From Capnocytophaga canimorsus (GTDB lineage Bacteria; Bacteroidota; Bacteroidia; Flavobacteriales; Flavobacteriaceae): a DNA stretch of 64,000 nucleotides. How positions within the stretch are numbered: position 1 is the stretch's first letter; the number at the start of each line of letters is the position of its first letter. Both the position numbers and the translations under genes were made by a program. The notes beneath the pieces were generated by a model, which was given only the letters and a program-made list of their open reading frames with translations, had not been told where the DNA came from and made no database searches. Positions 1-64,000 of the stretch are shown one piece after another. The DNA lies in assembly GCF_002302565.1 (NCBI RefSeq), contig NZ_CP022382.1, positions 1 through 64,000 of the forward strand, read 5' to 3'.

Positions 1-1278
1 ATGGAATGGCTTGATACGAATTATGTGTCTTTGCTTAAATTAGCTGTTACCAGAGAGTTGGGTGATAAATCCAAGCTTTACTATGCGGTAAAAGACCTGA
101 AAGCTGAGCAAATCAATAAAAATGCCGTAAATCAACCCGAACCCGTATCGGGAAGAACTAAATTAGCGCCGCAGACGCTTTCTATTCCGGTGGCTGATAA
201 AAATCCTGAGCTGAAAAATCCATTTGTAATTCCTGGAATTCGTGAAATCCAAATAGATCCGCAGTTAAATCCGAATCAAAATTTTGACAATTTTGTAGAA
301 GGCGATTCGAACCGATTGGCACGTTCGGCAGGGATTGCAGTGGCTAATAAGCCAGGAGGAACTTCCTTTAATCCGTTGTTCATTTTTGGAGGAGTAGGTT
401 TGGGTAAAACTCACCTTGCACAAGCTATTGGTGTGGAAATCAAAGAGAAACACCCAAGAAAAAAAGTGTTGTACGTTTCGGCTGAAAAATTTACACAACA
501 ATATACCGAGTCGGTGCGTAACAACACGCGTAATGATTTTATACATTTCTACCAGCTTATTGATGTGCTTATTGTAGATGATATTCAGTTTTTTGCTTCT
601 AAATCGGGTACGCAAGACACATTCTTCCATATTTTCAATCACTTACACCAAAATAATAAGCAAATTATTTTGACTTCGGACAAGGCTCCTGTGGATATGC
701 AAGAGGTAGAACAACGATTGCTTTCACGTTTCAAGTGGGGGCTTTCGGCAGAATTACAAGCCCCCGATTTTGATACGCGTTTTGCCATCTTGAAAAACAA
801 ATTCCAAAATGATGGGGCAGTAGTAAGCGATGAAATTATTCAATATTTAGCTGAAAATGTGAAAACTAACGTAAGAGAGCTGGAAGGAGTAAGTAATTCG
901 CTCATCGCTCAAGCGGCTTTTAATCGTAAGGAATTTTCTATTGAACTGGCAAGAAATGTTGTTGAAAAAATGGTGAAAAACCAAAAGAAAGAAATTACTA
1001 TTGACAGCATTCAAAAGATAGTAAGTGATTATTTTAATTTGGATTTGGAAACATTACAATCAAAAACCCGAAAAAGGCACGTGGTTCAGGCGCGTCAGTT
1101 GGCAATGTTTTTTGCTAAAAAATATACTAAAGAATCACTTTCAAGTATTGGTAATCAGATAGGTAAGCGTGATCACGCTACTGTACTACACGCTTGTAAA
1201 ACGGTAGAGGATTTGGCTCAAACCGATAGAGATTTCCAAAAATATATGGATGAATTGAATATAAAAATCTCCAATTAA
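1..1278 (+). CDS. dnaA: Chromosomal replication initiator DnaA (5' end outside window)
   Basis: DnaA is the AAA+ ATPase that binds DnaA boxes and melts the origin. The visible 425 residues contain the Walker A motif GGVGLGKT (residues 130-137), the Walker B motif IVDD (about 191-194), and the C-terminal helix-turn-helix signature beginning GKRDHATVLH (from 388). Flavobacterial DnaA is normally about 470 residues and starts with a domain I of some 50 residues before the segment seen here (EWLDTNYVSLLKL matches the end of domain I). The ATG at position 1 is therefore probably an internal methionine and the gene is cut by the window edge. No cluster of DnaA boxes is seen nearby, so the origin is not evident here. 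The next gene follows after 12 nt. Confidence 0.96.
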   Translation: MEWLDTNYVSLLKLAVTRELGDKSKLYYAVKDLKAEQINKNAVNQPEPVSGRTKLAPQTLSIPVADKNPELKNPFVIPGIREIQIDPQLNPNQNFDNFVEGDSNRLARSAGIAVANKPGGTSFNPLFIFGGVGLGKTHLAQAIGVEIKEKHPRKKVLYVSAEKFTQQYTESVRNNTRNDFIHFYQLIDVLIVDDIQFFASKSGTQDTFFHIFNHLHQNNKQIILTSDKAPVDMQEVEQRLLSRFKWGLSAELQAPDFDTRFAILKNKFQNDGAVVSDEIIQYLAENVKTNVRELEGVSNSLIAQAAFNRKEFSIELARNVVEKMVKNQKKEITIDSIQKIVSDYFNLDLETLQSKTRKRHVVQARQLAMFFAKKYTKESLSSIGNQIGKRDHATVLHACKTVEDLAQTDRDFQKYMDELNIKISN

Positions 1279-1290
1279 CTACACTAAAAT

Positions 1291-1752
1291 ATGGGAAAGA
1301 CAAAAATATTGATGGTTTGTTTAGGCAATATATGCCGTTCTCCTTTGGCTGAAGGGGTGTTGCGCTCGAAATTGAATGCCGAGCTGTTTGAGGTTGATTC
1401 TGCTGGAACTTCAAACTATCACGTTGGAGATGCTCCTGACCATCGCTCTGTAGAAGTAGCTAGAAAAAACGGGATAGATATATCTAATCTTAGGGGAAGA
1501 CAATTTCAAACTTCTGATTTTGAATATTTTGACTATATTTTTGTGATGGATGAAAGCAATTATGAAAATGTAGTAAAATTGGCAAAAACTTCACAACATC
1601 GTGAAAAAGTTTCTCTTTTGTTAGATGTTTTTGATAGTGAAGTTAAAAGGGAAGTTCCTGACCCATATTACGGTGGAAAGAATGATTTTCAAGCTGTTTT
1701 TACCCTTATTGACGGAGCGTGTAATGCCATTGCTGAAAAACTTAATGCTTAA
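1291..1752 (+). CDS. Low-molecular-weight protein-tyrosine phosphatase
   Basis: A 153-residue cytoplasmic phosphatase of the LMW-PTP family. The P-loop C-x5-R is complete (C10 LGNIC R16 S17) and the general-acid aspartate sits in the DPYYGG segment (D124). In bacteria these enzymes either dephosphorylate tyrosine kinases of polysaccharide export or act more generally; no kinase or capsule gene lies next to it, so the substrate cannot be given. It is placed between dnaA and an RsmI-like methylase with spacings of 12 and 15 nt, suggesting cotranscription. Confidence 0.93.
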   Translation: MGKTKILMVCLGNICRSPLAEGVLRSKLNAELFEVDSAGTSNYHVGDAPDHRSVEVARKNGIDISNLRGRQFQTSDFEYFDYIFVMDESNYENVVKLAKTSQHREKVSLLLDVFDSEVKREVPDPYYGGKNDFQAVFTLIDGACNAIAEKLNA

Positions 1753-1767
1753 TTTTGGGTAAAGTTT

Positions 1768-2469
1768 ATGGAATTTGGTAAACTTTATTTAATTCCTAAT
1801 TTGTTGGGTGAAAGTACGGTAGATGCTGTTTTGCCTCCTCAAGTGGCTTCAGTGGTAAGCTCACTCACTCATTTTATTGTTGAGAATGAAAAATCTGCTC
1901 GAAAATTTATAAAACAAATTACTCCTGAAAAATCACAACAAAGCCTAAATTTTTACGTTATCAATAAACACACCCAAGCTACTGAAATACCATCATTTTT
2001 AAATCCCTGTTTTTCAGGTTTTTCTGTTGGTGTCATTTCGGAAGCAGGTTGCCCTGGAATTGCTGACCCAGGCAGTGAGGTGGTTAGTCTTGCTCATCAA
2101 AAAAATATCTGTGTGGTGCCTTTGGTAGGACCTTCTTCTATTTTGTTAGCAATGATGGCAAGTGGACTTAATGGACAATCCTTTGCCTTTAATGGGTACT
2201 TGCCTATTGATAGAGAACAACGAAAAAAAACTTTAAAAAGTTTAGAACGTAAGGCACGTGAAGGGCAGACACAAATTTTTATAGAAACCCCCTATCGTAA
2301 TGACAAGATGCTAGCCGATTTGCTTCAAACACTTCAACCCAATACGTTACTTTGCATCGCCTCGGACATTACCTTACCTACCGAAACTATTAAAACACAA
2401 ACCATTTCACAATGGAAAAAAGTAAAAGTTGATTTCCAAAAAAGACCTACTATATTCATTATTGGATAG
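1768..2469 (+). CDS. SAM-dependent methyltransferase, RsmI-like tetrapyrrole-methylase fold
   Basis: 233 residues with the tetrapyrrole (corrin/porphyrin) methylase fold, as in the 16S rRNA 2'-O-methyltransferase RsmI. The SEAGCPGIADPGSEVV segment and the following VGPSSILLAMMASG are the family's SAM-binding loops. RsmI itself is about 280 residues; this one lacks the usual C-terminal extension and has a divergent N-terminus (KLYLIPNLLGE instead of the usual LYLVATPIGN). It belongs to a shorter paralogue often found in Bacteroidota, so an rRNA target is only inferred. Its last 11 nt overlap the convergent symporter gene. Confidence 0.85.
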   Translation: MEFGKLYLIPNLLGESTVDAVLPPQVASVVSSLTHFIVENEKSARKFIKQITPEKSQQSLNFYVINKHTQATEIPSFLNPCFSGFSVGVISEAGCPGIADPGSEVVSLAHQKNICVVPLVGPSSILLAMMASGLNGQSFAFNGYLPIDREQRKKTLKSLERKAREGQTQIFIETPYRNDKMLADLLQTLQPNTLLCIASDITLPTETIKTQTISQWKKVKVDFQKRPTIFIIG

Positions 2470-3928
2470 TGTTTTTTTCTGGTTTTCGAATAAGCAATAA
2501 CCCCAAAAAAGTAATACATCCGTTTATGGCAATATTTACAAAACCAAAATCAAAATGATACCATTTGTTAGCGTAGTAGCTTAATAAATAAGTAATTATA
2601 GGAGATGAAATGCAAATAATTGGCGCAAAGTGATCGTTTATTTTCATTTTTGTAAACATCCCAAACATATATAGCCCTAATAATGGACCATAGGTATAAC
2701 CTGCAATTTTAAAAATTAGTGAAACCACATCGCCTCTGCTTTGCCAAAAAGACAAGATAATGCCAAAAAGAATTACCGAAAAAGCCAATAAAACTACGTT
2801 TTTGATACGATTTTTAACCTTGGCAGATTTGTTTGAAACATTCATAAAATCATAAGTAAACGAAGTGGTTAGAGCGGTTAAAGCCGAATCAACGCTTGAA
2901 AAAGAGGCTGCAATAATACCTAAAAGGAAGCTGGTTCCAGCCACAATTCCTAAGTAATTAAGAGCAATATTTGGGAAAAGATTGTCTGTGTCTAATACTT
3001 CACCTGTTTTTGAAAATTGCAAACTAATTCCTATTTTATCTGCATACATATAAAGCAAAATTCCGAAAATCAGGAATAAAAATTGGGTAAGGGCTAAAAC
3101 TAAGCTATAAGTAAGAGTATTTTTTTGAGCATCGCGTACATTTTTGCAAGTCAGTGTTTTTTGCATCATATTTTGGTCTAAGCCAATCATTGAAACGGCG
3201 ATGAAAAATCCAGAAATAAATTGCTTGAAGAAATTATTCCCCGATTTTCCATCGAAGTTGAAAACATCGAAAAAGGGATGATTTTTTATTTGAGAAGCCG
3301 TTTCAGAGAAAGAAAAGTTTAATGAGGTAATGATTTCGTAGGAGATGAATATAATGCTCACAATCAGAAAGAAAGTTTGTAAAGAGTCTGTCCAAACAAT
3401 GGTTTTTATTCCTGATTTATTGGTGTATAACCATACTAAAACCAAAATGATAGCAACCGTTGCCGCAAATGGAATACCTATCTTATCGAAAAATGCAAAT
3501 TGTAATATTTTTGCTGCTAACATCAGTCGTAGTGCTGCTCCGAACGATTGTGAAATCAAGAAAATAAGCGAACCTGTTTTGTATGAAAACCCACCAAATC
3601 GAGTATTCAAGTATCCGTAAATGGAAACCAATTGTAGTTTGTAATAGAGTGGAGTTAATACAAAAGCGATAAATAAATATCCTGCCATATTGCCTAAAAC
3701 AAACTGAAAGAAATATAAGGAATTGTTAGCGACCATACCTGGTAAAGAAACGAAAGTAACTCCTGAAAGAGCACTGCCCACCATACCGAAGGCTACCAAA
3801 AACCAAGGCGATTTGCGGTCGCCAGTAAAATACGTGTTATCACTGTTTTTTCTTGAAGTTAGGTAGGAAATCACCATTAAAGTGGCGAAATATAATACAA
3901 TTGAGATAAGTATAGTTTGTGTTTCCAA
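2459..3928 (-). CDS. Sodium:solute symporter (SSS family)
   Basis: 489 residues, hydrophobic throughout, with about 13 predicted membrane segments; the N-terminal pattern (YFTGDRKSPWFLVAFGMVGSALSGVTFVS, read in parts) and the GLDQNMMQKTLTC segment are typical of the SSS/SLC5-like family, which couples Na+ entry to uptake of sugars, sialic acids, amino acids or vitamins. It lies 54 nt downstream of anmK on the same strand and is probably cotranscribed with it, so an amino sugar or anhydro-muropeptide-derived substrate is a reasonable guess, not shown by sequence. The 3' ends of this gene and the RsmI-like gene overlap by 11 nt. Confidence 0.9.
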   Translation of the reverse strand: METQTILISIVLYFATLMVISYLTSRKNSDNTYFTGDRKSPWFLVAFGMVGSALSGVTFVSLPGMVANNSLYFFQFVLGNMAGYLFIAFVLTPLYYKLQLVSIYGYLNTRFGGFSYKTGSLIFLISQSFGAALRLMLAAKILQFAFFDKIGIPFAATVAIILVLVWLYTNKSGIKTIVWTDSLQTFFLIVSIIFISYEIITSLNFSFSETASQIKNHPFFDVFNFDGKSGNNFFKQFISGFFIAVSMIGLDQNMMQKTLTCKNVRDAQKNTLTYSLVLALTQFLFLIFGILLYMYADKIGISLQFSKTGEVLDTDNLFPNIALNYLGIVAGTSFLLGIIAASFSSVDSALTALTTSFTYDFMNVSNKSAKVKNRIKNVVLLAFSVILFGIILSFWQSRGDVVSLIFKIAGYTYGPLLGLYMFGMFTKMKINDHFAPIICISSPIITYLLSYYANKWYHFDFGFVNIAINGCITFLGLLLIRKPEKNTIQ

Positions 3929-3982
3929 AATAGGGTCTTTTTGAGGTTAATGGTTCACGAAATTAAAAAAAATTTTGATATA

Positions 3983-5062
3983 TCATTGAGGTAAAAATAA
4001 GATGCCTCCGCAAGAATCTTTTCGAGCTCCGGTAACCGAACTCAAAATATTGATTTGATTTTCAAGACGTAAAACTCCCATAAAAGCGAAGATTAAAGCT
4101 TCTTTGAATTCGATAATTTGTTTTTCGGGAACTATAATTTCAATTTGCTTATCTAACTTTTCTTTTAATGTTTCTATCAGAAACGTATTTAAAGCACCAC
4201 CTCCTGTAATCAAAAGTTTTTGCTTTTTAAAAGGGGATAAATGTTTTTCTACATTGATTTTTATTTGCCCACAAATGTGATGAACTGCCGTGTAAAGCAA
4301 ATCCTCAACCTTAGCGTCTATAGATTCTACTATGGGGAGGATTTCTTTGGAAAACCATTCAAAACCAGTTGATTTCGGATAGTCAGTTTGGTAATAAGGC
4401 AGCTTGTTCAATCGTTCTAATAATGTAGGGAGGAGTTTACCATTTTTGGCTAAATTTCCGTTATGATCGTAATTCTTCCCAATTTTTCGGCAAAGATGGT
4501 TCAAAATCATATTAGCAATACCGATATCATAAGCGATGCGTTTTCCTTCTCTTTCAAAAGAAATGTTACTGATACCTCCCAAATTCAGGCAAAAATCGAA
4601 TTCTGCAAACAGAAGTTGATCGCCAATGGGGACTAAGGGTGCACCTTGTCCGCCCAAAGCAACATCTCCCACACGGAAATCACAAATTACGGGCAGTTGC
4701 ACTACATTGCTTAGATGCTGCCCTGAACCGATTTGTAAAGTAAAACCATTTTGAGGCTGATGAAAAACCGTATGTCCGTGACTGGCAATGGTTTGTGGGT
4801 TTATTTTTTTCTCAGAGATGAATAATTGGGTCTGTTCACCTAACCATTTCCCGTATTGATTATGTAGCCTTAAGAGTTGTTCTGCACTTAAATGAACCGC
4901 ATTTTTGAGGCTTTCGCGCATATTTTGGTCGTATGAGATGCTTTTTGCTGCTTCAATATCGAAAAACCATTGCTCATTTTCTTTCTTGAAATGACAAAAG
5001 GCGATATCCAATCCGTCTAATGAGGTACCCGACATCAGCCCGATGATTTTATACCCTTTCAT
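3983..5062 (-). CDS. anmK: Anhydro-N-acetylmuramic acid kinase
   Basis: 359 residues, the normal length for AnmK. The N-terminus KIIGLMSGTSLDGLDIAF is the family signature (phosphate-binding loop of the ASKHA fold), GGQGAPLVP and LNLGGISN follow as expected, and TGGGALNTFL is the second nucleotide-binding motif. AnmK cleaves and phosphorylates 1,6-anhydroMurNAc to MurNAc-6-phosphate during peptidoglycan recycling. The next enzyme of that route, the MurQ etherase, is encoded at 37293-38108. A minus-strand TATCTTTG element at 5092-5099, 30 nt before the ATG, is a candidate -7 box. The downstream symporter probably shares its transcript. Confidence 0.95.
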   Translation of the reverse strand: MKGYKIIGLMSGTSLDGLDIAFCHFKKENEQWFFDIEAAKSISYDQNMRESLKNAVHLSAEQLLRLHNQYGKWLGEQTQLFISEKKINPQTIASHGHTVFHQPQNGFTLQIGSGQHLSNVVQLPVICDFRVGDVALGGQGAPLVPIGDQLLFAEFDFCLNLGGISNISFEREGKRIAYDIGIANMILNHLCRKIGKNYDHNGNLAKNGKLLPTLLERLNKLPYYQTDYPKSTGFEWFSKEILPIVESIDAKVEDLLYTAVHHICGQIKINVEKHLSPFKKQKLLITGGGALNTFLIETLKEKLDKQIEIIVPEKQIIEFKEALIFAFMGVLRLENQINILSSVTGARKDSCGGILFLPQ

Positions 5063-5478
5063 AATTTTGCTTCTTTATTGATTAGATAACCCAAAGATAT
5101 TGATTTTTTATGATTTATGGTATAAATCCTTACCTAAAAGTGATTGTTTTAGATTTTGTTTTTAGCTTAAACTGTATAAGTTTACAAAATGTGTGATGAG
5201 AAATTACAAACAGAATATTACACCTTAATTATTTGTTAGTAAAAGCGTATTATAGCAACTGTATAATCATTTGATTTATATAGTACTGCAAATATAACTC
5301 ATTTTTATACTTTTAATGAATTAATCATATAAAGGAATAATAAATGACTGTGAATGTGCCAAAACTACCTAAAAACACCTATCTTTGGAAGCTCAAAAGG
5401 CAATATTTTTTCTGTTTTAAAGGAGAAATCATCTTGATTACAACATTATAACACCATAAAAATAAAAAGAATTGGTAT
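5063..5478. other. Intergenic region between divergent anmK and pyrF
   Basis: About 416 nt of AT-rich sequence with stops in all frames. Two TATCTTTG elements, one on each strand (minus 5092-5099, plus 5380-5387), are candidate -7 boxes for anmK and pyrF. No good TTG partner was found at the usual distance for either. No RNA gene or repeat is recognisable. Confidence 0.6.
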
Positions 5479-6291
5479 ATGACACTACAAAAACTAATAA
5501 ATCAAATACGGAAAAAGAAATCACTTTTGTGTGTAGGACTTGATGTGGATTTGACAAAAGTTCCTTCGCATTTGTTACAAACTGAAGACCCTATTTTTGA
5601 GTTCAACAAAGCCATTATCGATGCGACACACTCTTTCGCGGTGGCTTACAAACCCAATACGGCGTTTTATGAGGCTTATGGGGTGAAAGGTTGGCAATCA
5701 TTGGCAAAAACTATTGCATATATCAATGAAAATCACCCTGATATATTTACCATTGCCGATGCGAAACGTGGTGATATTGGTAATACGTCTGCAATGTATG
5801 CTAAGGCTTTTTTCAATGATTTGCAGTTCGATAGCGTTACGGTAGCTCCATATATGGGAAAGGATTCGGTAGAGCCCTTTTTAGCTTTTGAAGATAAAAT
5901 TACCATACTTTTAGCATTGACTTCCAATGCGGGAGCTTTTGATTTTCAAACACAAATGGTAAATAATGAGGAGCTTTATAAAAAAGTATTGCAGACTTCT
6001 TTAACGTGGGAAAATAGTCAGAATTTGATGTACGTAGTAGGAGCTACCAAAGCCGAATATCTGAAAGAAATCCGTAAGATTGTGCCGAATCACTTTCTGT
6101 TGGTTCCTGGTGTAGGAGCTCAAGGCGGTAGTTTGGATGAGGTTTGTGAGTATGGACTCAATGCAGATAATGGTTTGCTGATAAACTCTTCAAGAGGAAT
6201 CATTTATGCCTCCAACGGTACTGATTTTGCCGAAAAATCCCGTGAAGAAGCCCAAAAATTACAACAACAAATGGAAAAATGGGTGCGTTAA
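5479..6291 (+). CDS. pyrF: Orotidine 5'-phosphate decarboxylase
   Basis: 270 residues of the longer (type 2) OMP decarboxylase subfamily, which catalyses the last step of UMP synthesis. The catalytic Asp/Lys segment is [11 protein letters not shown] (K96, D99), preceded by [12 protein letters not shown] and followed by the phosphate-binding VPGVGAQGG. The ATG follows an AT-rich leader. The stop codon at 6289-6291 directly abuts the end of the convergent manA gene, with no room for a terminator between them. Confidence 0.96.
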
Positions 6292-7254
6292 TTACAAACG
6301 CACCTCTAACAATTCCATATTTTGAGTTTCAACGTAGAGTTTTCCGCACGCTGCAGGGAATAAAACCGTTTCTCCACAATTGATTTCAAGCGTAGTGCTT
6401 CCGTCGGAAATTTTACCATTTCCTTTAACACACATATAAATGTGGAAAGAATCTTCCGAAGCGATTTCTTTATGAAAATTAGCGTCGAGTTTTAAATAAT
6501 TAGTAATAAAATACGGACAGGACACCATAGCATTAGTGGTATTCTCTTGCCGATTGTAGGTAACTTTGAAATCATCTTTTTTCTGATAATCAATAGCATC
6601 TAGTGCTTGTTCGGTATGTAATTCCCTCAAATTACCATTTTTGTCCTTCCGATTAAAATCGTACACTCTATAAGTAATATCGCTAGTTTGTTGAATTTCA
6701 GCAATGATGATTCCTGCTCCTATGGCGTGTACCTTTCCAGTATTGATGAAAAAGGTATCGCCCTCGCTTACCGACTCGTAATTCATAATTTCAGTAAGGG
6801 TACCATCACTTAAATGCTGTTGATATTCTTGGCGAGTAACATCTTTATTGAAACCTACGATAAGGCGGGCATCGGGGTCGGCTTGCATTACATACCACAT
6901 TTCAGTTTTTCCAAAGGAATTATGCCTTTGTTTAGCCAAAACGTCATTAGGGTGTACTTGTATGGAAAGGTCTTCACGAGCATCAATAAATTTAATGAGA
7001 ATAGGAAATTCCTTACCAAAACGCTCATAAACACGTTTGCCAAGCAATTCATTAGGATACATCTCTATAAGTTCTTGTAAAGTTTTTCCTTGAAAATTTC
7101 CGTTAGCCACTACGGAAACATCTCCAGGCACTGCCGAAACCTCCCAACTTTCACCTGTAATCTCATTTTCAATAGGTTTATTAAACCAAGTTTTCAATTT
7201 AACTCCCCCCCAAAGACGTTCTTTAAGTATAGGAACAAATTTAATAGGATACAT
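6292..7254 (-). CDS. manA: Mannose-6-phosphate isomerase, class I
   Basis: Zinc-dependent cupin isomerase interconverting mannose-6-phosphate and fructose-6-phosphate, feeding GDP-mannose and glycan synthesis. Metal-site segments are visible: IQVHPND and TEMWYVM in the first half and GKVHAIGAG in the second. The open frame extends to 7317, but family members begin at the MYPIKFVPILKERLWGG stretch, so the ATG at 7254 is chosen; the extra 21 residues upstream look like untranslated AT-rich DNA. That gives 320 residues, normal for the short bacterial form. Confidence 0.93.
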   Translation of the reverse strand: MYPIKFVPILKERLWGGVKLKTWFNKPIENEITGESWEVSAVPGDVSVVANGNFQGKTLQELIEMYPNELLGKRVYERFGKEFPILIKFIDAREDLSIQVHPNDVLAKQRHNSFGKTEMWYVMQADPDARLIVGFNKDVTRQEYQQHLSDGTLTEIMNYESVSEGDTFFINTGKVHAIGAGIIIAEIQQTSDITYRVYDFNRKDKNGNLRELHTEQALDAIDYQKKDDFKVTYNRQENTTNAMVSCPYFITNYLKLDANFHKEIASEDSFHIYMCVKGNGKISDGSTTLEINCGETVLFPAACGKLYVETQNMELLEVRL

Positions 7255-7357
7255 TTCTATGAATTTAGAATTAAAACTGTACAAAAATACGTCTTTCAAA
7301 GCAAAAGAAAAAAACAATTTTATTCAATTGTTATTTTAGTAAATAATTATGATTTTA

Positions 7358-7391
7358 TTTGTTTTAAAATACTAAAAAGATCATATTTTTG
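7358..7391 (+). promoter_or_regulatory. Promoter for Ig-like lipoprotein gene
   Basis: TTTG at 7358-7361 and TATTTTTG at 7384-7391, spaced by 22 nt, match the Bacteroidota -33/-7 pattern. It would leave a leader of roughly 95 nt before the ATG at 7491. Confidence 0.55.
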
Positions 7392-7490
7392 CCTCGATTT
7401 TTTTACGTTATTAGTAATTTAAGAAAATCTTAATTGAAACATAAAAAATAAAATATTTGTAAAAATAAAAATCCTTTAAAACATTAACAA

Positions 7491-8906
7491 ATGAAAAAAA
7501 TAATTTCTTTTTTAGGTATTGCAACAATGTTGTTTACATTTATGGCTTCTTGCAGTAAAAATGCAGAAACCTCCTCTGTTCTACCTATTACACTATCTGT
7601 AAATACTGATTTGACCTTAGAGATAGGGCAAACCTCTGAAGTGATAACCATACAGGGAGGTGATGGGAATCATTTTAGAATTATCAATACCAATGCTTCC
7701 GTTGCTCAAATTAAACAAGAAAATAATACATTCACAGTAGAGGCAATCCGAACTGGTGAAACTATTATTGTGGTTAACTCGGCAGGAAAAAGCAAATCGT
7801 TAAAAGTGATTGTTGCAGCACCTGCTGTATCGTTTGGGGAAATAACTTCACCATTAGCACTTAAAGTAGGGGAAAGTAAAGTAATACCTCTTAGTGGTGG
7901 TGACCAAAAAGAATTTTCAGCTACTTCCTCTGATGCTCAAACCCTTGAAGTTAGTATTTCAGAAAAAAAACTTACCATAAAAGCTTTAAAAGCAGGAAAT
8001 GCAACAATTAAAGTATCTTCAGCAGGGAAAACAGCTCAATTAGAGGTTTCAATTACCAATGTTTTAATTGAAAGTATCAAAATTGACGAACCACAAAATT
8101 TCAAACCTGGCAATTACCGTCTTTCAGCTACCATTTTACCTGAAAACGCTACTCAAAAAACCTTAATTTGGGAGTCAGATGCCCCTAATGTCGTGCAAAT
8201 AATAAATCAAAATACAGGTGAAATTTTTATAAAGCCTCGATACGGACAATCGGCTACCATCAGCGTAAAATCAACCGACGGAAGCCAAATCATAGCTCAG
8301 CATACTATTTCTGTTGTTAAATTAGTTGAAAAAATTACCTTTACTTGGGGGAAAACGCAAAAATTAGATATAGGTAATAAAAATATCAAGTTAGATAGAA
8401 TCATCGAACCTGCCGATGCTACGAATCAAGTCTTGGAATGGGAATCCAGCCACCCTGATGTGGTTTCAGTAGATGATCAAGGAAGAATAAGCACCCATAA
8501 AGAAGGAAGTGTTATCATTACAGCTAAAGCCACTGATGGTTCTCACACTCACGAAACCATTGAAATAAAAGTGATTTTAGCTATCAATAAAGTGACTATT
8601 GACCAAGCCCAAGGAGAAACTATGCAAATCAAAAAAGGGCAACATCCATTAAGTATTTCCATTTGGCATAATGATGAACTAAAAGAATCAGGAATTACTG
8701 ATAAATCAAAAAGCGGATTAGGCTATGTACGTTGGAAGATTGCAGATAAACCCAAAGATAATACAGCTACTTTTGGTTGGAAAAACGGTGAAAAGCATAT
8801 TTTATATGCCCCAAAAACGGGAGTAATTACCATTGAAGCTACCTATCACGATACATTAGAAAATGATTATATCAGTAAAAAAATAATCGTTACTATTACC
8901 GAATAA
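7491..8906 (+). CDS. Lipoprotein with bacterial Ig-like (BIG2-type) domains
   Basis: 471 residues. The N-terminus is a lipoprotein signal (hydrophobic stretch, then MASC with lipidated Cys about residue 21). The rest is a chain of Ig-like units of about 80-90 residues; two carry the recognisable BIG2 pattern of an A-T-x-K/W-E-S-x-x-x-x-V-V segment (LIWESDAPNVVQI, LEWESSHPDVVSV) followed by GRISTHKEGSVIITAKATDGS. Such proteins are structural or adhesive envelope components; a specific ligand cannot be read from the sequence. Flanked by its own promoter and a weak terminator, it appears monocistronic. Confidence 0.8.
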   Translation: MKKIISFLGIATMLFTFMASCSKNAETSSVLPITLSVNTDLTLEIGQTSEVITIQGGDGNHFRIINTNASVAQIKQENNTFTVEAIRTGETIIVVNSAGKSKSLKVIVAAPAVSFGEITSPLALKVGESKVIPLSGGDQKEFSATSSDAQTLEVSISEKKLTIKALKAGNATIKVSSAGKTAQLEVSITNVLIESIKIDEPQNFKPGNYRLSATILPENATQKTLIWESDAPNVVQIINQNTGEIFIKPRYGQSATISVKSTDGSQIIAQHTISVVKLVEKITFTWGKTQKLDIGNKNIKLDRIIEPADATNQVLEWESSHPDVVSVDDQGRISTHKEGSVIITAKATDGSHTHETIEIKVILAINKVTIDQAQGETMQIKKGQHPLSISIWHNDELKESGITDKSKSGLGYVRWKIADKPKDNTATFGWKNGEKHILYAPKTGVITIEATYHDTLENDYISKKIIVTITE

Positions 8907-8913
8907 TCATCAT

Positions 8914-8953
8914 AAAAAAATGAGTAGGCACATTCGTAGAATGTTCATTTTTT
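8914..8953 (+). terminator. Probable terminator of Ig-like lipoprotein gene
   Basis: Stem made of A-run plus TGA pairing with TCA plus T-run, and an inner ACATTC/GAATGT helix, with a six-base bulge on the left arm. It ends in six T. Confidence 0.5.
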
Positions 8954-9105
8954 AAGTAAAGTTAGAATTTAACTACTAAAAATCCATTAGTTTTTATCCG
9001 AACTGTTGGATTTTTGCTTTTTATATATTCTGAGCTTTGAAATTTGAAAGATGCGATTTTCCCTTTATCAAAACGTAGTCTATATTCATAGATTTTATAC
9101 AGATT

Positions 9106-9140
9106 AAAAAGTCTCTTTCAGAATTTTTTCCGAAAGAGAC
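9106..9140 (-). terminator. Terminator of TlpA-type lipoprotein gene
   Basis: Nine-base perfect stem GTCTCTTTC (9111-9119) with GAAAGAGAC (9132-9140); on the minus strand it is followed by five T. It lies 38 nt after the stop codon of the gene at 9178-10545. Confidence 0.75.
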
Positions 9141-9177
9141 CTTATGATTTTTTAATGTTTGTATAGTATGAGTATAA

Positions 9178-10545
9178 TTACAAATGGCTATCTATTAGTT
9201 TTTTGATTTGTGGGTCAGATGGGCGTGGAGCGTTAACGCGGATAATTTTTCCGTGTTTATCCAACAAGATGAAATATGGAATGGAATGAACTTCAAGCTC
9301 TTGAGCGAAGTTATTTTCCGTAGTCAAATCGGCATAAAGTTGTATGCCAGAGAGTTTGTTTTCAGTCAAATATTTCTTCCAATCTTCATATTTTTGGTCA
9401 ATGGAAATACTTACAAAAACAATGTCTTTATCGTGATATTCTTTTTCTAATGCCTGCAAAGCAGGTATTTCCTTAAGGCAAGGTACACACCAAGTTGCCC
9501 AAAGGTCAATGTAAACCAATTTTCCGCGTAGGCTTTCAAGCGTCGTTTTTCCACCTTTAAAGTTTTCAAAGTTAAAATTAGGTACGTCATTTCCAGGGTA
9601 AAGCTTTTCAAGCGAGGCGTATTTTTGGTTAATTTGTTGTAAAGCTAATGAGTCTGTTATGTTTTCTTTTAAAATTTCCAAAATCATTTGATTGCTTTCT
9701 TTGCTGTTTGAAGCATCCATTTCATAGGCAATGAAAGGTGCGATTTCTTTTTTCAAATCTTTGGTTTTCAGTTTTTTAATCTTATTTAGAAAGTTCAACC
9801 AACGTTTAGGGTAATCTTCTGAAAGTTTGTCAGCTTGTAATTCAAAGAAATTTTTTGTAAATGTATTTATAACCAATCGTTTGTAGGCAGGATATTTCTT
9901 AAAATCCTCTGGATTATCCAAATCTAATGTTGCCAATTCTTGTTCAAAGGCTTCAGGCATTTGTATTTCTTCTTGGGTAAATTCTTTATGCAGTGCAGGG
10001 TAGATTGTTTTTAGCCCTAAAATGTAAAATTTGTTTTCTTTTTCTTCTAATTTTACAAATGATTTTTCAAGTTTTGACGCGTGATCTTCCAGTAATTTAG
10101 CGAGTTTATTTTCAACTTCTTGTATTGATTTGGTAAAATCTTCGGGCTTTTGCGCAAACATTTCTTTGTAGGTAGCTTCATTTTCCGAATTTAATTTCAT
10201 TTTACTTTGTAGGTATTCTGATGCCTTGGCATCTTTCCCGATAAATTCCGTTTTTAGAGGATTTTCTGAAAAATCAGCATTGATAGTTAGGTGATTACCC
10301 TGCGTAAGATAAATGGGAATTATAGCTCCTCCTGCCACAATGGTGTAATGATTGGAAGGAACCGAAAGCGTATCAGAAAAAGTACCATCTTCTTTGATTA
10401 TTAAGTCTTTATCGATGTCTTCTCCAACAATTTTAGCGGGCATTCCGTAGTAACTAGAAAATTTACCATTAATTATGGTTTTTTCATTTTTTTGACAAGC
10501 CAAGAGGCTTATTGCAGATAACAATAGTACTGATATTTTTCTCAT
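9178..10545 (-). CDS. TlpA-family thiol-disulfide oxidoreductase lipoprotein
   Basis: 455 residues. N-terminal lipoprotein signal ending LLAC (Cys 17), then a beta-rich segment like the DUF4369 domain that often precedes thioredoxin domains in Bacteroidota, a helical middle region, and a C-terminal AhpC/TSA-Redoxin domain with the redox motif WATWCVPC and the cis-proline loop SIPYFILLD. It is expected to act in the envelope on disulfides. Residues after the lipidated Cys (QKNEK) partly resemble the lipoprotein export signal described for Capnocytophaga canimorsus, so surface exposure is possible but unproven. Confidence 0.87.
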   Translation of the reverse strand: MRKISVLLLSAISLLACQKNEKTIINGKFSSYYGMPAKIVGEDIDKDLIIKEDGTFSDTLSVPSNHYTIVAGGAIIPIYLTQGNHLTINADFSENPLKTEFIGKDAKASEYLQSKMKLNSENEATYKEMFAQKPEDFTKSIQEVENKLAKLLEDHASKLEKSFVKLEEKENKFYILGLKTIYPALHKEFTQEEIQMPEAFEQELATLDLDNPEDFKKYPAYKRLVINTFTKNFFELQADKLSEDYPKRWLNFLNKIKKLKTKDLKKEIAPFIAYEMDASNSKESNQMILEILKENITDSLALQQINQKYASLEKLYPGNDVPNFNFENFKGGKTTLESLRGKLVYIDLWATWCVPCLKEIPALQALEKEYHDKDIVFVSISIDQKYEDWKKYLTENKLSGIQLYADLTTENNFAQELEVHSIPYFILLDKHGKIIRVNAPRPSDPQIKKLIDSHL

Positions 10546-10756
10546 CTTGATGTAAAAAAAGTTTTAAAATTAAATTTTGGCGAATATACATAAACTTTTT
10601 AGCCTCCGACGTCAATTCAAAGAATAGTTGCTTATTTTTGTTTTATAATACTTATTTTCAGTGATTTATTTTAATTGTTTTTGGAGGAAGTTTTCTTGAA
10701 ATTGAGGTGTTTCCTAAAAGTGATAAAATTCTTAAAAATTTAACAATTCATACAGG

Positions 10757-10786
10757 TTTGTATATGCCGTAATTTGTATATATTTG
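10757..10786 (+). promoter_or_regulatory. Promoter for secDF
   Basis: TTTG 10757-10760, 18 nt spacer, TATATTTG 10779-10786. The TTG at 10784, an apparent upstream start codon, lies inside the -7 box, so translation should begin at the ATG at 10820. Confidence 0.75.
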
Positions 10787-10819
10787 CCGTTTGAAGATAA
10801 AATAGTAATAATTAAAACG

Positions 10820-13765
10820 ATGCAAAACAAAGGACTTATTAAACTGTTTGCGTTATTGTTCGGACTTGTGAGCCTTTATCAGCTTTCATTTACGTTCATA
10901 ACCAACAGGGTAGAGGGTGATGCCGAGGCTTATGCAAAAGCCAAGGTGGCTGATTCGGAAAGTAACTATGTTGATAAACGAAGTAAAATTGAAGCCAAAT
11001 ACTTGGACTCAATGCTTACTAAAGACGTTTATAACATAGGAATTGCCAAATTCACTTACGGTGAAGCCAAAGAAAAAGAATTAAATAAAGGGCTTGACTT
11101 AAAAGGAGGAATTAACGTAATCCTTCAAATTTCGGTAAAAGATATTTTGAAAGGACTTGCTAACAACTCTAAAGACCCTATTTTCAATAAATCATTAGCA
11201 GAAGCCGATGAGCTTTTAAGAAAAACAGACCAAACCTATTTGGATTTGTTCTTTGAAGCCTATGCAAAAAATGGCGGTAAATTAGCCTCTCCTGATGTTT
11301 TCGCTAACAAAACACTAAGCGAAGAAATTAACTTTCAAATGTCGGATAGTGAGGTGCGTCCTATCATCCGTCGTAAGGTAGATGAATCTGTGGTTTCTGC
11401 CTTTGAAGTATTGCGCAAACGTATTGATAAGTTTGGAGTGTCTCAACCTAATATTCAGCGTTTAGGTACATCAGGACGTATTTTGGTGGAATTGCCTGGC
11501 GTAAAAGATGTAACTCGTGTAAAAACACTTCTGCAAAGTACAGCTCAATTGGAGTTTTGGGAAGCTTTCAAAAATGTTGAGGTGTACCCTTACCTTGAAA
11601 CGGTAAATCAGTACTTGAGAAGTACGGTTAAGGCTCAAGAATCAAAACAGCCTGAACAAACCAGTGCTATTGATTCTCTTTTGGCGGATGTTAAACAAGA
11701 TTCTTTAAAAGCCACAGAGGTAAATCCGTTATTTGATTTGGTGAAGTCAGGAGGCTTTGAGGGGGGACCTGTTTTGTTTGGGGTTTCTCTCAAAGATACA
11801 GCAACGGTAAACGGTTATTTAAAATCGGCAGAAGCTAAACGTTTGTTGCCAGCTCATTTACAGTTTGCTAAGTTTGTTTGGGGAAAACCAGCTAAAAAGA
11901 CCGATATTATTGAGCTTTACGCTTTGCGTGGTAATCGTGATAACATCGCACCACTTACTGGAGGAGTAATTACGGATGCGCGTCAAACCACTGATGTTCA
12001 CAACAAACCAGCAGTTTCTATGCAAATGGATGGAAAAGGAGCTAAAATTTGGGAAAATATGACCGATAAGGCTTTCAAAGAACAAGGGCAAATTGCCATC
12101 ACTTTGGATGATATTGTATATTCGGCTCCTGGGGTAACCAATGGTGCTATTTCTGGTGGGCGCTCCGAAATTACTGGAACCTTTGAACTCAATGAAGCAA
12201 TTGATTTAGCTAATGTATTGAGAGCTGGTAAATTACCTGCAAGTGCCGATATTGTACAATCTGAGGTAGTTGGACCTTCATTGGGGCAAGAGGCTATTGA
12301 TAGTGGTTTTATGTCGTTTTTCATTGCTGCCATTGTAATTTTCGTTTGGATGATCGTCTTCTACGGAAGAGCTGGATTGTATGCTAATATTGCCTTATTG
12401 TTCAACGTATTACTCATATTCGGAGTTTTAACCAGCATTGGTGCAGTACTTACCCTACCTGGTATTGCAGGTATTGTACTTACCATTGGTATGGCTATTG
12501 ATGCCAACGTGTTGATATTTGAAAGAGCTAAAGAAGAGTTGGCTAAAGGAAAAGGGGTTGCTCAAGCGGTGGCAGATGGTTTTAGCAATGCACTTTCTTC
12601 CATTTTAGATGCGAACATCACTACAGGTTTAACAGCTATCATATTGTTGGTGTTTGGTAGCGGACCTATTCAAGGATTTGCCACTACTTTACTCATTGGT
12701 ATAGTAACTTCTTTGTTTACGGCCATATTTATCACACGTTTACTGATAGACTACAGCGTTAACAAAAAGCATAATTTAACATTCTCTACATCTGTAACCA
12801 AGAATTTCTTGAAAGGAGTAGATTTTGATTTCTTAGCAAAACGCAAGGTAGCTTACATCGCCTCTGGATTGGTTATTTTGGTAAGTATCATTTCTTTGTT
12901 TACTGTTGGATTAAACCAGGGTATAGACTTTGTGGGGGGTAGAACTTATCAAATCCGTTTTGAACACGAGGTAAAACCTGAGCAAATAGCTAAAGATTTA
13001 CAGCCTTTTATAGGTAATTCGGAAGTGAAAACTTTTGGTGCTACCAATCAGATTAAAATTTCTACTAAATATAAAGTAGAAGAAGAAAGCACCGAAGTAG
13101 ATAATGAAATACAGGGGTTGTTATTTCAAGGATTACAAAAAAACTTACCTGACGGATTTACTTATGAAGAATTTATAGGTTCAAGTTCTGATTCAAAATT
13201 AGGAATATTGCAATCTATGAAAGTTGGACCGACCATCGCTGAGGATATTAAAAGTAGTGCATTTTGGTCAATCATCGGTTCTTTGATTGTAATTTCACTT
13301 TATATTTTGTTCAGATTTAGAAGATGGCAATTCTCTTTAGGAGCTGTGATAGCCTCTGCACACGATGTGGTGTTAGTATTGGGGATATTCTCGCTAACCT
13401 ATAGTTTTATGCCTTTTAATATGGAAATAGATCAAGCTTTCATTGCTGCGATACTTACCGTTATAGGTTATTCTTTGAACGACACGGTAATTATTTTCGA
13501 CCGAATTCGTGAAATGATGCAAGATAGTAGTTGGACAAAAGAGCGTATCAATACAGCACTAAACAGCACTTTGGTACGTACCTTGAATACCTCAATGACT
13601 ACTTTGGCGGTGTTGCTTACTATTTTCTTCTTTGGTGGTGAATCGCTCAGAGGGTTTATGTTTGCTATGATTGTAGGGGTGGTTGTAGGTACTTATTCTT
13701 CTATTTTTATAGCTACTCCTTTAATGTATGATACATTGGATAAAAAGCTATTTAAAAAACAATAG
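10820..13765 (+). CDS. secDF: Fused protein translocase subunits SecD and SecF
   Basis: 981 residues. SecD and SecF are joined in one chain, as usual in Flavobacteria; they use the proton motive force to assist export through SecYEG. The SecD half has the P1 motif GLDLKGGINV and the membrane segment GMAIDANVLIFERAKEE; the SecF half has GLNQGIDFVGG and IGYSLNDTVIIFDRIRE. About 12 membrane segments in two sets of six, each with a large periplasmic loop. The frame is open upstream to 10784, but that start lies in the promoter, so the ATG at 10820 is chosen. A strong terminator follows. yajC, encoding an accessory subunit of the same complex, is separate at 21710. Confidence 0.96.
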   Translation: MQNKGLIKLFALLFGLVSLYQLSFTFITNRVEGDAEAYAKAKVADSESNYVDKRSKIEAKYLDSMLTKDVYNIGIAKFTYGEAKEKELNKGLDLKGGINVILQISVKDILKGLANNSKDPIFNKSLAEADELLRKTDQTYLDLFFEAYAKNGGKLASPDVFANKTLSEEINFQMSDSEVRPIIRRKVDESVVSAFEVLRKRIDKFGVSQPNIQRLGTSGRILVELPGVKDVTRVKTLLQSTAQLEFWEAFKNVEVYPYLETVNQYLRSTVKAQESKQPEQTSAIDSLLADVKQDSLKATEVNPLFDLVKSGGFEGGPVLFGVSLKDTATVNGYLKSAEAKRLLPAHLQFAKFVWGKPAKKTDIIELYALRGNRDNIAPLTGGVITDARQTTDVHNKPAVSMQMDGKGAKIWENMTDKAFKEQGQIAITLDDIVYSAPGVTNGAISGGRSEITGTFELNEAIDLANVLRAGKLPASADIVQSEVVGPSLGQEAIDSGFMSFFIAAIVIFVWMIVFYGRAGLYANIALLFNVLLIFGVLTSIGAVLTLPGIAGIVLTIGMAIDANVLIFERAKEELAKGKGVAQAVADGFSNALSSILDANITTGLTAIILLVFGSGPIQGFATTLLIGIVTSLFTAIFITRLLIDYSVNKKHNLTFSTSVTKNFLKGVDFDFLAKRKVAYIASGLVILVSIISLFTVGLNQGIDFVGGRTYQIRFEHEVKPEQIAKDLQPFIGNSEVKTFGATNQIKISTKYKVEEESTEVDNEIQGLLFQGLQKNLPDGFTYEEFIGSSSDSKLGILQSMKVGPTIAEDIKSSAFWSIIGSLIVISLYILFRFRRWQFSLGAVIASAHDVVLVLGIFSLTYSFMPFNMEIDQAFIAAILTVIGYSLNDTVIIFDRIREMMQDSSWTKERINTALNSTLVRTLNTSMTTLAVLLTIFFFGGESLRGFMFAMIVGVVVGTYSSIFIATPLMYDTLDKKLFKKQ

Positions 13766-13786
13766 TTTAAAATTATCAGATATGAT

Positions 13787-13818
13787 AAAAAACGGCTGAA
13801 ATTTTCAGCCGTTTTTTT
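13787..13818 (+). terminator. Terminator of secDF
   Basis: Perfect inverted repeat with core ACGGCTGAAA/TTTCAGCCGT, flanked by A-run and a seven-T run; begins 21 nt after the stop codon. Confidence 0.9.
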
Positions 13819-13913
13819 ATTGGTTAATCAAAATAGGAGCTCTAAAATATCTTTTGTACAATCGAAATATTATTCGTAGGTTTGTGAGGTTATCAATCTA
13901 AAAATAGTAAATA

Positions 13914-15320
13914 ATGAAAACATATGATGTTGTAGTGATAGGTTCAGGTCCTGGTGGTTACGTAGCGGCTATTCGTGCTGCTCAATTGGGGTTTAAAACC
14001 GCAATCATTGAGAAGTACGCTACTTTGGGCGGAACGTGCCTTAACGTGGGATGTATCCCTTCCAAAGCCTTGTTAGATTCATCGCATCACTACGAAGATG
14101 CTCTTAAACATTTTGAAAGTCACGGCATTGAAATCTCTGGAGAAATCAAAATGAATCTGGAGAAAATGATTGCCCGAAAGCAATCGGTAGTAGAACAAAC
14201 TTCCGCTGGGGTTAAGTTTTTGATGGATAAAAACAAAATAGATGTTTATCAAGGATTAGGTAGTTTTGCTGATACCACGCACGTAAAGATAACTATGAAC
14301 GATGGTTCATCACAGCAAATAGAAGCTAAAAAAATTATCATTGCTACGGGTTCAAAACCAGCGTCGTTACCTTTTATTACTGTTGATAAAGAACGAATCA
14401 TTACTTCTACAGAAGCTCTTAAAATGAACGAAGTCCCTAAACATTTGATTGTTATTGGAGGAGGGGTTATCGGTTTGGAATTGGGACAAGTTTATCGCCG
14501 TTTAGGTGCTGAGGTTTCTGTTGTAGAATATATGGAGGGTATTTTGCCTACTATGGATACATCTTTAGGAAAAGAACTGACAAAAATACTTAAAAAACAA
14601 GGATTTAAGTTTTATACGAGCCACAAAGTAAAAGAAGTATCTCGTAAAGGAGAAAAAGTAATAGTTAAAGCTGATAATAAGAAAGGGGAGGAAATTGCTT
14701 TGGAAGGTGACTACGTATTGGTTGCTGTGGGCAGACGTCCTTACACCGAAGGGTTGAATTTGCAAGCCGCTGGAGTGAAAACTGATGAACGAGGCAGAGT
14801 CGTTGTCAATGACCATTTACAAACCAATGTACCTAATATTTATGCCATAGGCGATGTTGTTCGTGGGGCAATGTTAGCTCATAAGGCTGAGGAAGAAGGC
14901 GTTTTAGTTGCCGAATATTTAGCGGGTCAGAAACCTCATATGGATTACAATTTGATTCCTGGGGTAGTATATACTTGGCCAGAGGTAGCCTCGGTAGGAA
15001 AAACCGAAGAGCAACTGAAAACCGAAGGAATTCGCTATAAAACAGGACAATTCCCAATGCGAGCTTTAGGACGTGCACGTGCAAGTATGGATACTGATGG
15101 TTTTGTTAAAGTTTTAGCAGACCCCACAACTGATGAAATACTAGGTGTTCATATAATAGGAGCACGTGCTGCCGATATGATTGCCGAAGCTGTTACTGCA
15201 ATGGAATTTAAAGCCAGTGCTGAAGATATTGCACGTATCAGCCACGCTCACCCAACTTTTACCGAAGCCATTAAAGAAGCAGCTTTAGCTGCGACTGACA
15301 ATAGAGCCATTCACGTGTAA
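13914..15320 (+). CDS. lpdA: Dihydrolipoyl dehydrogenase (E3)
   Basis: 468 residues, full length for the FAD-dependent E3 component of 2-oxo acid dehydrogenase complexes and the glycine cleavage system; it reoxidises dihydrolipoamide with NAD+. Visible: FAD-binding GSGPGGYVAAIRAAQLG near residue 10, redox-active disulfide GGTCLNVGCIPSKALL, NAD-binding GGGVIGLELGQVYRRLG, FAD motif IYAIGDVV, and the C-terminal catalytic HAHPTFTE with His-Glu dyad. No E1/E2 genes adjoin, so it probably serves several complexes. Followed by a terminator. Confidence 0.96.
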   Translation: MKTYDVVVIGSGPGGYVAAIRAAQLGFKTAIIEKYATLGGTCLNVGCIPSKALLDSSHHYEDALKHFESHGIEISGEIKMNLEKMIARKQSVVEQTSAGVKFLMDKNKIDVYQGLGSFADTTHVKITMNDGSSQQIEAKKIIIATGSKPASLPFITVDKERIITSTEALKMNEVPKHLIVIGGGVIGLELGQVYRRLGAEVSVVEYMEGILPTMDTSLGKELTKILKKQGFKFYTSHKVKEVSRKGEKVIVKADNKKGEEIALEGDYVLVAVGRRPYTEGLNLQAAGVKTDERGRVVVNDHLQTNVPNIYAIGDVVRGAMLAHKAEEEGVLVAEYLAGQKPHMDYNLIPGVVYTWPEVASVGKTEEQLKTEGIRYKTGQFPMRALGRARASMDTDGFVKVLADPTTDEILGVHIIGARAADMIAEAVTAMEFKASAEDIARISHAHPTFTEAIKEAALAATDNRAIHV

Positions 15321-15344
15321 TTTTGCAATCTTTTTATATTAAAG

Positions 15345-15383
15345 ACAGGGAAACAAGCTTAAGTTTTGTTTTCCTGTTTTTTT
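15345..15383 (+). terminator. Terminator of lpdA
   Basis: Twelve-base stem (15345-15356 with 15366-15377, one G-T pair) closed by a nine-base loop and followed by a run of seven T. Confidence 0.85.
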
Positions 15384-15464
15384 ATAGTTTGATTTGCCTC
15401 CTATAAAAATAGATAGTTAAGTGTTTGATTACTAATTATTTTTTTGTATTTTATACTACAAAGC

Positions 15465-15513
15465 TCATTTAATCTTTTTAATCTTTCAATCATTTAATCT
15501 TTGAATCAACTAA
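15465..15513 (+). repeat. Degenerate TTAATCTTT-type short repeats
   Basis: Four imperfect copies of an 8-10 nt ATTTAATCTTT-like unit in a row, upstream of the phase-variable candidate. Low-complexity DNA; no function evident. Confidence 0.5.
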
Positions 15514-15532
15514 AAATTTTAACATCTTAAAG

Positions 15533-15563
15533 TTTGTTAATGCTATAAGAGTTTTTATATTTG
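15533..15563 (+). promoter_or_regulatory. Promoter P1 upstream of repeat-bearing gene
   Basis: TTTG 15533-15536, 19 nt spacer, TATATTTG 15556-15563. It would start transcription shortly before the ATG at 15585. The upstream TTG at 15561 is part of the -7 box and is unlikely to be the start codon. Confidence 0.65.
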
Positions 15564-15584
15564 CTCCGGATACCAACTTTTACT

Positions 15585-16859
15585 ATGAAAACTCACATAG
15601 AAAACTTGCATAACTCACTCAATTTGTGTATCTTTGCTTTGCAAAACGCAACGCAACGCAACGCAACGCAACGCAACGCAACGCAACGCAACGCAACGCA
15701 ACGCCTTTCTTACCCCTTAATTAAAAATCTTCTCGCGCACGTATATACTTTTTTAGCATGGAATAGAACTTATTTAAATAAGACACCTGAAGGACAATAT
15801 CTATTAAGGTTGTATCGCTCTACAATGGAAGGATATGGGATTTTTAGCTCTAATTTTTTAAAGGCTAACTATTACGTAGAAAAGGGAATGTTAGAAGAAA
15901 GTAAAAATGAAATTTTCAATCATTTTTTCAGAAGAGGGAATCAAGGCATTTATGATTGTCTGTTATCAGATATGAATTATTGTGAAGATAATTTATATAG
16001 TAGTTTTAAACAATTGTTGATGGAACAATCTTTTATAGATGTTAGTGTAAATCCTGCTTCGGACTGGAAATTTTCAGATAAAGAAGATGAGATAGTAGTA
16101 ACCATTAACAATCGTTCTGATATAAAATTAGAAAATGTTCGCTTGTTTCTTTGTTTGCATTATACAGATATGTATAAGGATGAATACGACGTAATAAAAA
16201 CATCAGCTAAAAATATAATAAATCCTCACGAAAAGATAGAGTTAGCTCCTATAAAATTAGAATATAATGGTAAAAAATATAATGATATTACACGTGTGAG
16301 AGTTATTGCTATGACAGATGATAAAATTTGTTGGGTAGACGATGCTGAATATAAACAAAATCACGCTCTGAATATTTCCAATAATTTACAATATGCAAAA
16401 AACAAAATTGTAAATGAAAAAAGAGAAGCCTTTTTAAAAGATTTTTCTTTAACAGCAGATAAATTAAAAACAATACTAGAAGAAACTATTGGAATACAAG
16501 GAGGAGAGAAAAAGTCGGATTCTTCCGTTAGTTGGTACTCTTGGAATGGAGTAAAAGAAGTGGGGTCTTCTATTTCAAGTTTGTGGAGAGAATCTGATGA
16601 AAAATTGAAAATAGAGCTTCCTCGAATATTAACATTAATAGATCCTGTTTTTTCTATTTATGAATTACAAGATAAGGATAGAGGCATACTACCTAAAGAA
16701 AGCTATTTAGCCGGTTCAAATATTCGATTGAAGTTTGACTATGAGCCTAAAGAAGGAGAAATTATTCCTCTATACATTTATAGTGACTTTGTTAATTTTA
16801 AAATAAACCTTGCCTTTAAAGAGAATAATCCAATTATAAAGAATATAGAAGTACTGTAA
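15585..16859 (+). CDS. Unknown protein, putatively phase-variable through AACGC repeats
   Basis: About 424 residues from the ATG at 15585. Residues 21-40 are four NATQR units, encoded by twelve AACGC repeats; the frame is open through them only because 60 nt is a multiple of three. After the repeat comes a helical stretch and then beta-rich regions (about residues 145-260 resemble a CARDB-like fold: VVTINNRSDIKLENVRLFL; a second beta region is at the C-terminus). No signal peptide, no membrane segment and no known family recognised. Codon use is more AT-rich than in neighbouring housekeeping genes, which suggests accessory origin. An alternative is initiation after the repeat, for example at the in-frame ATG at 15825. 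Convergent with the SprF-like gene, sharing a terminator. Confidence 0.6.
   Translation: MKTHIENLHNSLNLCIFALQNATQRNATQRNATQRNATQRLSYPLIKNLLAHVYTFLAWNRTYLNKTPEGQYLLRLYRSTMEGYGIFSSNFLKANYYVEKGMLEESKNEIFNHFFRRGNQGIYDCLLSDMNYCEDNLYSSFKQLLMEQSFIDVSVNPASDWKFSDKEDEIVVTINNRSDIKLENVRLFLCLHYTDMYKDEYDVIKTSAKNIINPHEKIELAPIKLEYNGKKYNDITRVRVIAMTDDKICWVDDAEYKQNHALNISNNLQYAKNKIVNEKREAFLKDFSLTADKLKTILEETIGIQGGEKKSDSSVSWYSWNGVKEVGSSISSLWRESDEKLKIELPRILTLIDPVFSIYELQDKDRGILPKESYLAGSNIRLKFDYEPKEGEIIPLYIYSDFVNFKINLAFKENNPIIKNIEVL
15606..15636 (+). promoter_or_regulatory. Possible promoter P2 immediately before the AACGC repeat
   Basis: TTG 15606-15608, 20 nt spacer, TATCTTTG 15629-15636. Transcription would begin near 15643, at the edge of the repeat (15645). 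This offers a second model in which the repeats form the very 5' end of the mRNA rather than coding sequence. Confidence 0.5.
15645..15704 (+). repeat. Pentanucleotide microsatellite (AACGC)x12
   Basis: Twelve perfect tandem copies of AACGC. With twelve units the frame from 15585 to 16859 is intact. Loss or gain of one unit puts ribosomes into a frame that stops at TAA 15718-15720 or TAA 15722-15724, just past the repeat. Such arrays change length by slipped-strand mispairing. Confidence 0.97.
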
Positions 16860-16869
16860 TTTAAAAATA

Positions 16870-16899
16870 AAAACCGAAAGCATTTCGCTTTCGGTTTTT
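16870..16899. terminator. Bidirectional terminator
   Basis: Perfect 12-base stem with core ACCGAAAGC/GCTTTCGGT and a five-base loop, A-run on one side and T-run on the other; sits between two convergent genes. Confidence 0.9.
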
Positions 16900-16931
16900 A
16901 TTTTGCAGTATATAAGCTAAAACAACCTGCA

Positions 16932-17822
16932 TTACCAACGGAATTGTACCAAAAACTCGTGTGAATTACGAGCATAAGTATTCAGGTGGGTATCTAATGG
17001 ATATTCGTACCCATAGCCCAAGCTCACGGACAGCTGCGGAATTTCAAAAAGCAGGTGTGCACTGAGTGCTTTATCGGTACGATAGGTTATCCCCAATTGA
17101 TTTTTCTTCAGATAAATGCCCCACAGTGTAAAATGGTAAGATGAGGTAAAGCCCTTGGTAAATCGGGAGAGCATTATAGGTTTCAAAGCAAAATCGGTAT
17201 TGAGTTGCCAAAGATATCCTGCGTGAAGGTAGGTTTGTAGGCGTTGGGCTACCGAGGTCATTACGCCGTCTTCGAGCTTTGAGGAATCGGAAGCCAACAA
17301 ATTAGGCAAGGCAAAACCTACTTCAATACGATTATTTTTATATACGACTCCCACCCCAATATTGGGCTGAAACTTTCCAGAAATGGTTTGCAGATAGGGG
17401 TCGTACCTAAAATCGTCATATACTTTGGCACGATGGGCATCGAAATTGAAAAAATCGCCTCCTGCTTTTAATCCTAAATGCACATCGGAAGTTTCATCAA
17501 TGGGCAAACGGTACGAAAAATCAGCATAGAGCCCTGCTTGTTTGAGTAAAAATATTTTATCGTTTACCAATGATAGTCCTACTCCCATTCTATCGTTGAT
17601 ACGATGCGTGGTTAAAAAAGTATGAGTTTGAGGGGCATCTTGCACTCCGCGCCATTGGTTACGAATCGCTACCGAAATTGTATGAGCCGATTCTAACCCT
17701 ACCATTGCCGGATTAAATACATTCAAATTTTGTTCATAAAATATAGGAGTTACCTCTTGTGCTTGTACTTGTCCAAGCCCTAAAAACGATATAATGCCTA
17801 TTGCGTAAAATATCTTTTTCAT
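16932..17822 (-). CDS. PorP/SprF family type IX secretion membrane protein
   Basis: 296 residues, with a signal peptide ending QVQAQ and a beta-barrel-like remainder. The start EVTPIFYEQNLNVFNPAMVG and the segment RNQWRGVQDAPQTHTF are the family hallmarks (family consensus contains FNPAxxG and RxQWxG). In Flavobacterium johnsoniae, SprF-like proteins are dedicated partners needed to export proteins with type B C-terminal domains. It lies 29 nt downstream of exactly such a protein, the protease at 17852-20437, strongly suggesting a secretion pair. The frame extends to 17873, but the signal peptide begins at the ATG at 17822. Confidence 0.88.
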   Translation of the reverse strand: MKKIFYAIGIISFLGLGQVQAQEVTPIFYEQNLNVFNPAMVGLESAHTISVAIRNQWRGVQDAPQTHTFLTTHRINDRMGVGLSLVNDKIFLLKQAGLYADFSYRLPIDETSDVHLGLKAGGDFFNFDAHRAKVYDDFRYDPYLQTISGKFQPNIGVGVVYKNNRIEVGFALPNLLASDSSKLEDGVMTSVAQRLQTYLHAGYLWQLNTDFALKPIMLSRFTKGFTSSYHFTLWGIYLKKNQLGITYRTDKALSAHLLFEIPQLSVSLGYGYEYPLDTHLNTYARNSHEFLVQFRW

Positions 17823-17851
17823 AAATTGGTTTTTACTTACAAAAATCATTC

Positions 17852-20437
17852 TTAATAATTGATATAAAGCCAACCTTGCCGATTGTACAATTCCTTATCA
17901 TCCAAAGTAAACGTATAGAAATAGGCTCCTTGAGGTAATTTTTTACCTTGCATATCGTGTCCTTTCCATTGATTTTTATATCCTTTGGTTTGATAGACCA
18001 ATTGCCCAAAACGATTATAAACTCGGAACCTATTGCTGGGATAGTGTTGCGAACGTACTATTTGGTAAGTATCATTTACGCCATCATCATTTGGAGTAAA
18101 AGCATTCGAAATTAGTACATAGTCTACAGAATTATCCATAGTATTAGGTAGGGTATCTCCATCCATATCGTCATCACAAACATCACCGATACCATCCCTA
18201 TCCAAGTCAGACTGGTCGGTATTGGGCGTTTTCGGACAATTATCTTCTGAATTTACAAGGGTATCGCCGTCAAGGTCTTCATCACAAACATCACCGATAT
18301 GATCTCGGTCAAAATCCTCTTGATTTGGATTGCTATTTTTAGGGCAATTATCGGTGACGTTGTTAATTTGGTCACCATCCCAGTCTTCATCACAAGCGTT
18401 TCCAATACCGTCATTATCCAAATCTTCTTGACTAGGATTATTCATTGTGGGACAATTGTCTTGACTATCAGGTATTCCGTCATTATCCGTATCTCCATCT
18501 TCTTCAACCTTAATATTTCCAGCGTTTACGGCTAAAAAAATATTATCTTCGGCAAGAATCATAAAACGTCCTTGCTCGGTTTTCATTGCATCGGTAACGT
18601 AAATTTGAGTTTTTCCAGTGTTAGGTACGTTTCTTTTTACTTCGATGGGAAACGAAACCCCTCCATCGGTAGAGAACCAAATCGATACCGTAGTGGTTTT
18701 AATATTGCCCTTATCGGTTTTTGCTACATCCCAAGTAAGGGAAGGTTTGCTGTTGATAGACCAAACCGTATCGTCATTATGAGAGGTAACGCGAAAAGGA
18801 CCTGCTTCGTTATCCACGGTAATGCGTAGGGTTTGATACACGGTATTTCCCGCTGTATTGGGGGTGAGTACCTTGCGATCGGAAACCACAAAAGCCCAGT
18901 CGAGAGTGCGCTTTACCGAAGATACCGTTTCCCAAGCCGAACCCACTTTAGGCATTGATTGTGTCAATTGTCCTGCAACAATACGTGAAAGACGTGGAAT
19001 GTAGCGTACTGGATTTTGGGTAGGAGGCAAAGGACGTGCCATTGCTCCACGCAATAATTTTGATGAAAAATTTTGTTGAGTAACAATACCATTATCAGCC
19101 TGTTCCCAAGCGTAATAAAGTACATCTGAATCGGCATCAGTTGCCTTTGCTTCCAATCGGTATGCGGTATTGGCAGGAATAATATAATCTTTTAAAGACT
19201 CAATTTGAGGGAGATTCCCCGTATTGCCCACCACAGTAGCACAGTGAGTGGTTCGTACGTAGTTCATAATATCGTACACGCTACGGTGATGGAAATAGAG
19301 GTCGGGTTGGCGTTGTACATTCTGTTGGTCAACCAATCCCGCATAACTCATTATGGTAGTACCACTTGCGGGTTCCATCTGCGACCCTGAATAATCATTC
19401 ACATACGAATACGTATGGTAAGCCCCCATTTGATGCCCTACCTCGTGAGCTACATAATGAATATCAAAAACATCAAAATCCATTCCCCATCGGAAAAAAA
19501 CCGATGAAAATCCTTTTCCTTTTTGAGTGTCCTTGCACGAGCAACCAATACAAGTAGCATTTCCGCCTTTATTGGCATTATGAAACAAATGCCCAACATC
19601 ATAATTTGAGTTTCCTATCTGACGATCAAGTACTTGTTGTAATACATCGGATTGTCCTAAGTGCCAATTATCATAATTTATATGCTCAAAAGGGTTTGTT
19701 GAACCTTGTTGCGTATAAAGCACAGAAGTGTCAGAAACTAACTCAAATTCAATTCCCATTTGAGATCGATACACCTCATTGATACGATTTATGGTAGCAG
19801 CTATCGCCGCCAAAGCATTTACTTTTCCTCCCCAAAAATTAACATACGAAGGGGTTGCTGCCACCGCAATACGAAACCTACGCAAATGATTATCCGTATC
19901 GAAAGCAATACGCTGAAAAGATGCTTGTTTTTCAGAGAGTTGGTTTTGAGTTTTACATAACAAAGGCGTTATTTCTCGATTTATATCGGCATTATATATT
20001 TTATAATTTTCTCCCGTAGCATCAGAAGGTTGTAAAAAAGTATATCCGTTAGGAGAGCGCATTACGGCATTAAGCCCCAAAGGTGTCCAAGTAAAACTAA
20101 TGGAGTACTGCTGATTTTCAGTACTAATTCCTTGGTAAGATTGAATTTCAGGGTGTTTTTCGGCTAACGTCTTGGAGAGTATTGAACTAGGAAATATACG
20201 AAAATGTAATAGATTACCCTCCGCATCAGGAATTTGTACTACAGACTGTTTTTTAGCCCAAGGTTTAACTTGTAGTTCATTAGCAAAAGCCTTTTTATCA
20301 AGCCGATAGAAAACATACCCAGTATCTGTTGGTTGACGCATCACTTGATGTATAGACCGCCAGTAGCTTTGTTGTGCTTTCAGTATAGGAATCGTAAAAA
20401 AAATAAACATTAATAACGCTAAAAAACGTTTTTTCAT
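17852..20437 (-). CDS. Secreted metzincin protease with type 3 thrombospondin repeats and type B T9SS sorting domain
   Basis: 861 residues in modules. Signal peptide ending LKAQ; propeptide-like region to about 200; reprolysin-like (M12) zinc protease with HEVGHQMGAYH (H331, E332, H335, H341) and a Met-turn TTIMSYAG; two beta domains; four thrombospondin type 3 calcium-binding repeats of the DxDxDGxxDxxDNCP type; and a C-terminal gliding-motility-associated (type B) sorting domain (NAFTPNDDGVNDTY, then FRVYNRFGQLVY and GAYFYTF). The protein should therefore be exported by the type IX system to the surface or medium. The start at 20437 is chosen for the signal peptide; the frame continues to 20482. 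The SprF-like gene follows after 29 nt. Confidence 0.92.
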   Translation of the reverse strand: MKKRFLALLMFIFFTIPILKAQQSYWRSIHQVMRQPTDTGYVFYRLDKKAFANELQVKPWAKKQSVVQIPDAEGNLLHFRIFPSSILSKTLAEKHPEIQSYQGISTENQQYSISFTWTPLGLNAVMRSPNGYTFLQPSDATGENYKIYNADINREITPLLCKTQNQLSEKQASFQRIAFDTDNHLRRFRIAVAATPSYVNFWGGKVNALAAIAATINRINEVYRSQMGIEFELVSDTSVLYTQQGSTNPFEHINYDNWHLGQSDVLQQVLDRQIGNSNYDVGHLFHNANKGGNATCIGCSCKDTQKGKGFSSVFFRWGMDFDVFDIHYVAHEVGHQMGAYHTYSYVNDYSGSQMEPASGTTIMSYAGLVDQQNVQRQPDLYFHHRSVYDIMNYVRTTHCATVVGNTGNLPQIESLKDYIIPANTAYRLEAKATDADSDVLYYAWEQADNGIVTQQNFSSKLLRGAMARPLPPTQNPVRYIPRLSRIVAGQLTQSMPKVGSAWETVSSVKRTLDWAFVVSDRKVLTPNTAGNTVYQTLRITVDNEAGPFRVTSHNDDTVWSINSKPSLTWDVAKTDKGNIKTTTVSIWFSTDGGVSFPIEVKRNVPNTGKTQIYVTDAMKTEQGRFMILAEDNIFLAVNAGNIKVEEDGDTDNDGIPDSQDNCPTMNNPSQEDLDNDGIGNACDEDWDGDQINNVTDNCPKNSNPNQEDFDRDHIGDVCDEDLDGDTLVNSEDNCPKTPNTDQSDLDRDGIGDVCDDDMDGDTLPNTMDNSVDYVLISNAFTPNDDGVNDTYQIVRSQHYPSNRFRVYNRFGQLVYQTKGYKNQWKGHDMQGKKLPQGAYFYTFTLDDKELYNRQGWLYINY

Positions 20438-20673
20438 AGTTTTACACATATATTGAGGATATATCTTACTTAGAAGTTGCAAATTTCGAGCTTTTTTAGA
20501 AAATACACCACAAAGACAAAAATTTATTTTAAATTTTGGAAGAAGGACAGAGTTACAAGCTACAAAAAAAACAAGGATAAAGTTTTAAAATCTACCAACT
20601 GAATTGCTTAGTAACCGACAACCATTTGCTTCTTTTTATCCTTTTAAATTTTATAAAAATCATTTTTATTTAT

Positions 20674-20681
20674 TACTTTTG
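20674..20681 (+). promoter_or_regulatory. Candidate -7 box for nusB
   Basis: TACTTTTG matching TAnnTTTG, 45 nt before the nusB ATG. No convincing TTG partner upstream. Confidence 0.4.
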
Positions 20682-20726
20682 CCCGCGTTAAAACAATTAT
20701 AATATTTTTTCAGAGTTCTTAAATCT

Positions 20727-21671
20727 ATGTTGACCAGAAGACATATCAGAGTGAAAGTAATGCAGGGAATTTATGCCCTCAAACAAAGTCAAAGCCAAAA
20801 TTTGGACAAAGAATTGAAGTTTTTACAACAAAGCATCGGTGAGATGAATCATCTTTATTTATTGTTACTTTCACTGCTTAAAGAACTGCATCAAATGGCA
20901 GAAAACCATATTGAAATTGGGCAGAAAAAATATTTAGCCACAGTAAAGGATAAAAATCCGAATCGTAAATTCATTCAAAATCAAATTCTTTTACAGATTG
21001 TAAACAATCAGCTTTTAGAAGAAGCTATTGTGGCAGCTAAAATGAACCGCTGGGATTTAGATGAGGAATACGTAAAAATTATCTACAAAAAAATCACAGA
21101 AAGTGATTTGTATCGGAATTATATGTCCGAAAAGCAAAACAGTTTTGAATCGGATAGAGATTTTGTGGTACAACTCTTCAAAAAAGTAATTGCTACGGAC
21201 GAAAAACTTTATGAATATATCGAAGACTTTAACCTTACTTGGACAGATGATCTTCCCATTGTAAATACCTATATCGTTAAGCTACTCAACAAAGTAGAGA
21301 CTGATACCCCCGAAAAATATTTTGTACCGAAACTTTTTAAAGATGATGAAGACAAAGCCTTTGCTAACGAACTTTTGAAAAAAACAGCTCTTAACGATGA
21401 ATCACTACAAGAAAAAATTAACGACAAAACCCCAAATTGGGACAAAGAGCGTATCGCCTCAATTGATAACATCATTCTAAAAATGGCCATTTGCGAGTTT
21501 TTAAAATTCCCTTCCATTCCAGTAAAAGTTACCCTTAACGAATACTTGGAAGTTGCCAAAGAGTATTCTACAGAAAAAAGTAGTATTTTTATCAACGGAA
21601 TTTTAGATAGCTTAGCCAAAGAACTTTCCGAAAGCGGAGAGCTCAAAAAAACAGGACGTGGTCTTTTGTAA
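20727..21671 (+). CDS. nusB: Transcription antitermination factor NusB
   Basis: 314 residues, roughly twice the enterobacterial protein, as is usual in Bacteroidota: an N-terminal extension (MLTRRHIRVKVMQGIYALKQ onward) and a C-terminal NusB fold with RIASIDNIILKMAICEFL and PVKVTLNEYLEVAKEYS. NusB with NusE (S10) binds boxA in rRNA leaders and supports antitermination. yajC follows after 38 nt in the same direction, probably in one transcript. Confidence 0.93.
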   Translation: MLTRRHIRVKVMQGIYALKQSQSQNLDKELKFLQQSIGEMNHLYLLLLSLLKELHQMAENHIEIGQKKYLATVKDKNPNRKFIQNQILLQIVNNQLLEEAIVAAKMNRWDLDEEYVKIIYKKITESDLYRNYMSEKQNSFESDRDFVVQLFKKVIATDEKLYEYIEDFNLTWTDDLPIVNTYIVKLLNKVETDTPEKYFVPKLFKDDEDKAFANELLKKTALNDESLQEKINDKTPNWDKERIASIDNIILKMAICEFLKFPSIPVKVTLNEYLEVAKEYSTEKSSIFINGILDSLAKELSESGELKKTGRGLL

Positions 21672-21709
21672 CAGAAAACAATTTATAACTTAATTTAAAT
21701 TCAATAAAA

Positions 21710-21994
21710 ATGGAAGTACTAAACCAATTTGCCCCCCTAATTCTAATGTTTGCGGTAGTTTATTTTTTAATGATTCGTCCGCAAATGAAACGCCAAAGGC
21801 AAGAGAAAAATTTTATGAACGAAATGAAAAAAGGCGATAAAATCATCACCAAAGGCGGAATTCACGGTAAAATCGTGGAATTAACCGATAATACTTGCGT
21901 GATTGAAACCTTAGCTGGAAAAATTAAAATAGAACGTTCTGCCATTTCTATGGAAATGTCAAGAAAGCTAAACGCCTCAGAAACTGAAAAATAA
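21710..21994 (+). CDS. yajC: Preprotein translocase subunit YajC
   Basis: 94 residues: one N-terminal membrane helix (PLILMFAVVYFLMI) followed by the conserved RPQMKRQRQEKNFMNEMKKGDKI and GGIHGKIVEL, the YajC signature. YajC associates with SecDF in the holotranslocon. A hairpin terminator lies 25 nt after the stop. Confidence 0.95.
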   Translation: MEVLNQFAPLILMFAVVYFLMIRPQMKRQRQEKNFMNEMKKGDKIITKGGIHGKIVELTDNTCVIETLAGKIKIERSAISMEMSRKLNASETEK

Positions 21995-22019
21995 CATTCG
22001 TGTTTTAAGTAAGCAAAAG

Positions 22020-22053
22020 AGCAACGATTTTCTTATGAAGTCGTTGCTTTTTT
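22020..22053 (+). terminator. Terminator of nusB-yajC
   Basis: Stem AGCAACGA (22020-22027) with TCGTTGCT (22041-22048), then a T-run. Confidence 0.8.
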
Positions 22054-22111
22054 ATTTATTATCAAATCGTGAAATTCACCCCGAAAACAAAAATTTATTG
22101 CGTTTTTTCCG

Positions 22112-22119
22112 TATCTTTG
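22112..22119 (+). promoter_or_regulatory. Candidate -7 box for phosphohexomutase gene
   Basis: TATCTTTG, 18 nt before the ATG at 22138. It lies inside the longer open frame that starts at 22069, which supports the shorter start. Confidence 0.45.
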
Positions 22120-22137
22120 CTACAAAAGTACAATTTT

Positions 22138-23856
22138 ATGGAAACTATGTTAGATAACAGCATTAAGGCAGCAAAATCGTGGCTAACGAATAGTTTTGAT
22201 GCCGAAACAAAACAAAAAGTACAAGAACTTTTAAACGGAAACCCAGAAGAATTACAAGAATCATTCTACAAGAATTTAGAGTTTGGAACTGGCGGAATGC
22301 GAGGCATTATGGGTATCGGGACCAATCGCATCAATAAATATACGCTAGGAAAAAACACTCAAGGACTGAGTAATTATCTAAAAAAATCATTTCCAAATCA
22401 GGAAATTAAAGTAGCCATTGCTTACGATTGCCGAAACAATTCGCAAACCTTGGCAAAGGTGGTTGCCGATGTGTTTTCTGCCAACGGAATTAAAGTATTT
22501 TTGTTCTCAGAACTTCGCCCAACCCCCGAGTTATCTTTTGCCGTACGCTATCTGCAGTGCCAGTGCGGAATTGTACTAACCGCATCTCACAATCCACCTG
22601 AATACAATGGGTATAAGGTATATTGGAGCGATGGTGCGCAATTGGTGCCTCCGCAAGACGGCGAGATTATGAAAGCTATTGAAAACATTAGTTTTTCAGA
22701 TATTTTGTTTGATGCTAACGAAAGCTTAATTGAAAAAATTGACGTTCAAGTTGATGAAGCTTTTGCCAAAGCGTCTATAGCAAATGGTAACTTTAATGCA
22801 CCACAAAAAGAAAACCTCAAAATTGTTTTCACTTCGTTGCACGGTACTTCAATTACAATGGTGCCACAGGTACTAAAACAAGCCGGATACACCAATTTAC
22901 ACATTGTAGAGGAACAAGCCGTTCCTAATGGAAACTTCCCAACGGTAAAATCACCCAATCCGGAAGAACCTGAAGCTTTGACTTTGGCTCTGAAAAAGGC
23001 AGAGGAAATCGGAGCTGATATCGTAATTGGAACTGACCCCGATTGTGACCGTATAGGAGTTGCCGTACGCGATCTTGACGGAAAAATGACCCTCCTCAAC
23101 GGAAACCAAACAATGGTTATGATGACCGATTTCTTACTCAAACGATACCAAGAAAAAGGATTAAAAGGCAATGAATTCATAGGGTCAACTATTGTTTCTA
23201 CTCCTATGATGAATGAACTTGCCATTGCCTTTGGTGTAGAATGCAAAGTGGGACTTACTGGTTTCAAATGGATTGCTAAAATGATACGTGATTTTTCCGA
23301 CCAACCTTTCATTGGGGGTGGTGAAGAAAGTTTTGGGTATATGGTAGGTGATTTCGTACGTGACAAAGATGCCGTTACCGCCACTCTATTGGCTTGTGAA
23401 ATTGCAGCAACGGCAAAAGCCAAAGGCAGTTCTTTCTACAAAGAGCTTGTTCAAGCTTACATTGATTATGGCTTTTTTAAAGAACGTTTGATATCTTTAA
23501 CCAAAAAAGGAATTTCAGGTTCGGAAGAAATTAACCAAATGATGAAAAACTTGCGCGAAAATCCGCTAAAAGAAATTAACGGAGAAAAAGTAACAATGAT
23601 AGAAGATTACCAAGCTTCAAAAGCACTAAACGTAATCACAGGCGAGGTAGAAACCATTGATATACCAAAATCAAATGTACTTATTTATTATACTGAAAAA
23701 GGAACTAAAATTGCAGCTCGACCCAGTGGTACAGAGCCAAAAATCAAGTTCTACTTCAGTGTAAATACTCCCTTGGATAGCATCGAAAATTTCAGTAAGA
23801 CTGAAAAACTATTGGAAGAAAAAATCGATGCTGTTATCAAAGACTTGAATCTGTAA
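22138..23856 (+). CDS. Phospho-sugar mutase (phosphoglucomutase/phosphomannomutase, PgcA-type)
   Basis: 572 residues of the alpha-D-phosphohexomutase superfamily, interconverting hexose 1- and 6-phosphates. The phosphoserine loop is [13 protein letters not shown] (S150), the metal-binding loop DPDCDRIG, the sugar-binding loop GGEESFGY, and the phosphate-binding loop [12 protein letters not shown]. Length and [16 protein letters not shown] near the N-terminus match the PgcA/PGM2-like group rather than ManB. The frame is open from a GTG at 22069, but that upstream part contains the promoter; the ATG at 22138 (or 22147) is chosen. manA is at 6292. Confidence 0.93.
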
Positions 23857-23877
23857 TCATAAATTTTCCATTTTAAT

Positions 23878-23915
23878 ACTGTCCGTAATTTAAACTATTT
23901 TTACGGACAGTTTTT
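23878..23915 (+). terminator. Terminator of phospho-sugar mutase gene
   Basis: Perfect 11-base stem ACTGTCCGTAA/TTACGGACAGT with a 12-base loop and T-run. Confidence 0.88.
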
Positions 23916-23928
23916 CAATTTTTTGCCA

Positions 23929-25764
23929 ATGAGTTCATACCTTAAACGATTCATTCCCTTTATACTTCCGTATAAAAAACACGTAGCGCTAAATATTGTT
24001 TTCAGTACGCTTTATGCCCTTTTCAGTGCTCTCTCATTTGTAGCATTAGTCCCTATGTTGGATATTATGTTCAACAAAGAAGCTACCAAAGTGTATGAAA
24101 AGCCGCTTTTCCCTGATGATTTATCAAAAATGGGCGATTACGCCAAAACATTACTCAATTATGAAATCACTCAGGTAGCAGGTAATAACCCTATTTGGGC
24201 TTTAGGAATGATGATAGGGTTGGTCATTACTATGTTTTTATTGAAAAACTTATTTAATTATTTAGCCATATTTTTCGTTACTTTCTTACGTAATGGTGTT
24301 TTAAGAGATTTACGCAACAAACTTTACAAAAAAGTTACCGAACTGCCTATTTCTTATTTTTCAGAACAACGCAAAGGCGATATTATTTCAAGAATTTCGG
24401 GAGATGTCAACGAAGTACAAAGTTCGTTTCTTTCCGTTTTGGAGCTTATTTTCCGAGAGCCTTTAACCATCATATTTTCCATTATGGCAATGTTGGCCAT
24501 TAGTGCCAAACTAACGCTTTTTGTTTTTATTTTTATCCCAATTTCAGGGTTAATTATCTCAAAAATAGGAAAATCTTTAAAAAAACAATCCACCAAAGTG
24601 CAGGAAGAACAAGGGCGCTTTCTATCCCTTATTGAAGAAACTGTGGGCGGACTTCGCATCATTAAGGCATTCAATGCTGAAAAAATTTTTAATAAGCGCT
24701 TTCAAGAGTCAACCCAACGCTTTCATCACTTTGCCAATAGCCTAATGAACCGACAAAATTTAGCCTCACCCGTGAGTGAGTTTTTAGGAATTTTGGTCAT
24801 TGCTATTTTACTTTGGTTCGGAGGGTCAATGGTTCTGATTGAAAAAACATTGGACGGCTCGGAGTTTATTGCCTTTATGGGGTTGGCTTACAATATTTTA
24901 ACCCCAGCAAAAGCCATAAGCCGTGCCTCATACGATTTGCGTAGAGGAAACGCTGCCGCTGAGCGCGTTATGGAAATTTTAGATTATCAAAGTCAAATTC
25001 AAGAAAAACCTAATGCCATTGATAAACCTAATTTTGAGCATTCAATGGTTCTCAAAAATATCACTTTTGCCTATGGTGAGCAAAATGTACTAGAAAATTT
25101 CTCATTAGAAATTCCTAAGGGGAAAACGGTCGCTTTGGTGGGACAATCTGGAAGTGGTAAAAGTACCATTGCTAACCTAATTACTCGTTTTTATGACGTT
25201 AACCAAGGGCAGATTTTGTTAGACGGCATAGATATCAAAGACTTAAAAATTGCTTCTCTACGCCGTTTTATGGGAATCGTTGCACAAGATTCTATATTAT
25301 TTAACGACACCATTAGTAACAATTTACGCATCGGAAAACCCGATGCAACACAAGAAGAAATCATTGCTGCGGCAAAAGTAGCTAATGCTTACGAATTTAT
25401 TCAAGATTTGCCTCAAGGTTTCGAAACCAATATAGGCGATGCTGGTAACAAACTCAGCGGCGGACAAAAGCAGCGTTTAAGTATTGCAAGGGCAGTTTTA
25501 AAAAATCCGCCAATTATGATTTTAGATGAGGCTACTTCAGCATTAGATACCGAAAGCGAACGACTTGTACAGAATGCTTTGGAAAATATGATGAAAAACA
25601 GAACTTCCATAGTAATCGCCCACCGATTGAGTACCATTCAAAATGCCGACCTAATCGTAGTGATGCAAAAAGGGAAAATTGTAGAGCAAGGTACTCACTC
25701 CCAGCTCTTAGCTAAAAAAGGAATGTATCATAAACTGGTAGAAATGCAATCATTCGGTGTATAG
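23929..25764 (+). CDS. ABC exporter, MsbA-like fused permease and ATPase
   Basis: 611 residues. An N-terminal type IV ABC exporter transmembrane domain with six helices and an ATPase domain with Walker A GQSGSGKST, signature LSGGQKQRLSIARA, Walker B with MILDEATSALD, and H-loop IVIAHRLST. The protein resembles MsbA-type lipid A or lipid flippases, but the substrate is not determined by sequence. The frame is open two codons further up, from a TTG at 23923; the ATG at 23929 is preferred. An ECF sigma factor gene begins 2 nt after its stop codon, so the genes are cotranscribed. Confidence 0.93.
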   Translation: MSSYLKRFIPFILPYKKHVALNIVFSTLYALFSALSFVALVPMLDIMFNKEATKVYEKPLFPDDLSKMGDYAKTLLNYEITQVAGNNPIWALGMMIGLVITMFLLKNLFNYLAIFFVTFLRNGVLRDLRNKLYKKVTELPISYFSEQRKGDIISRISGDVNEVQSSFLSVLELIFREPLTIIFSIMAMLAISAKLTLFVFIFIPISGLIISKIGKSLKKQSTKVQEEQGRFLSLIEETVGGLRIIKAFNAEKIFNKRFQESTQRFHHFANSLMNRQNLASPVSEFLGILVIAILLWFGGSMVLIEKTLDGSEFIAFMGLAYNILTPAKAISRASYDLRRGNAAAERVMEILDYQSQIQEKPNAIDKPNFEHSMVLKNITFAYGEQNVLENFSLEIPKGKTVALVGQSGSGKSTIANLITRFYDVNQGQILLDGIDIKDLKIASLRRFMGIVAQDSILFNDTISNNLRIGKPDATQEEIIAAAKVANAYEFIQDLPQGFETNIGDAGNKLSGGQKQRLSIARAVLKNPPIMILDEATSALDTESERLVQNALENMMKNRTSIVIAHRLSTIQNADLIVVMQKGKIVEQGTHSQLLAKKGMYHKLVEMQSFGV

Positions 25765-25766
25765 CT

Positions 25767-26306
25767 TTGGAAGAGCAAACACTCATAAAACAGTTAAAAG
25801 CCACAGAAACGAAGGCAAAGGCTTTTGAATATTTGGTGTCACACTACCAGAAAAAATTGTATTGGCATATCCGTCATTTAGTGCTTTCTCACGATGATAC
25901 AGACGATATACTACAAGAGACTTTTATCAAAGTTTTTAAAAGTATTGATTCTTTTCGGGAAGAAAGCAGTTTGTTTTCGTGGATGTACCGCATAGCTACC
26001 AATCAGGCACTTGATTTTCTCAAGAAAAAGGCACGTGAAAAGCATTGTAGCTTTGAAGATTTTCAACAAGAGCGCGTAACTCAGCTACAAAGTGATGTAT
26101 ATTTTGAAGGAGATGAAATTCAACTCAAATTACAAAAAGCAATTGCTTGTCTTCCCGAAAAACAACAAATTGTATTTAAAATGAAATATTTTGAAGAACT
26201 TAAATATGAAGAAATTTCGGCAATTTTAGGCACTTCGGTAGGAGCACTTAAAGCCTCGTATCATCACGCTGTGGAAAAAATTAAAATTTATGTAGAAAGC
26301 TATTAA
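25767..26306 (+). CDS. ECF-type RNA polymerase sigma factor
   Basis: 179 residues. Region 2 is visible as DDTDDILQETFIKVFKSIDSF and FSWMYRIATNQALDFLKKK, and region 4 as LPEKQQIVFKMKYFEELKYEEISAILGTSVGALKASYHHA (read in parts). The start is a TTG, 2 nt after the ABC exporter stop; the encoded (M)EEQTLIKQLKATETKAKAF aligns with normal N-termini of flavobacterial ECF factors, supporting it. The two following genes look like its regulatory partners. Confidence 0.9.
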   Translation: MEEQTLIKQLKATETKAKAFEYLVSHYQKKLYWHIRHLVLSHDDTDDILQETFIKVFKSIDSFREESSLFSWMYRIATNQALDFLKKKAREKHCSFEDFQQERVTQLQSDVYFEGDEIQLKLQKAIACLPEKQQIVFKMKYFEELKYEEISAILGTSVGALKASYHHAVEKIKIYVESY

Positions 26307-26336
26307 ACCTTAATCCATTTTTATCGTCAAACCAAC

Positions 26337-26819
26337 GTGAAGGAACATAAAGAACATATAAAATCGGGTATGAAAGCCCCTGAGCGATACTTTGATGCGT
26401 TCTACGAGCGTCTTGCAAAGCGCCTTGAGACGGATAAGCGAGAGTTTTCTCACGGATTTTCAGTTCCTAACGGATATTTTGAACAATCAAAAAAACAAAT
26501 TTACAAGGTTACGATTCGGCGAAAGGCTCAAAAAATGGCTCTTAAAGCAACATTGCGCTGGGTAGCCATCGCAGTAATTGTTGTTGCTGTTTCATCGTTT
26601 TTATTCTTAAAATCAATAACTTCAAAACAAATTATACTTACACAGCAAGAAATTAACAACTACGTAAATAATAACTTTAATGAAACGGATTTCTATTGGA
26701 TTTCACAAGAAATATCTATAGAAGATATTGAGGGCTTAGCGTTACCTCCTATAGAAAATCCAGAAATTATTGGGCAGTATCTATCCGAATATGCCTATAT
26801 GGAAAATACTGATTTTTAA
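26337..26819 (+). CDS. Single-pass membrane protein, putative anti-sigma partner
   Basis: 160 residues from a GTG start. A soluble N-terminal part (about 1-65, with KAPERYFDAFYERLAKRLE and VPNGYFEQSKKQI, two copies of a PxxYFDxF/PxGYFE-type motif), one membrane helix (about 77-96), and a periplasmic tail. This topology fits an anti-sigma factor that holds the upstream sigma factor, but there is no classical zinc-binding anti-sigma motif; the role is inferred from position. The gene ends 13 nt before the next start. Confidence 0.6.
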   Translation: MKEHKEHIKSGMKAPERYFDAFYERLAKRLETDKREFSHGFSVPNGYFEQSKKQIYKVTIRRKAQKMALKATLRWVAIAVIVVAVSSFLFLKSITSKQIILTQQEINNYVNNNFNETDFYWISQEISIEDIEGLALPPIENPEIIGQYLSEYAYMENTDF

Positions 26820-26832
26820 AATACTTAATCTT

Positions 26833-27267
26833 ATGAAAAACATTTTAATATTTTCTACTTTACTGTTTTGCTTTTGCAACGTATGGGGGCAGCATAATGA
26901 AAAATACGAGAAGATAAAATCATTAAAAATCGCCTATATTACTGAGAAGATTGACCTTACCCCACAAGAAGCTAAAGCTTTTTGGCCTATCTACAATAAA
27001 TATTCTGATAAAATTCACGAATTACACAACGGTGGGTTAGGAAAATGTCGTAAAACCGCTTCCGAAAAAGGCAATCAACTCAGTGAAAAAGAAGCCCTTG
27101 AGCTTATTGAAAAAGAGGAAGAAATAAATTTAGAAATTGTTAAAACTTCAAAAGAAATGAACTTACAGCTACTGAAAGTTATTTCCGCGAAAAAAATTGT
27201 TCTTTTGAAACAGGCCGAAAAGGAATTCCGTCATAGATTAATCAAACAATACAAGGAGCATAAATAA
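26833..27267 (+). CDS. Periplasmic Spy/CpxP-like sensor of ECF sigma system
   Basis: 144 residues with a signal peptide (ends NVWGQ) and a helical body containing LTPQEAKAFWPIYNKYSDKI, the LTxxQ-like motif found in Spy/CpxP-related proteins that are annotated in Flavobacteria as sensors of ECF sigma factors. Lies third in a sigma factor, membrane protein, periplasmic helical protein series, so likely senses envelope stress. The ATG at 26833 begins the signal peptide; the frame is open further up but overlaps the previous gene. Confidence 0.7.
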   Translation: MKNILIFSTLLFCFCNVWGQHNEKYEKIKSLKIAYITEKIDLTPQEAKAFWPIYNKYSDKIHELHNGGLGKCRKTASEKGNQLSEKEALELIEKEEEINLEIVKTSKEMNLQLLKVISAKKIVLLKQAEKEFRHRLIKQYKEHK

Positions 27268-27324
27268 TTTTGATTTAAATCGTTGCTAAAAGAAAAATGA
27301 ATTAAAAATAATTCTTTATTTTAT

Positions 27325-27354
27325 TTTGATTTTTTAAGGAAATTTTTATTTTTG
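27325..27354 (+). promoter_or_regulatory. Promoter for TRL-like lipoprotein gene
   Basis: TTTG 27325-27328, 18 nt spacer, TATTTTTG 27347-27354. It leaves a leader of about 80 nt before the ATG at 27440, longer than in most genes here. Confidence 0.6.
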
Positions 27355-27439
27355 TACCCTGATAGTTAGAGCTGAGTAAACTAATAAACAGGGAGTAACT
27401 GAAAATCCTTAAGAGTAGGGAACATTAAAATTCATTTTT

Positions 27440-27715
27440 ATGATTAAAAAATTTATCGCTGCTACTGTATTAGCAGTAACTTTGGCAAGTTGTTCTGTTA
27501 CTTTACCAGTAACTGCAACAAGTAACGGTGTAGGTAATAAAGTAGGTACTGCAAAAGCTACAGGTTACTTAGGGTTTTTATTCTTTGATGCTGATGCTTC
27601 TATTAGATCTGCGGCTAAAAATGGAGGAATTACAAAAATTTCTACTGTTGACATTAAACACTCTAGCATTTTAGGGCTTGTAGTTTCTTATGAAACCATC
27701 GTAACTGGAGAATAA
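27440..27715 (+). CDS. TRL-like small lipoprotein
   Basis: 91 residues. Lipoprotein signal ending LASC (Cys 18), then a compact body with the TRL-family pattern (GKATGYLGFLFFDADASIRSAAKNGGITKISTVD, in parts): a glycine-containing turn, hydrophobic strand, alanine-rich AAKNGGI segment and DIKHSSILGLV. The family is small, envelope-located and of unknown function. No acidic residues follow the Cys, so retention in the periplasmic leaflet is expected. Own promoter and terminator. Confidence 0.75.
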   Translation: MIKKFIAATVLAVTLASCSVTLPVTATSNGVGNKVGTAKATGYLGFLFFDADASIRSAAKNGGITKISTVDIKHSSILGLVVSYETIVTGE

Positions 27716-27731
27716 TTCTATTTTTTATGAT

Positions 27732-27767
27732 AAAACTATCTGAATTTGCTTAAATTCAGGTAGTTTT
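27732..27767 (+). terminator. Hairpin after TRL-like gene
   Basis: Sixteen-base stem with one G-T pair (AAAACTATCTGAATTT with AAATTCAGGTAGTTTT) and a four-base loop. The T-run forms part of the stem. Confidence 0.7.
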
Positions 27768-27782
27768 ATGTTTCTATTTTTT

Positions 27783-28277
27783 ATGAAAAATTTCGCGATA
27801 TTTTTTTTACTAAGTTTCTTCGTCGCTTGTAATTCGAATTCCAATAAGGTTGACTTTTTTGGAGACGCTTATTATAACTTACATCCTCAAGAAAAGGTAT
27901 TAAATTATGTTACTACTCCAGTTGATGACTTATTCAAACAAGTAGTTTCTTCCGTCTTTAAAGAGCAACAACTTCCTGTTTACAGAATTGTTAAAAGTGA
28001 AAATGCCTATACCTACATTACAATTCCTTTCGATATAAGTTTTTCGAATTTCAGTTTCGATACACTGCCACAAGGCACAAATATTATCCATAAAAATGAA
28101 AACAACCAACTTAAATATATTGCCTTCGAAAGTAATAACATACTCACTTCTATATATTTAAGAAAGATTAAAAATAATACTATTTGTTTATTGAGTTTTT
28201 CACCTGATAAAACAAAATTTGAAGAAATAGGTAGCGAAGAAATAATTGATAAAAAGATACAATTTTATGAAAAGTAA
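27783..28277 (+). CDS. Unknown lipoprotein
   Basis: 164 residues. Signal peptide with lipobox FVAC (Cys 16) followed by NSNSNK; the remainder is a mixed alpha/beta domain of no recognised family. The frame begins at 27768, but the ATG at 27783 begins the signal peptide. Its last 11 nt overlap the next gene, which is also a lipoprotein: translational coupling and a shared role are likely. Confidence 0.65.
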   Translation: MKNFAIFFLLSFFVACNSNSNKVDFFGDAYYNLHPQEKVLNYVTTPVDDLFKQVVSSVFKEQQLPVYRIVKSENAYTYITIPFDISFSNFSFDTLPQGTNIIHKNENNQLKYIAFESNNILTSIYLRKIKNNTICLLSFSPDKTKFEEIGSEEIIDKKIQFYEK

Positions 28278-28836
28278 ATTGCGCCTCATTTTAAAGCCTT
28301 TTTTAATAATATCATTACTGTTTGCTCTACAGGGATGTTTTTCGGTCAAGCCAGGGAAAACTGGAAATGGAAAAAAATTGTACGAGACTTTTTACGCTGG
28401 AGAAGAAGGAAACCAATACTTTATAAAACCCTTTGAATTGACTGATTTAACTCGTAATGAAAAAAGTTTATGGGATTTTAGCTTCCGAAGTAAAGTTTCA
28501 TTGCAAGGAGAAAGCAGAGTAAACTTTAGCTTATTTACGCAGTTAGCTTTACATAAAATCGAAAAAGTTTCATTTTCCAACAAAAATACCAATTTCAGTA
28601 ATGAACAAGTTTCTTTTATGTTTATCGAAAAAACAAAAGAAGGCTTTCTTTCAAGGTTTACCCTAAATACTGATACAGAAAATCTTAAAGCACTTTTTTC
28701 AGATGCTAATTGGGAAATTACCATAAAAACAGAACAAGGCAATTATACTTATACCCCCGATAAAGCGGTAATAAAAAAAATTAACACCTTAGACCAAACT
28801 CTCTTTGCTCTTTTTTACAAGCAATATGATAAGTAA
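28267..28836 (+). CDS. Unknown lipoprotein, coupled to previous gene
   Basis: 189 residues. Lipobox LQGC with Cys about residue 23, preceded by a basic N-terminus and a hydrophobic stretch. The body is beta-rich (FRSKVSLQGESRVNFSLF, KIEKVSFSNKN) and of no known family. The ATG at 28267 lies inside the end of the preceding gene. The two proteins together look like an envelope pair restricted to close relatives. Confidence 0.6.
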   Translation: MKSKLRLILKPFLIISLLFALQGCFSVKPGKTGNGKKLYETFYAGEEGNQYFIKPFELTDLTRNEKSLWDFSFRSKVSLQGESRVNFSLFTQLALHKIEKVSFSNKNTNFSNEQVSFMFIEKTKEGFLSRFTLNTDTENLKALFSDANWEITIKTEQGNYTYTPDKAVIKKINTLDQTLFALFYKQYDK

Positions 28837-29168
28837 TATTTTGACTAAAGAACTAAAGAAGTCTAATGTCATTAAAGAGGTATAAAAAACGTTCAGTATA
28901 ATACGTTTTATAATCAATATTTATGCGTATATTATTGTTTATCAATGTTTTATTTTTGTTTTGATTGTCTTTATAAATACACATTGCTTGTAAATTTAGT
29001 AAGGTTTTTTACACATATGTAATTATTTAACAGCACCTTATGTTTTTGAATTCTTAAAAAAAACGTGTAAGCAGGGTGAGTTTCATCTTTTCACTTTATC
29101 AAAAAAATTATTTTGAAAAAATCTAAATTACATATACCTTTGCCCAAAGTGCCGAAGCATTACATATT
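28837..29168. other. Intergenic region before haem receptor gene
   Basis: About 330 nt, AT-rich, no open frame. It contains the promoter at 29112-29142. An imperfect dyad ATACG (28902-28906 region) and CGTAT some 20 nt later was seen; no regulator site can be named from it. Confidence 0.5.
29112..29142 (+). promoter_or_regulatory. Promoter for haem-uptake genes
   Basis: TTTG 29112-29115, 19 nt spacer, TACCTTTG 29135-29142, 26 nt before the ATG. Confidence 0.7.
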
Positions 29169-31247
29169 ATGCCAAGATTATCAGTTGTTTTTCTTATTAT
29201 ATTCTTGAGTTTTTCTCTATCCTTAAGCTATGGGCAAGACCTACAAACGCATAAAGATTCTGTAGATTATAAGTTGGGCGAAGTGGTCATTTCTGCTACT
29301 CGTACCTTACGTCAGCTCTCTTCATTGCCTTTGCAGGTACAACTGATTAAGGAAAAGGAAATCCGCAGTACAAATGCTTCCCGACTTTCTGAAGTATTAG
29401 CAGAACAGAATGGTTTGGTAACTATACCAGGACATACCGGAGGTGAAGGGATTCAAATGCAGGGACTTGATGTGGCATATACCTTAATTTTGATTGATGA
29501 AATGCCTTTGGTGGGTAGGGTACTTGGGCAATTGGATTTGAATCGCATCAGTGTAGGAAACATTCAGCAGGTTGAAATTGTCAAGGGAGCATCGTCCAGC
29601 TTGTATGGTAGTGAGGCTTTAGGAGGGGTTATCAATGTCATTACTAAAATTCCTGAAGACGGGTTAAAGGCAAGTGTAAACTATAAAGAAAGTCGCTTTG
29701 CCACTCACGATGCTTCAATGAATATCGGATACCGAAAAAAACAGCTACAAATCACTTCTTTTTTTAATATGTATGGCAGCGATGGATATCATCTGTCAAC
29801 CTCGGAAGTGCCTACCGTAACTCCGTTTTACAATACCACAGCACGAACCAAAATAGCATATCGGTTTAATGACAAGACCGACTTGAGCCTTTCTGCGCGT
29901 TACTTTCTACAAAATCAAGTGTATATGCTTTCAAAAAAAGAGAAGGGACAAAGCCATCTTTCGGAATGGAACCTACACGTGAAACTCAATCATCGGTATA
30001 ACCAAAAGTGGAGCAGTTATTTTGAGATGTACGCCACCGATTATAAAACTCACGAATATATTCAAGGAGGAAAAGTAATTTCAGGAGATACCGACTCTAA
30101 CTTTCAGCAATTTTATTTACGTCCTGAAATGCGAGGCAAATATTCCCCAAAGGAAAAAAACGATATCATTTTCGGGATAGGAGGAAATTTTGAAGACATC
30201 AAGAAGACCATTTTTATATCCGATTCTGAAATGCAATCGTATTATCTTTACGGACAATTAGATACTTATCTGACCTCAAAAATGAATCTGATTGCTGGTT
30301 TTCGTTACGATTTACACAGCCAATACACTTCACAATTTAGCCCCAAATTAGCGTTAAAATACGATTTTTCAGATAAAATAAGTGTAAAAACTTCCGTAGG
30401 ATACGGCTATAAAGCTCCCGATTTTAGGCAATTGTATAACAATTTTACCAATTCCAGTGTAGGATATTCAGTATTAGGATATAATGCGGTGCCTCAGGTA
30501 CTTTCGCAAATGGAGAAAAACGGAGAAATCGCCTCAGTGTACGTAGATAAAAGCGAGTTTACCCAGTCAAAATTGGCACCTGAAAGTTCCATTAGTTTCA
30601 ATTTTGGGGTCGATATACAACCTCTTTCCGAATTGAAGTTGCAACTGAATTTATTTCGTAATGATATTAAAAATCTGATAGACAATCAAATAATAGCAGT
30701 AAAGTACTCAGGACAATCTGTTTACAGCTATCGAAACATTGAGCGTGTTTACACTCAGGGTATGGAAGCTAATGTGAGTTATTTTCCGATAAAAAATTTG
30801 ACATTATCAGCAGGATATCAACTGCTTTATGCTAAAAATAAAACTGCTGAAAATCGTTTTCAAGAACGTAAAGTATATGCCCGAGATGCTAATGGTGATA
30901 TCTTTCAATTGCAAAGCTCTGATTATTTTGGGCTGTTTAATCGGTCGAGACATTCGGCAAATTTTAAAATTTTCTATCAATTACCTATTTGGAATACTGA
31001 TTTGAACTTCCGTGGCGTATATCGTGGAAAATATGGTATTGCCGATACCAACGTCAATACTTATTTGGACAAATATGATGATTTTGTACCCGCACACCTG
31101 CTACTTAATGTGGCACTAAATAAGCACTTTGGTGAGCGTTTCACCTTAGGGGTAGGAGTAAATAATCTAACGGATTATACTAATGTTAAGTACATTAGCA
31201 ATATTCCTGGTAGAATAATGTATGCAAGTTTGAATATCAATTTTTAA
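29169..31247 (+). CDS. TonB-dependent outer-membrane receptor, HmuR-like
   Basis: 692 residues. Signal peptide ending SYGQ, a TonB box region (LGEVVISATR), a plug domain with VEIVKGASSSLYGSEALGGVINVITK (in parts), and a 22-strand-type barrel ending in an aromatic residue (ASLNINF). Like HmuR it has a YKAPDFRQLY motif corresponding to the YRAP box of haem receptors. The adjacent HmuY-like lipoprotein gene supports haem as substrate. The downstream genes start 12 and 5 nt later, making a three-gene operon. Confidence 0.88.
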   Translation: MPRLSVVFLIIFLSFSLSLSYGQDLQTHKDSVDYKLGEVVISATRTLRQLSSLPLQVQLIKEKEIRSTNASRLSEVLAEQNGLVTIPGHTGGEGIQMQGLDVAYTLILIDEMPLVGRVLGQLDLNRISVGNIQQVEIVKGASSSLYGSEALGGVINVITKIPEDGLKASVNYKESRFATHDASMNIGYRKKQLQITSFFNMYGSDGYHLSTSEVPTVTPFYNTTARTKIAYRFNDKTDLSLSARYFLQNQVYMLSKKEKGQSHLSEWNLHVKLNHRYNQKWSSYFEMYATDYKTHEYIQGGKVISGDTDSNFQQFYLRPEMRGKYSPKEKNDIIFGIGGNFEDIKKTIFISDSEMQSYYLYGQLDTYLTSKMNLIAGFRYDLHSQYTSQFSPKLALKYDFSDKISVKTSVGYGYKAPDFRQLYNNFTNSSVGYSVLGYNAVPQVLSQMEKNGEIASVYVDKSEFTQSKLAPESSISFNFGVDIQPLSELKLQLNLFRNDIKNLIDNQIIAVKYSGQSVYSYRNIERVYTQGMEANVSYFPIKNLTLSAGYQLLYAKNKTAENRFQERKVYARDANGDIFQLQSSDYFGLFNRSRHSANFKIFYQLPIWNTDLNFRGVYRGKYGIADTNVNTYLDKYDDFVPAHLLLNVALNKHFGERFTLGVGVNNLTDYTNVKYISNIPGRIMYASLNINF

Positions 31248-31259
31248 TTTTATATAATT

Positions 31260-31859
31260 ATGAAAAAAATGTTTTTATTGGCAGGAATTTTTGCCACCGC
31301 TTTGTTCACATTTTCTTGTAGTAAAGAGGAGAGTAAAAAAGGAGAAACCTATCTGTTTAAAAATACTGAAAAAGTCGAGGTACTTAATATTAAATCAGCA
31401 AAGGAAATCACGGTTAGTGAACAAGAACCTAAATTTGAGGGGTATCAAAAATATAGTTTTTCAAAAAATACAGTTGTTGAGTCCGACCAGTGGGATATCG
31501 CCTTTAACGGATATACCATAATTGTTAATGGGGGTACGTCTCCGAACGCTGATAAGATTGCCATTACAGGAAAAGGTGCACTTTATATCACTGAAGGAAC
31601 GTTGGAAAATGTAACTTCGGTAGAATTGGAAAAACTTAAAAATCATACGGTTAATTATACCGATTGGGGGCAGTATGATGGGGGTACCCATATGGTAACT
31701 CCTATTGCTGGAAAAATCATTGTTATCAAAACCTATGAAGGGCAATATGTAAAAATGCGTATCGATAGTTTTTATAAAGACAAAGGCGACCAAAAACCTG
31801 GTGCAAACTATAAGAATACCGAATTAGGGTATTATTCATTCACTTTTATTAAAGGATAG
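31260..31859 (+). CDS. HmuY-family haem-binding lipoprotein
   Basis: 199 residues. Lipobox FSC followed by SKEESKKGE: the lysine and two glutamates after the Cys match the lipoprotein export signal known from Capnocytophaga canimorsus, so surface display is predicted. The body has the HmuY pattern YSFSKNTVVESDQWDIAFNGYTIIVNGGTS (in parts) and ends KNTELGYYSFTFIKG. HmuY takes haem from host haemoproteins and passes it to the HmuR receptor, encoded 12 nt upstream. Confidence 0.88.
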   Translation: MKKMFLLAGIFATALFTFSCSKEESKKGETYLFKNTEKVEVLNIKSAKEITVSEQEPKFEGYQKYSFSKNTVVESDQWDIAFNGYTIIVNGGTSPNADKIAITGKGALYITEGTLENVTSVELEKLKNHTVNYTDWGQYDGGTHMVTPIAGKIIVIKTYEGQYVKMRIDSFYKDKGDQKPGANYKNTELGYYSFTFIKG

Positions 31860-31864
31860 CCCAA

Positions 31865-31981
31865 ATGCAAGAAATACTTACTTATACCTTAGTGGCTTTT
31901 GCTTTTTTCTTTTTAATAAAGACATTTTTTTTCAAAAAGAAGAAAAAAAATAAATGTGGCGAAACAAATTGTAATTGCTAA
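31865..31981 (+). CDS. FeoB-associated Cys-rich membrane protein (38 residues)
   Basis: A tiny gene beginning 5 nt after the HmuY-like stop codon. The protein has one membrane helix (about residues 5-23), a lysine-rich stretch and a cysteine tail C-G-E-T-N-C-N-C. This is the layout of the FeoB-associated Cys-rich protein family, usually beside ferrous iron transporters. Here it trails a haem operon instead, which links it to iron handling. The stop codon overlaps the start of the terminator stem. Confidence 0.75.
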   Translation: MQEILTYTLVAFAFFFLIKTFFFKKKKKNKCGETNCNC

Positions 31982-32008
31982 AAAGTCGGCTTTTAAAGCC
32001 GACTTTTT
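31981..32008. terminator. Bidirectional terminator
   Basis: Stem AAAAGTCGGCTTT/AAAGCCGACTTTT, nearly perfect and with almost no loop, T-run on both strands; between convergent genes. Confidence 0.85.
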
Positions 32009-32014
32009 GATTTT

Positions 32015-34120
32015 TTATCCTCTTAATAATTTTTCTTGGACTTCGTGGTTCATTACCTGATAGCCCCACAAATACCTACTGAATTTGGATTTTCCTTGCG
32101 TAATGGAACGCAGTGAGGTGGAATATCCGTACATCTCGGCAATGGGTACTAAAGCCTTGATTTGTTGATATTGTCGGATGTTGTCAATTCCTGTAATGAC
32201 AGCTCTTCGGCTTTGTAAATCGGTCATTACATCGCCCATCGCTACAGCATCACAAAGTACTTCCAATTCGTAAAAGGGTTCCATAATTTTAGGTGAGGCA
32301 TTTTTGAAGGCTTCCGAAAAACCAGCTGAAGCTGCCAACTGAAAGGCAATATCATTGGAGTCTACAGGGTGCATTTTTCCGTCGAAAACGCTTACGCGAA
32401 CGTTTTGGCAATACGAACCAGTGAGAGGTCCCTCTTCCATTTTTGCCATAATTCCTTTTTTGATAGCTCCAATAAAGCGTGTGTCGATGCTTCCGCCAAC
32501 AATGCACCACAAGAAATGCAAATATCCGCCCCAAGGTAGTTCGATGAGTTCTTCTTTTCTGATATTCAAATCGGTAGGTAGAGGGGAATTTTCATCATAA
32601 GGTTCAACACGAAGATGCACTTCGGCAAATTGCCCCGCTCCACCCGATTGTTTTTTATGACGATATTGGGCTTCAGCAGTTTTTGAAATCGTTTCACGAT
32701 ATGGAATTTTTGGACGAATAAGCTCCATATCAATATTATATAACGATTTGATGCGTTGTTTCACTACATCAAAATGCATTTGTCCTTGTCCGTGAATGAT
32801 GGTTTGTTTTAGTTCGGGGGAATATTGCAAGGTAAAGGTTGGGTCTTCCTCCTGAATGATATGCAAGGCGTTGGTTAGTTTTTCAAAATCTGATTTTGAA
32901 GGAGGCACCACAGCCATACGGATTTTCATTTGTGGGAATTTGATTTTGCGTATTTGTACGTCTTCGTGTCCTTCCGCATTGAGTGTGTTGTTGGTATGTG
33001 AATTTTTTAGTTTTATGGTAACTCCCAAGTCACCAGCGACCAATTGTTCAACGGATTCTCTGTTCTTTCCATTGACGATGAAGATTTTGTTGATGCGTTC
33101 ATCTTCGCCATTCATTTGATTTTTAAGAGTTTCTCCGCTTTTCAGTTTTCCGCTATATACTTTAAAATAACTGAGTTCCCCAATTTGTGATTCGTTCAGT
33201 GTTTTATAGATGAAAATGCTTGTGGGTAATGAAGCATTTGGAGCAAGAGTTTTTCCGTTTTGAAGCTCTTTATCAGGTTGTTGCAAGGGGGAAGGACAGA
33301 TGTCACGAATGAAACCCATAATACGTCCAGTTCCTTTATTTTCCTTTGCCGAAGCACAAAAAACAGGGAAGAAATTTTGTTTCCCCATAGCCAATTGAAG
33401 CCCTTTGGTAAGTTCTTCTTCCGATAGTGTTCCTTGTTCAAAGTAGCGTTCCATTAGCCCTTCTTCTTCCTCAGCAGCTATTTCAACAAGCTGATTGTGA
33501 ATTTGTTTTGCTCGTTCAAGTACTTCTTCGGGAATAGCTTCTTTTTTAGGTTTTCCTCCGTTGGAATCGAAGGTGTACATTACCATACGCAATGCATCAA
33601 CGATATGATTAAATCCGTTTTCTAATTGATACGGAAACTGAATTTCAACTACTTTATTTCCAAAAGTATTTTTAATTTCCTGAAGTGATTTTTCAAAGTC
33701 TGCTTTTTCGTGATCCATTTGGTTGATAACGAAAAGAGTAGGGGTTTTAAACTCTTCGATATAATCTTTGTGGAGTTCGTTTTGAACCTCAATGCCTTCC
33801 TTAGCGTTGATAACCACTACGGCGGTATCGGCGACTTTCAGCCCTGAAATGGCTTCACCGATAAAATCATCAAAACCAGGGGTGTCAATAAAATTGATTT
33901 TGACATTTCCCCACAACACGTGCATTAGCGAACTGAAAATACTGTGTTTTTTTTCTCGTTCCATTTCGTGAAAATCGGAAATTGTATTTCCCTCTTCAAT
34001 GCTTCCGATGCGTGTAGTAGCTCCTGATTCAAACAGCATTGTTTCTACCAAAGAAGTTTTTCCGCTTCCGGCGTGTCCTAAAAGAACCGCATTCCGAATA
34101 TTGTTGGTATTATAATCCAT
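32015..34120 (-). CDS. Elongation factor G paralogue (EF-G2 type) lacking the catalytic histidine
   Basis: 701 residues with all EF-G domains. The P-loop GHAGSGKT (15-22) is intact, but the switch II motif is DTPGFDDF (79-86), with Phe83 where GTP-hydrolysing EF-G has the catalytic His (DTPGHVDF). Switch I lacks the usual RGIT (here KHSIF), and the guanine motif is NQMD (133-136) rather than NKMD. In Bacteroides a comparable paralogue, EF-G2, is reported to support translation without GTP hydrolysis and to matter in starvation. A similar role is inferred here. The canonical fusA is not in the window. A candidate minus-strand promoter is listed separately. Confidence 0.85.
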   Translation of the reverse strand: MDYNTNNIRNAVLLGHAGSGKTSLVETMLFESGATTRIGSIEEGNTISDFHEMEREKKHSIFSSLMHVLWGNVKINFIDTPGFDDFIGEAISGLKVADTAVVVINAKEGIEVQNELHKDYIEEFKTPTLFVINQMDHEKADFEKSLQEIKNTFGNKVVEIQFPYQLENGFNHIVDALRMVMYTFDSNGGKPKKEAIPEEVLERAKQIHNQLVEIAAEEEEGLMERYFEQGTLSEEELTKGLQLAMGKQNFFPVFCASAKENKGTGRIMGFIRDICPSPLQQPDKELQNGKTLAPNASLPTSIFIYKTLNESQIGELSYFKVYSGKLKSGETLKNQMNGEDERINKIFIVNGKNRESVEQLVAGDLGVTIKLKNSHTNNTLNAEGHEDVQIRKIKFPQMKIRMAVVPPSKSDFEKLTNALHIIQEEDPTFTLQYSPELKQTIIHGQGQMHFDVVKQRIKSLYNIDMELIRPKIPYRETISKTAEAQYRHKKQSGGAGQFAEVHLRVEPYDENSPLPTDLNIRKEELIELPWGGYLHFLWCIVGGSIDTRFIGAIKKGIMAKMEEGPLTGSYCQNVRVSVFDGKMHPVDSNDIAFQLAASAGFSEAFKNASPKIMEPFYELEVLCDAVAMGDVMTDLQSRRAVITGIDNIRQYQQIKALVPIAEMYGYSTSLRSITQGKSKFSRYLWGYQVMNHEVQEKLLRG

Positions 34121-34211
34121 AATGAATAATTTTGGGTGTTAAAAATACCCTATAAAAGTATAAAAAAATGAAATAACTAACAAGATAAAAATATCTTTTT
34201 ATAAAAATATT
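34121..34211 (-). promoter_or_regulatory. Upstream region and candidate promoter of EF-G paralogue
   Basis: On the minus strand, TTG (34181-34183) and TACTTTTA (34153-34160) are spaced by 20 nt, about 33 nt before the start codon. The last base departs from TAnnTTTG. Confidence 0.4.
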
Positions 34212-34432
34212 TTAACTTATAAATTTTGGTGTTTCAAACTGTCGTAGTCAATATCCTTCCAGATGTATTTCTAAAGCAAGACGCTTTTGCTTTGGAATTC
34301 TTACATTTGTTTCTTCTCAATACAAGAAAAAGTTACAATCTTCACATTTATTATTGCTGTTGCTCTTTGGCGAAGTCTTGTTTTAACTTTGTTTGATGAT
34401 TGACATTTGGTAGATTTCTTGCAGTTAGACAC
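34212..34432 (-). pseudogene. Decayed N-terminal fragment of an insertion-sequence transposase
   Basis: Reading the minus strand across two frameshifts gives KCQSSNKVK, then QDFAKEQQQ, then KCEDCNFFLY, then KQKRLALEIHLEGY and LRQFETPKF, separated by stop codons. These pieces follow the order of a zinc-finger transposase N-terminus (CxxC-type finger, KRLALEMYLEG helix, helix-turn-helix) of the IS1-like type common in Flavobacteria. Only about 70 residues remain; no inverted repeats or catalytic domain were found. The assignment rests on recalled family patterns. Confidence 0.5.
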
Positions 34433-34452
34433 AAATAATACCAAAATTCTTT

Positions 34453-34484
34453 TTTGGTCAATTACTCAAATTGTACTACTTTTA
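34453..34484 (+). promoter_or_regulatory. Promoter for lgt operon
   Basis: TTTG 34453-34456, 20 nt spacer, TACTTTTA 34477-34484 (one mismatch to TAnnTTTG). It overlaps the upstream part of the open frame, favouring the ATG at 34514. Confidence 0.5.
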
Positions 34485-34513
34485 CGCTCATATTAAATTT
34501 TAGAAGTTTTACG

Positions 34514-35467
34514 ATGATGATATCAAGTTTTATATGGAATCCTGACCAAGTGCTTTTTCAAGTAGGCGGAATTGCTATTCGCTATTATAGTTTGATGTTT
34601 GTAGTGGCTTTCGCGCTGGGTTTTTATCTGATGAAAAAGATTTTTATCAATGAAGGAAAATCTTTAGACAAGTTAGATTCTCTTTTTATCTATACCGCGG
34701 TGGCTACATTAGTGGGGGCACGTTTGGGGCATTGTTTTTTTTACGATTGGAACAATTACTACAAAGATCATATTATTGAAATCTTTTTACCCATTCGGGA
34801 AAATCCAAAAGGGAATATTTTTGGCATCATACAAGGTTGGGAGCTTTCAGGATTTCAAGGATTAGCCAGTCACGGAGCAGCTATCGGTATTATTATTGCA
34901 ATGGTATTTTTTGTCAGAAAATATAAGGATATGACTCTTTCGTGGGTTTTAGACCGAATTGTGATTCCTGTTTCTATTGGTGGTGTTTTTGTGCGTTTAG
35001 GCAATTTTTTTAATTCAGAAATTTCAGGAAAAGAAGTCAGTGATAATTTTCCTTTGGGTGTGAAATTTGTTCAAGGCGGTCACATTTCACCTCGTGAGGC
35101 AATGAATATCACGGGTCAGGATAATCCGCAATCGGCTTACGAACTTATTACTAACGACCCTACCTATGCTAAAATTTTGGAAACCATTCCGTATCAACAT
35201 CCTACACAGTTGTACGAAGCTTTTGGTTACTTCATTTTATTTTGGGTTTTGTGGTATGTGTACTGGAAAACGAATAAAAAGCAACAACCTTTTTATATTT
35301 TCGGATTGTTTTTGGTTTTGCTTTGGAGTATTCGTTTTGTAGTAGAGTTTGTAAAAGAAAGTCAAGGAGGCTTTGAAAATGCTTTGGGGATATTTTCTAC
35401 CGGACAGTGGCTCAGCATTCCGTTTATCCTTGCAGGAATTTATCTGCTACTAAGAAAAAAAGTATAA
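34514..35467 (+). CDS. lgt: Prolipoprotein diacylglyceryl transferase
   Basis: 317 residues with seven-helix membrane topology. Lgt adds diacylglycerol to the lipobox Cys of prolipoproteins, the first step of lipoprotein maturation. Key segments: IRYYSLMFVVAF, TLVGARLGHCFFYDW (the R-x-G/H loop), the family signature region RLGNFFNSEISGK with the essential Gly-Asn-Phe-x-Asn-x-Glu, and HPTQLYEAFGYF. The many lipoprotein genes in this window depend on it. The frame is open from 34454, but the promoter lies there. First gene of a tight five-gene run. Confidence 0.95.
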   Translation: MMISSFIWNPDQVLFQVGGIAIRYYSLMFVVAFALGFYLMKKIFINEGKSLDKLDSLFIYTAVATLVGARLGHCFFYDWNNYYKDHIIEIFLPIRENPKGNIFGIIQGWELSGFQGLASHGAAIGIIIAMVFFVRKYKDMTLSWVLDRIVIPVSIGGVFVRLGNFFNSEISGKEVSDNFPLGVKFVQGGHISPREAMNITGQDNPQSAYELITNDPTYAKILETIPYQHPTQLYEAFGYFILFWVLWYVYWKTNKKQQPFYIFGLFLVLLWSIRFVVEFVKESQGGFENALGIFSTGQWLSIPFILAGIYLLLRKKV

Positions 35468-35483
35468 AATCAGTCTTTACAAT

Positions 35484-35987
35484 ATGAAAAAGAGGGATAT
35501 TTATGAAGTAGCTATAAAATTATTAGGGATTTACGTTGCATTTATTACGTTAAATCAATGTAAAGATTTTTTAGCATTATTGTTTTTTATTCCAGCCTAC
35601 AAAAACGTCTTTGACAATGATTGGACGATTTTATTCAGCGGATTTGTGTTAATAGGTACTCTCCTGATTACTTATCTTCTGCTTTTTAAAACTCAAAAAA
35701 TAGTAAAACTTATCGCACAGCCTTCCGATGAAGAAATTGTAAATGTTCAATTTAGCAAAAAGCAACTTTATCAAATTTGTTTGGTTCTATCAGGTATTTT
35801 AACGATTGTTTTTTCTATTTCGGAGTTCATTCATGTGGCAAGAAATTTTTCTCTTTCCTTAAAGGATACTGGGTTGCAATTCAATAAAATCCATTGGGTA
35901 TTCCCGATAGTAAAGGTGATAGTTGGGGTGTTGTTAGTGAAATTTTCCGTGGCGTTGTCAGATTATATTAACGATAAAATAAAATAA
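35484..35987 (+). CDS. Unknown four-helix membrane protein
   Basis: 167 residues with four predicted membrane helices (about 11-34, 49-68, 93-111 and 138-155) and short charged loops. No known family is recognised. It begins 16 nt after lgt and ends 2 nt before the DUF192 gene, so it is an operon member; the DUF192 neighbour suggests envelope function. Confidence 0.65.
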   Translation: MKKRDIYEVAIKLLGIYVAFITLNQCKDFLALLFFIPAYKNVFDNDWTILFSGFVLIGTLLITYLLLFKTQKIVKLIAQPSDEEIVNVQFSKKQLYQICLVLSGILTIVFSISEFIHVARNFSLSLKDTGLQFNKIHWVFPIVKVIVGVLLVKFSVALSDYINDKIK

Positions 35988-35989
35988 AG

Positions 35990-36499
35990 ATGCAATTTTT
36001 TAGAAAGTATTTTGTGGTATTAGCCTTCGTTTTGGTAGGAATTGCTGCTGTAGCTTACATAGCTCCTATGCTTATGGGAAAAGAGGAAACACTAACTTCA
36101 AATCAAATCAAAACAGCGGAAATTGATTTCACACACGAGGGAGATTTGTCCATCTTCAAAGGGGATAAACTCCTAAAAAAAATAGCCATTGAGTTTGCCA
36201 ACTCTCCTTCCGAGCGAGAATTAGGATTGATGTACCGACAAACAATGCAGCAAAACCAAGGGATGCTTTTTGTTTTTCCCGATGAACAAATCCGTACATT
36301 TTATATGAAAAACACATTTCTTCCTTTAGATATTATTTATATCAATGCCAATAAAGAAATCATTAGCATCGTTAAAAACGCGCGACCAATGGATGAAACG
36401 TCACTACCCTCTGAGAAACCTGCAAAATACGTTTTAGAGATAAACGCAGGGCTTACCGATGCTTGGGGAATTGAAATAGGAGACCACATTTCATATTAA
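35990..36499 (+). CDS. DUF192 family protein, membrane anchored
   Basis: 169 residues. One N-terminal membrane helix or uncleaved signal (about 6-28), then a complete DUF192 domain: IEFANSPSERELGLMYR, GMLFVFP, FYMKNTFLPLDIIYI and KYVLEINAGLTDAWGI. The domain is a small beta-barrel in exported proteins of unknown biochemistry. Operon position between a membrane protein and idi. Confidence 0.85.
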   Translation: MQFFRKYFVVLAFVLVGIAAVAYIAPMLMGKEETLTSNQIKTAEIDFTHEGDLSIFKGDKLLKKIAIEFANSPSERELGLMYRQTMQQNQGMLFVFPDEQIRTFYMKNTFLPLDIIYINANKEIISIVKNARPMDETSLPSEKPAKYVLEINAGLTDAWGIEIGDHISY

Positions 36500-36528
36500 A
36501 AAAGTACATTTATAAAGTTTGTTATACG

Positions 36529-37080
36529 ATGGAAGAAAAAGTCATTTTAGTTGACCAAAACGACAACTCCATAGGGCTGATGCCCAAACTTGAAGCCCAT
36601 CAGAAGGCATTGCTTCATCGTGCTTTTTCGGTTTTTATAATGAATGAAAAAGGTGAAATGATGCTCCAAAAACGAGCACTACACAAGTACCATTCCCCAG
36701 GACTATGGACCAATACTTGTTGTAGCCATCAGCGTGAAAATGAAACCAATGTTGAGGCAGGGAAACGCCGTTTACAAGAAGAAATGGGTTTTGTTACCGA
36801 TTTGCAAGAAGTTTTTTCTTTCATCTATAAAGCACCTTTCGATAACGGACTCACCGAGCACGAGTTAGACCACGTGATGATTGGTTTTTATGAGCAAAAT
36901 CCAGTAATCAATTCCGAAGAAGTTGCCGATTGGAAATGGGAATTTCCTGAAAATGTTAAGGCAGATATTCTACAAAATCCGCAAGTATATACCGAATGGT
37001 TTAAAATTATTTTTAATCGATTTTATGATTACTTAATGGAACGCTATCAGCAGAGTAAAAACAATTCTAAAAAAGAATAA
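36529..37080 (+). CDS. idi: Isopentenyl-diphosphate delta-isomerase, type 1
   Basis: 183 residues of the Nudix-fold IPP isomerase, interconverting IPP and DMAPP for isoprenoids such as menaquinone and undecaprenyl phosphate. The catalytic cysteine is in LWTNTCCSHQ, the Nudix-like helix in AGKRRLQEEMGF, and the catalytic glutamate region in TEHELDHVMIG. Shares the lgt operon; ubiE/menG, a later quinone enzyme, is at 62590. Confidence 0.95.
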   Translation: MEEKVILVDQNDNSIGLMPKLEAHQKALLHRAFSVFIMNEKGEMMLQKRALHKYHSPGLWTNTCCSHQRENETNVEAGKRRLQEEMGFVTDLQEVFSFIYKAPFDNGLTEHELDHVMIGFYEQNPVINSEEVADWKWEFPENVKADILQNPQVYTEWFKIIFNRFYDYLMERYQQSKNNSKKE

Positions 37081-37292
37081 GGTTTATTAAAAGGCTTTTA
37101 AGCTTTTTTTTTGGTTTTTATCCTGTGGTCTCATCAATTAGCAAAGGAGATTTTAAAAGCAAAATGCACTTACCTTTTTCAAGAAGAAATTGCACTTGGG
37201 GGGTGAATGTACCACTCGTAAGTTTCTATTATTTTTTCACAATAGAATCTGAAAAAAATGATATATTGCAACAAATTTTAAAGCAAAATACT

Positions 37293-38108
37293 TTGGAAAC
37301 ATATCGAAAAATAACTGAGGAACCTTCAAAATACGACCATCTGGAGCAGATGGATGTTCATACTATTTTAAAAGGTATAAATAATGAGGATAAAGTCGTA
37401 GCGGAAATGGTTGAAAAATCAATTCCTCAAATTGAGCGTTTTGTTATGGCTTTGGAAGAGCGTTTTGGTAGGGGAGGAAGACTTTTTTATATCGGGGCGG
37501 GAACCAGTGGTCGGTTAGGTATTTTGGACGCTTCTGAAATACCACCCACTTACGGAATGCCTCACGATAGGGTTATTGGGCTTATTGCTGGAGGAGATAC
37601 CGCCATTCGTAAAGCTGTAGAAAATGCAGAAGATGATATTTCTCAAGCTTGGAAAGACATCTGCGCCTTTAATCCTACCCCCGAAGATGCGGTTTTGGGT
37701 ATAGCAGCTTCAGGAACAACTCCGTATGTTATTGGTGGGATAAAAAAAGCCCGAGAAAACGGACTACTTACCGCAGGGCTTACCAATAATCCGCAATCGC
37801 CACTTGCGCAATTGGCAGAAATGCCTATAGAGGTAAATGTAGGTCCCGAGTTTGTCACTGGAAGCACACGTATGAAAAGCGGAACTTCTCAAAAAATGGT
37901 GCTTAATATGATATCTACTGCACTGATGATACGTATTGGTAGGGTACAAGGCAATAAGATGGTAAATATGCAACTCAATAATAACAAATTGATAGATAGG
38001 GGAGTACGTTTTTTGATGGAAGAGCTTCATATTGATTATCAGAAGGCTTATGAATTGCTTTTAAAGTATGGGTCGGTACACAATGCTTTGGAAAACGCTT
38101 TAAAATAG
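37293..38108 (+). CDS. murQ: N-acetylmuramic acid 6-phosphate etherase
   Basis: 271 residues, the normal size. MurQ removes lactate from MurNAc-6-phosphate to give GlcNAc-6-phosphate; it acts after AnmK (3983-5062). Visible SIS-domain motifs: RLFYIGAGTSGRLGILDASEIPPTYG (in parts) with the catalytic glutamate, GIAASGTTPYV, and TGSTRMKSGTSQKMVLNMIST (in parts). The frame is open from a GTG at 37125, but those 56 extra residues do not resemble MurQ; homologues begin a few residues before KITEEPSKYDHLEQM, so the TTG at 37293 is chosen (a TTG at 37266 is possible). Last gene of the lgt run. Confidence 0.9.
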   Translation: METYRKITEEPSKYDHLEQMDVHTILKGINNEDKVVAEMVEKSIPQIERFVMALEERFGRGGRLFYIGAGTSGRLGILDASEIPPTYGMPHDRVIGLIAGGDTAIRKAVENAEDDISQAWKDICAFNPTPEDAVLGIAASGTTPYVIGGIKKARENGLLTAGLTNNPQSPLAQLAEMPIEVNVGPEFVTGSTRMKSGTSQKMVLNMISTALMIRIGRVQGNKMVNMQLNNNKLIDRGVRFLMEELHIDYQKAYELLLKYGSVHNALENALK

Positions 38109-38232
38109 TATTTTGAACGATTCGTTTAAATTGAGCTAAAAACTTGCGTAAAACATATCTTTAAAAGGCGTTATTTTTGGGATAGAATTTGTATCTTCGT
38201 GGTTCAAATTTTAACCAAAGATATATTAACTT

Positions 38233-40197
38233 ATGAAGACAAAATTGTTGAAACTTTGCGTCGTTGTTTTTTCTACAATGAGTGCGACAATCTGCGCACA
38301 AGATAGTGATTTAGTAGATAAACTGTCAGATGTCTGGGAGTATTATGGGGTTAAACCTGCGGGTTCAAAAATGGATTTTCAAAAGGGTCGTCCCGGTATG
38401 TTTAAGGTGTTTTTCCAAAATGGAACATTTAGAAACTATATGTTCGGACTTCCTAAATCCATAATCACAACCAAAGGAACTTATGAATTGGTCAATGATA
38501 GCGTATTTTTAGAAAGACTGGACAAAACCCTTCTCCCTATTTATAGTACATCACCAGAAAAATCACTTACCTTTAAGTTTATTTCAGATAATGAACTCAG
38601 AATAAAATATGACGTTTCACAAGGAATGCGAGTTGAAGAGGTATGGTTTCGGGTAAATTATCCAGAAAATTTTTTAGAGCAAGATAATAGTATTTCCAAA
38701 GAAATTCCTCAATCAGATTTGGCTCTTTTCTCAGATCCTATGTTGTTGAAATTAAATCGAAACGTTTCTTCAGAAAGTATTCAAAAAATTTCAATTCCTC
38801 AATTACGTATTTTAGCTACGGAATTAAAAAATAAATCGTACAAGGTAACGCATCGTGTCGCTGAATTTGAGGCGAAATTATCTCCTGAAGCCTTAGGTAA
38901 GCAGTTGGTTATTGGTAATGGTTATTCTCGATATGAACAAATAACAGGAATATATTTGTCTCAAGGACAACAAGTTGTTGTTGCTGAAATTCCTGAAGGA
39001 AAAGAAATTAAAATACTTATCCCGAATTGGGAACGAAGGGCTCCTGAGGGGATAGACCCTAGTAAAGATCCTAATGGTTGGGGGCTTAAACGAGATGTTT
39101 ATACCTTAAAAAACGGGGTAAATCTTATTGAGATAAAATCGGGAGGATTAGTGTATGTTGATTATTTTTCTGAAACTCCTCAAAAAGAACCAAAAATAAA
39201 ACTCCATTTCGTTAATGGAAAAGTGAACGGATATTTCGATGCAACAAAACACTCTAATAAAGATTGGAATTATTTGATTGATAATGCAGTGTATCCTATT
39301 ATTGATGCTGTTGGGAAGCATATTCAAATTGCATATCCAGTAGAGGATTGTAAGAAATATGCTTACGGAAAAGGGGTTCAGTTGATTGAAAACTATGATC
39401 AATTAGTGAAACGACAATATGAAATTATGGGGTTAGAAAAATACAATCGTATACCCAAAAATCGTATTCTTTCGCGTGTAAACTATAACTATTATATGTT
39501 TCGTGATCGTGATGGTATAGCTTATATGGGAACAAAACCTGGATATGCAATGGCTATGGTTGCTGATCCAAACAAAGTGATCAAAGGAGATCCTTGTTGG
39601 GGCTTTAGCCACGAGGTCGGACACGTGCACCAGCTCTTTCCTTACTTTTCTTGGGGAGGATTAACAGAGGTTAGTAATAATATTTATACCTTGTATGTTA
39701 CCAAATCCTTTGGAAATAAAAGTAGAATAATGCAACAGGATAATTATTCAAAATCACGAAAAGATATTATAGAAAAGAAAATCTCTTATTTACAGGATCC
39801 TGATGTATTTAACAAATTAGTTCCTTTTTGGCAATTGCATTTGTACTTTACTAATGTAGGCGCAAATCCTGACTTTTATCCAGATTTATTTGAAGCATTT
39901 CGCAGACAAGGAGAAGAAGAATTGAAGAACAATAATGGTAAATGGGGGAATAATCCAGCGATATATCAATTGAATTTTGTTAAAAAGGCTTGCGAGGTTT
40001 CAAAGACAGATTTGACAGAGTTTTTCGATAAATATGGATTTTTCTACGTAGGATGGTTAGAATATGAAGATTACGGAAAACATCGTTATATAATGACCCA
40101 AGAAATGGTAGATAAATGTAAAGAAGAAATACAAAAAATGAATTTGCCTAAACCTAAAATAGATATTTCTACACTGACCGATAATAATATTAAGTAA
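38233..40197 (+). CDS. Secreted M60 (enhancin/mucinase-type) metallopeptidase
   Basis: 654 residues. A signal peptide (ends TICAQ), a lipocalin-like domain resembling DUF4488 (WEYYGVKPAGSK to about 145), a beta domain, and a C-terminal M60 peptidase. Zinc site: HEVGH (H460, E461, H464) and Glu479 in GLTEVSNNIY, matching the family pattern HExxH-x(8-28)-E. M60 enzymes cleave mucin-type O-glycoproteins and are common in mucosal commensals. No C-terminal type IX sorting domain is visible. A hairpin terminator follows. Confidence 0.88.
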   Translation: MKTKLLKLCVVVFSTMSATICAQDSDLVDKLSDVWEYYGVKPAGSKMDFQKGRPGMFKVFFQNGTFRNYMFGLPKSIITTKGTYELVNDSVFLERLDKTLLPIYSTSPEKSLTFKFISDNELRIKYDVSQGMRVEEVWFRVNYPENFLEQDNSISKEIPQSDLALFSDPMLLKLNRNVSSESIQKISIPQLRILATELKNKSYKVTHRVAEFEAKLSPEALGKQLVIGNGYSRYEQITGIYLSQGQQVVVAEIPEGKEIKILIPNWERRAPEGIDPSKDPNGWGLKRDVYTLKNGVNLIEIKSGGLVYVDYFSETPQKEPKIKLHFVNGKVNGYFDATKHSNKDWNYLIDNAVYPIIDAVGKHIQIAYPVEDCKKYAYGKGVQLIENYDQLVKRQYEIMGLEKYNRIPKNRILSRVNYNYYMFRDRDGIAYMGTKPGYAMAMVADPNKVIKGDPCWGFSHEVGHVHQLFPYFSWGGLTEVSNNIYTLYVTKSFGNKSRIMQQDNYSKSRKDIIEKKISYLQDPDVFNKLVPFWQLHLYFTNVGANPDFYPDLFEAFRRQGEEELKNNNGKWGNNPAIYQLNFVKKACEVSKTDLTEFFDKYGFFYVGWLEYEDYGKHRYIMTQEMVDKCKEEIQKMNLPKPKIDISTLTDNNIK

Positions 40198-40256
40198 ATT
40201 GTTTGTTCTGTTTAGGTTACATTACACCTTTTTAAATTGCCAATAAATAAATTTGT

Positions 40257-40302
40257 AAAACCTACTTATCAAAATAAATATATTTGATAGGTAGGTTTTT
40301 TT
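40257..40302 (+). terminator. Terminator of M60 peptidase gene
   Basis: Long stem (40257-40273 with about 40283-40300) formed by AAAACCTACTTATCAAA and its near complement, ending in a T-run. Confidence 0.8.
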
Positions 40303-40338
40303 AGTAGATTCAGAAGAAAGTTTTTGAAGCCTCATAAA

Positions 40339-40370
40339 AAAACTGCCTGAAAAATCTTTCAGACAGTTTT
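40339..40370 (-). terminator. Terminator of PAS protein gene
   Basis: Fourteen-base stem with one mismatch and a four-base loop; a T-run follows on the minus strand, 28 nt after the stop codon. Confidence 0.7.
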
Positions 40371-40397
40371 AATATTATATTTTTAGGCAGATTTAAT

Positions 40398-41081
40398 TTA
40401 TGAAAATAAACGCTCAAAGAAGTTTTTACGTTTTTCACTCATTTCGCCTTTTATGTGGAAAATATCATCGGAAACTTCTTTTGCCGAATTATTATCGTTA
40501 GGAATATCTATGGTTACTGGGGCTTTTGCGTTATGTTCGTCCATAACACTCATAATAAAGTCCATATAGTCTTTTCCTTGTTTGTCTAGATAATTTTTAA
40601 AGTAACGAGCGCTTAAATCCATTCCGCCGATTTTCTCCAATTTTAAAAGTGTTTCATACAGCGGAGTTACATAGTTGTCAATTACTGGAGTAGGTACGGA
40701 TTTTCTACGTGCAATGTAATGGGTAATATTGCCCATAGGGTCACGTATGATTTCAAAATCGGTAATCACCCAATAATATTCCCCCGATTTGGCTAAATTT
40801 TTAACCACACCTGCGAAATTATTTCCTGATTTGAGGTTATCCCAAAGCATTTTAAAAGCTAACTTGGGCATATCAGGATGCCTAATTAGGTTGTGGGGTT
40901 GACCGATAAGTTCATTAGGGGAATATCCTGAAACATCCACAAAAACATCATTCACGTTAGTTATGGTTCCGAAACTATCCGTTTCACTAATGATGACTTT
41001 AGATTTGTCCCAAACCACCTCTTTATCAATAGGTATAGGTCTTGGAATGGTCGGCTCAGCACCGTAAAAATTACTATGCAT
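40398..41081 (-). CDS. Soluble Aer-type PAS domain protein
   Basis: 227 residues, no membrane segment. The first 130 form a PAS domain of the aerotaxis-receptor type: ISETDSFGTITNVNDVFVDVSGYSPNELIGQPHN (in parts), RHPDMPKLAFKMLWDNLKSG, and GEYYWVITDFEIIRDPMGNITHYIARRK (in parts). In Aer this domain binds FAD and senses redox state. The remaining 95 residues are helical and of unknown family; no HAMP, methyl-accepting, kinase or cyclase domain is present. The output partner is unknown. Confidence 0.8.
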   Translation of the reverse strand: MHSNFYGAEPTIPRPIPIDKEVVWDKSKVIISETDSFGTITNVNDVFVDVSGYSPNELIGQPHNLIRHPDMPKLAFKMLWDNLKSGNNFAGVVKNLAKSGEYYWVITDFEIIRDPMGNITHYIARRKSVPTPVIDNYVTPLYETLLKLEKIGGMDLSARYFKNYLDKQGKDYMDFIMSVMDEHNAKAPVTIDIPNDNNSAKEVSDDIFHIKGEMSEKRKNFFERLFS

Positions 41082-41426
41082 AATAAATTACATTTTAGTT
41101 AGTCCTAATTCACAGCAAAGGTAATAAATAATAAGGGATATTCGATTTTTTTATCTAAGTAATTATGTTAAAATAGTAAAGTAGTTTTGTGAAATAAAAG
41201 TTAAAAATTTAGAGTTTTAAGAAATAAAAAGCTAATCGTTGTTGTTTTTAGTTGTTTTATGGAATTCATTTGCTTGGATTCAGTTATCTTTTGTAAGAAT
41301 GCTTTTTAAGGATAATTTATATAAATAGTAAAAAAAAACAGTAAAAAATACTCGTATATCTTTTTAAAATGTTTAAATTTGTGGGTTGTACAAAATATTA
41401 AACATCAATTTTAAAAATAAAAGATA
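41082..41426. other. Intergenic region between divergent PAS gene and fumC
   Basis: About 345 nt, AT-rich. Candidate -7 boxes: TACCTTTG on the minus strand (41116-41123) for the PAS gene and TAAATTTG on the plus strand (41374-41381) for fumC. Nothing else recognised. Confidence 0.5.
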
Positions 41427-42824
41427 ATGAGTTACAGAATTGAGAAAGACACTATGGGGGAAGTAAAAGTTCCTGCCGACAAACTTTGGGGAGCACAAAC
41501 CGAACGTTCCCGTAACAATTTTAAAATTGGACAGCCTGCTTCAATGCCTAAAGAAATTATAGAAGGGTTCGCTTATTTGAAAAAAGGAGCTGCTTATGCT
41601 AATTGTGAATTGGGTGTTTTGTCAGCTGAGAAAAGAGATTATATCGCTCGTGTTTGCGATGAAATTTTGGAAGGGAAACTTTTTGATCAATTTCCATTGG
41701 TGATTTGGCAGACGGGTTCTGGTACACAATCCAATATGAACGTTAATGAGGTAATTGCCAACCGAGCTCATCAATTAGCAGGTAAAACCATCGGCGAAGG
41801 AGAAAAAACATTACAACCTAATGACGATGTAAATAAATCACAATCGTCAAATGATACTTTTCCAACAGGAATGCATATAGCTGCCTACAAAATGGTGGTA
41901 GAAACTACTATTCCAGGGGTGGAGCGACTTCGTGATACTCTTGATCAGAAAGCAAAAGCATTCAAAGACGTAGTTAAGATAGGGCGTACTCACCTAATGG
42001 ATGCGACACCGCTTACTTTGGGGCAAGAGTTCTCAGGTTACGTGGCTCAGCTTAATCACGGCTTAAAAGCATTAAAAAACACCTTAGCACATCTTTCAGA
42101 GTTGGCTTTAGGAGGAACCGCTGTAGGAACTGGACTAAATACTCCTAAAAACTACGATGTAGTAGTTGCCAAATACATAGCTGAATTTACAGGATTACCT
42201 TTTAAGACTGCTGAAAATAAATTTGAAGCGTTAGCCTCACACGATGCCATTGTAGAAACTCACGGTGCGTTAAAACAATTGGCAGTTTCCTTAAATAAAA
42301 TTGCTAACGACATTCGTATGATGGCTTCAGGACCTCGAAGTGGTATCGGAGAGATTTTAATTCCTGAAAATGAACCTGGTTCTTCTATTATGCCAGGTAA
42401 GGTAAATCCTACACAATGTGAGGCACTTACTATGGTTGCTGCACAAGTAATGGGTAATGATGTAGCCATAACCATAGGAGGTACGCAAGGGCATTACGAA
42501 CTTAACGTGTTTAAACCTGTGATGGCTGCCAATTTCTTACAATCGGCAAGGCTTATTGGTGAGGCTTGTGTAAGTTTTAATGACCATTGTGCGGTAGGTA
42601 TTGAGCCTAATTATCCAAGAATTAAAGAATTACTTGATAATAGCTTGATGTTGGTAACGGCACTTAATACCAAAATCGGTTATTACAAAGCAGCAGAAAT
42701 TGCTCAAACGGCACATAAAAACGGTACTACTTTGAAAGAAGAAGCCGTTCGTTTAGGATATGTAACTGCCGAAGATTTTGATGCTTGGGTACGCCCCGAA
42801 GATATGGTAGGGAGTTTAAAATAG
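41427..42824 (+). CDS. fumC: Fumarate hydratase, class II
   Basis: 465 residues, full length for the iron-independent fumarase, which converts fumarate to malate in the TCA cycle. The superfamily signature [15 protein letters not shown] is present, with [18 protein letters not shown] and [17 protein letters not shown] near the active site and [16 protein letters not shown]. Monocistronic, with a strong terminator. Confidence 0.97.
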
Positions 42825-42842
42825 AACTGACCAAGGTATTTG

Positions 42843-42889
42843 AAAAACGTTACTTTCAGGCTTTGCAGAGGCTTGAAAGTAGCGTTTTT
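42843..42889. terminator. Terminator between fumC and TPR-like gene
   Basis: Fifteen-base stem with a single G-T pair (AAAACGTTACTTTCA and TGAAAGTAGCGTTTT) and T-run. Confidence 0.85.
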
Positions 42890-42892
42890 AAT

Positions 42893-43282
42893 TTATAATC
42901 TCTGGGTTTTAATAAAATTGACATAGTTAAGTACAGATTTTTGTAATTCCATTTCAGCAAGGGCTTGTTCAGATTGACTGTTTTTACAAATAAATAGAAG
43001 AAAGCCAATCATTTTCTTTAGCATACTTTCTACTTCTTGATGCTGACGCAATTTTTCGTACAAATGAATTAAATTATTACAGGAAGTAACGTAAACTTGT
43101 GTAAAGGGGATCTGTAATCGAAGGCAATCACTAAAATTGTTGCATAATACTTCGGCACGATATAAGGCATTTTCATATTTGTCCAAAGCTTGTTTATAAT
43201 CTCCTTGATTGAAACAATGGTTAGCTTCTGCAGTTAGTAACCTCCAATAATTCTCGATATGGCTTATACAAACATCACTCAT
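42893..43282 (-). CDS. Small TPR-like helical protein
   Basis: 129 residues, all helical, no signal peptide. Residues 14-45 (AEANHCFNQGDYKQALDKYENALYRAEVL, in parts) are a recognisable tetratricopeptide repeat; the rest looks like further degenerate repeats. Six cysteines is many for a cytoplasmic protein of this size. Function unknown. Ends 3 nt from the fumC terminator. Confidence 0.65.
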   Translation of the reverse strand: MSDVCISHIENYWRLLTAEANHCFNQGDYKQALDKYENALYRAEVLCNNFSDCLRLQIPFTQVYVTSCNNLIHLYEKLRQHQEVESMLKKMIGFLLFICKNSQSEQALAEMELQKSVLNYVNFIKTQRL

Positions 43283-43393
43283 AATTTATATAATTTACTT
43301 ATTCTTAAATGATTATTTATGATTACTTTTTATTTTTTTAGATATACAAAAATAATAATTTAGTCTAGTCTAAAAAATAAAAATTGCAAAAAG

Positions 43394-43442
43394 AAGAGAA
43401 TTTTACAAAATATCCAATTAGGAAATACCGTAAAATTCTCTT
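43394..43442 (-). terminator. Terminator of fucosidase gene
   Basis: Perfect 13-base stem AAGAGAATTTTAC/GTAAAATTCTCTT with a 23-base loop, 24 nt beyond the stop codon; CTTTTT follows on the minus strand. Confidence 0.7.
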
Positions 43443-43465
43443 AAATAAGATTTTATGTTGTCAGA

Positions 43466-45703
43466 TTATAAAAAATCCAATTCTGCAATGGTTAAAATAT
43501 CTCCGTTTTCTGCAATTTCAGTGGCTTCGATACGTACGTAACGACTGGTAACGCTTTCTGGAAAATAGAAAGTTCTGGGGGTTGGGTCGTTAATTAGGTT
43601 TCCGAATTCAAAATTGGCTACGGTTTGCCAAGTTTTACCATCGTTACTCACTTGAATTAACCCCTTGGCTAACATACCTTTACTATGAAAAGTTTGTGGT
43701 GTATAGACCAAAGCCTTCAAGGTCTGTATTTTGCCTAAATCAATGGCTATGAATGGTTTTTCAGAGCTTTTTTGTGATTGCCAATAGGTATTGGGTTGGG
43801 CATCAAAAGCCATAGTGGTTTTTCTATCATTTTGTTCAGAACTGAAATTGAGTACTTTCCATTGTTTTTTTAGAATTCCTAAATCTTCTGAGCGTACTGC
43901 ACCTTTCATTCCTTTATTGAAAGAAACGGCTTTGAGTTGTTTATTTTCTACGAAAAAAGGCTCGGTGTATTTGGCACTGTTTTCATTAGGTTCTGAACCA
44001 TCTAAGGTATAGAAAATTTCATAACCTGTATTTAAGTTTTCCGAGGCATTTTGTCCGTGGGGTTTCCAATTGAATTGGGTTTGCATTGGTGCAATGGTTA
44101 CCATTCCGTCCAAGTTTCTGAAAAAAGAAAGCTGAGGCGGACGAGTTTTGTAATAATGCGCCGAAATGTGACTGATTGCAGGAGTATTACGCGATTCCAA
44201 CACTCGAAAACGAATTTTAGAGGTGGTTACTTCCGGAAAACGTAAAATACGTTTATAACCGATGTTGGTTGCCGAGGCAATTTCTTGCCACTGATTGTTA
44301 ATCCAAGCCTCTACGCTGTGTTTTTCTACACGTTCTCCGTGAGTGCGAATGGCTTCTTGTAAAACAATTCGGTTGAAGGTTATTGGCTTTTTGGAAGAAA
44401 TAATAATCTCCTGATTTTTTTTATTCAAAGTCAGGTAAGTGTCGGGGTTATTATCCAATACTTTTTTACATCCTTTGGCTCTGTAAAGCAAATTGTTATC
44501 ATAAGTTTCTCGTATGCGTTGTCCCACTTCTTTAAGTACATCAACATCGGTTTGTGGAAATTTTCCTTCCCGATTGGGTGGAATATTCAATAAGAAGGTG
44601 GTATTTCCGCCAACGGTTCGTTCGTAAATATCAAAAACATCATCAGCACTACGTACTTTTTGGAAGGTATCATCTCGGTAGAACCAACCTTCACGAATGG
44701 AGGTATTGATTTCGGCTTGTTGATAGTGTAGGTATTTGGCATTATAGAGCTTTTCGCGTGAACCCAAATCTTTTCCGGTCATATCGGGGAAGCGTTGAGC
44801 CGTTGCAGGATTCATCGGCATAGGAATTACATTCCATTCGGTTTCTCGGGTGGCTCCGGATTCGTTTCCTCCCCAACGGATATCTTCTCTTCCGAAGATA
44901 ACCGCTTTGGGAGCCAACGTGCGGATAAGTTGCTTCCAAGCGGTGTAGTTGTACTGTTGACCGCCCTTGGTTTTAGGATGCGCCCCATCGAACCATACTT
45001 CGTGTACAGGACCGTATTCGGTGAGTATTTCAAAAAGTTGGTTGAGGAAATACTCGTTATAATCGTCAACCTCAAATTCAAAAGTGGTTTTGTTTGCAAA
45101 AGGTCTGCCTGGCACCTCTCGCGGAATGGTTCTTTTAGTGTATTTGCTTAAATTACCATATAATCCTTCAGGGTGTTCTATTTGATAGAGGTCAGCAGGA
45201 GATAAGTATACGCCTAATTTCAGACCGTATTTTTGACAAGATTGCGAAAGGTCTTTCAAAATATCGCCTTTTCCACCTCGAAAATCTGTAGACATAACTC
45301 CGTGATTGGTATATCGGCTTTGCCAAAGCACGAATCCATCGTGATGTTTTACCGTTAGAATAACCATTTTCATTCCTGAATCGTGCATTGCTTTACACCA
45401 TTGGTCGGTATCTAAGGTTTTTAAATCGAATATTTTAGGGTCTTCCTTTCCGCTGCCCCATTCCATACGGGTAAAGGTGTTTGGCCCTATATGTACGAAG
45501 GCGATGTATTCATTGCTTAGGGCTTCCCATTGGTTTTGGGTGGGTACTACTCTTGAGGCTTTTTCGATAATGACCTCTTTTGAGTCGTTTTCTTCGACTT
45601 TAATGGTATTGTGCACTTTTTTTTGCTGGGCATATCCTGATGCACCGATTAGAAAACATAAAAACAAAAATGTTTTTGATTGTTTTGTGAAAAGTTTTAT
45701 CAT
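43466..45703 (-). CDS. Alpha-L-fucosidase, GH29, with C-terminal sugar-binding-type domain
   Basis: 745 residues. Signal peptide ending GYAQ; GH29 catalytic domain with FVHIGPNTFTRMEWGSG, VKHHDGFVLWQS and nucleophile region EVWFDGAHPK (Asp239); a beta-sandwich after the barrel; a chitobiase-type segment (YEIFYTLDGSEPNENS); and an F5/8 type C (discoidin, CBM32-like) domain at the C-terminus (ATEIAENGDILTIAELDFL). The overall pattern is that of the alpha-1,3/4-fucosidase subfamily acting on Lewis-type glycans. Starts 21 nt after the acyl-ACP thioesterase gene on the same strand. Confidence 0.92.
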   Translation of the reverse strand: MIKLFTKQSKTFLFLCFLIGASGYAQQKKVHNTIKVEENDSKEVIIEKASRVVPTQNQWEALSNEYIAFVHIGPNTFTRMEWGSGKEDPKIFDLKTLDTDQWCKAMHDSGMKMVILTVKHHDGFVLWQSRYTNHGVMSTDFRGGKGDILKDLSQSCQKYGLKLGVYLSPADLYQIEHPEGLYGNLSKYTKRTIPREVPGRPFANKTTFEFEVDDYNEYFLNQLFEILTEYGPVHEVWFDGAHPKTKGGQQYNYTAWKQLIRTLAPKAVIFGREDIRWGGNESGATRETEWNVIPMPMNPATAQRFPDMTGKDLGSREKLYNAKYLHYQQAEINTSIREGWFYRDDTFQKVRSADDVFDIYERTVGGNTTFLLNIPPNREGKFPQTDVDVLKEVGQRIRETYDNNLLYRAKGCKKVLDNNPDTYLTLNKKNQEIIISSKKPITFNRIVLQEAIRTHGERVEKHSVEAWINNQWQEIASATNIGYKRILRFPEVTTSKIRFRVLESRNTPAISHISAHYYKTRPPQLSFFRNLDGMVTIAPMQTQFNWKPHGQNASENLNTGYEIFYTLDGSEPNENSAKYTEPFFVENKQLKAVSFNKGMKGAVRSEDLGILKKQWKVLNFSSEQNDRKTTMAFDAQPNTYWQSQKSSEKPFIAIDLGKIQTLKALVYTPQTFHSKGMLAKGLIQVSNDGKTWQTVANFEFGNLINDPTPRTFYFPESVTSRYVRIEATEIAENGDILTIAELDFL

Positions 45704-45724
45704 TTTATAATGTGTTTGATTGTT

Positions 45725-46492
45725 TTAAAGGTTCTTTTTTATGGGTTCGGCAACCAATTTAGCGATAAAGGCAGGTTTGGTTTGTTCGGATTTTTTACCG
45801 CAGAAAAAAACAGTGATTTTTTCGTCCGATTCCAATATGGGGGTACTCGAATATCCCTGAATTTCATCATTGTAAAAGGTTTCCGACAAGAAATTGATGT
45901 CATATTCTTTGATGACATAATTCTTATGATTTTTCAAAGAAAGCATATCAAGTACCCATTGCGAATATTTTATGTTGTTCACGTGGAGATTGACGTCTAA
46001 GTCCGAAATGCGTACGTTGAATTTTTTAATCAGTTCTAAATCTGAGGGTAGGTCAATACGTTCGGTTTTGAAGTCCAACGCTCCATCGGTACGCGCATAG
46101 AAAAGCTCTTGCTTATCCGATAGGTCAATGGGTTTGCGTGATGCGATATCCAAAGTAATCCAAGTACTGGAACAACTCCCAATGACTTCTCCTTTTTCCG
46201 AAAGGATTTCAAACTCACGGAAAGCATAAACCCCCATTACGGGTAGCGACCACGTTTTTACTGTAATTCTTTCATTCCATTTGGACCAACGTTTCATTTT
46301 TAGTTTTTGCTGAGTAAGCACCCAAAAGAAGCCTTCCTTGACTAATTGTTCGTAGCCAAAGCCTAAATTTTCAGCGTGTTCGGCGGCGATATCTTGCAAT
46401 ATGCCCAACACTCCGTAAAGCCCTAATTGATTGTTTACATTGAGTTGTGTACTTCGTACTTTGTAGGTTTCTGTAAAAATGGTTTGTTTCAT
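45725..46492 (-). CDS. Acyl-ACP thioesterase (FatA/FatB family)
   Basis: 255 residues with two hot-dog folds. Releases fatty acids from acyl carrier protein. Family segments: NVNNQLGLYGVLGILQDIAAEHAE (in parts), the WVLTQQKLKMKRW stretch, and the catalytic Asn-His pair in DLDVNLHVNNIKYSQWVLD. A minus-strand TACCTTTG at 46514-46521 is the probable -7 box. Cotranscribed with the fucosidase, a pairing with no obvious metabolic logic. Confidence 0.9.
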   Translation of the reverse strand: MKQTIFTETYKVRSTQLNVNNQLGLYGVLGILQDIAAEHAENLGFGYEQLVKEGFFWVLTQQKLKMKRWSKWNERITVKTWSLPVMGVYAFREFEILSEKGEVIGSCSSTWITLDIASRKPIDLSDKQELFYARTDGALDFKTERIDLPSDLELIKKFNVRISDLDVNLHVNNIKYSQWVLDMLSLKNHKNYVIKEYDINFLSETFYNDEIQGYSSTPILESDEKITVFFCGKKSEQTKPAFIAKLVAEPIKKNL

Positions 46493-46572
46493 ACATTTCT
46501 ATTAAATCGGACACAAAGGTACGAATTTAAGAGATATTAAAAATACCGTAACTAAACAGTTTTATTAAAAAT

Positions 46573-46602
46573 TTTGATTTTTAAAAGAAAATACTACTTT
46601 TG
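46573..46602 (+). promoter_or_regulatory. Promoter for gene at 46631
   Basis: TTTG 46573-46576, 18 nt spacer, TACTTTTG 46595-46602. An upstream ATG at 46608 is out of frame; the open-frame start at 46574 falls in the -33 box. Confidence 0.7.
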
Positions 46603-46630
46603 CTTTTATGTTGAAATAAGCACTCCAAAA

Positions 46631-47293
46631 ATGAAAAAAAAGGCAGTATTGATAATTCTTTTTGTTATTCCCATAGTGGTATATCTGTTTTTTGCTTCCG
46701 GAGTTTATAACTTCGCCAGATTACCTGTGCTTACACAATTGGTTTATTTTCCGAAAGATGCAAAGTCATTACAAGGTGATTCGGTGGTGTTAAACCAGAA
46801 AATTACAGTATTAGGTTTTTTAGGAGAGGTTTCTGACTTGGACAAAGTTGGGCTATTCAATGTAAATGAAAAAATAGGCAAACGTTTTGCTGAATTTACT
46901 GATTTCCAATTTGTATATGTTTTCCGTGAAGGGAATGAACATCGTGTAGAGCACTTAAAAAATGAGCTTAGCAGGTATAATAACTTTAGCAAATGGCAGT
47001 TTGTTTCACTTTCTTCTGATGAAATTTTATTGATTTTCAATAGTTTAAACTCTCCTTTTGACGTGTCACAGCAAGGGTATTCTCCTTATGTTTTTATTGT
47101 AGATAAGGAGGGAAGATTACGCGGTAGAACAGATGATGAAGATTTTGGTCGGCTTTACGGATACAATTCCGTATCGGTAGCCGATTTGTCTAACAAAATG
47201 GTTGATGATGTGAAAGTTATTCTGGCAGAATATCGATTGGCACTCAAAAAGTACAATAAAAGTATTGAGCGTAAATCTTTTATAAAACAATAG
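46631..47293 (+). CDS. Membrane-anchored thioredoxin-like protein without CxxC
   Basis: 220 residues. An N-terminal membrane helix (about 5-23), then a thioredoxin-like alpha/beta domain: KITVLGFLGEVSD as first strand, FQFVYVFREG, and YSPYVFIVDKEGRLRGRTDDE near the C-terminus as in SCO1/SenC-type proteins. No CxxC or copper-binding cysteines remain, so a redox role is unlikely by sequence; the function is unknown. The helical tail is well conserved in Flavobacteria as I recall it. The next gene starts 34 nt later. Confidence 0.65.
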   Translation: MKKKAVLIILFVIPIVVYLFFASGVYNFARLPVLTQLVYFPKDAKSLQGDSVVLNQKITVLGFLGEVSDLDKVGLFNVNEKIGKRFAEFTDFQFVYVFREGNEHRVEHLKNELSRYNNFSKWQFVSLSSDEILLIFNSLNSPFDVSQQGYSPYVFIVDKEGRLRGRTDDEDFGRLYGYNSVSVADLSNKMVDDVKVILAEYRLALKKYNKSIERKSFIKQ

Positions 47294-47327
47294 ATTAAAA
47301 CACTTAATTTAACCCAAACATATTGTT

Positions 47328-48500
47328 ATGAAATATAATTTTGATGAAGTAATCGACAGAAAAGGTACAGACGCTACCAAAATAGATACATTGCAAGAGC
47401 GTTGGGGAAGGACTGATTTGCTACCTTTATGGGTAGCTGATATGGATTTCAGAACCCCTCCTTTTATTGTAGATACATTAAAGAAGAGGATTGAAAATGA
47501 AGTTTTTGGATACACTTGTAAGCCAAAATGTTGGTATGATGCTATTATTGATTGGCAATCGCGCCGTCATAATTGGCAAATTGCTCCCGAGATGATTTCT
47601 TTTACTCCAGGTGTGGTACCCGCTTTGGCAATGGCAGTTCAAGCACTTACTCAACCTGGTGATAAGGTACTGATTCAACCCCCAGTGTATTTTCCTTTTG
47701 CGATGGTGGTTAATAATAATCATCGTACTTTGGTAAACAGTCCTTTAGACTTTAAAGACGGACAGTACCACATCAATTTTGAACGTTTACAGCGCGATAT
47801 AAAAGGTTGTAAATTGTTTTTATTCTGCCACCCACATAACCCTGGTGGACGTGTTTGGACGAAAGAAGAGATGCAAAAAGTAGCTGAAATTTGCCACGAA
47901 AATAACGTTATTGTGGTTTCCGATGAAATTCACGCCGATTTAACTTTACCTCCCTTTAAACACATTCCTTTTGCTACGGTGAGTGAAAAGGCTAAAAATA
48001 ACAGTATTACCTTTGCTTCTCCAAGCAAAGCGTTTAATATGGCAGGTTTTTCCAGTTCTTATGCTGTGATTGAAAATCCTGAAATTCGTAAGAAATTCCA
48101 ACAATATGTGGAAGGGAATATGCTTTGCGACGGAAATATTTTTGCTTTTCAAACCGTTGTATCTGCTTATAAACAAGGGGAATCGTGGCTAAATCAAATG
48201 CTGGATTATGTTCAACAAAACATTAACTTTTTGGTGGATTATATACGTGAACACATTCCTCAAATTCACGTAATTGTACCGCAGGCTTCATATTTGGTGT
48301 TTTTGGATTTTCGTCCGTTAAAATTAAGTCAGGAGCAGATTGTCCATCTTTGTGTGGACGGGGCTAAGTTAGCACTTAATGACGGTGCTATTTATGGCGA
48401 AGAAGGTGAAGGATTTATGCGCATTAACTTGGCGTGTCCGAGAAGTGTAGTGGCTTGCGCTTTAAAACAACTTAAAGAAGCCATAGAGAAGCAAAGTTAA
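47328..48500 (+). CDS. MalY/PatB family PLP enzyme, putative cystathionine beta-lyase
   Basis: 390 residues, fold type I aminotransferase. N-terminus NFDEVIDRKGTDATKID and LLPLWVADMDFRTPP are the MalY/PatB signature; the PLP lysine is in FASPSKAFNMAG, and HPHNPGGRVW and VSDEIHADL are cofactor-binding segments. These enzymes cleave cystathionine or cysteine conjugates by beta-elimination. The gene probably shares the promoter of the preceding one and ends with a strong terminator. Confidence 0.9.
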   Translation: MKYNFDEVIDRKGTDATKIDTLQERWGRTDLLPLWVADMDFRTPPFIVDTLKKRIENEVFGYTCKPKCWYDAIIDWQSRRHNWQIAPEMISFTPGVVPALAMAVQALTQPGDKVLIQPPVYFPFAMVVNNNHRTLVNSPLDFKDGQYHINFERLQRDIKGCKLFLFCHPHNPGGRVWTKEEMQKVAEICHENNVIVVSDEIHADLTLPPFKHIPFATVSEKAKNNSITFASPSKAFNMAGFSSSYAVIENPEIRKKFQQYVEGNMLCDGNIFAFQTVVSAYKQGESWLNQMLDYVQQNINFLVDYIREHIPQIHVIVPQASYLVFLDFRPLKLSQEQIVHLCVDGAKLALNDGAIYGEEGEGFMRINLACPRSVVACALKQLKEAIEKQS

Positions 48501-48525
48501 CATTAGTATAAAAAATACAGAACGT

Positions 48526-48562
48526 AATATCCGTAAAAAGGACTTTTTTACGGATATTTTTT
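48526..48562 (+). terminator. Terminator of MalY/PatB gene
   Basis: Fourteen- to 15-base stem AATATCCGTAAAAAG pairing with CTTTTTTACGGATATT and a short loop; T-run follows. Confidence 0.85.
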
Positions 48563-48669
48563 ATTGTTCATTAGAAACAAAATGGTCAGGTTACGTCTTT
48601 TTCAAATATTGATTTTTTTAATATCGAATTAAAATTGACTTTTATCAAGGTAAGATAAACAGAAAATAT

Positions 48670-48677
48670 TATATTTG
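48670..48677 (+). promoter_or_regulatory. Candidate -7 box of nqr operon
   Basis: TATATTTG, 42 nt before the nqrA ATG; it overlaps the TTG-like upstream frame start at 48675, supporting the ATG at 48720. No clear TTG at the usual distance. Confidence 0.5.
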
Positions 48678-48719
48678 TACCGAATTTTAATAAAACTAAC
48701 TAACAATAATTTAACAGAT

Positions 48720-50072
48720 ATGTCAAACGACATCCGCATTCGAAAGGGGTTGGACATACATTTGGAAGGGGAAGCTGAGAAGATTACTCGGCAACTTCCT
48801 CTGGCTAAGATGTACGGTCTTAAACCCTCTGATTTTCATTCTGTTGTGCCAAAGCTTATCGCAAAGGAAGGCACAGAGGTTAAAGCCGGAGAAGCCGTTT
48901 TTCACGACAAAAAAGACGAGCGGGTGCTTTTCCCTTCTCCAGTAAGTGGAAAAATCGCTGAGATTGTTCGTGGAGAACGTCGTAAGATTTTAGAAATCAA
49001 AATCTTACCCGATACAGAGCAAGTGTTTAAAGACTTTGGAAGCAAAGACCCAGCAAAAATGTCAGCAGAACAAATCAAGGATTTCTTGCTTTCAACAGGG
49101 GCTTGGACTTTTATCAAACAGCGTCCTTACGACGTCATTGCCAATCCTGATGACAAACCAAAGGCTATCTTTGTTTCAGCTTGTAAAACTAATCCGCTTG
49201 CTCCTGACTATGACTACGCCTTGAAAGGAAAAGAGGTTCAGTTGCAAGTAGCTCTTTCTGCATTGGCGAAACTGACCACTGGAAAAGTACATGTTTCGGT
49301 GTTTAAAGACAGTTCTTTGTCTCCTTTCCGTAACTTCAAAGACATTGTGCTTCACAACGTATCAGGGCCACATCCAGCTGGAAATGTCAGTACGCAAATT
49401 GCTAAAATTGACCCAATTAACAAAGGGGAAGTGGTTTGGGTAGTGACTCCGCAAGATTTGGTCGTGATGGGCGAACTTTTCCTTACCGGAAAATTGAACC
49501 TAACCCGAACATTGGCACTTACAGGAGCTTGTGTTGAAAAACCGCAATACGTTTCGGTAATCGCTGGTGCTCAGGTTGATAGTGTAGTTTCTGGAAATCT
49601 TAAAAAAGAAAAATCACGCGTTATCAGTGGTGACGTATTGACAGGTAAAAAGGTATCAGAAGACGGATTTCTAGGATACTACGATGACCAAGTTACGGCA
49701 ATTCCAGAAGGTGATGATTATGAGTTCTTTGGTTGGAACAAACCTGTCTTCAATAAAATTTCAACAACTCGTGCAATGACTTTTTCTTGGCTAAATCCTA
49801 AGAAAAAGTATAATTTGAACACCAATACCAATGGCGAACATCGTGCATTTGTAATGACGGGAATGTACGAAGAGGTATTTCCGTTGGATATCTATCCGAT
49901 GCAACTTTTGAAAGCGTGTTTGTACAAAGATTTAGATGAGTTGGAAAATTTGGGTGCGTATGAAGTTGCTCCTGAGGATTTTGCACTTACTGAATTTGTT
50001 TGTGTTTCAAAACAACCCCATCAGAAGATTATCCGTGAAGGCTTGGATTTAATGATTCAAGAACTTGGTTAA
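48720..50072 (+). CDS. nqrA: Na+-translocating NADH:quinone reductase subunit A
   Basis: 450 residues, the normal NqrA length. NqrA is a peripheral subunit of the Na+-pumping NADH:quinone oxidoreductase on the cytoplasmic face. N-terminus IRIRKGLDIHLEGEAEK and the segment GEAVFHDKKDERVLFPSPVSGK (in parts) match the family. The frame runs up to 48675, but the ATG at 48720 gives the family start MSNDIRIRKGLD. First gene of nqrABCDEF, interrupted by a SUFU gene 32 nt downstream. Confidence 0.97.
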   Translation: MSNDIRIRKGLDIHLEGEAEKITRQLPLAKMYGLKPSDFHSVVPKLIAKEGTEVKAGEAVFHDKKDERVLFPSPVSGKIAEIVRGERRKILEIKILPDTEQVFKDFGSKDPAKMSAEQIKDFLLSTGAWTFIKQRPYDVIANPDDKPKAIFVSACKTNPLAPDYDYALKGKEVQLQVALSALAKLTTGKVHVSVFKDSSLSPFRNFKDIVLHNVSGPHPAGNVSTQIAKIDPINKGEVVWVVTPQDLVVMGELFLTGKLNLTRTLALTGACVEKPQYVSVIAGAQVDSVVSGNLKKEKSRVISGDVLTGKKVSEDGFLGYYDDQVTAIPEGDDYEFFGWNKPVFNKISTTRAMTFSWLNPKKKYNLNTNTNGEHRAFVMTGMYEEVFPLDIYPMQLLKACLYKDLDELENLGAYEVAPEDFALTEFVCVSKQPHQKIIREGLDLMIQELG

Positions 50073-50104
50073 TTCTTCTGATATAGTTTAACAGATATTT
50101 TCAT

Positions 50105-50794
50105 ATGAAATTAACAGAAGAACAGTACAAGCAAAAGTATCCAGAAGATGACGCTTCACCTGGTTGGGATGCAATTGACCGGACTTTGGAAAAAGTATAC
50201 GGAAACACGGAACCTCGCCATTATGGAACTATCATTAAGTATATGTTGGGAGGGGAAGATCCTTTGGATGGTATCAGTATTTACGATAACGCTGAGCAAC
50301 AATTTCACCGACACATTGTTTCTTACGGGATGAGCGAACTTTATTACTCGCCTGAAAGTGTTGGAAATGAGTTTAGTGGTTGGGGATTTGAGTTCACGTT
50401 TCGCATCATTCCCTTTGTTGGGGATAAAGATGCTGATAAAGCAAAAAATGAACCTTATTGGGCGATGAATCTGATGCAGAATTTGGCTAAGTACGTGTTC
50501 AACAGTAAAAAATGGTTCGAGGCGTACCACTTCATTCCTGCTAACGGTCCTATTCGCTTGGATTCCGATACGAAACTTGTAGGAATTGCATTTGTTCCCG
50601 ACCCGCAGCTTGGTGTTATTGACACTCCGCACGGTGAAGTTTCATTTTTGCAAATGGTAGGACTTACGCAAGAAGAGTTGGACTGGCTTTGGCAAGACCC
50701 TAAAACATCTCGAGTAGAGGAACTTGTAAATAAAATGAGAGAAGATAATCCGTTGTTGATTACCGATTTAGCGAGAGTAAAATCTTACGTTTAA
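50105..50794 (+). CDS. Suppressor of fused (SUFU) domain protein inside nqr operon
   Basis: 229 residues, one SUFU domain over most of the length: PGWDAIDRTLEKVYGNTEPRHYGT (in parts), GGEDPLDGISIYDN, HIVSYGMSELYY, GWGFEFTFRI, and DSDTKLVGIAFVPDPQLGVIDTPHGEVSFLQMVGLT (in parts). This is a common bacterial domain of unknown function, related to an animal Hedgehog pathway protein; in bacteria it is often seen with polymorphic toxin immunity proteins or alone. Here it lies 32 nt after nqrA and 85 nt before nqrB, on the same strand, with no terminator between. No signal peptide. Confidence 0.88.
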   Translation: MKLTEEQYKQKYPEDDASPGWDAIDRTLEKVYGNTEPRHYGTIIKYMLGGEDPLDGISIYDNAEQQFHRHIVSYGMSELYYSPESVGNEFSGWGFEFTFRIIPFVGDKDADKAKNEPYWAMNLMQNLAKYVFNSKKWFEAYHFIPANGPIRLDSDTKLVGIAFVPDPQLGVIDTPHGEVSFLQMVGLTQEELDWLWQDPKTSRVEELVNKMREDNPLLITDLARVKSYV

Positions 50795-50879
50795 TCTTTC
50801 ATTTTGTTAAAGTTAAAACTGTTTTTTCCATTGGAAATATTTTAAAGTAAAAGTAAATAATTATTCTTATTATAAGAAA

Positions 50880-52106
50880 ATGAGCTTAAAAAGTAAATTA
50901 CATACGTTAAAAGAAAAATATAAAGGAACGAAGCTTGAAACGACTTTCAACGCTTTGCACACATTCCTTTATATGCCTAATGAAACGACCCACGGAGGTA
51001 CACACATTAAGGCGGCTGACGACCTAAAACGTACGATGAATACCGTGATTATGGCACTAATTCCGTGTTTAATTTTCGGTATTTTTAACGCAGGTTATCA
51101 GCATTATGCTGCTACGGGAGAGTTTGCTCACGCAGCAGGATTGTCATTTTTCAGTTCCGATTTTTGGACTTGGAAAAATTTCTCATTGGGGGCAATGAAA
51201 GTGCTTCCGCTTGTGGTGGTTTCCTATGCCGTTGGTTTGGGAATTGAATTTATATTCGCAACACTTCGCGGACACGAAGTAGAGGAAGGATATTTGGTAA
51301 CAGGAATGCTTGTTCCGCTTATTGTTCCGGTAGATTTACCACTTTGGATGCTTGCCGTTGCGGTTGCCTTTGGGGTAATTATCGGAAAAGAAGTTTTCGG
51401 AGGAACGGGAATGAATATCTTGAATCCGGCTTTGACTATTCGTGCGTTCTTATTCTTCGCTTATCCAACTTCGATGAGTGGGGACAAAATTTGGGTACAC
51501 GGAGCTACTGAAAGAGCAGGTGAAATCGCCAAAGGAGCGAATTTAGACGCTATTTCAGGAGAAACTATTCTTGGGCATTTGGCTCAACAACACAATATTG
51601 CAGATAAATTCTCTGTATCGGATATGTTCTTCGGATTTACGCCGGGCTCTATCGGTGAGACATCAACTTTATTGATTATTTTGGCAGGATTGTTCTTAAT
51701 CTTCACTAAAATAGGAAGTTGGAGAATAATGTTGAGTATGGTTCTTGGAGGTTTGGCAATGGGATACATTTTCAATGCTTTTGCACCTGCAATGGAAGGA
51801 ACTAAATTCTTCACTTTGTGGAGCTTACCGGCTTGGCAACATTTACTTGTTGGAGGTTTTGCTTTCGGTACGGTGTTTATGGCAACTGACCCTGTTACAG
51901 CATCACAAACCAATACAGGAAAATACATCTACGGATTTTTGGCAGGTTTCATCTCGATAATGATTCGTTGCTTCAATCCTGCTTATCCTGAGGGAGTTAT
52001 GTTGGCAATTTTGTTGATGAACGTGTTTGCTCCAACGATCGACCATTACGTGGTTCAGGCAAATGTGGCAAGAAGAAAAAAACGTCTAAAAGCTAAAACT
52101 GCATAG
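50880..52106 (+). CDS. nqrB: Na+-NQR subunit B
   Basis: 408 residues, many membrane helices, binds covalent FMN and takes part in Na+ transport. ALIPCLIFGIFNAGY, GKEVFGGTGMNILNPALTIRAFLFF (in parts) and TPGSIGETSTLLIILAG are family segments. The FMN-bearing threonine is expected in DAISGETI (Thr229); the residue before it is Glu, where the usual motif has Ala (SGAT). Quinone-site and Na+ channel residues were not checked. nqrC follows after 2 nt. Confidence 0.96.
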   Translation: MSLKSKLHTLKEKYKGTKLETTFNALHTFLYMPNETTHGGTHIKAADDLKRTMNTVIMALIPCLIFGIFNAGYQHYAATGEFAHAAGLSFFSSDFWTWKNFSLGAMKVLPLVVVSYAVGLGIEFIFATLRGHEVEEGYLVTGMLVPLIVPVDLPLWMLAVAVAFGVIIGKEVFGGTGMNILNPALTIRAFLFFAYPTSMSGDKIWVHGATERAGEIAKGANLDAISGETILGHLAQQHNIADKFSVSDMFFGFTPGSIGETSTLLIILAGLFLIFTKIGSWRIMLSMVLGGLAMGYIFNAFAPAMEGTKFFTLWSLPAWQHLLVGGFAFGTVFMATDPVTASQTNTGKYIYGFLAGFISIMIRCFNPAYPEGVMLAILLMNVFAPTIDHYVVQANVARRKKRLKAKTA

Positions 52107-52108
52107 AT

Positions 52109-52843
52109 ATGTCAAATAGAACTGAAAGTAATTCATATACAGTGATTTTTGCCATCATAATGGTAATTATCGTAGGAGCGTTGCTTGCGGGAGTTTCTTC
52201 GGCGTTGAGCGATAGAATCAGCGAGAACAGAAAGTTCGAAAAGCAACAAAACGTACTTTACGCAATGGGCGTAAACCGCAATCAGAATACGAATTTGGGT
52301 GAAGGAGATGTAACTTTTGTTCCGACAAACGAGGTTACTGCCGAGTTCAAAAAATACATCAAAGGGCAATATTTCATCAAAGGAAATCAAGCTGTTGAAG
52401 CCGATTTGATTGAAGACCCAAAATGGACAGCTGAAAAGGGATTACCTCTTTTCGTTGGAGAGAAAGATAGTAAAACATTCTACATCATTCCTGTTTTTGG
52501 AAAAGGTCTTTGGGACGCTATTTGGGGATATGTAGCTGTGGATAAAGATCTTATCGTTCAGGGAGTTTTCTTTGACCACAAAGGCGAAACTGCTGGTTTG
52601 GGGTCAAACATCAAAGAACGTTTCTTTATGGACGATTTCATCGGAGAGCATTTGTTGGACGCTTCGGGTAACTTCCAAAGTGTAGAGGGTTCAAAATCAA
52701 ACGGAGACCCTGAAAACAAACGCAAAGAAGACGGAAAAGTAGATGCCATTGCCGGTGCAACCCTTACCGTAAACGGAGTAAATGAGATGGTAAAAACAGG
52801 CGTTGGTGCTTATGTTGATTATATTAAAAACTTAAAAAACTAA
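52109..52843 (+). CDS. nqrC: Na+-NQR subunit C
   Basis: 244 residues. One N-terminal membrane helix (about 10-30), then a periplasmic FMN-binding domain. The covalent FMN site is DAIAGATLTVNGV, with Thr218 as acceptor. LWDAIWGYVAV and KGETAGLGSNIKERFF are family segments. FMN attachment needs an ApbE transferase, and none is encoded in this window. Confidence 0.96.
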   Translation: MSNRTESNSYTVIFAIIMVIIVGALLAGVSSALSDRISENRKFEKQQNVLYAMGVNRNQNTNLGEGDVTFVPTNEVTAEFKKYIKGQYFIKGNQAVEADLIEDPKWTAEKGLPLFVGEKDSKTFYIIPVFGKGLWDAIWGYVAVDKDLIVQGVFFDHKGETAGLGSNIKERFFMDDFIGEHLLDASGNFQSVEGSKSNGDPENKRKEDGKVDAIAGATLTVNGVNEMVKTGVGAYVDYIKNLKN

Positions 52844-52847
52844 TATT

Positions 52848-53489
52848 ATGGGACTATCAAAAAAAGACGTAAAATTGGTTACAGACCCGCTATGGGATAA
52901 CAACCCAATTACCGTACAAGTACTGGGGATTTGTTCCGCATTGGCGATTACGGCACAGCTTAAAGCAGCTATCGTTATGGGATTGTCCGTAATATTTGTA
53001 CTTAGTGTGGGGAACGTAGTAATTTCTTTGATTAGAAATGTTATTCCTGGTAAAATTCGTATTATCGTGCAATTGTTGGTGGTTGCGGCGTTGGTAATCA
53101 TTGTTGATCAAGTGCTAAAAGCCTTTTCGTATGAGTTGAGTAAACAACTATCTGTATTTGTGGGGCTTATCATCACAAACTGTATCATTATGGGACGCTT
53201 CGAGGCTTTCGCTTTGGGAAATACCCCTTGGAAATCGTTCTTAGATGGTATCGGAAACGCAGGTGGATATGCGTTGGCTCTTGTTATCGTAGCTTTCTTC
53301 CGTGAGCTTTTAGGTTCGGGAACGCTTCTTGGATTCCAAGTATTAGGCGACCCTATCAAAAAGACAGGTTTGTATGCATTAGGATACGAAAATAACGGAT
53401 TTATGTTATTGGCTCCGATGGCACTTATCACTTACGGAATTGTGATTTGGATTCAGCGTACACGTAACAAATCCTTAATTGAGGAATAA
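52848..53489 (+). CDS. nqrD: Na+-NQR subunit D
   Basis: 213 residues with six membrane helices; related to RnfE. Together with NqrE it holds the intramembrane iron-sulfur cluster. Characteristic: PLWDNNPITVQVLGICSALAITAQ (in parts), LIITNCIIMGRFEAFALG with the conserved Cys, and FFRELLGSG. Spacing to neighbours 4 and 25 nt. Confidence 0.96.
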   Translation: MGLSKKDVKLVTDPLWDNNPITVQVLGICSALAITAQLKAAIVMGLSVIFVLSVGNVVISLIRNVIPGKIRIIVQLLVVAALVIIVDQVLKAFSYELSKQLSVFVGLIITNCIIMGRFEAFALGNTPWKSFLDGIGNAGGYALALVIVAFFRELLGSGTLLGFQVLGDPIKKTGLYALGYENNGFMLLAPMALITYGIVIWIQRTRNKSLIEE

Positions 53490-53514
53490 TTAGTAACTAA
53501 ATAAAAATTAGAAA

Positions 53515-54225
53515 ATGGAATATATAGAACTGATTTTTAAGTCGATATTCGTAGATAATATGGTATTCGCTACCTTTTTGGGTATGTGTTCGTACCTTGC
53601 GGTATCTAAGAAAGTATCTACGGCAGTTGGTTTGGGAGCAGCGGTTATTTTCGTATTGGCTGTAACTGTTCCTATGAACTGGCTACTGAACGAATATCTG
53701 CTCAAAGAAGGAGCTTTGGCTTGGTTGGGCGAGGAGTACGCAAGTTATGATTTAAGTTTCTTGACCTACATTTTGTTCATAGCAACGGTGGCTACGATGG
53801 TTCAGTTAGTAGAAATCATTGTTGAGAAATTTGCTCCTGCTTTGTACAATTCATTGGGGATTTTCTTACCACTCATTGCTGTAAACTGTGCAATTTTGGG
53901 AGGTTCACTCTTTATGCAGTCACGTGAAATACCTACCATTGGTTTGGCGGCTACTTACGGATTGGCATCAGGGATTGGTTGGTTTTTGGCAATTGTTGCC
54001 ATTGCTGCCATTCGTGAGAAAATCCGTTATTCGAACGTGCCACCTGCACTTCGCGGATTGGGAATTACCTTTATCATTACGGGGCTTATGGCTATCGGCT
54101 TTATGAGTTTCGGAGGAATGCTTACAGGGGGAGAGAAAAAATCTGATGAGGATAAGAAAGCAGTTATCGAGCAAAAAGTTAATAAAACTGAAAAATTAGC
54201 CAATAACACAAAAGAAATTAAGTAA
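53515..54225 (+). CDS. nqrE: Na+-NQR subunit E with extended C-terminus
   Basis: 236 residues, six membrane helices, related to Rnf[24 protein letters not shown] (in parts) and [15 protein letters not shown] carry the conserved cysteines that share the Fe-S centre with NqrD. NqrE usually has about 200 residues; this one has an additional charged tail of about 35 residues ([19 protein letters not shown]) after the last helix. The stop codon overlaps the nqrF ATG by one base. Confidence 0.95.
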
Positions 54226-55538
54226 TGGTATTATCAAGTAGTATATTTGTAACAGTAGCAGTAACGGTTATCGCTTTACTGGTGATAACATTGCTTTTGG
54301 TGGCACTTTTGTTGGTCGTAAAACAGAAGTTAGCTCCATCAGGACCTGTAAAAATCAAGATTAATGGCGAGAAAGTAATTGAAGTACCTTCGGGAGGGTC
54401 GTTACTTTCTACATTAGGGAATCAGAAAATATTTTTGCCTTCAGCTTGTGGTGGAGGTGGGTCTTGTATCCAATGCGAATGCCACGTGCTTTCAGGTGGG
54501 GGAGAGGCTCTTCCGACAGAAACACCTCACTTTACCAAAAAAGAACTAAAAGAAGGAGCTCGTTTGGCTTGTCAGGTGAAGGTAAAACAGGATATGGAAA
54601 TTTCAATTCCTGAGGAAATCTTTGGTATCAAAAAATGGGAGGCTGTCGTGGTTCGTAACTATAACGTAGCTTCATTTATCAAAGAATTTGTGGTTGAAAT
54701 TCCTGAGGATATGGACTACAAACCAGGGGGATACATTCAGATTGAAATTCCACCTTGCGAGATTAAATATTCTGATATTGACATCACGGCTCACCCTGCA
54801 GAACACCCAGGAGAACCTGAAAAATTCAAAATGGAATGGGACAAATTCAACCTTTGGCCTTTAGTTATGAAAAATGGTGAAACCGTAGAACGTGCTTACT
54901 CGATGGCTTCGTATCCTGCTGAAGGGCGTGAAATTATGTTGAACGTTCGTATTGCGACTCCACCTTGGGACAGAGCTAAAAACGGTTGGATGAACGTAAA
55001 TCCGGGGGTGGCTTCTTCGTACATTTTCTCTCGTAAGAAAGGTGATAAAGTAGTTATTTCTGGTCCTTACGGGGAATTCTTCATCAACGAATCGAATGCC
55101 GAAATGTTGTACGTAGGAGGTGGGGCAGGTATGGCACCGATGCGTTCGCACCTATATCACTTATTCAAAACGTTGAAAACAGGACGTAAAGTAACCTATT
55201 GGTACGGAGGACGTTCTAAACGAGAGTTGTTCTACTTGGAGCATTTCTGGGAATTGGAGCGTGAGTTCCCGAACTTTAAGTTCTTCATCGTGTTGTCTGA
55301 GCCACTTCCAGAGGATAATTGGAAAGTTAAGAAAGACATTAACGATACGGAAGGAGACGGATTTACGGGATTTGTTCACAATGCGGTTATTGACCAATAT
55401 TTGAGCAAACACGAAGCACCAGAAGATATTGAACTGTACTTCTGTGGACCTCCAATGATGAACAAAGCGGTACAAAAAATGGGACAAGACTTCGGTCTTC
55501 CTGATGAAAACATCCGCTTTGACGACTTCGGTGGATAG
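54225..55538 (+). CDS. nqrF: Na+-NQR subunit F (NADH-oxidising)
   Basis: 437 residues. Membrane helix (about 8-32), a [2Fe-2S] domain with ligands Cys75, Cys81, Cys84 and Cys116 ([11 protein letters not shown] and LACQVK), then FAD-binding (RAYSMASYP) and NADH-binding parts ([26 protein letters not shown]). It is the electron entry point of the pump. Longer than Vibrio NqrF by about 30 residues, mostly in the loop around 185-220. A terminator follows directly, closing the operon without apbE. Confidence 0.97.
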
Positions 55539-55548
55539 TAAAAAACTT

Positions 55549-55582
55549 AAAAAATCCTTTCTGTAATGGAAAGGATTTTTTT
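55549..55582 (+). terminator. Terminator of nqr operon
   Basis: Stem AAAAATCCTTTC pairing with GAAAGGATTTTT, seven-base loop, T-run. An ATG in its loop (55566) is an apparent upstream start of the next gene and is rejected. Confidence 0.85.
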
Positions 55583-55607
55583 GTCAAAAAACTTAATTTA
55601 TATAAAA

Positions 55608-56111
55608 ATGAAACAAATAATTTTACAAGTTACTTTTCTTCTATATACAACAATAGCTTTTAGCCAAGATGTAAGTTTCAACATAATAAAGGATAAAACA
55701 ACAGTTGATGAATATGGAGCGGTTACCCTACAAGTGGAAGTCGAAAATAAATCAAGTGAAGCGATAACTATTTTTAAACCTGCTGAAAAATACAATCAAA
55801 AATGGAGATATTATGGATGTGATATCAAGTGTGATGATTTTCCTTATTGGTTTTCAGGTAATTATGAATATGTAGGTTATAATAGTGATGATTTGTTAGA
55901 AATTTCTGCCAAATCAAAGGTAACTATAACTATAAATGGGCTCTATAATGGTTTATCATGCAGCTCTAAAAAATTTAAAGTCAAACTAATTTATGATGTC
56001 GTTGACTTTATCAAAAATAAAGAAGATTTGACCCCTGAAGAAGTTATAGTGATACAAAAACTCACTCCCATTCGTATAGTAAGTAAGCAGGTTGAGATAA
56101 AAGTAGAGTGA
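55608..56111 (+). CDS. Unknown secreted protein
   Basis: 167 residues with a signal peptide (ends AFSQ) and a beta-rich domain like an Ig or intracellular-proteinase-inhibitor fold: VTLQVEVENKSSEAITIFKP and SKVTITINGLYNGL. Three cysteines before and one after the middle may form disulfides. No family named. The ATG at 55608 is chosen because the upstream frame start is in the nqr terminator. Confidence 0.6.
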   Translation: MKQIILQVTFLLYTTIAFSQDVSFNIIKDKTTVDEYGAVTLQVEVENKSSEAITIFKPAEKYNQKWRYYGCDIKCDDFPYWFSGNYEYVGYNSDDLLEISAKSKVTITINGLYNGLSCSSKKFKVKLIYDVVDFIKNKEDLTPEEVIVIQKLTPIRIVSKQVEIKVE

Positions 56112-56215
56112 GTTTTGCTAAACGTTATTGAATAGAAATAGCGAATTTATACAAAAATTATTCATTTAAGTGCTACTTCTTTCAATAATGTAACGTTCTT
56201 TGTTTTATGTTTCAG

Positions 56216-56410
56216 ATGAATGAAATAATAGGCAATGTGGTAAAAAATGGAGCTTTTTTAATTGATAGAAAATGCTTAAATCTCACGCGTTGATTGGAAG
56301 AGGAAACAAGAGAAATGCTGCAGAACAACTTGTTTAATGTTCAAAACGATAGTTTAAAGGATGTATTTGCATTGTATTACATTTATTTTTTAAGTTCTTG
56401 GCAAAAATAA
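56216..56410 (+). pseudogene. Possible broken small gene (in-frame TGA)
   Basis: A 64-codon frame from ATG 56216 to TAA 56408, interrupted once by TGA at 56291. The pieces (MNEIIGNVVKNGAFLIDRK and LEEETREMLQNNLFNVQND) look like coding sequence, but no family is recognised. It could equally be chance. Confidence 0.2.
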
Positions 56411-56414
56411 AAAA

Positions 56415-57449
56415 CTATTTCCGTTTTGCCCAAAGTGTTTTTTTTGTTCCTGATTCTGAAATCCAAAATCCGGTTAATGTATTGTTGTTTCTTTTAAAAG
56501 TAAGGGTATTGTTTTTTGCATTATTGTCTTTTTTGTCGTATTCTCTAAAAGAAAAAGTGTTGTTTGATTGCTCTATAGGTAAAAGATGAATGCCTTTTCT
56601 GTATTTTTTGTAAGCATAAATTCCTCTGTATGAATTAAAAATCATATAAAATGGATATTTTTCAGCAATAGTACCTTCGTATAGTTGTAAATCGTTAGAG
56701 GAGTGATATTGTTTTATATCTTTTCCTCCAATAAGCACAGCTCTGCCAAAATCGTTAAGCCAATGAGTAATTTCAGAGATACTGATTTTAGTTATGGTAC
56801 TAAAACCAAATGTTTTATCGTTTTTATGGATTAAATTATAAGCATCGAAAAACAAATCCGATTCGTTGAAATAAAAATCCATTAAATTATCTTCCTTAAT
56901 ATATTGTAAGATATATTTTTGATATTCATCTGTTATTTGTGGGGCAAAATTTGCTATTCTTTGTTTGCTTACAAAGGCTTTAAAGGCTTCAAAGTCTGCT
57001 GTATTAAAGAAATCTTTTAAGTGATAAAGGTCTCCGTTTCTTGGATTAAAGTTATAATACTGATTCCAATAGTGCAATGTGTAAGAACTTGCAATTTGGT
57101 CAAAACATAACGCTACATTTCGCTCAAAATTTGAGAGAACTTCGTATTTCATAAACGACTTCCCATTAGCTGTACTATCCAATGCAATTCGTTGAAAGAT
57201 ATTGTTTTCTTTTTTATCAATAAGGAGTTCTATTTCAGATAATTGTAGTAATATATTGATTTTGCTCTCTACATACTTATCCTCACAAGAGATTATTGGA
57301 AACTCAAAATCATCATATTTATCTGATACAGGTTCTATTTTAATGAGCTGTTGAGCATATCCGTTTTCGTTATGGTAAAAAATAAATAATAAAATGATAA
57401 TTCCATATAACCTATGGTTTTTATACGATTTGAAATGATTCTTTTTCAT
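56415..57449 (-). CDS. Unknown secreted protein
   Basis: 344 residues with a basic N-terminus and hydrophobic stretch ending GYAQ, a probable signal peptide. Middle part is helical (residues about 120-230); the C-terminus (GTIAEKYPFYMIF, ENNTLTFKRNNNTLTGFWISESG-like strands) resembles beta repeats that compare a value against a printed form, as in small stand-alone lipocalin-like domains. No family recognised. AT-rich codon use suggests an accessory gene. Confidence 0.6.
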   Translation of the reverse strand: MKKNHFKSYKNHRLYGIIILLFIFYHNENGYAQQLIKIEPVSDKYDDFEFPIISCEDKYVESKINILLQLSEIELLIDKKENNIFQRIALDSTANGKSFMKYEVLSNFERNVALCFDQIASSYTLHYWNQYYNFNPRNGDLYHLKDFFNTADFEAFKAFVSKQRIANFAPQITDEYQKYILQYIKEDNLMDFYFNESDLFFDAYNLIHKNDKTFGFSTITKISISEITHWLNDFGRAVLIGGKDIKQYHSSNDLQLYEGTIAEKYPFYMIFNSYRGIYAYKKYRKGIHLLPIEQSNNTFSFREYDKKDNNAKNNTLTFKRNNNTLTGFWISESGTKKTLWAKRK

Positions 57450-57705
57450 CTTATTGACTTGTATTTATTAGATACTGATTGCTGTATGTTTATTTATCTT
57501 TTGAATTATGTAATAAAAGTATGATGATAATTTTTTAGTATTAGGCTTAATAAAATTGAAATCTGATAAATTAGGGCTTTGACTTTGCTTAAACTGATAG
57601 AAAATGTTCATTTTCTATATCATTTTTTTTAAATCACATCTATATTTTCTATTTTTAGGATAATATAATCAATTATATTGCAGATAAATAAAAAACACAA
57701 CGCTT

Positions 57706-57993
57706 TTAAGAAAAATATACCCAAAAAAACAACAAAAACAACAACGCTATACAAATACCATAGATTAAAATATTTTGTTTTAGTTGTTTTTTTCTTAATT
57801 TACTTCTGATAGCTGATTTTATACGCTCCAATTCCTCTTCGGATATTTCTTTCTCTTCAGATATTTTATCATTTACTTCTGACTTCCACCGATTGTTAGT
57901 TGTTTTATCTTTTTTGGCACGATATTTCTCACGCAAAGCATTGTTTGCATTTGTTCTTTTTATCATATCCAATACGTGTCCGCCAAAACTCAT
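57706..57993 (-). CDS. Small protein with C-terminal membrane helix
   Basis: 95 residues. N-terminus MSFGGHVLDMIKRTNANNALR is a pattern I recall from small flavobacterial hypothetical proteins; a charged coiled region with KEISEEELERIKSAIRSKLRKK follows, and one membrane helix (about 74-93) at the end. Tail-anchored topology with the bulk in the cytoplasm. Function unknown. Confidence 0.65.
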   Translation of the reverse strand: MSFGGHVLDMIKRTNANNALREKYRAKKDKTTNNRWKSEVNDKISEEKEISEEELERIKSAIRSKLRKKQLKQNILIYGICIALLFLLFFWVYFS

Positions 57994-58230
57994 AATTGCA
58001 CTTTGTTTTCCAATTGATTGCGTTAAAATAAATGATAGTTAATCAGTTAAGAAATTGATTTTTTGTATTTATTTTGATGATATTCCTTGATTTTACTCAA
58101 AAAAAATGCAATTTGACACAAGAAATAATCTATATTATGAAAAATAATACTCTTTTTTGAGTGTCATATAGAGCTAAGCTAAAGTCTATTTGTATTTAAA
58201 CTTTGACTTGGATTAGTTTGATAGAAACTA

Positions 58231-58887
58231 TTATCGTATTGCTCGTCCAAACATTTGTAAAAACTGAGGCTCATCGGAAAGAGCGTATTTTGCATAACTA
58301 TAAAGTTCACGTGTCCATTTATCTAGAGCTTCAAAGGCTTTGTTTTTGTCTTTTGTAGCTTGTTCGCTTTCATTTTTTTCCTGAGAATAAATGGCGTACA
58401 AATCTTTGGTTTGTGAGATTTCCGATTGTTTTTCAGTGATTATCTGTTGGGTGATTTTTACCCTTTCTAATGGAGTGCGTAGGGTTTCTTGCTCAGTTAA
58501 ATTCTTATAAAACAAAGTCATTTCTTCTAAAAGTGCCACGATAGACTTTGAAGGACTTCCCTTTAAGGCTAATCTTACCTTTGCTTCTTCATTATTTTTA
58601 AAAATGAGCTTTGCTTTGTTGCGATGTTCGCGATAGGATTTAGAGGTTTCATCCATTTTTTGTTTGAAATTCAGATACGCAACACGTTCTTCTTCGGTTT
58701 CTTTCTTGTTAGAACCATACTGAGCTTGAGCCTTTTCGTAAAGTGCCTTTCCTTTAGCAATTTCCGATTGAGAATAGCCATAATCGTCTAATTTCTCGGC
58801 AATTTTGCTATTATTTTCTAATGTTTCAAAAAGAACTTTAGCATTTTGAAGCATTTCTTCGTTTGTAAAATAGATTTTAGAAGCCAT
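58231..58887 (-). CDS. Unknown coiled-coil protein
   Basis: 218 residues, almost entirely helical and charged, without signal peptide or membrane segment. N-terminus MASKIYFTNEEMLQNAKVLFETL, a DDYGYSQSEIAKGKALYEKAQ segment, and heptad-like regions at 60-110 and 150-195. This pattern is seen in other flavobacterial hypothetical proteins without a known role. The frame begins 9 codons earlier; the ATG at 58887 is preferred. Followed upstream by a repeat-rich spacer. Confidence 0.6.
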   Translation of the reverse strand: MASKIYFTNEEMLQNAKVLFETLENNSKIAEKLDDYGYSQSEIAKGKALYEKAQAQYGSNKKETEEERVAYLNFKQKMDETSKSYREHRNKAKLIFKNNEEAKVRLALKGSPSKSIVALLEEMTLFYKNLTEQETLRTPLERVKITQQIITEKQSEISQTKDLYAIYSQEKNESEQATKDKNKAFEALDKWTRELYSYAKYALSDEPQFLQMFGRAIR

Positions 58888-59529
58888 AATTTTATATTTT
58901 TTATAGTTAAACAATTGTATTTTTAATTTTTTATCAAGGATTTTTATTTTAGCAAGTCACTTTTTTATTTTCCGTACTTACTTTTTAATTTTCTACTAAA
59001 ATAAGTATTCATTCCGTACTTTCTTTTGTATTTTCCGCTTTTACTTATTTATTTTTTACACTGACTTATTCTTTTTCCGCTATTGCTTTTATGTATTTTA
59101 TAATGACTTTTAATTATTTATAATTTACTACTTAGATTTTGTTACTTTATCCTTTTAACTTTATACTTTATCCTTTTAACTTTTAACTTGTGACTTGGAT
59201 TTTGTTACTTTATCCCTTTAACTTTACCCTTTATCCTTACCTCTTGCAACTTATCAGTTACTTTTGCTGTCAAAGTTAGATATTTAGGATTTATTTTCCT
59301 AATTTTTGGAAAAGATTTTTTATGGATTTTTAATTGACTATGAGAATTTTAAGAAGATGTTAGAATTTTTGCTTTTATTGAAAAAAAAATAAAATAGAAA
59401 AAATAAATAATTTTTGTGATAATAAATGAAGTTAGAGAAAAAAGTCTGTGTACTAAAGCCTTATGGTTAATGAGTTTTAACTACTTTAATCCTAATACTG
59501 AAAAGGTTTACTATTTTTCTATATCATTG
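58888..59529. other. Long AT-rich spacer with degenerate repeats
   Basis: About 640 nt without a gene. From 58940 to 59260 the plus strand is T/C-rich and built from variations of ACTTTTTATTTT and TTTTAACTTTATCC; a clear 33-nt direct repeat is listed separately. The remaining part up to 59529 is plain AT-rich DNA. Confidence 0.65.
59131..59226 (+). repeat. 33-nt imperfect direct repeat
   Basis: Copies at 59131-59163 and 59194-59226, identical at 31 of 33 positions and starting CTTAGATTTTGTTAC and CTTGGATTTTGTTAC. The start-to-start distance is 63 nt, and the 30-nt gap contains further partial copies of TTTAACTTTATAC. Confidence 0.85.
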
Positions 59530-59883
59530 TTACTTTTTATCTTCAAAGAATTCAAACCAATTGCCGTCGGGGTCTTCAAAGGTAAGTAGTTTTCCGTAAG
59601 TTTCATATCGGATAGTGCCAATAAAATGAACATTTTGGCTTTTTAGAGTTTCGTAAAGATTTTCCATATCGTCCACTTCAAACATAATCCTTGTTTTTTG
59701 TGGTTTGACTTTTCCTTTCTCGGCAGGACGTTTGAGAATAGCAAAAGAAGTCGCCCCTAAGTCAAATTCTACCCAATCTTCCTGCTGAAATTTCAGTACA
59801 AATCCCAATTTTTGAAAGAATGCTTTAGAAACTTCCAAATCGCTCACATATACCCAACAGGCGTAGATTTTTTTGATGGTCAT
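59530..59883 (-). CDS. VOC (glyoxalase/bleomycin-resistance) family protein
   Basis: 117 residues, a single vicinal-oxygen-chelate domain: ACWVYVSDLEVSKAFFQKLGFVL (in parts) at the N-terminus and GKLLTFEDPDGNWFEFFE at the C-terminus, with the latter Glu in the metal-ligand position. Substrate not predictable. Separated from prfA by a terminator. Confidence 0.85.
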   Translation of the reverse strand: MTIKKIYACWVYVSDLEVSKAFFQKLGFVLKFQQEDWVEFDLGATSFAILKRPAEKGKVKPQKTRIMFEVDDMENLYETLKSQNVHFIGTIRYETYGKLLTFEDPDGNWFEFFEDKK

Positions 59884-59951
59884 TTTGGTTTATTTTTAAA
59901 TTAACTTAATGTATTTCTTTGTCGCTACGATACTTTTGAGAGCATACAAAA

Positions 59952-59983
59952 AATCCATTCAACTAAATGTCGTTGAATGGATT
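59952..59983 (-). terminator. Terminator of prfA
   Basis: Perfect 12-base stem AATCCATTCAAC/GTTGAATGGATT with an eight-base loop; T-run on the minus strand. Confidence 0.8.
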
Positions 59984-60015
59984 ATATTTTAATACACACA
60001 GAAAAACATCGGCGA

Positions 60016-61089
60016 TTAAAACATATCGTTTTCTTTGAGTTTTTCGGTGTTTTCGGCAAGTTGTAGCTCGTCGATAAGGCGTTGTACATCGCCGTTGATT
60101 ACATTTTGCAAATCGTAAAGCGTCAGCCCGATGCGGTGGTCAGTTACACGTCCTTGCGGATAGTTATACGTACGGATTTTAGCACTTCTGTCCCCACTGG
60201 AAACCATACTTTTGCGTCGTGCCGAATCTTCTTCCATCTTTTTAGCCAATTCCATCTCGTACAAACGCGAACGCAACACTTTCAAAGCCTTATCCAAGTT
60301 TTTATGCTGTGATTTTTCGTCTTGGCAGCGTACTTCAATCCCTGTGGGAATGTGTTGCAACTGAATGGCGGAATACGTAGTGTTCACCGACTGCCCTCCA
60401 GGTCCTGTTGAGGTCGTTCTGATGATTTTAACGTCTGCCATATCTAATTCCACGTCAAATTCTTCTGCTTCAGGCAATACCATCACAGTCGCCGCCGAAG
60501 TATGCACTCGTCCTTGTGTTTCCGTTTGCGGAACACGTTGCACGCGATGTACTCCAGCCTCAAACTTGAGCGTTCCGTACACATTATCGCCCGTAACTTC
60601 AAAGATGATTTCTTTATATCCGCCCGAAGTTCCTTCGTTGTAATCCATTACAGATGTGTTCCATCCTTTTGATTGACAATATTTTGTGTACATACGATAC
60701 AGATCCCCTGCGAAGATAGAAGCCTCATCACCTCCCGTTCCCGCACGGATTTCCATTACGGCATTTTTGGCATCTTCGGGGTCTTTGGGGATAAGCATAA
60801 AGCGGATTTCTTCTTCCAATTGAGGAAGTTTTTCTTTGGCTTCATCCAATTGCATTTTTGCCATTTCCACCATTTCGGCATCGGTTTCATTGGCGATAAT
60901 TTCCTCAGCCTCACTAATGTTTGAAGTTACAATGATGTATTCCTCTCGCTTATCGATAAGTTCTTTGAGGTCTTTATATTCTTTATTTAACTGAATGTAT
61001 CGCTTTTGGTCAGAAATAACATCAGGCTGAATAATCAAGTCTGAAATTTCGTCGAATCGTTGTTTTACAATGTTTAATCTGTCAAGCAT
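60016..61089 (-). CDS. prfA: Peptide chain release factor 1
   Basis: 357 residues, full length. The GGQ motif is in [11 protein letters not shown], the tripeptide stop-codon recognition site is the PxT form (RVPQTETQG, where E. coli RF1 has PAT), as usual for RF1 recognising UAA and UAG. No frameshift site or unusual feature. A minus-strand TATTTTTG (61127-61134) is a candidate -7 box. Confidence 0.97.
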
Positions 61090-61158
61090 TTTTTGAAATT
61101 GAATAGTTTCTTTTGAAAATTGGTTGCAAAAATAGTAAAAAGAATCATTTTTGAGTGC

Positions 61159-61755
61159 TTAATTCCCCATATCACGCTCTAATTGCTTGATTTCAGTCAA
61201 GTGTTGTATGATTTTATTAACATTTTCGAGCTTATCTACCTCAATAGGAATAGCTACTTTTACATATTCCCATTTGATAATCAGGTTTACTTTGTTTTCC
61301 GTCATATCTTCGAAGGAATATTCCAAGCGTTCTTGCAATGTTTTTTGAGTTTCAACAGGGACTTTAATCTCAATAGCATTTTCATTAGGGTCATAACTAT
61401 AAGCACCCCAAGCATCGGCGTCATAGTTTAAAACGACAGTCCATTCTTTCTCTTGTGGGGTAATAAAAATGGCGTAAGTTCCTGCTTTTGTTGGTTTTCC
61501 TCCGAAAAGTACATCTTGCCCAAATTTGATGCTGGTTGCTTCATTGGCTCCAGCACGCCATATTTTTCCGTAAGGGACTAATTCGCCAAAAATTTTTCGT
61601 TCGCGAACTCCAGGTCGGCTATAATCTACAGAAATACTGGTTATTGAAAACTGTTGTGTAACGGTTTGTCGCGGACTTGCCATTGGGTATTTATAGTTTT
61701 GTGCGGTAATTATCCAAGTGGAGCACAAGGCAAAAAAAGTAAAGTAAAATTTCAT
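61159..61755 (-). CDS. DUF2911 family secreted protein
   Basis: 198 residues. Signal peptide ending ITAQN; then the DUF2911 domain: MASPRQTVTQQFSITSISVDYSRPGVRERKIFG (in parts), GKIWRAGANEATSIKFGQDV and GTYAIFITPQEKEWTVVLN. A periplasmic or surface protein of unknown role, widespread in Bacteroidota. Confidence 0.88.
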   Translation of the reverse strand: MKFYFTFFALCSTWIITAQNYKYPMASPRQTVTQQFSITSISVDYSRPGVRERKIFGELVPYGKIWRAGANEATSIKFGQDVLFGGKPTKAGTYAIFITPQEKEWTVVLNYDADAWGAYSYDPNENAIEIKVPVETQKTLQERLEYSFEDMTENKVNLIIKWEYVKVAIPIEVDKLENVNKIIQHLTEIKQLERDMGN

Positions 61756-61848
61756 AAACTATGATTTTAGGGTTAAGTTTTTTTAATGATTTTTCGAGAA
61801 AATACGCTTTCTTTTGTATTGGTTCGTTGGTTCTTTTCTTAAATCAGA

Positions 61849-62568
61849 TTATTCAAAGGTAAGATTTATCAAAAAACCTCTTGATTTAATGCTGTTTAGG
61901 TTGCCTGTCCAATTGCTGTTAGGGTCACGGTCAGGAATCAGTTCGTTTTGCAAAGAGAATAGCCCCCTAATGGAAGGTGACATTCTAAAATAAGGCGTGT
62001 AAATATCTAGTCCTAAGCCTAATTCGTAAAAGAAAATGTGTTTTTTTACTCGAAAACGGCGTTCGGAATTATCCACACTAAGTCCTTGATTACTACTTAG
62101 ATTGATTGTTGCTGAAGCTCCTATAGTAGCGTAGGGTTTGAAGTTGTACCAGCGTTCGGAACTGAATTTCAGTAACAAAGGAATGTAGATGTAGGTGGAT
62201 TTAACCTGACGTAAAAAATTTCTTTTTCCTTCTATTCCAGGAAAGGTTAAATCTTTTTGGTTATAAACCAGTCCGGGCTCAAAACGAAGGTTTACATATT
62301 TTATCAGTCTTAAATCGCCACTAAGTCCCACATTAAAGCCCCAATTTTTTTCGATACCTACTTCTTTATTGAAGTTAGATGAATAATTCAAATCTTTATA
62401 GTCGAATTTGAAATCGAACCTATTTATCCCAAAGTAATATCCCCATTGTACATTTTTTTCATCGAAATGCTCCAAATTATACAAAGGCTCTTTGCGTTGC
62501 CCCCAAAGACTTGAAGCTCCTGCCCAACCTAAGCACAATAATGTTATAAAAAACGTATGTATTTTCAT
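61849..62568 (-). CDS. porT: Type IX secretion system outer-membrane barrel PorT
   Basis: 239 residues: signal peptide (ends SLWGQ), then a small outer-membrane beta-barrel with WGYYFGINRFDFKFDYK, NLRFEPGLVYNQKDLTF and, at the C-terminus, RGFLINLTFE ending in Phe-Glu. This pattern is that of PorT (SprT), needed for T9SS function. Location directly beside ubiE, 21 nt apart and same strand, is the arrangement I recall from other Flavobacteria. A generic PorT-like porin remains an alternative. Confidence 0.75.
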   Translation of the reverse strand: MKIHTFFITLLCLGWAGASSLWGQRKEPLYNLEHFDEKNVQWGYYFGINRFDFKFDYKDLNYSSNFNKEVGIEKNWGFNVGLSGDLRLIKYVNLRFEPGLVYNQKDLTFPGIEGKRNFLRQVKSTYIYIPLLLKFSSERWYNFKPYATIGASATINLSSNQGLSVDNSERRFRVKKHIFFYELGLGLDIYTPYFRMSPSIRGLFSLQNELIPDRDPNSNWTGNLNSIKSRGFLINLTFE

Positions 62569-62589
62569 TGCTTTCTACCGAAATTAATT

Positions 62590-63330
62590 TTATCCCTTTT
62601 TATTACCTACGTAAATAGTAGCTACTCCGCCTAATGTTTGCGGAAAGTAATTGGTTTTTTGATATCCTACGTGCTCTAAAATGGCTTTGAATTTTTTACC
62701 ATAGGGGAAAGAAGAAGCCGACTCGGAAAGGTAGGAGTATGCTGATTTATCTTTTGAAAAAAGTTTTCCGATAGTGGGCATCAGGAACTTGGTATATAAG
62801 TAATATCCTTGTCGGAAAGGGAATTTTTCAGGGACAGAAGTTTCTAGAACTACTAACTTTCCGCCAGGGCGCATAACTCGATAAATTTCAGATAGTCCCT
62901 TTTCCAAATTTTCAAAATTTCGCACCCCGAAAGCCACAGTTACGGCATCGAAAGTATCATCATCAAAAGGTAAATTTTCGCTATCGCCGTGCATCAGCTC
63001 GATGCGATGTGTCAGATTTTTTTTACTGATTTTTTCTTTTCCTACAGCGAGCATACCTTCAGAAATGTCTAATCCTACAACCTTTACCTCTGGAATTTGA
63101 GTTAGAGCGATAGCCAAGTCGCCAGTTCCAGTAGCTACATCAAGCACCTTTTTAGGGGTAATTTGAGCCACTTTTTCAACCACTATCTTTCGCCATTTTA
63201 TATCGGAGCCCAACGAAATGACACGGTTCAATCCGTCATAATTGCCCGATATGTTATTGAACATTTGCCTAACTTGAGTTTTTTTTCCTTTATCAGAGTC
63301 TTTATAAGGAGTGATGTTATTTTTGGTCAT
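62590..63330 (-). CDS. ubiE: Demethylmenaquinone methyltransferase (UbiE/MenG)
   Basis: 246 residues. SAM-dependent methyltransferase that makes menaquinone from demethylmenaquinone. RQMFNNISGNYDGLNRVISLGSD is the typical start (in parts), the SAM-binding motif is VLDVATGTGDLAI, then AFGVRNFENLEKGLSEIYRVM and the C-terminal YFPQTLGGVATIYVG. The frame extends to 63366, but a minus-strand TATCTTTG (63354-63361) lies there; the ATG at 63330 is chosen. Confidence 0.95.
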   Translation of the reverse strand: MTKNNITPYKDSDKGKKTQVRQMFNNISGNYDGLNRVISLGSDIKWRKIVVEKVAQITPKKVLDVATGTGDLAIALTQIPEVKVVGLDISEGMLAVGKEKISKKNLTHRIELMHGDSENLPFDDDTFDAVTVAFGVRNFENLEKGLSEIYRVMRPGGKLVVLETSVPEKFPFRQGYYLYTKFLMPTIGKLFSKDKSAYSYLSESASSFPYGKKFKAILEHVGYQKTNYFPQTLGGVATIYVGNKKG

Positions 63331-63659
63331 AAAAATACGCTTGTTATTTTTTGCAAAGATAAACATTTAGTGTAAAAATCAGTGATTTATTAAGATTACT
63401 TTCAATTAGGTGTTTCGTGCTTTTCGTGTTTTTGTTTTGTAATCAAAAAAATTAACATTCTTTTGTATTTAATTATTTTTATTGTTGATTATATTTTTAT
63501 TTGTTTTTTTATTAGTTAAAAAAATATATTCTGTTTAATATTTTTAGAATATTTTTTAACTTTATTTCATTAGGATTAAAATATTTGCTCATTATGTTTT
63601 TGGTCTTTTAAAAAATAATTTGATATTTGTAACGGACTAATTCAAAAACGTATATGATA
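63331..63659. other. Intergenic region between divergent ubiE and SusC-type gene
   Basis: About 330 nt, very AT-rich and without an open frame. Contains the candidate -7 box for ubiE and a promoter for the SusC-type gene. No other element recognised. Confidence 0.6.
63599..63629 (+). promoter_or_regulatory. Promoter for SusC-type gene
   Basis: TTTG 63599-63602, 19 nt spacer, GATATTTG 63622-63629 (first base differs from TAnnTTTG), about 30 nt before the start codon. Confidence 0.55.
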
Positions 63660-64000
63660 ATGAGAATGAAATTAACAGCAATTGTGATTCTTTTCTTTGT
63701 AGCGTTGAGTTTTTCTTTTGCTCAAGAAAAGACGATTTTTGGTGTGATTAAAGACAATTCAGGTATTCCTCTTGCAGGTGCTAATGTTCTGGTAAAAGGG
63801 ACAACCGTTGGTGTGGAAGCTGATTTTGATGGAAATTACACCATACAGGCAAAAGAAGGAGCAGTTTTGCAATTTTCTTTTGTAGGTTTTGTAACCAAAT
63901 CTGTCAAAGTAACGGGGAACTCAAAAAGTTTAAAGATAGATGTGGTAATGCAGGAAGATACTCAACAATTGGATGATGTTGTTGTGGTTGCTTACGGAAC
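63660..64000 (+). CDS. SusC/RagA-type TonB-dependent receptor (N-terminal part only)
   Basis: About 113 residues before the window ends. Signal peptide (ends SFAQ), a carboxypeptidase-regulatory-like domain (GVIKDNSGIPLAGANVLVKG, FVGFVTKSVKV) and the start of the plug domain with the SusC signature DDVVVVAYG. SusC-type receptors import glycan oligomers or peptides, normally with a SusD lipoprotein gene downstream. ATG at 63654, 63660 and 63666 are all in frame; 63660 is chosen without strong evidence. Confidence 0.9.
   Translation, partial: MRMKLTAIVILFFVALSFSFAQEKTIFGVIKDNSGIPLAGANVLVKGTTVGVEADFDGNYTIQAKEGAVLQFSFVGFVTKSVKVTGNSKSLKIDVVMQEDTQQLDDVVVVAYG

Follow-up and report, generated by a model that had tools for sequence, protein, structure and literature searches.

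The 64,000-nucleotide stretch of Capnocytophaga canimorsus DNA considered here (in the following, the window) contains, at 15645-15704 on the forward strand, a perfect array of twelve AACGC units, which had been pointed out in the initial annotation and is confirmed by TRF (100% matches, score 120). TRF gave 43 rows for the window, and the single one scoring above 120 is an imperfect 63-mer in two copies at 59130-59252 (score 176), part of a set of overlapping tandem repeats in an AT-rich segment at 58959-59252. In the whole genome, one contig of 2,414,275 bases, runs of three or more AACGC units are found at 15645-15704 alone. The array and its surroundings comprise the following features:

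15341..15381, + strand: terminator-like hairpin behind the upstream gene (one found by the scan, shuffle mean 0.5)
15533..15563, + strand: promoter box P1 (TTTG 15533-15536 ... TATATTTG 15556-15563), 5' of the leader ATG
15585..16859, + strand: fused open reading frame (ORF) of 424 aa, with 59 leader-derived codons followed by the C-terminal half of a 730-aa protein
15606..15636, + strand: promoter box P2 (TTG 15606 ... TATCTTTG 15629-15636), within the leader ORF
15645..15704, + strand: array (AACGC)x12, from TRF and a genome-wide pattern count
15705..15753, + strand: leader 3' flank, conserved and with homology to Capnocytophaga felis, not followed by a terminator
15754..15761, + strand: putative deletion junction, 8 nt aligned to neither side
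15762..16859, + strand: C-terminal half of the 730-aa protein (residues 366-730), including the stop codon

As the AACGC unit lacks T, no stop codon can occur within the array, which encodes the pentapeptide NATQR in each of the three frames. The frame of the ATG at 15585 crosses the array and is open up to 16859. That it would be open only at multiples of three copies, as originally proposed, agrees with the series computed for 9-15 copies (open at 9, 12 and 15; closed at 10, 11, 13 and 14), and the two other frames, said to stop just after the repeat, do so 13 and 17 nt behind the array. Thus, the array lies within an ORF that is open at certain copy numbers only, as in a coding-frame contingency locus. 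The second promoter box that had been described, TTG 15606 with TATCTTTG at 15629-15636, is also present and ends 8 nt 5' of the array, and both P1 and P2 recur in homologous leaders; TAnnTTTG is given as the Bacteroidetes promoter consensus in the accessible part of PMC7366714. The hairpin at 15341..15381 indicates that the leader is a transcription unit separate from the upstream gene. A hairpin scan found no intrinsic terminator behind the window array, and Rfam, at the gathering score, gave zero matches in the window, with chance matches only for 15300-16900.

The fused reading frame

The locus had been taken for an intact new gene with an N-terminal repeat of its own and a product of no known family. 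This is not borne out: the alignments show leader homology up to 15753 and gene homology from 15762, and on this evidence the window ORF is a deletion fusion of the leader with the C-terminal half of a conserved 730-aa Bacteroidota protein. A protein search with the window ORF returned 800 proteins at E <= 0.001, and, among the matches listed (the best 120 of 800), most are about 720-747 aa long and the others shorter. No Pfam family scored above the cut-off with the window ORF, nor did any Pfam or NCBIfam family with a full-length relative. Sequence matches to solved structures fall mostly within the N-terminal, TPR-like half of the 730-aa protein; a fold search with the C-terminal half gave weak matches only (TM-score about 0.2 over the query), and the predicted structure of this half (pLDDT 74.7) has helices followed by two beta domains.

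One of the matches, P0002 of C. canimorsus (730 aa), is listed at 100% identity and 84% query coverage, and comparison of the sequences by eye shows one residue differing in the shared part. Only residues 348-730 of P0002 match this genome; residues 1-347 have no match anywhere in it, so that a full-length copy was not found. In C. felis, the C-terminal half is 94% identical over residues 366-730 and belongs to a full-length gene (L036:3906-6098), which is preceded at a distance of 1.3 kb by an array of its own, (AACGC)x11. Gene neighbours differ between the two loci: in the window we take them to be an lpd-like gene (upstream) and a PorP-like gene, and in C. felis, presumably, ychF-like and typA-like genes.

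A second record of the fusion is available as P0001, a protein of 411 aa in a cluster of five members, which begins with the same fusion and equals the window product over residues 1-336, array included, hence with 12 copies. Differences between the two are found at residue 337 and, of the final eleven residues of P0001, at ten. Since P0001 carries the same fusion, an assembly slip of a single genome appears an unlikely origin. The C-terminal end of P0001, residues 401-411, is altered and comes earlier, and may mark an insertion or another break.

Related leaders in Capnocytophaga

By sequence, the window array is a member of a family of Capnocytophaga leaders, in which a promoter, a start codon, usually a second promoter box, a pentamer array, an intrinsic terminator and a gene follow one another, the unit of the array being AACGC, AGCAC or AACAC. 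Four or more units of AACGC are found in 7 of 20 Capnocytophaga genomes and four or more of AGCAC in 6 of 20, with (AACAC)x9 in one further genome (G003); homologous leaders with arrays of any of these units were recognized in 11 of the 20. (AACGC)x5 occurs in none of 394 genomes from other Bacteroidota genera, and a mixed-unit pattern of five was found in two of 299 genomes of the bacterial family, both from Capnocytophaga (which accounts for three of the 299), and in none of the remaining 296. A model of the P2 box (R1) has matches in 17 of the 20 genomes, some of the weaker ones being ordinary promoters; most matches weaker than about 1e-4 were left out of the reading of loci. R1 matches at L292, L295, L296 and L297 are promoters without an array, the last being a P2-like box found in the present genome at the SRP RNA gene (G000:C1:2074539-2074578). 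Loci L304-L315 repeat loci already counted.

An ATG open into the array is present in all 21 leaders with upstream sequence, the window included. A P2-like TAnnTTTG box lies at most 45 nt from the array in 19 of the 21, and 19 of 21 also have a further TAnnTTTG box 5' of the ATG, no more than 240 nt away from the array. No box lies between ATG and array in L181 and L182, two leaders that do possess an array, an ATG and a hairpin. L180, in C. felis, no longer has a TAnnTTTG box 5' of its ATG, and an inverted repeat with CAGGCTGAGCGAAGTCGAAG occupies the usual place of P1 (about 6480-6560, 5' of the array). As the P2 box is common to AACGC and AGCAC leaders, that is, to loci with different units, it seems that one pentamer unit has replaced another at a single site. 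Behind the array, a hairpin with a T-rich tract was found in all 17 other leaders scanned (-20.9 to -34.3 kcal/mol; a count made without a shuffle control). From the hairpin to the gene (400 nt being scanned where the start codon was unset, at L179, L181, L182 and L287) no TAnnTTTG box was present in 15 of the 17, L181 and L182 being the leaders with a box behind the hairpin.

The proteins encoded downstream are diverse. One family of 156 aa has 36 matches in 12 of the 20 genomes; 30 of its loci were taken, three of them without an alignment, and among the 27 read an array lies upstream in eight, a remnant in one and none in 18. For the 156-aa protein, single-sequence structure prediction gave a low-confidence model (pLDDT 59). 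A second family of small proteins follows L285, L286, L289 and L316, the gene behind L286 looking interrupted; an outer-membrane beta barrel (PF13505) follows L290, and the products behind L179, L291, L293 and L294 appear, from their N-termini inspected by eye, to be lipoprotein-like or secreted. Behind L287, no ORF of at least 90 aa was found within about 1 kb. A mobile or dispersed element was considered and rejected: wherever the 3' side is readable, L287 excepted, array and flanks recur in the role of a leader, with a gene following in the same orientation, and no element ends were noticed in reading these loci. A known RNA family was likewise rejected as the identity of the leader: DUF805b RNA motifs (RF02914) occur in six of ten other array-bearing loci scanned (L178, L179, L180, L181, L182 and L184), with none in the window, and are not part of the leader, and Rfam has no match in the window.

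Leader frame and copy number

The stops of the three frames behind the array are not placed at random with respect to the hairpin. In 15 of 16 arrays, L301 being the sole exception, one of the frames ends past the start of the hairpin or no more than 12 nt before it, and the remaining two end 17 nt or more before it; dinucleotide shuffles gave a mean of 6.46, and none of 2000 reached 15. With one array per family, the pattern is found in 11 of 11 (shuffle mean 4.41, 0 of 2000), and with alternative family representatives in 10 of 11 (mean 4.31, 3 of 2000); the loci are partly related and not independent, a kinship that the one-per-family set meets only in part. Because the limits had been chosen after the distances were known, they were varied, and for 30 pairs of limits in each of two locus sets at most 5 of 2000 shuffles matched the observed count. 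With limits taken from Streptococcus gallolyticus (4 and 28 nt), 11 of 16 arrays show the pattern, the shuffle mean being 2.94 (0 of 2000), and with one array per family 8 of 11 do, the mean being 1.99 (1 of 2000).

Excluded from this comparison were L289, L302 and L303 (two copies or none), L291 and L237 (array masked by N), L176, L177, L183, L185, L284 and L288 (contig ending inside the array) and the window, which is without a hairpin; L178 and L179 were retained, their copy number being a lower limit that is not used. L316, outside the 16, has the same pattern, with stops at +1, +14 and +117 and the hairpin at +44. The frame actually set by the array could be read in 15 leaders and is long in two (L180 and L298) and short in 13. 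The long frame of the C. felis leader ends in a stop codon that shares bases with the start codon of the gene behind it (ATGA). A conserved leader peptide was considered and rejected, the differences in the long frame being spread evenly over codon positions with no third-position excess; a frame not conserved as protein suits a leader that needs translation only.

The comparison of copy number among records that the initial annotation had suggested shows a difference in C. felis: the leader of strain KC07070 has 11 copies and is in the long frame, and the record of P0123 has 10 copies and is in the short frame (88 aa of leader translation, 0 mismatches). Within C. felis, one unit separates the short from the long leader frame. 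P0121, from a metagenome-assembled genome of C. felis, has five copies by hand count of residues; P0125 (C. stomatis) agrees with 10 copies of a leader that has 12 in G019; P0127 (C. canis) would have 5 copies, its sequence matching the flank of L316 (at least 15 copies) save for 1 mismatch; and P0128 (C. cynodegmi) fits 5 copies with 6 mismatches to L285, which has 10. That the window locus itself switches, as had been suggested, agrees with the one-unit variation of the homologous C. felis array; its own two records (window and P0001) have 12 copies each, which, as far as two records go, speaks against it. Draft contigs end inside the arrays at L176, L177, L178, L179, L183, L185, L284, L288 and L316, and short-read comparisons of strains will therefore often miss the copy number; that several arrays are masked or end a contig in draft assemblies hinders counting and proves nothing.

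A candidate attenuator and its alternatives

The array is probably the switch of a phase-variable leader that works by slipped-strand, translation-dependent attenuation. RNA started at P1 would carry a short leader ORF running into the pentamer array; five not being a multiple of three, the gain or loss of a unit by slipped-strand mispairing, which we would expect to take place also in culture, would shift the ribosome's frame on the 3' side of the array. Two of the three frames would end early, leaving the downstream intrinsic terminator free to fold and the next gene OFF; in the third, the ribosome would move up to or through the hairpin, folding would be prevented and the next gene would be transcribed (ON). 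The slipped-strand frame switch originally envisaged is in keeping with the frame rule and the unit change in C. felis, but since in intact leaders a terminator stands behind the array and the gene is a separate one, attenuation is favoured over a frame switch within the downstream protein. A deletion in the window would have removed the terminator and set the leader, in the long frame, before the C-terminal half of the 730-aa gene. With the hairpin lost, attenuation cannot work there, and the switch would now decide only the translation of the fused polypeptide, open at 12 copies. Several observations count against attenuation: just two of the 15 readable leaders are in the long frame; RNA started at P2, if made, would be without the leader ATG, for which the model gives no account; both fusion records have 12 copies; L181 and L182 have a box behind the hairpin, L287 is without an ORF and the gene behind L286 looks interrupted; and the array is present in just eight of the 27 upstream regions read for the 156-aa family.

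Plain phase variation of a coding frame, with the repeat number deciding only the synthesis of the protein begun at the leader ATG and the hairpin having no part, would explain the window sequence as it stands, one open frame with no terminator; it is unlikely for the family, in which the ORF through the array is short, the long frame has no third-position excess, and a hairpin and a separate gene lie behind the array. That leader ORF and hairpin form a small gene of their own, the next gene being served by a promoter of another type, is quite improbable: the scan is blind to such promoters, and L181 and L182 do have a TAnnTTTG box behind the hairpin, but 15 of 17 leaders have none, the leader peptide is not conserved as protein, and the position of the stops relative to the hairpin is beyond chance. 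Slightly less credence still is given to an action of the array at the 5' end of a P2 transcript, through altered initiation, RNA stability or spacing. A P2-like box close to the array in 19 of 21 leaders, and a like box at the SRP RNA gene, speak for it; against it, L181 and L182, complete in array, ATG and hairpin, lack the box between ATG and array, and this explanation would not predict the stop pattern.

A different question is whether the window copy is debris, the fused ORF being a useless by-product of the deletion, which would be compatible with attenuation in the rest of the family. We give this only a little less than an even chance, and the fused protein is, as a serious possibility, a functionless remnant. 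Terminator and N-terminal half are both missing in the window, P0001 is altered over its last eleven residues and ends early, and 12 copies are present in both records; on the other side, the C-terminal half is open and one residue off the intact C. canimorsus protein, and the fusion is in frame and present in a second record, neither of which shows that its product is used.

Attenuation through repeat number thus remains the preferred reading of the family, and, by a small margin of belief, we also hold that the genus has a whole set of such attenuators, one leader type standing before unrelated genes with the pentamer unit exchanged between loci, which would be the first of their kind described in Bacteroidota. 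If so, each cell would draw its own combination of ON and OFF genes without a recombinase, and the window would show how an attenuator that loses its terminator becomes a switch of the coding frame, acting on a new gene fragment. A second, multi-locus case in oral and animal-associated Bacteroidota would suggest that repeat-driven attenuation evolves more than once. The leaders also provide a directly testable set of switches in a genus with dog-bite and oral opportunists, in which the stop-codon rule would let long-read genomes tell ON from OFF.

Coding-frame contingency loci with simple repeats, in which slippage shifts the reading frame, are well known in Neisseria, Haemophilus, Moraxella and Campylobacter. 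The window copy would now work in the same manner, whereas in intact Capnocytophaga leaders the array lies outside the gene that follows. Within the phylum, the accessible text of a 2025 review of phase variation (PMC11868660) describes invertible promoters and genes of Bacteroides, which are also phase variable but depend on DNA inversion by a recombinase and not, as proposed for Capnocytophaga, on repeat number; that text mentions neither attenuation, nor leader peptides, nor Capnocytophaga. In the literature searched (the listed titles and starts of abstracts, subscription papers and preprints being mostly outside), no report of repeat-switched attenuation in Capnocytophaga was found, and repeat-driven attenuation is demonstrated in one system, a Firmicute, as set out in the accessible part of PMC3894217.

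In that system, as the same part of the paper by Danne et al. (2014) reports, (GCAGA)n in the leader ORF of pil1 and pil3 of S. gallolyticus determines whether the ribosome comes to a stop at a premature terminator or well away from it. Where the leader stop of an isolate precedes the terminator by 28 nt or more, the profile is heterogeneous and mostly low, and isolates that stop at the terminator or pass it are mostly high (PMC3894217). Measured against this description, Capnocytophaga belongs to another phylum, uses other units and has many unrelated genes downstream; most of its leaders contain an extra promoter box within the leader ORF, and the window copy is without a terminator. In both, a pentamer array lies in a short leader ORF with a terminator before the gene, the frame sets the leader stop far from or at the hairpin, and copy number varies between isolates (PMC3894217), and from this likeness we infer that the Capnocytophaga leaders may work by the S. 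gallolyticus mechanism.
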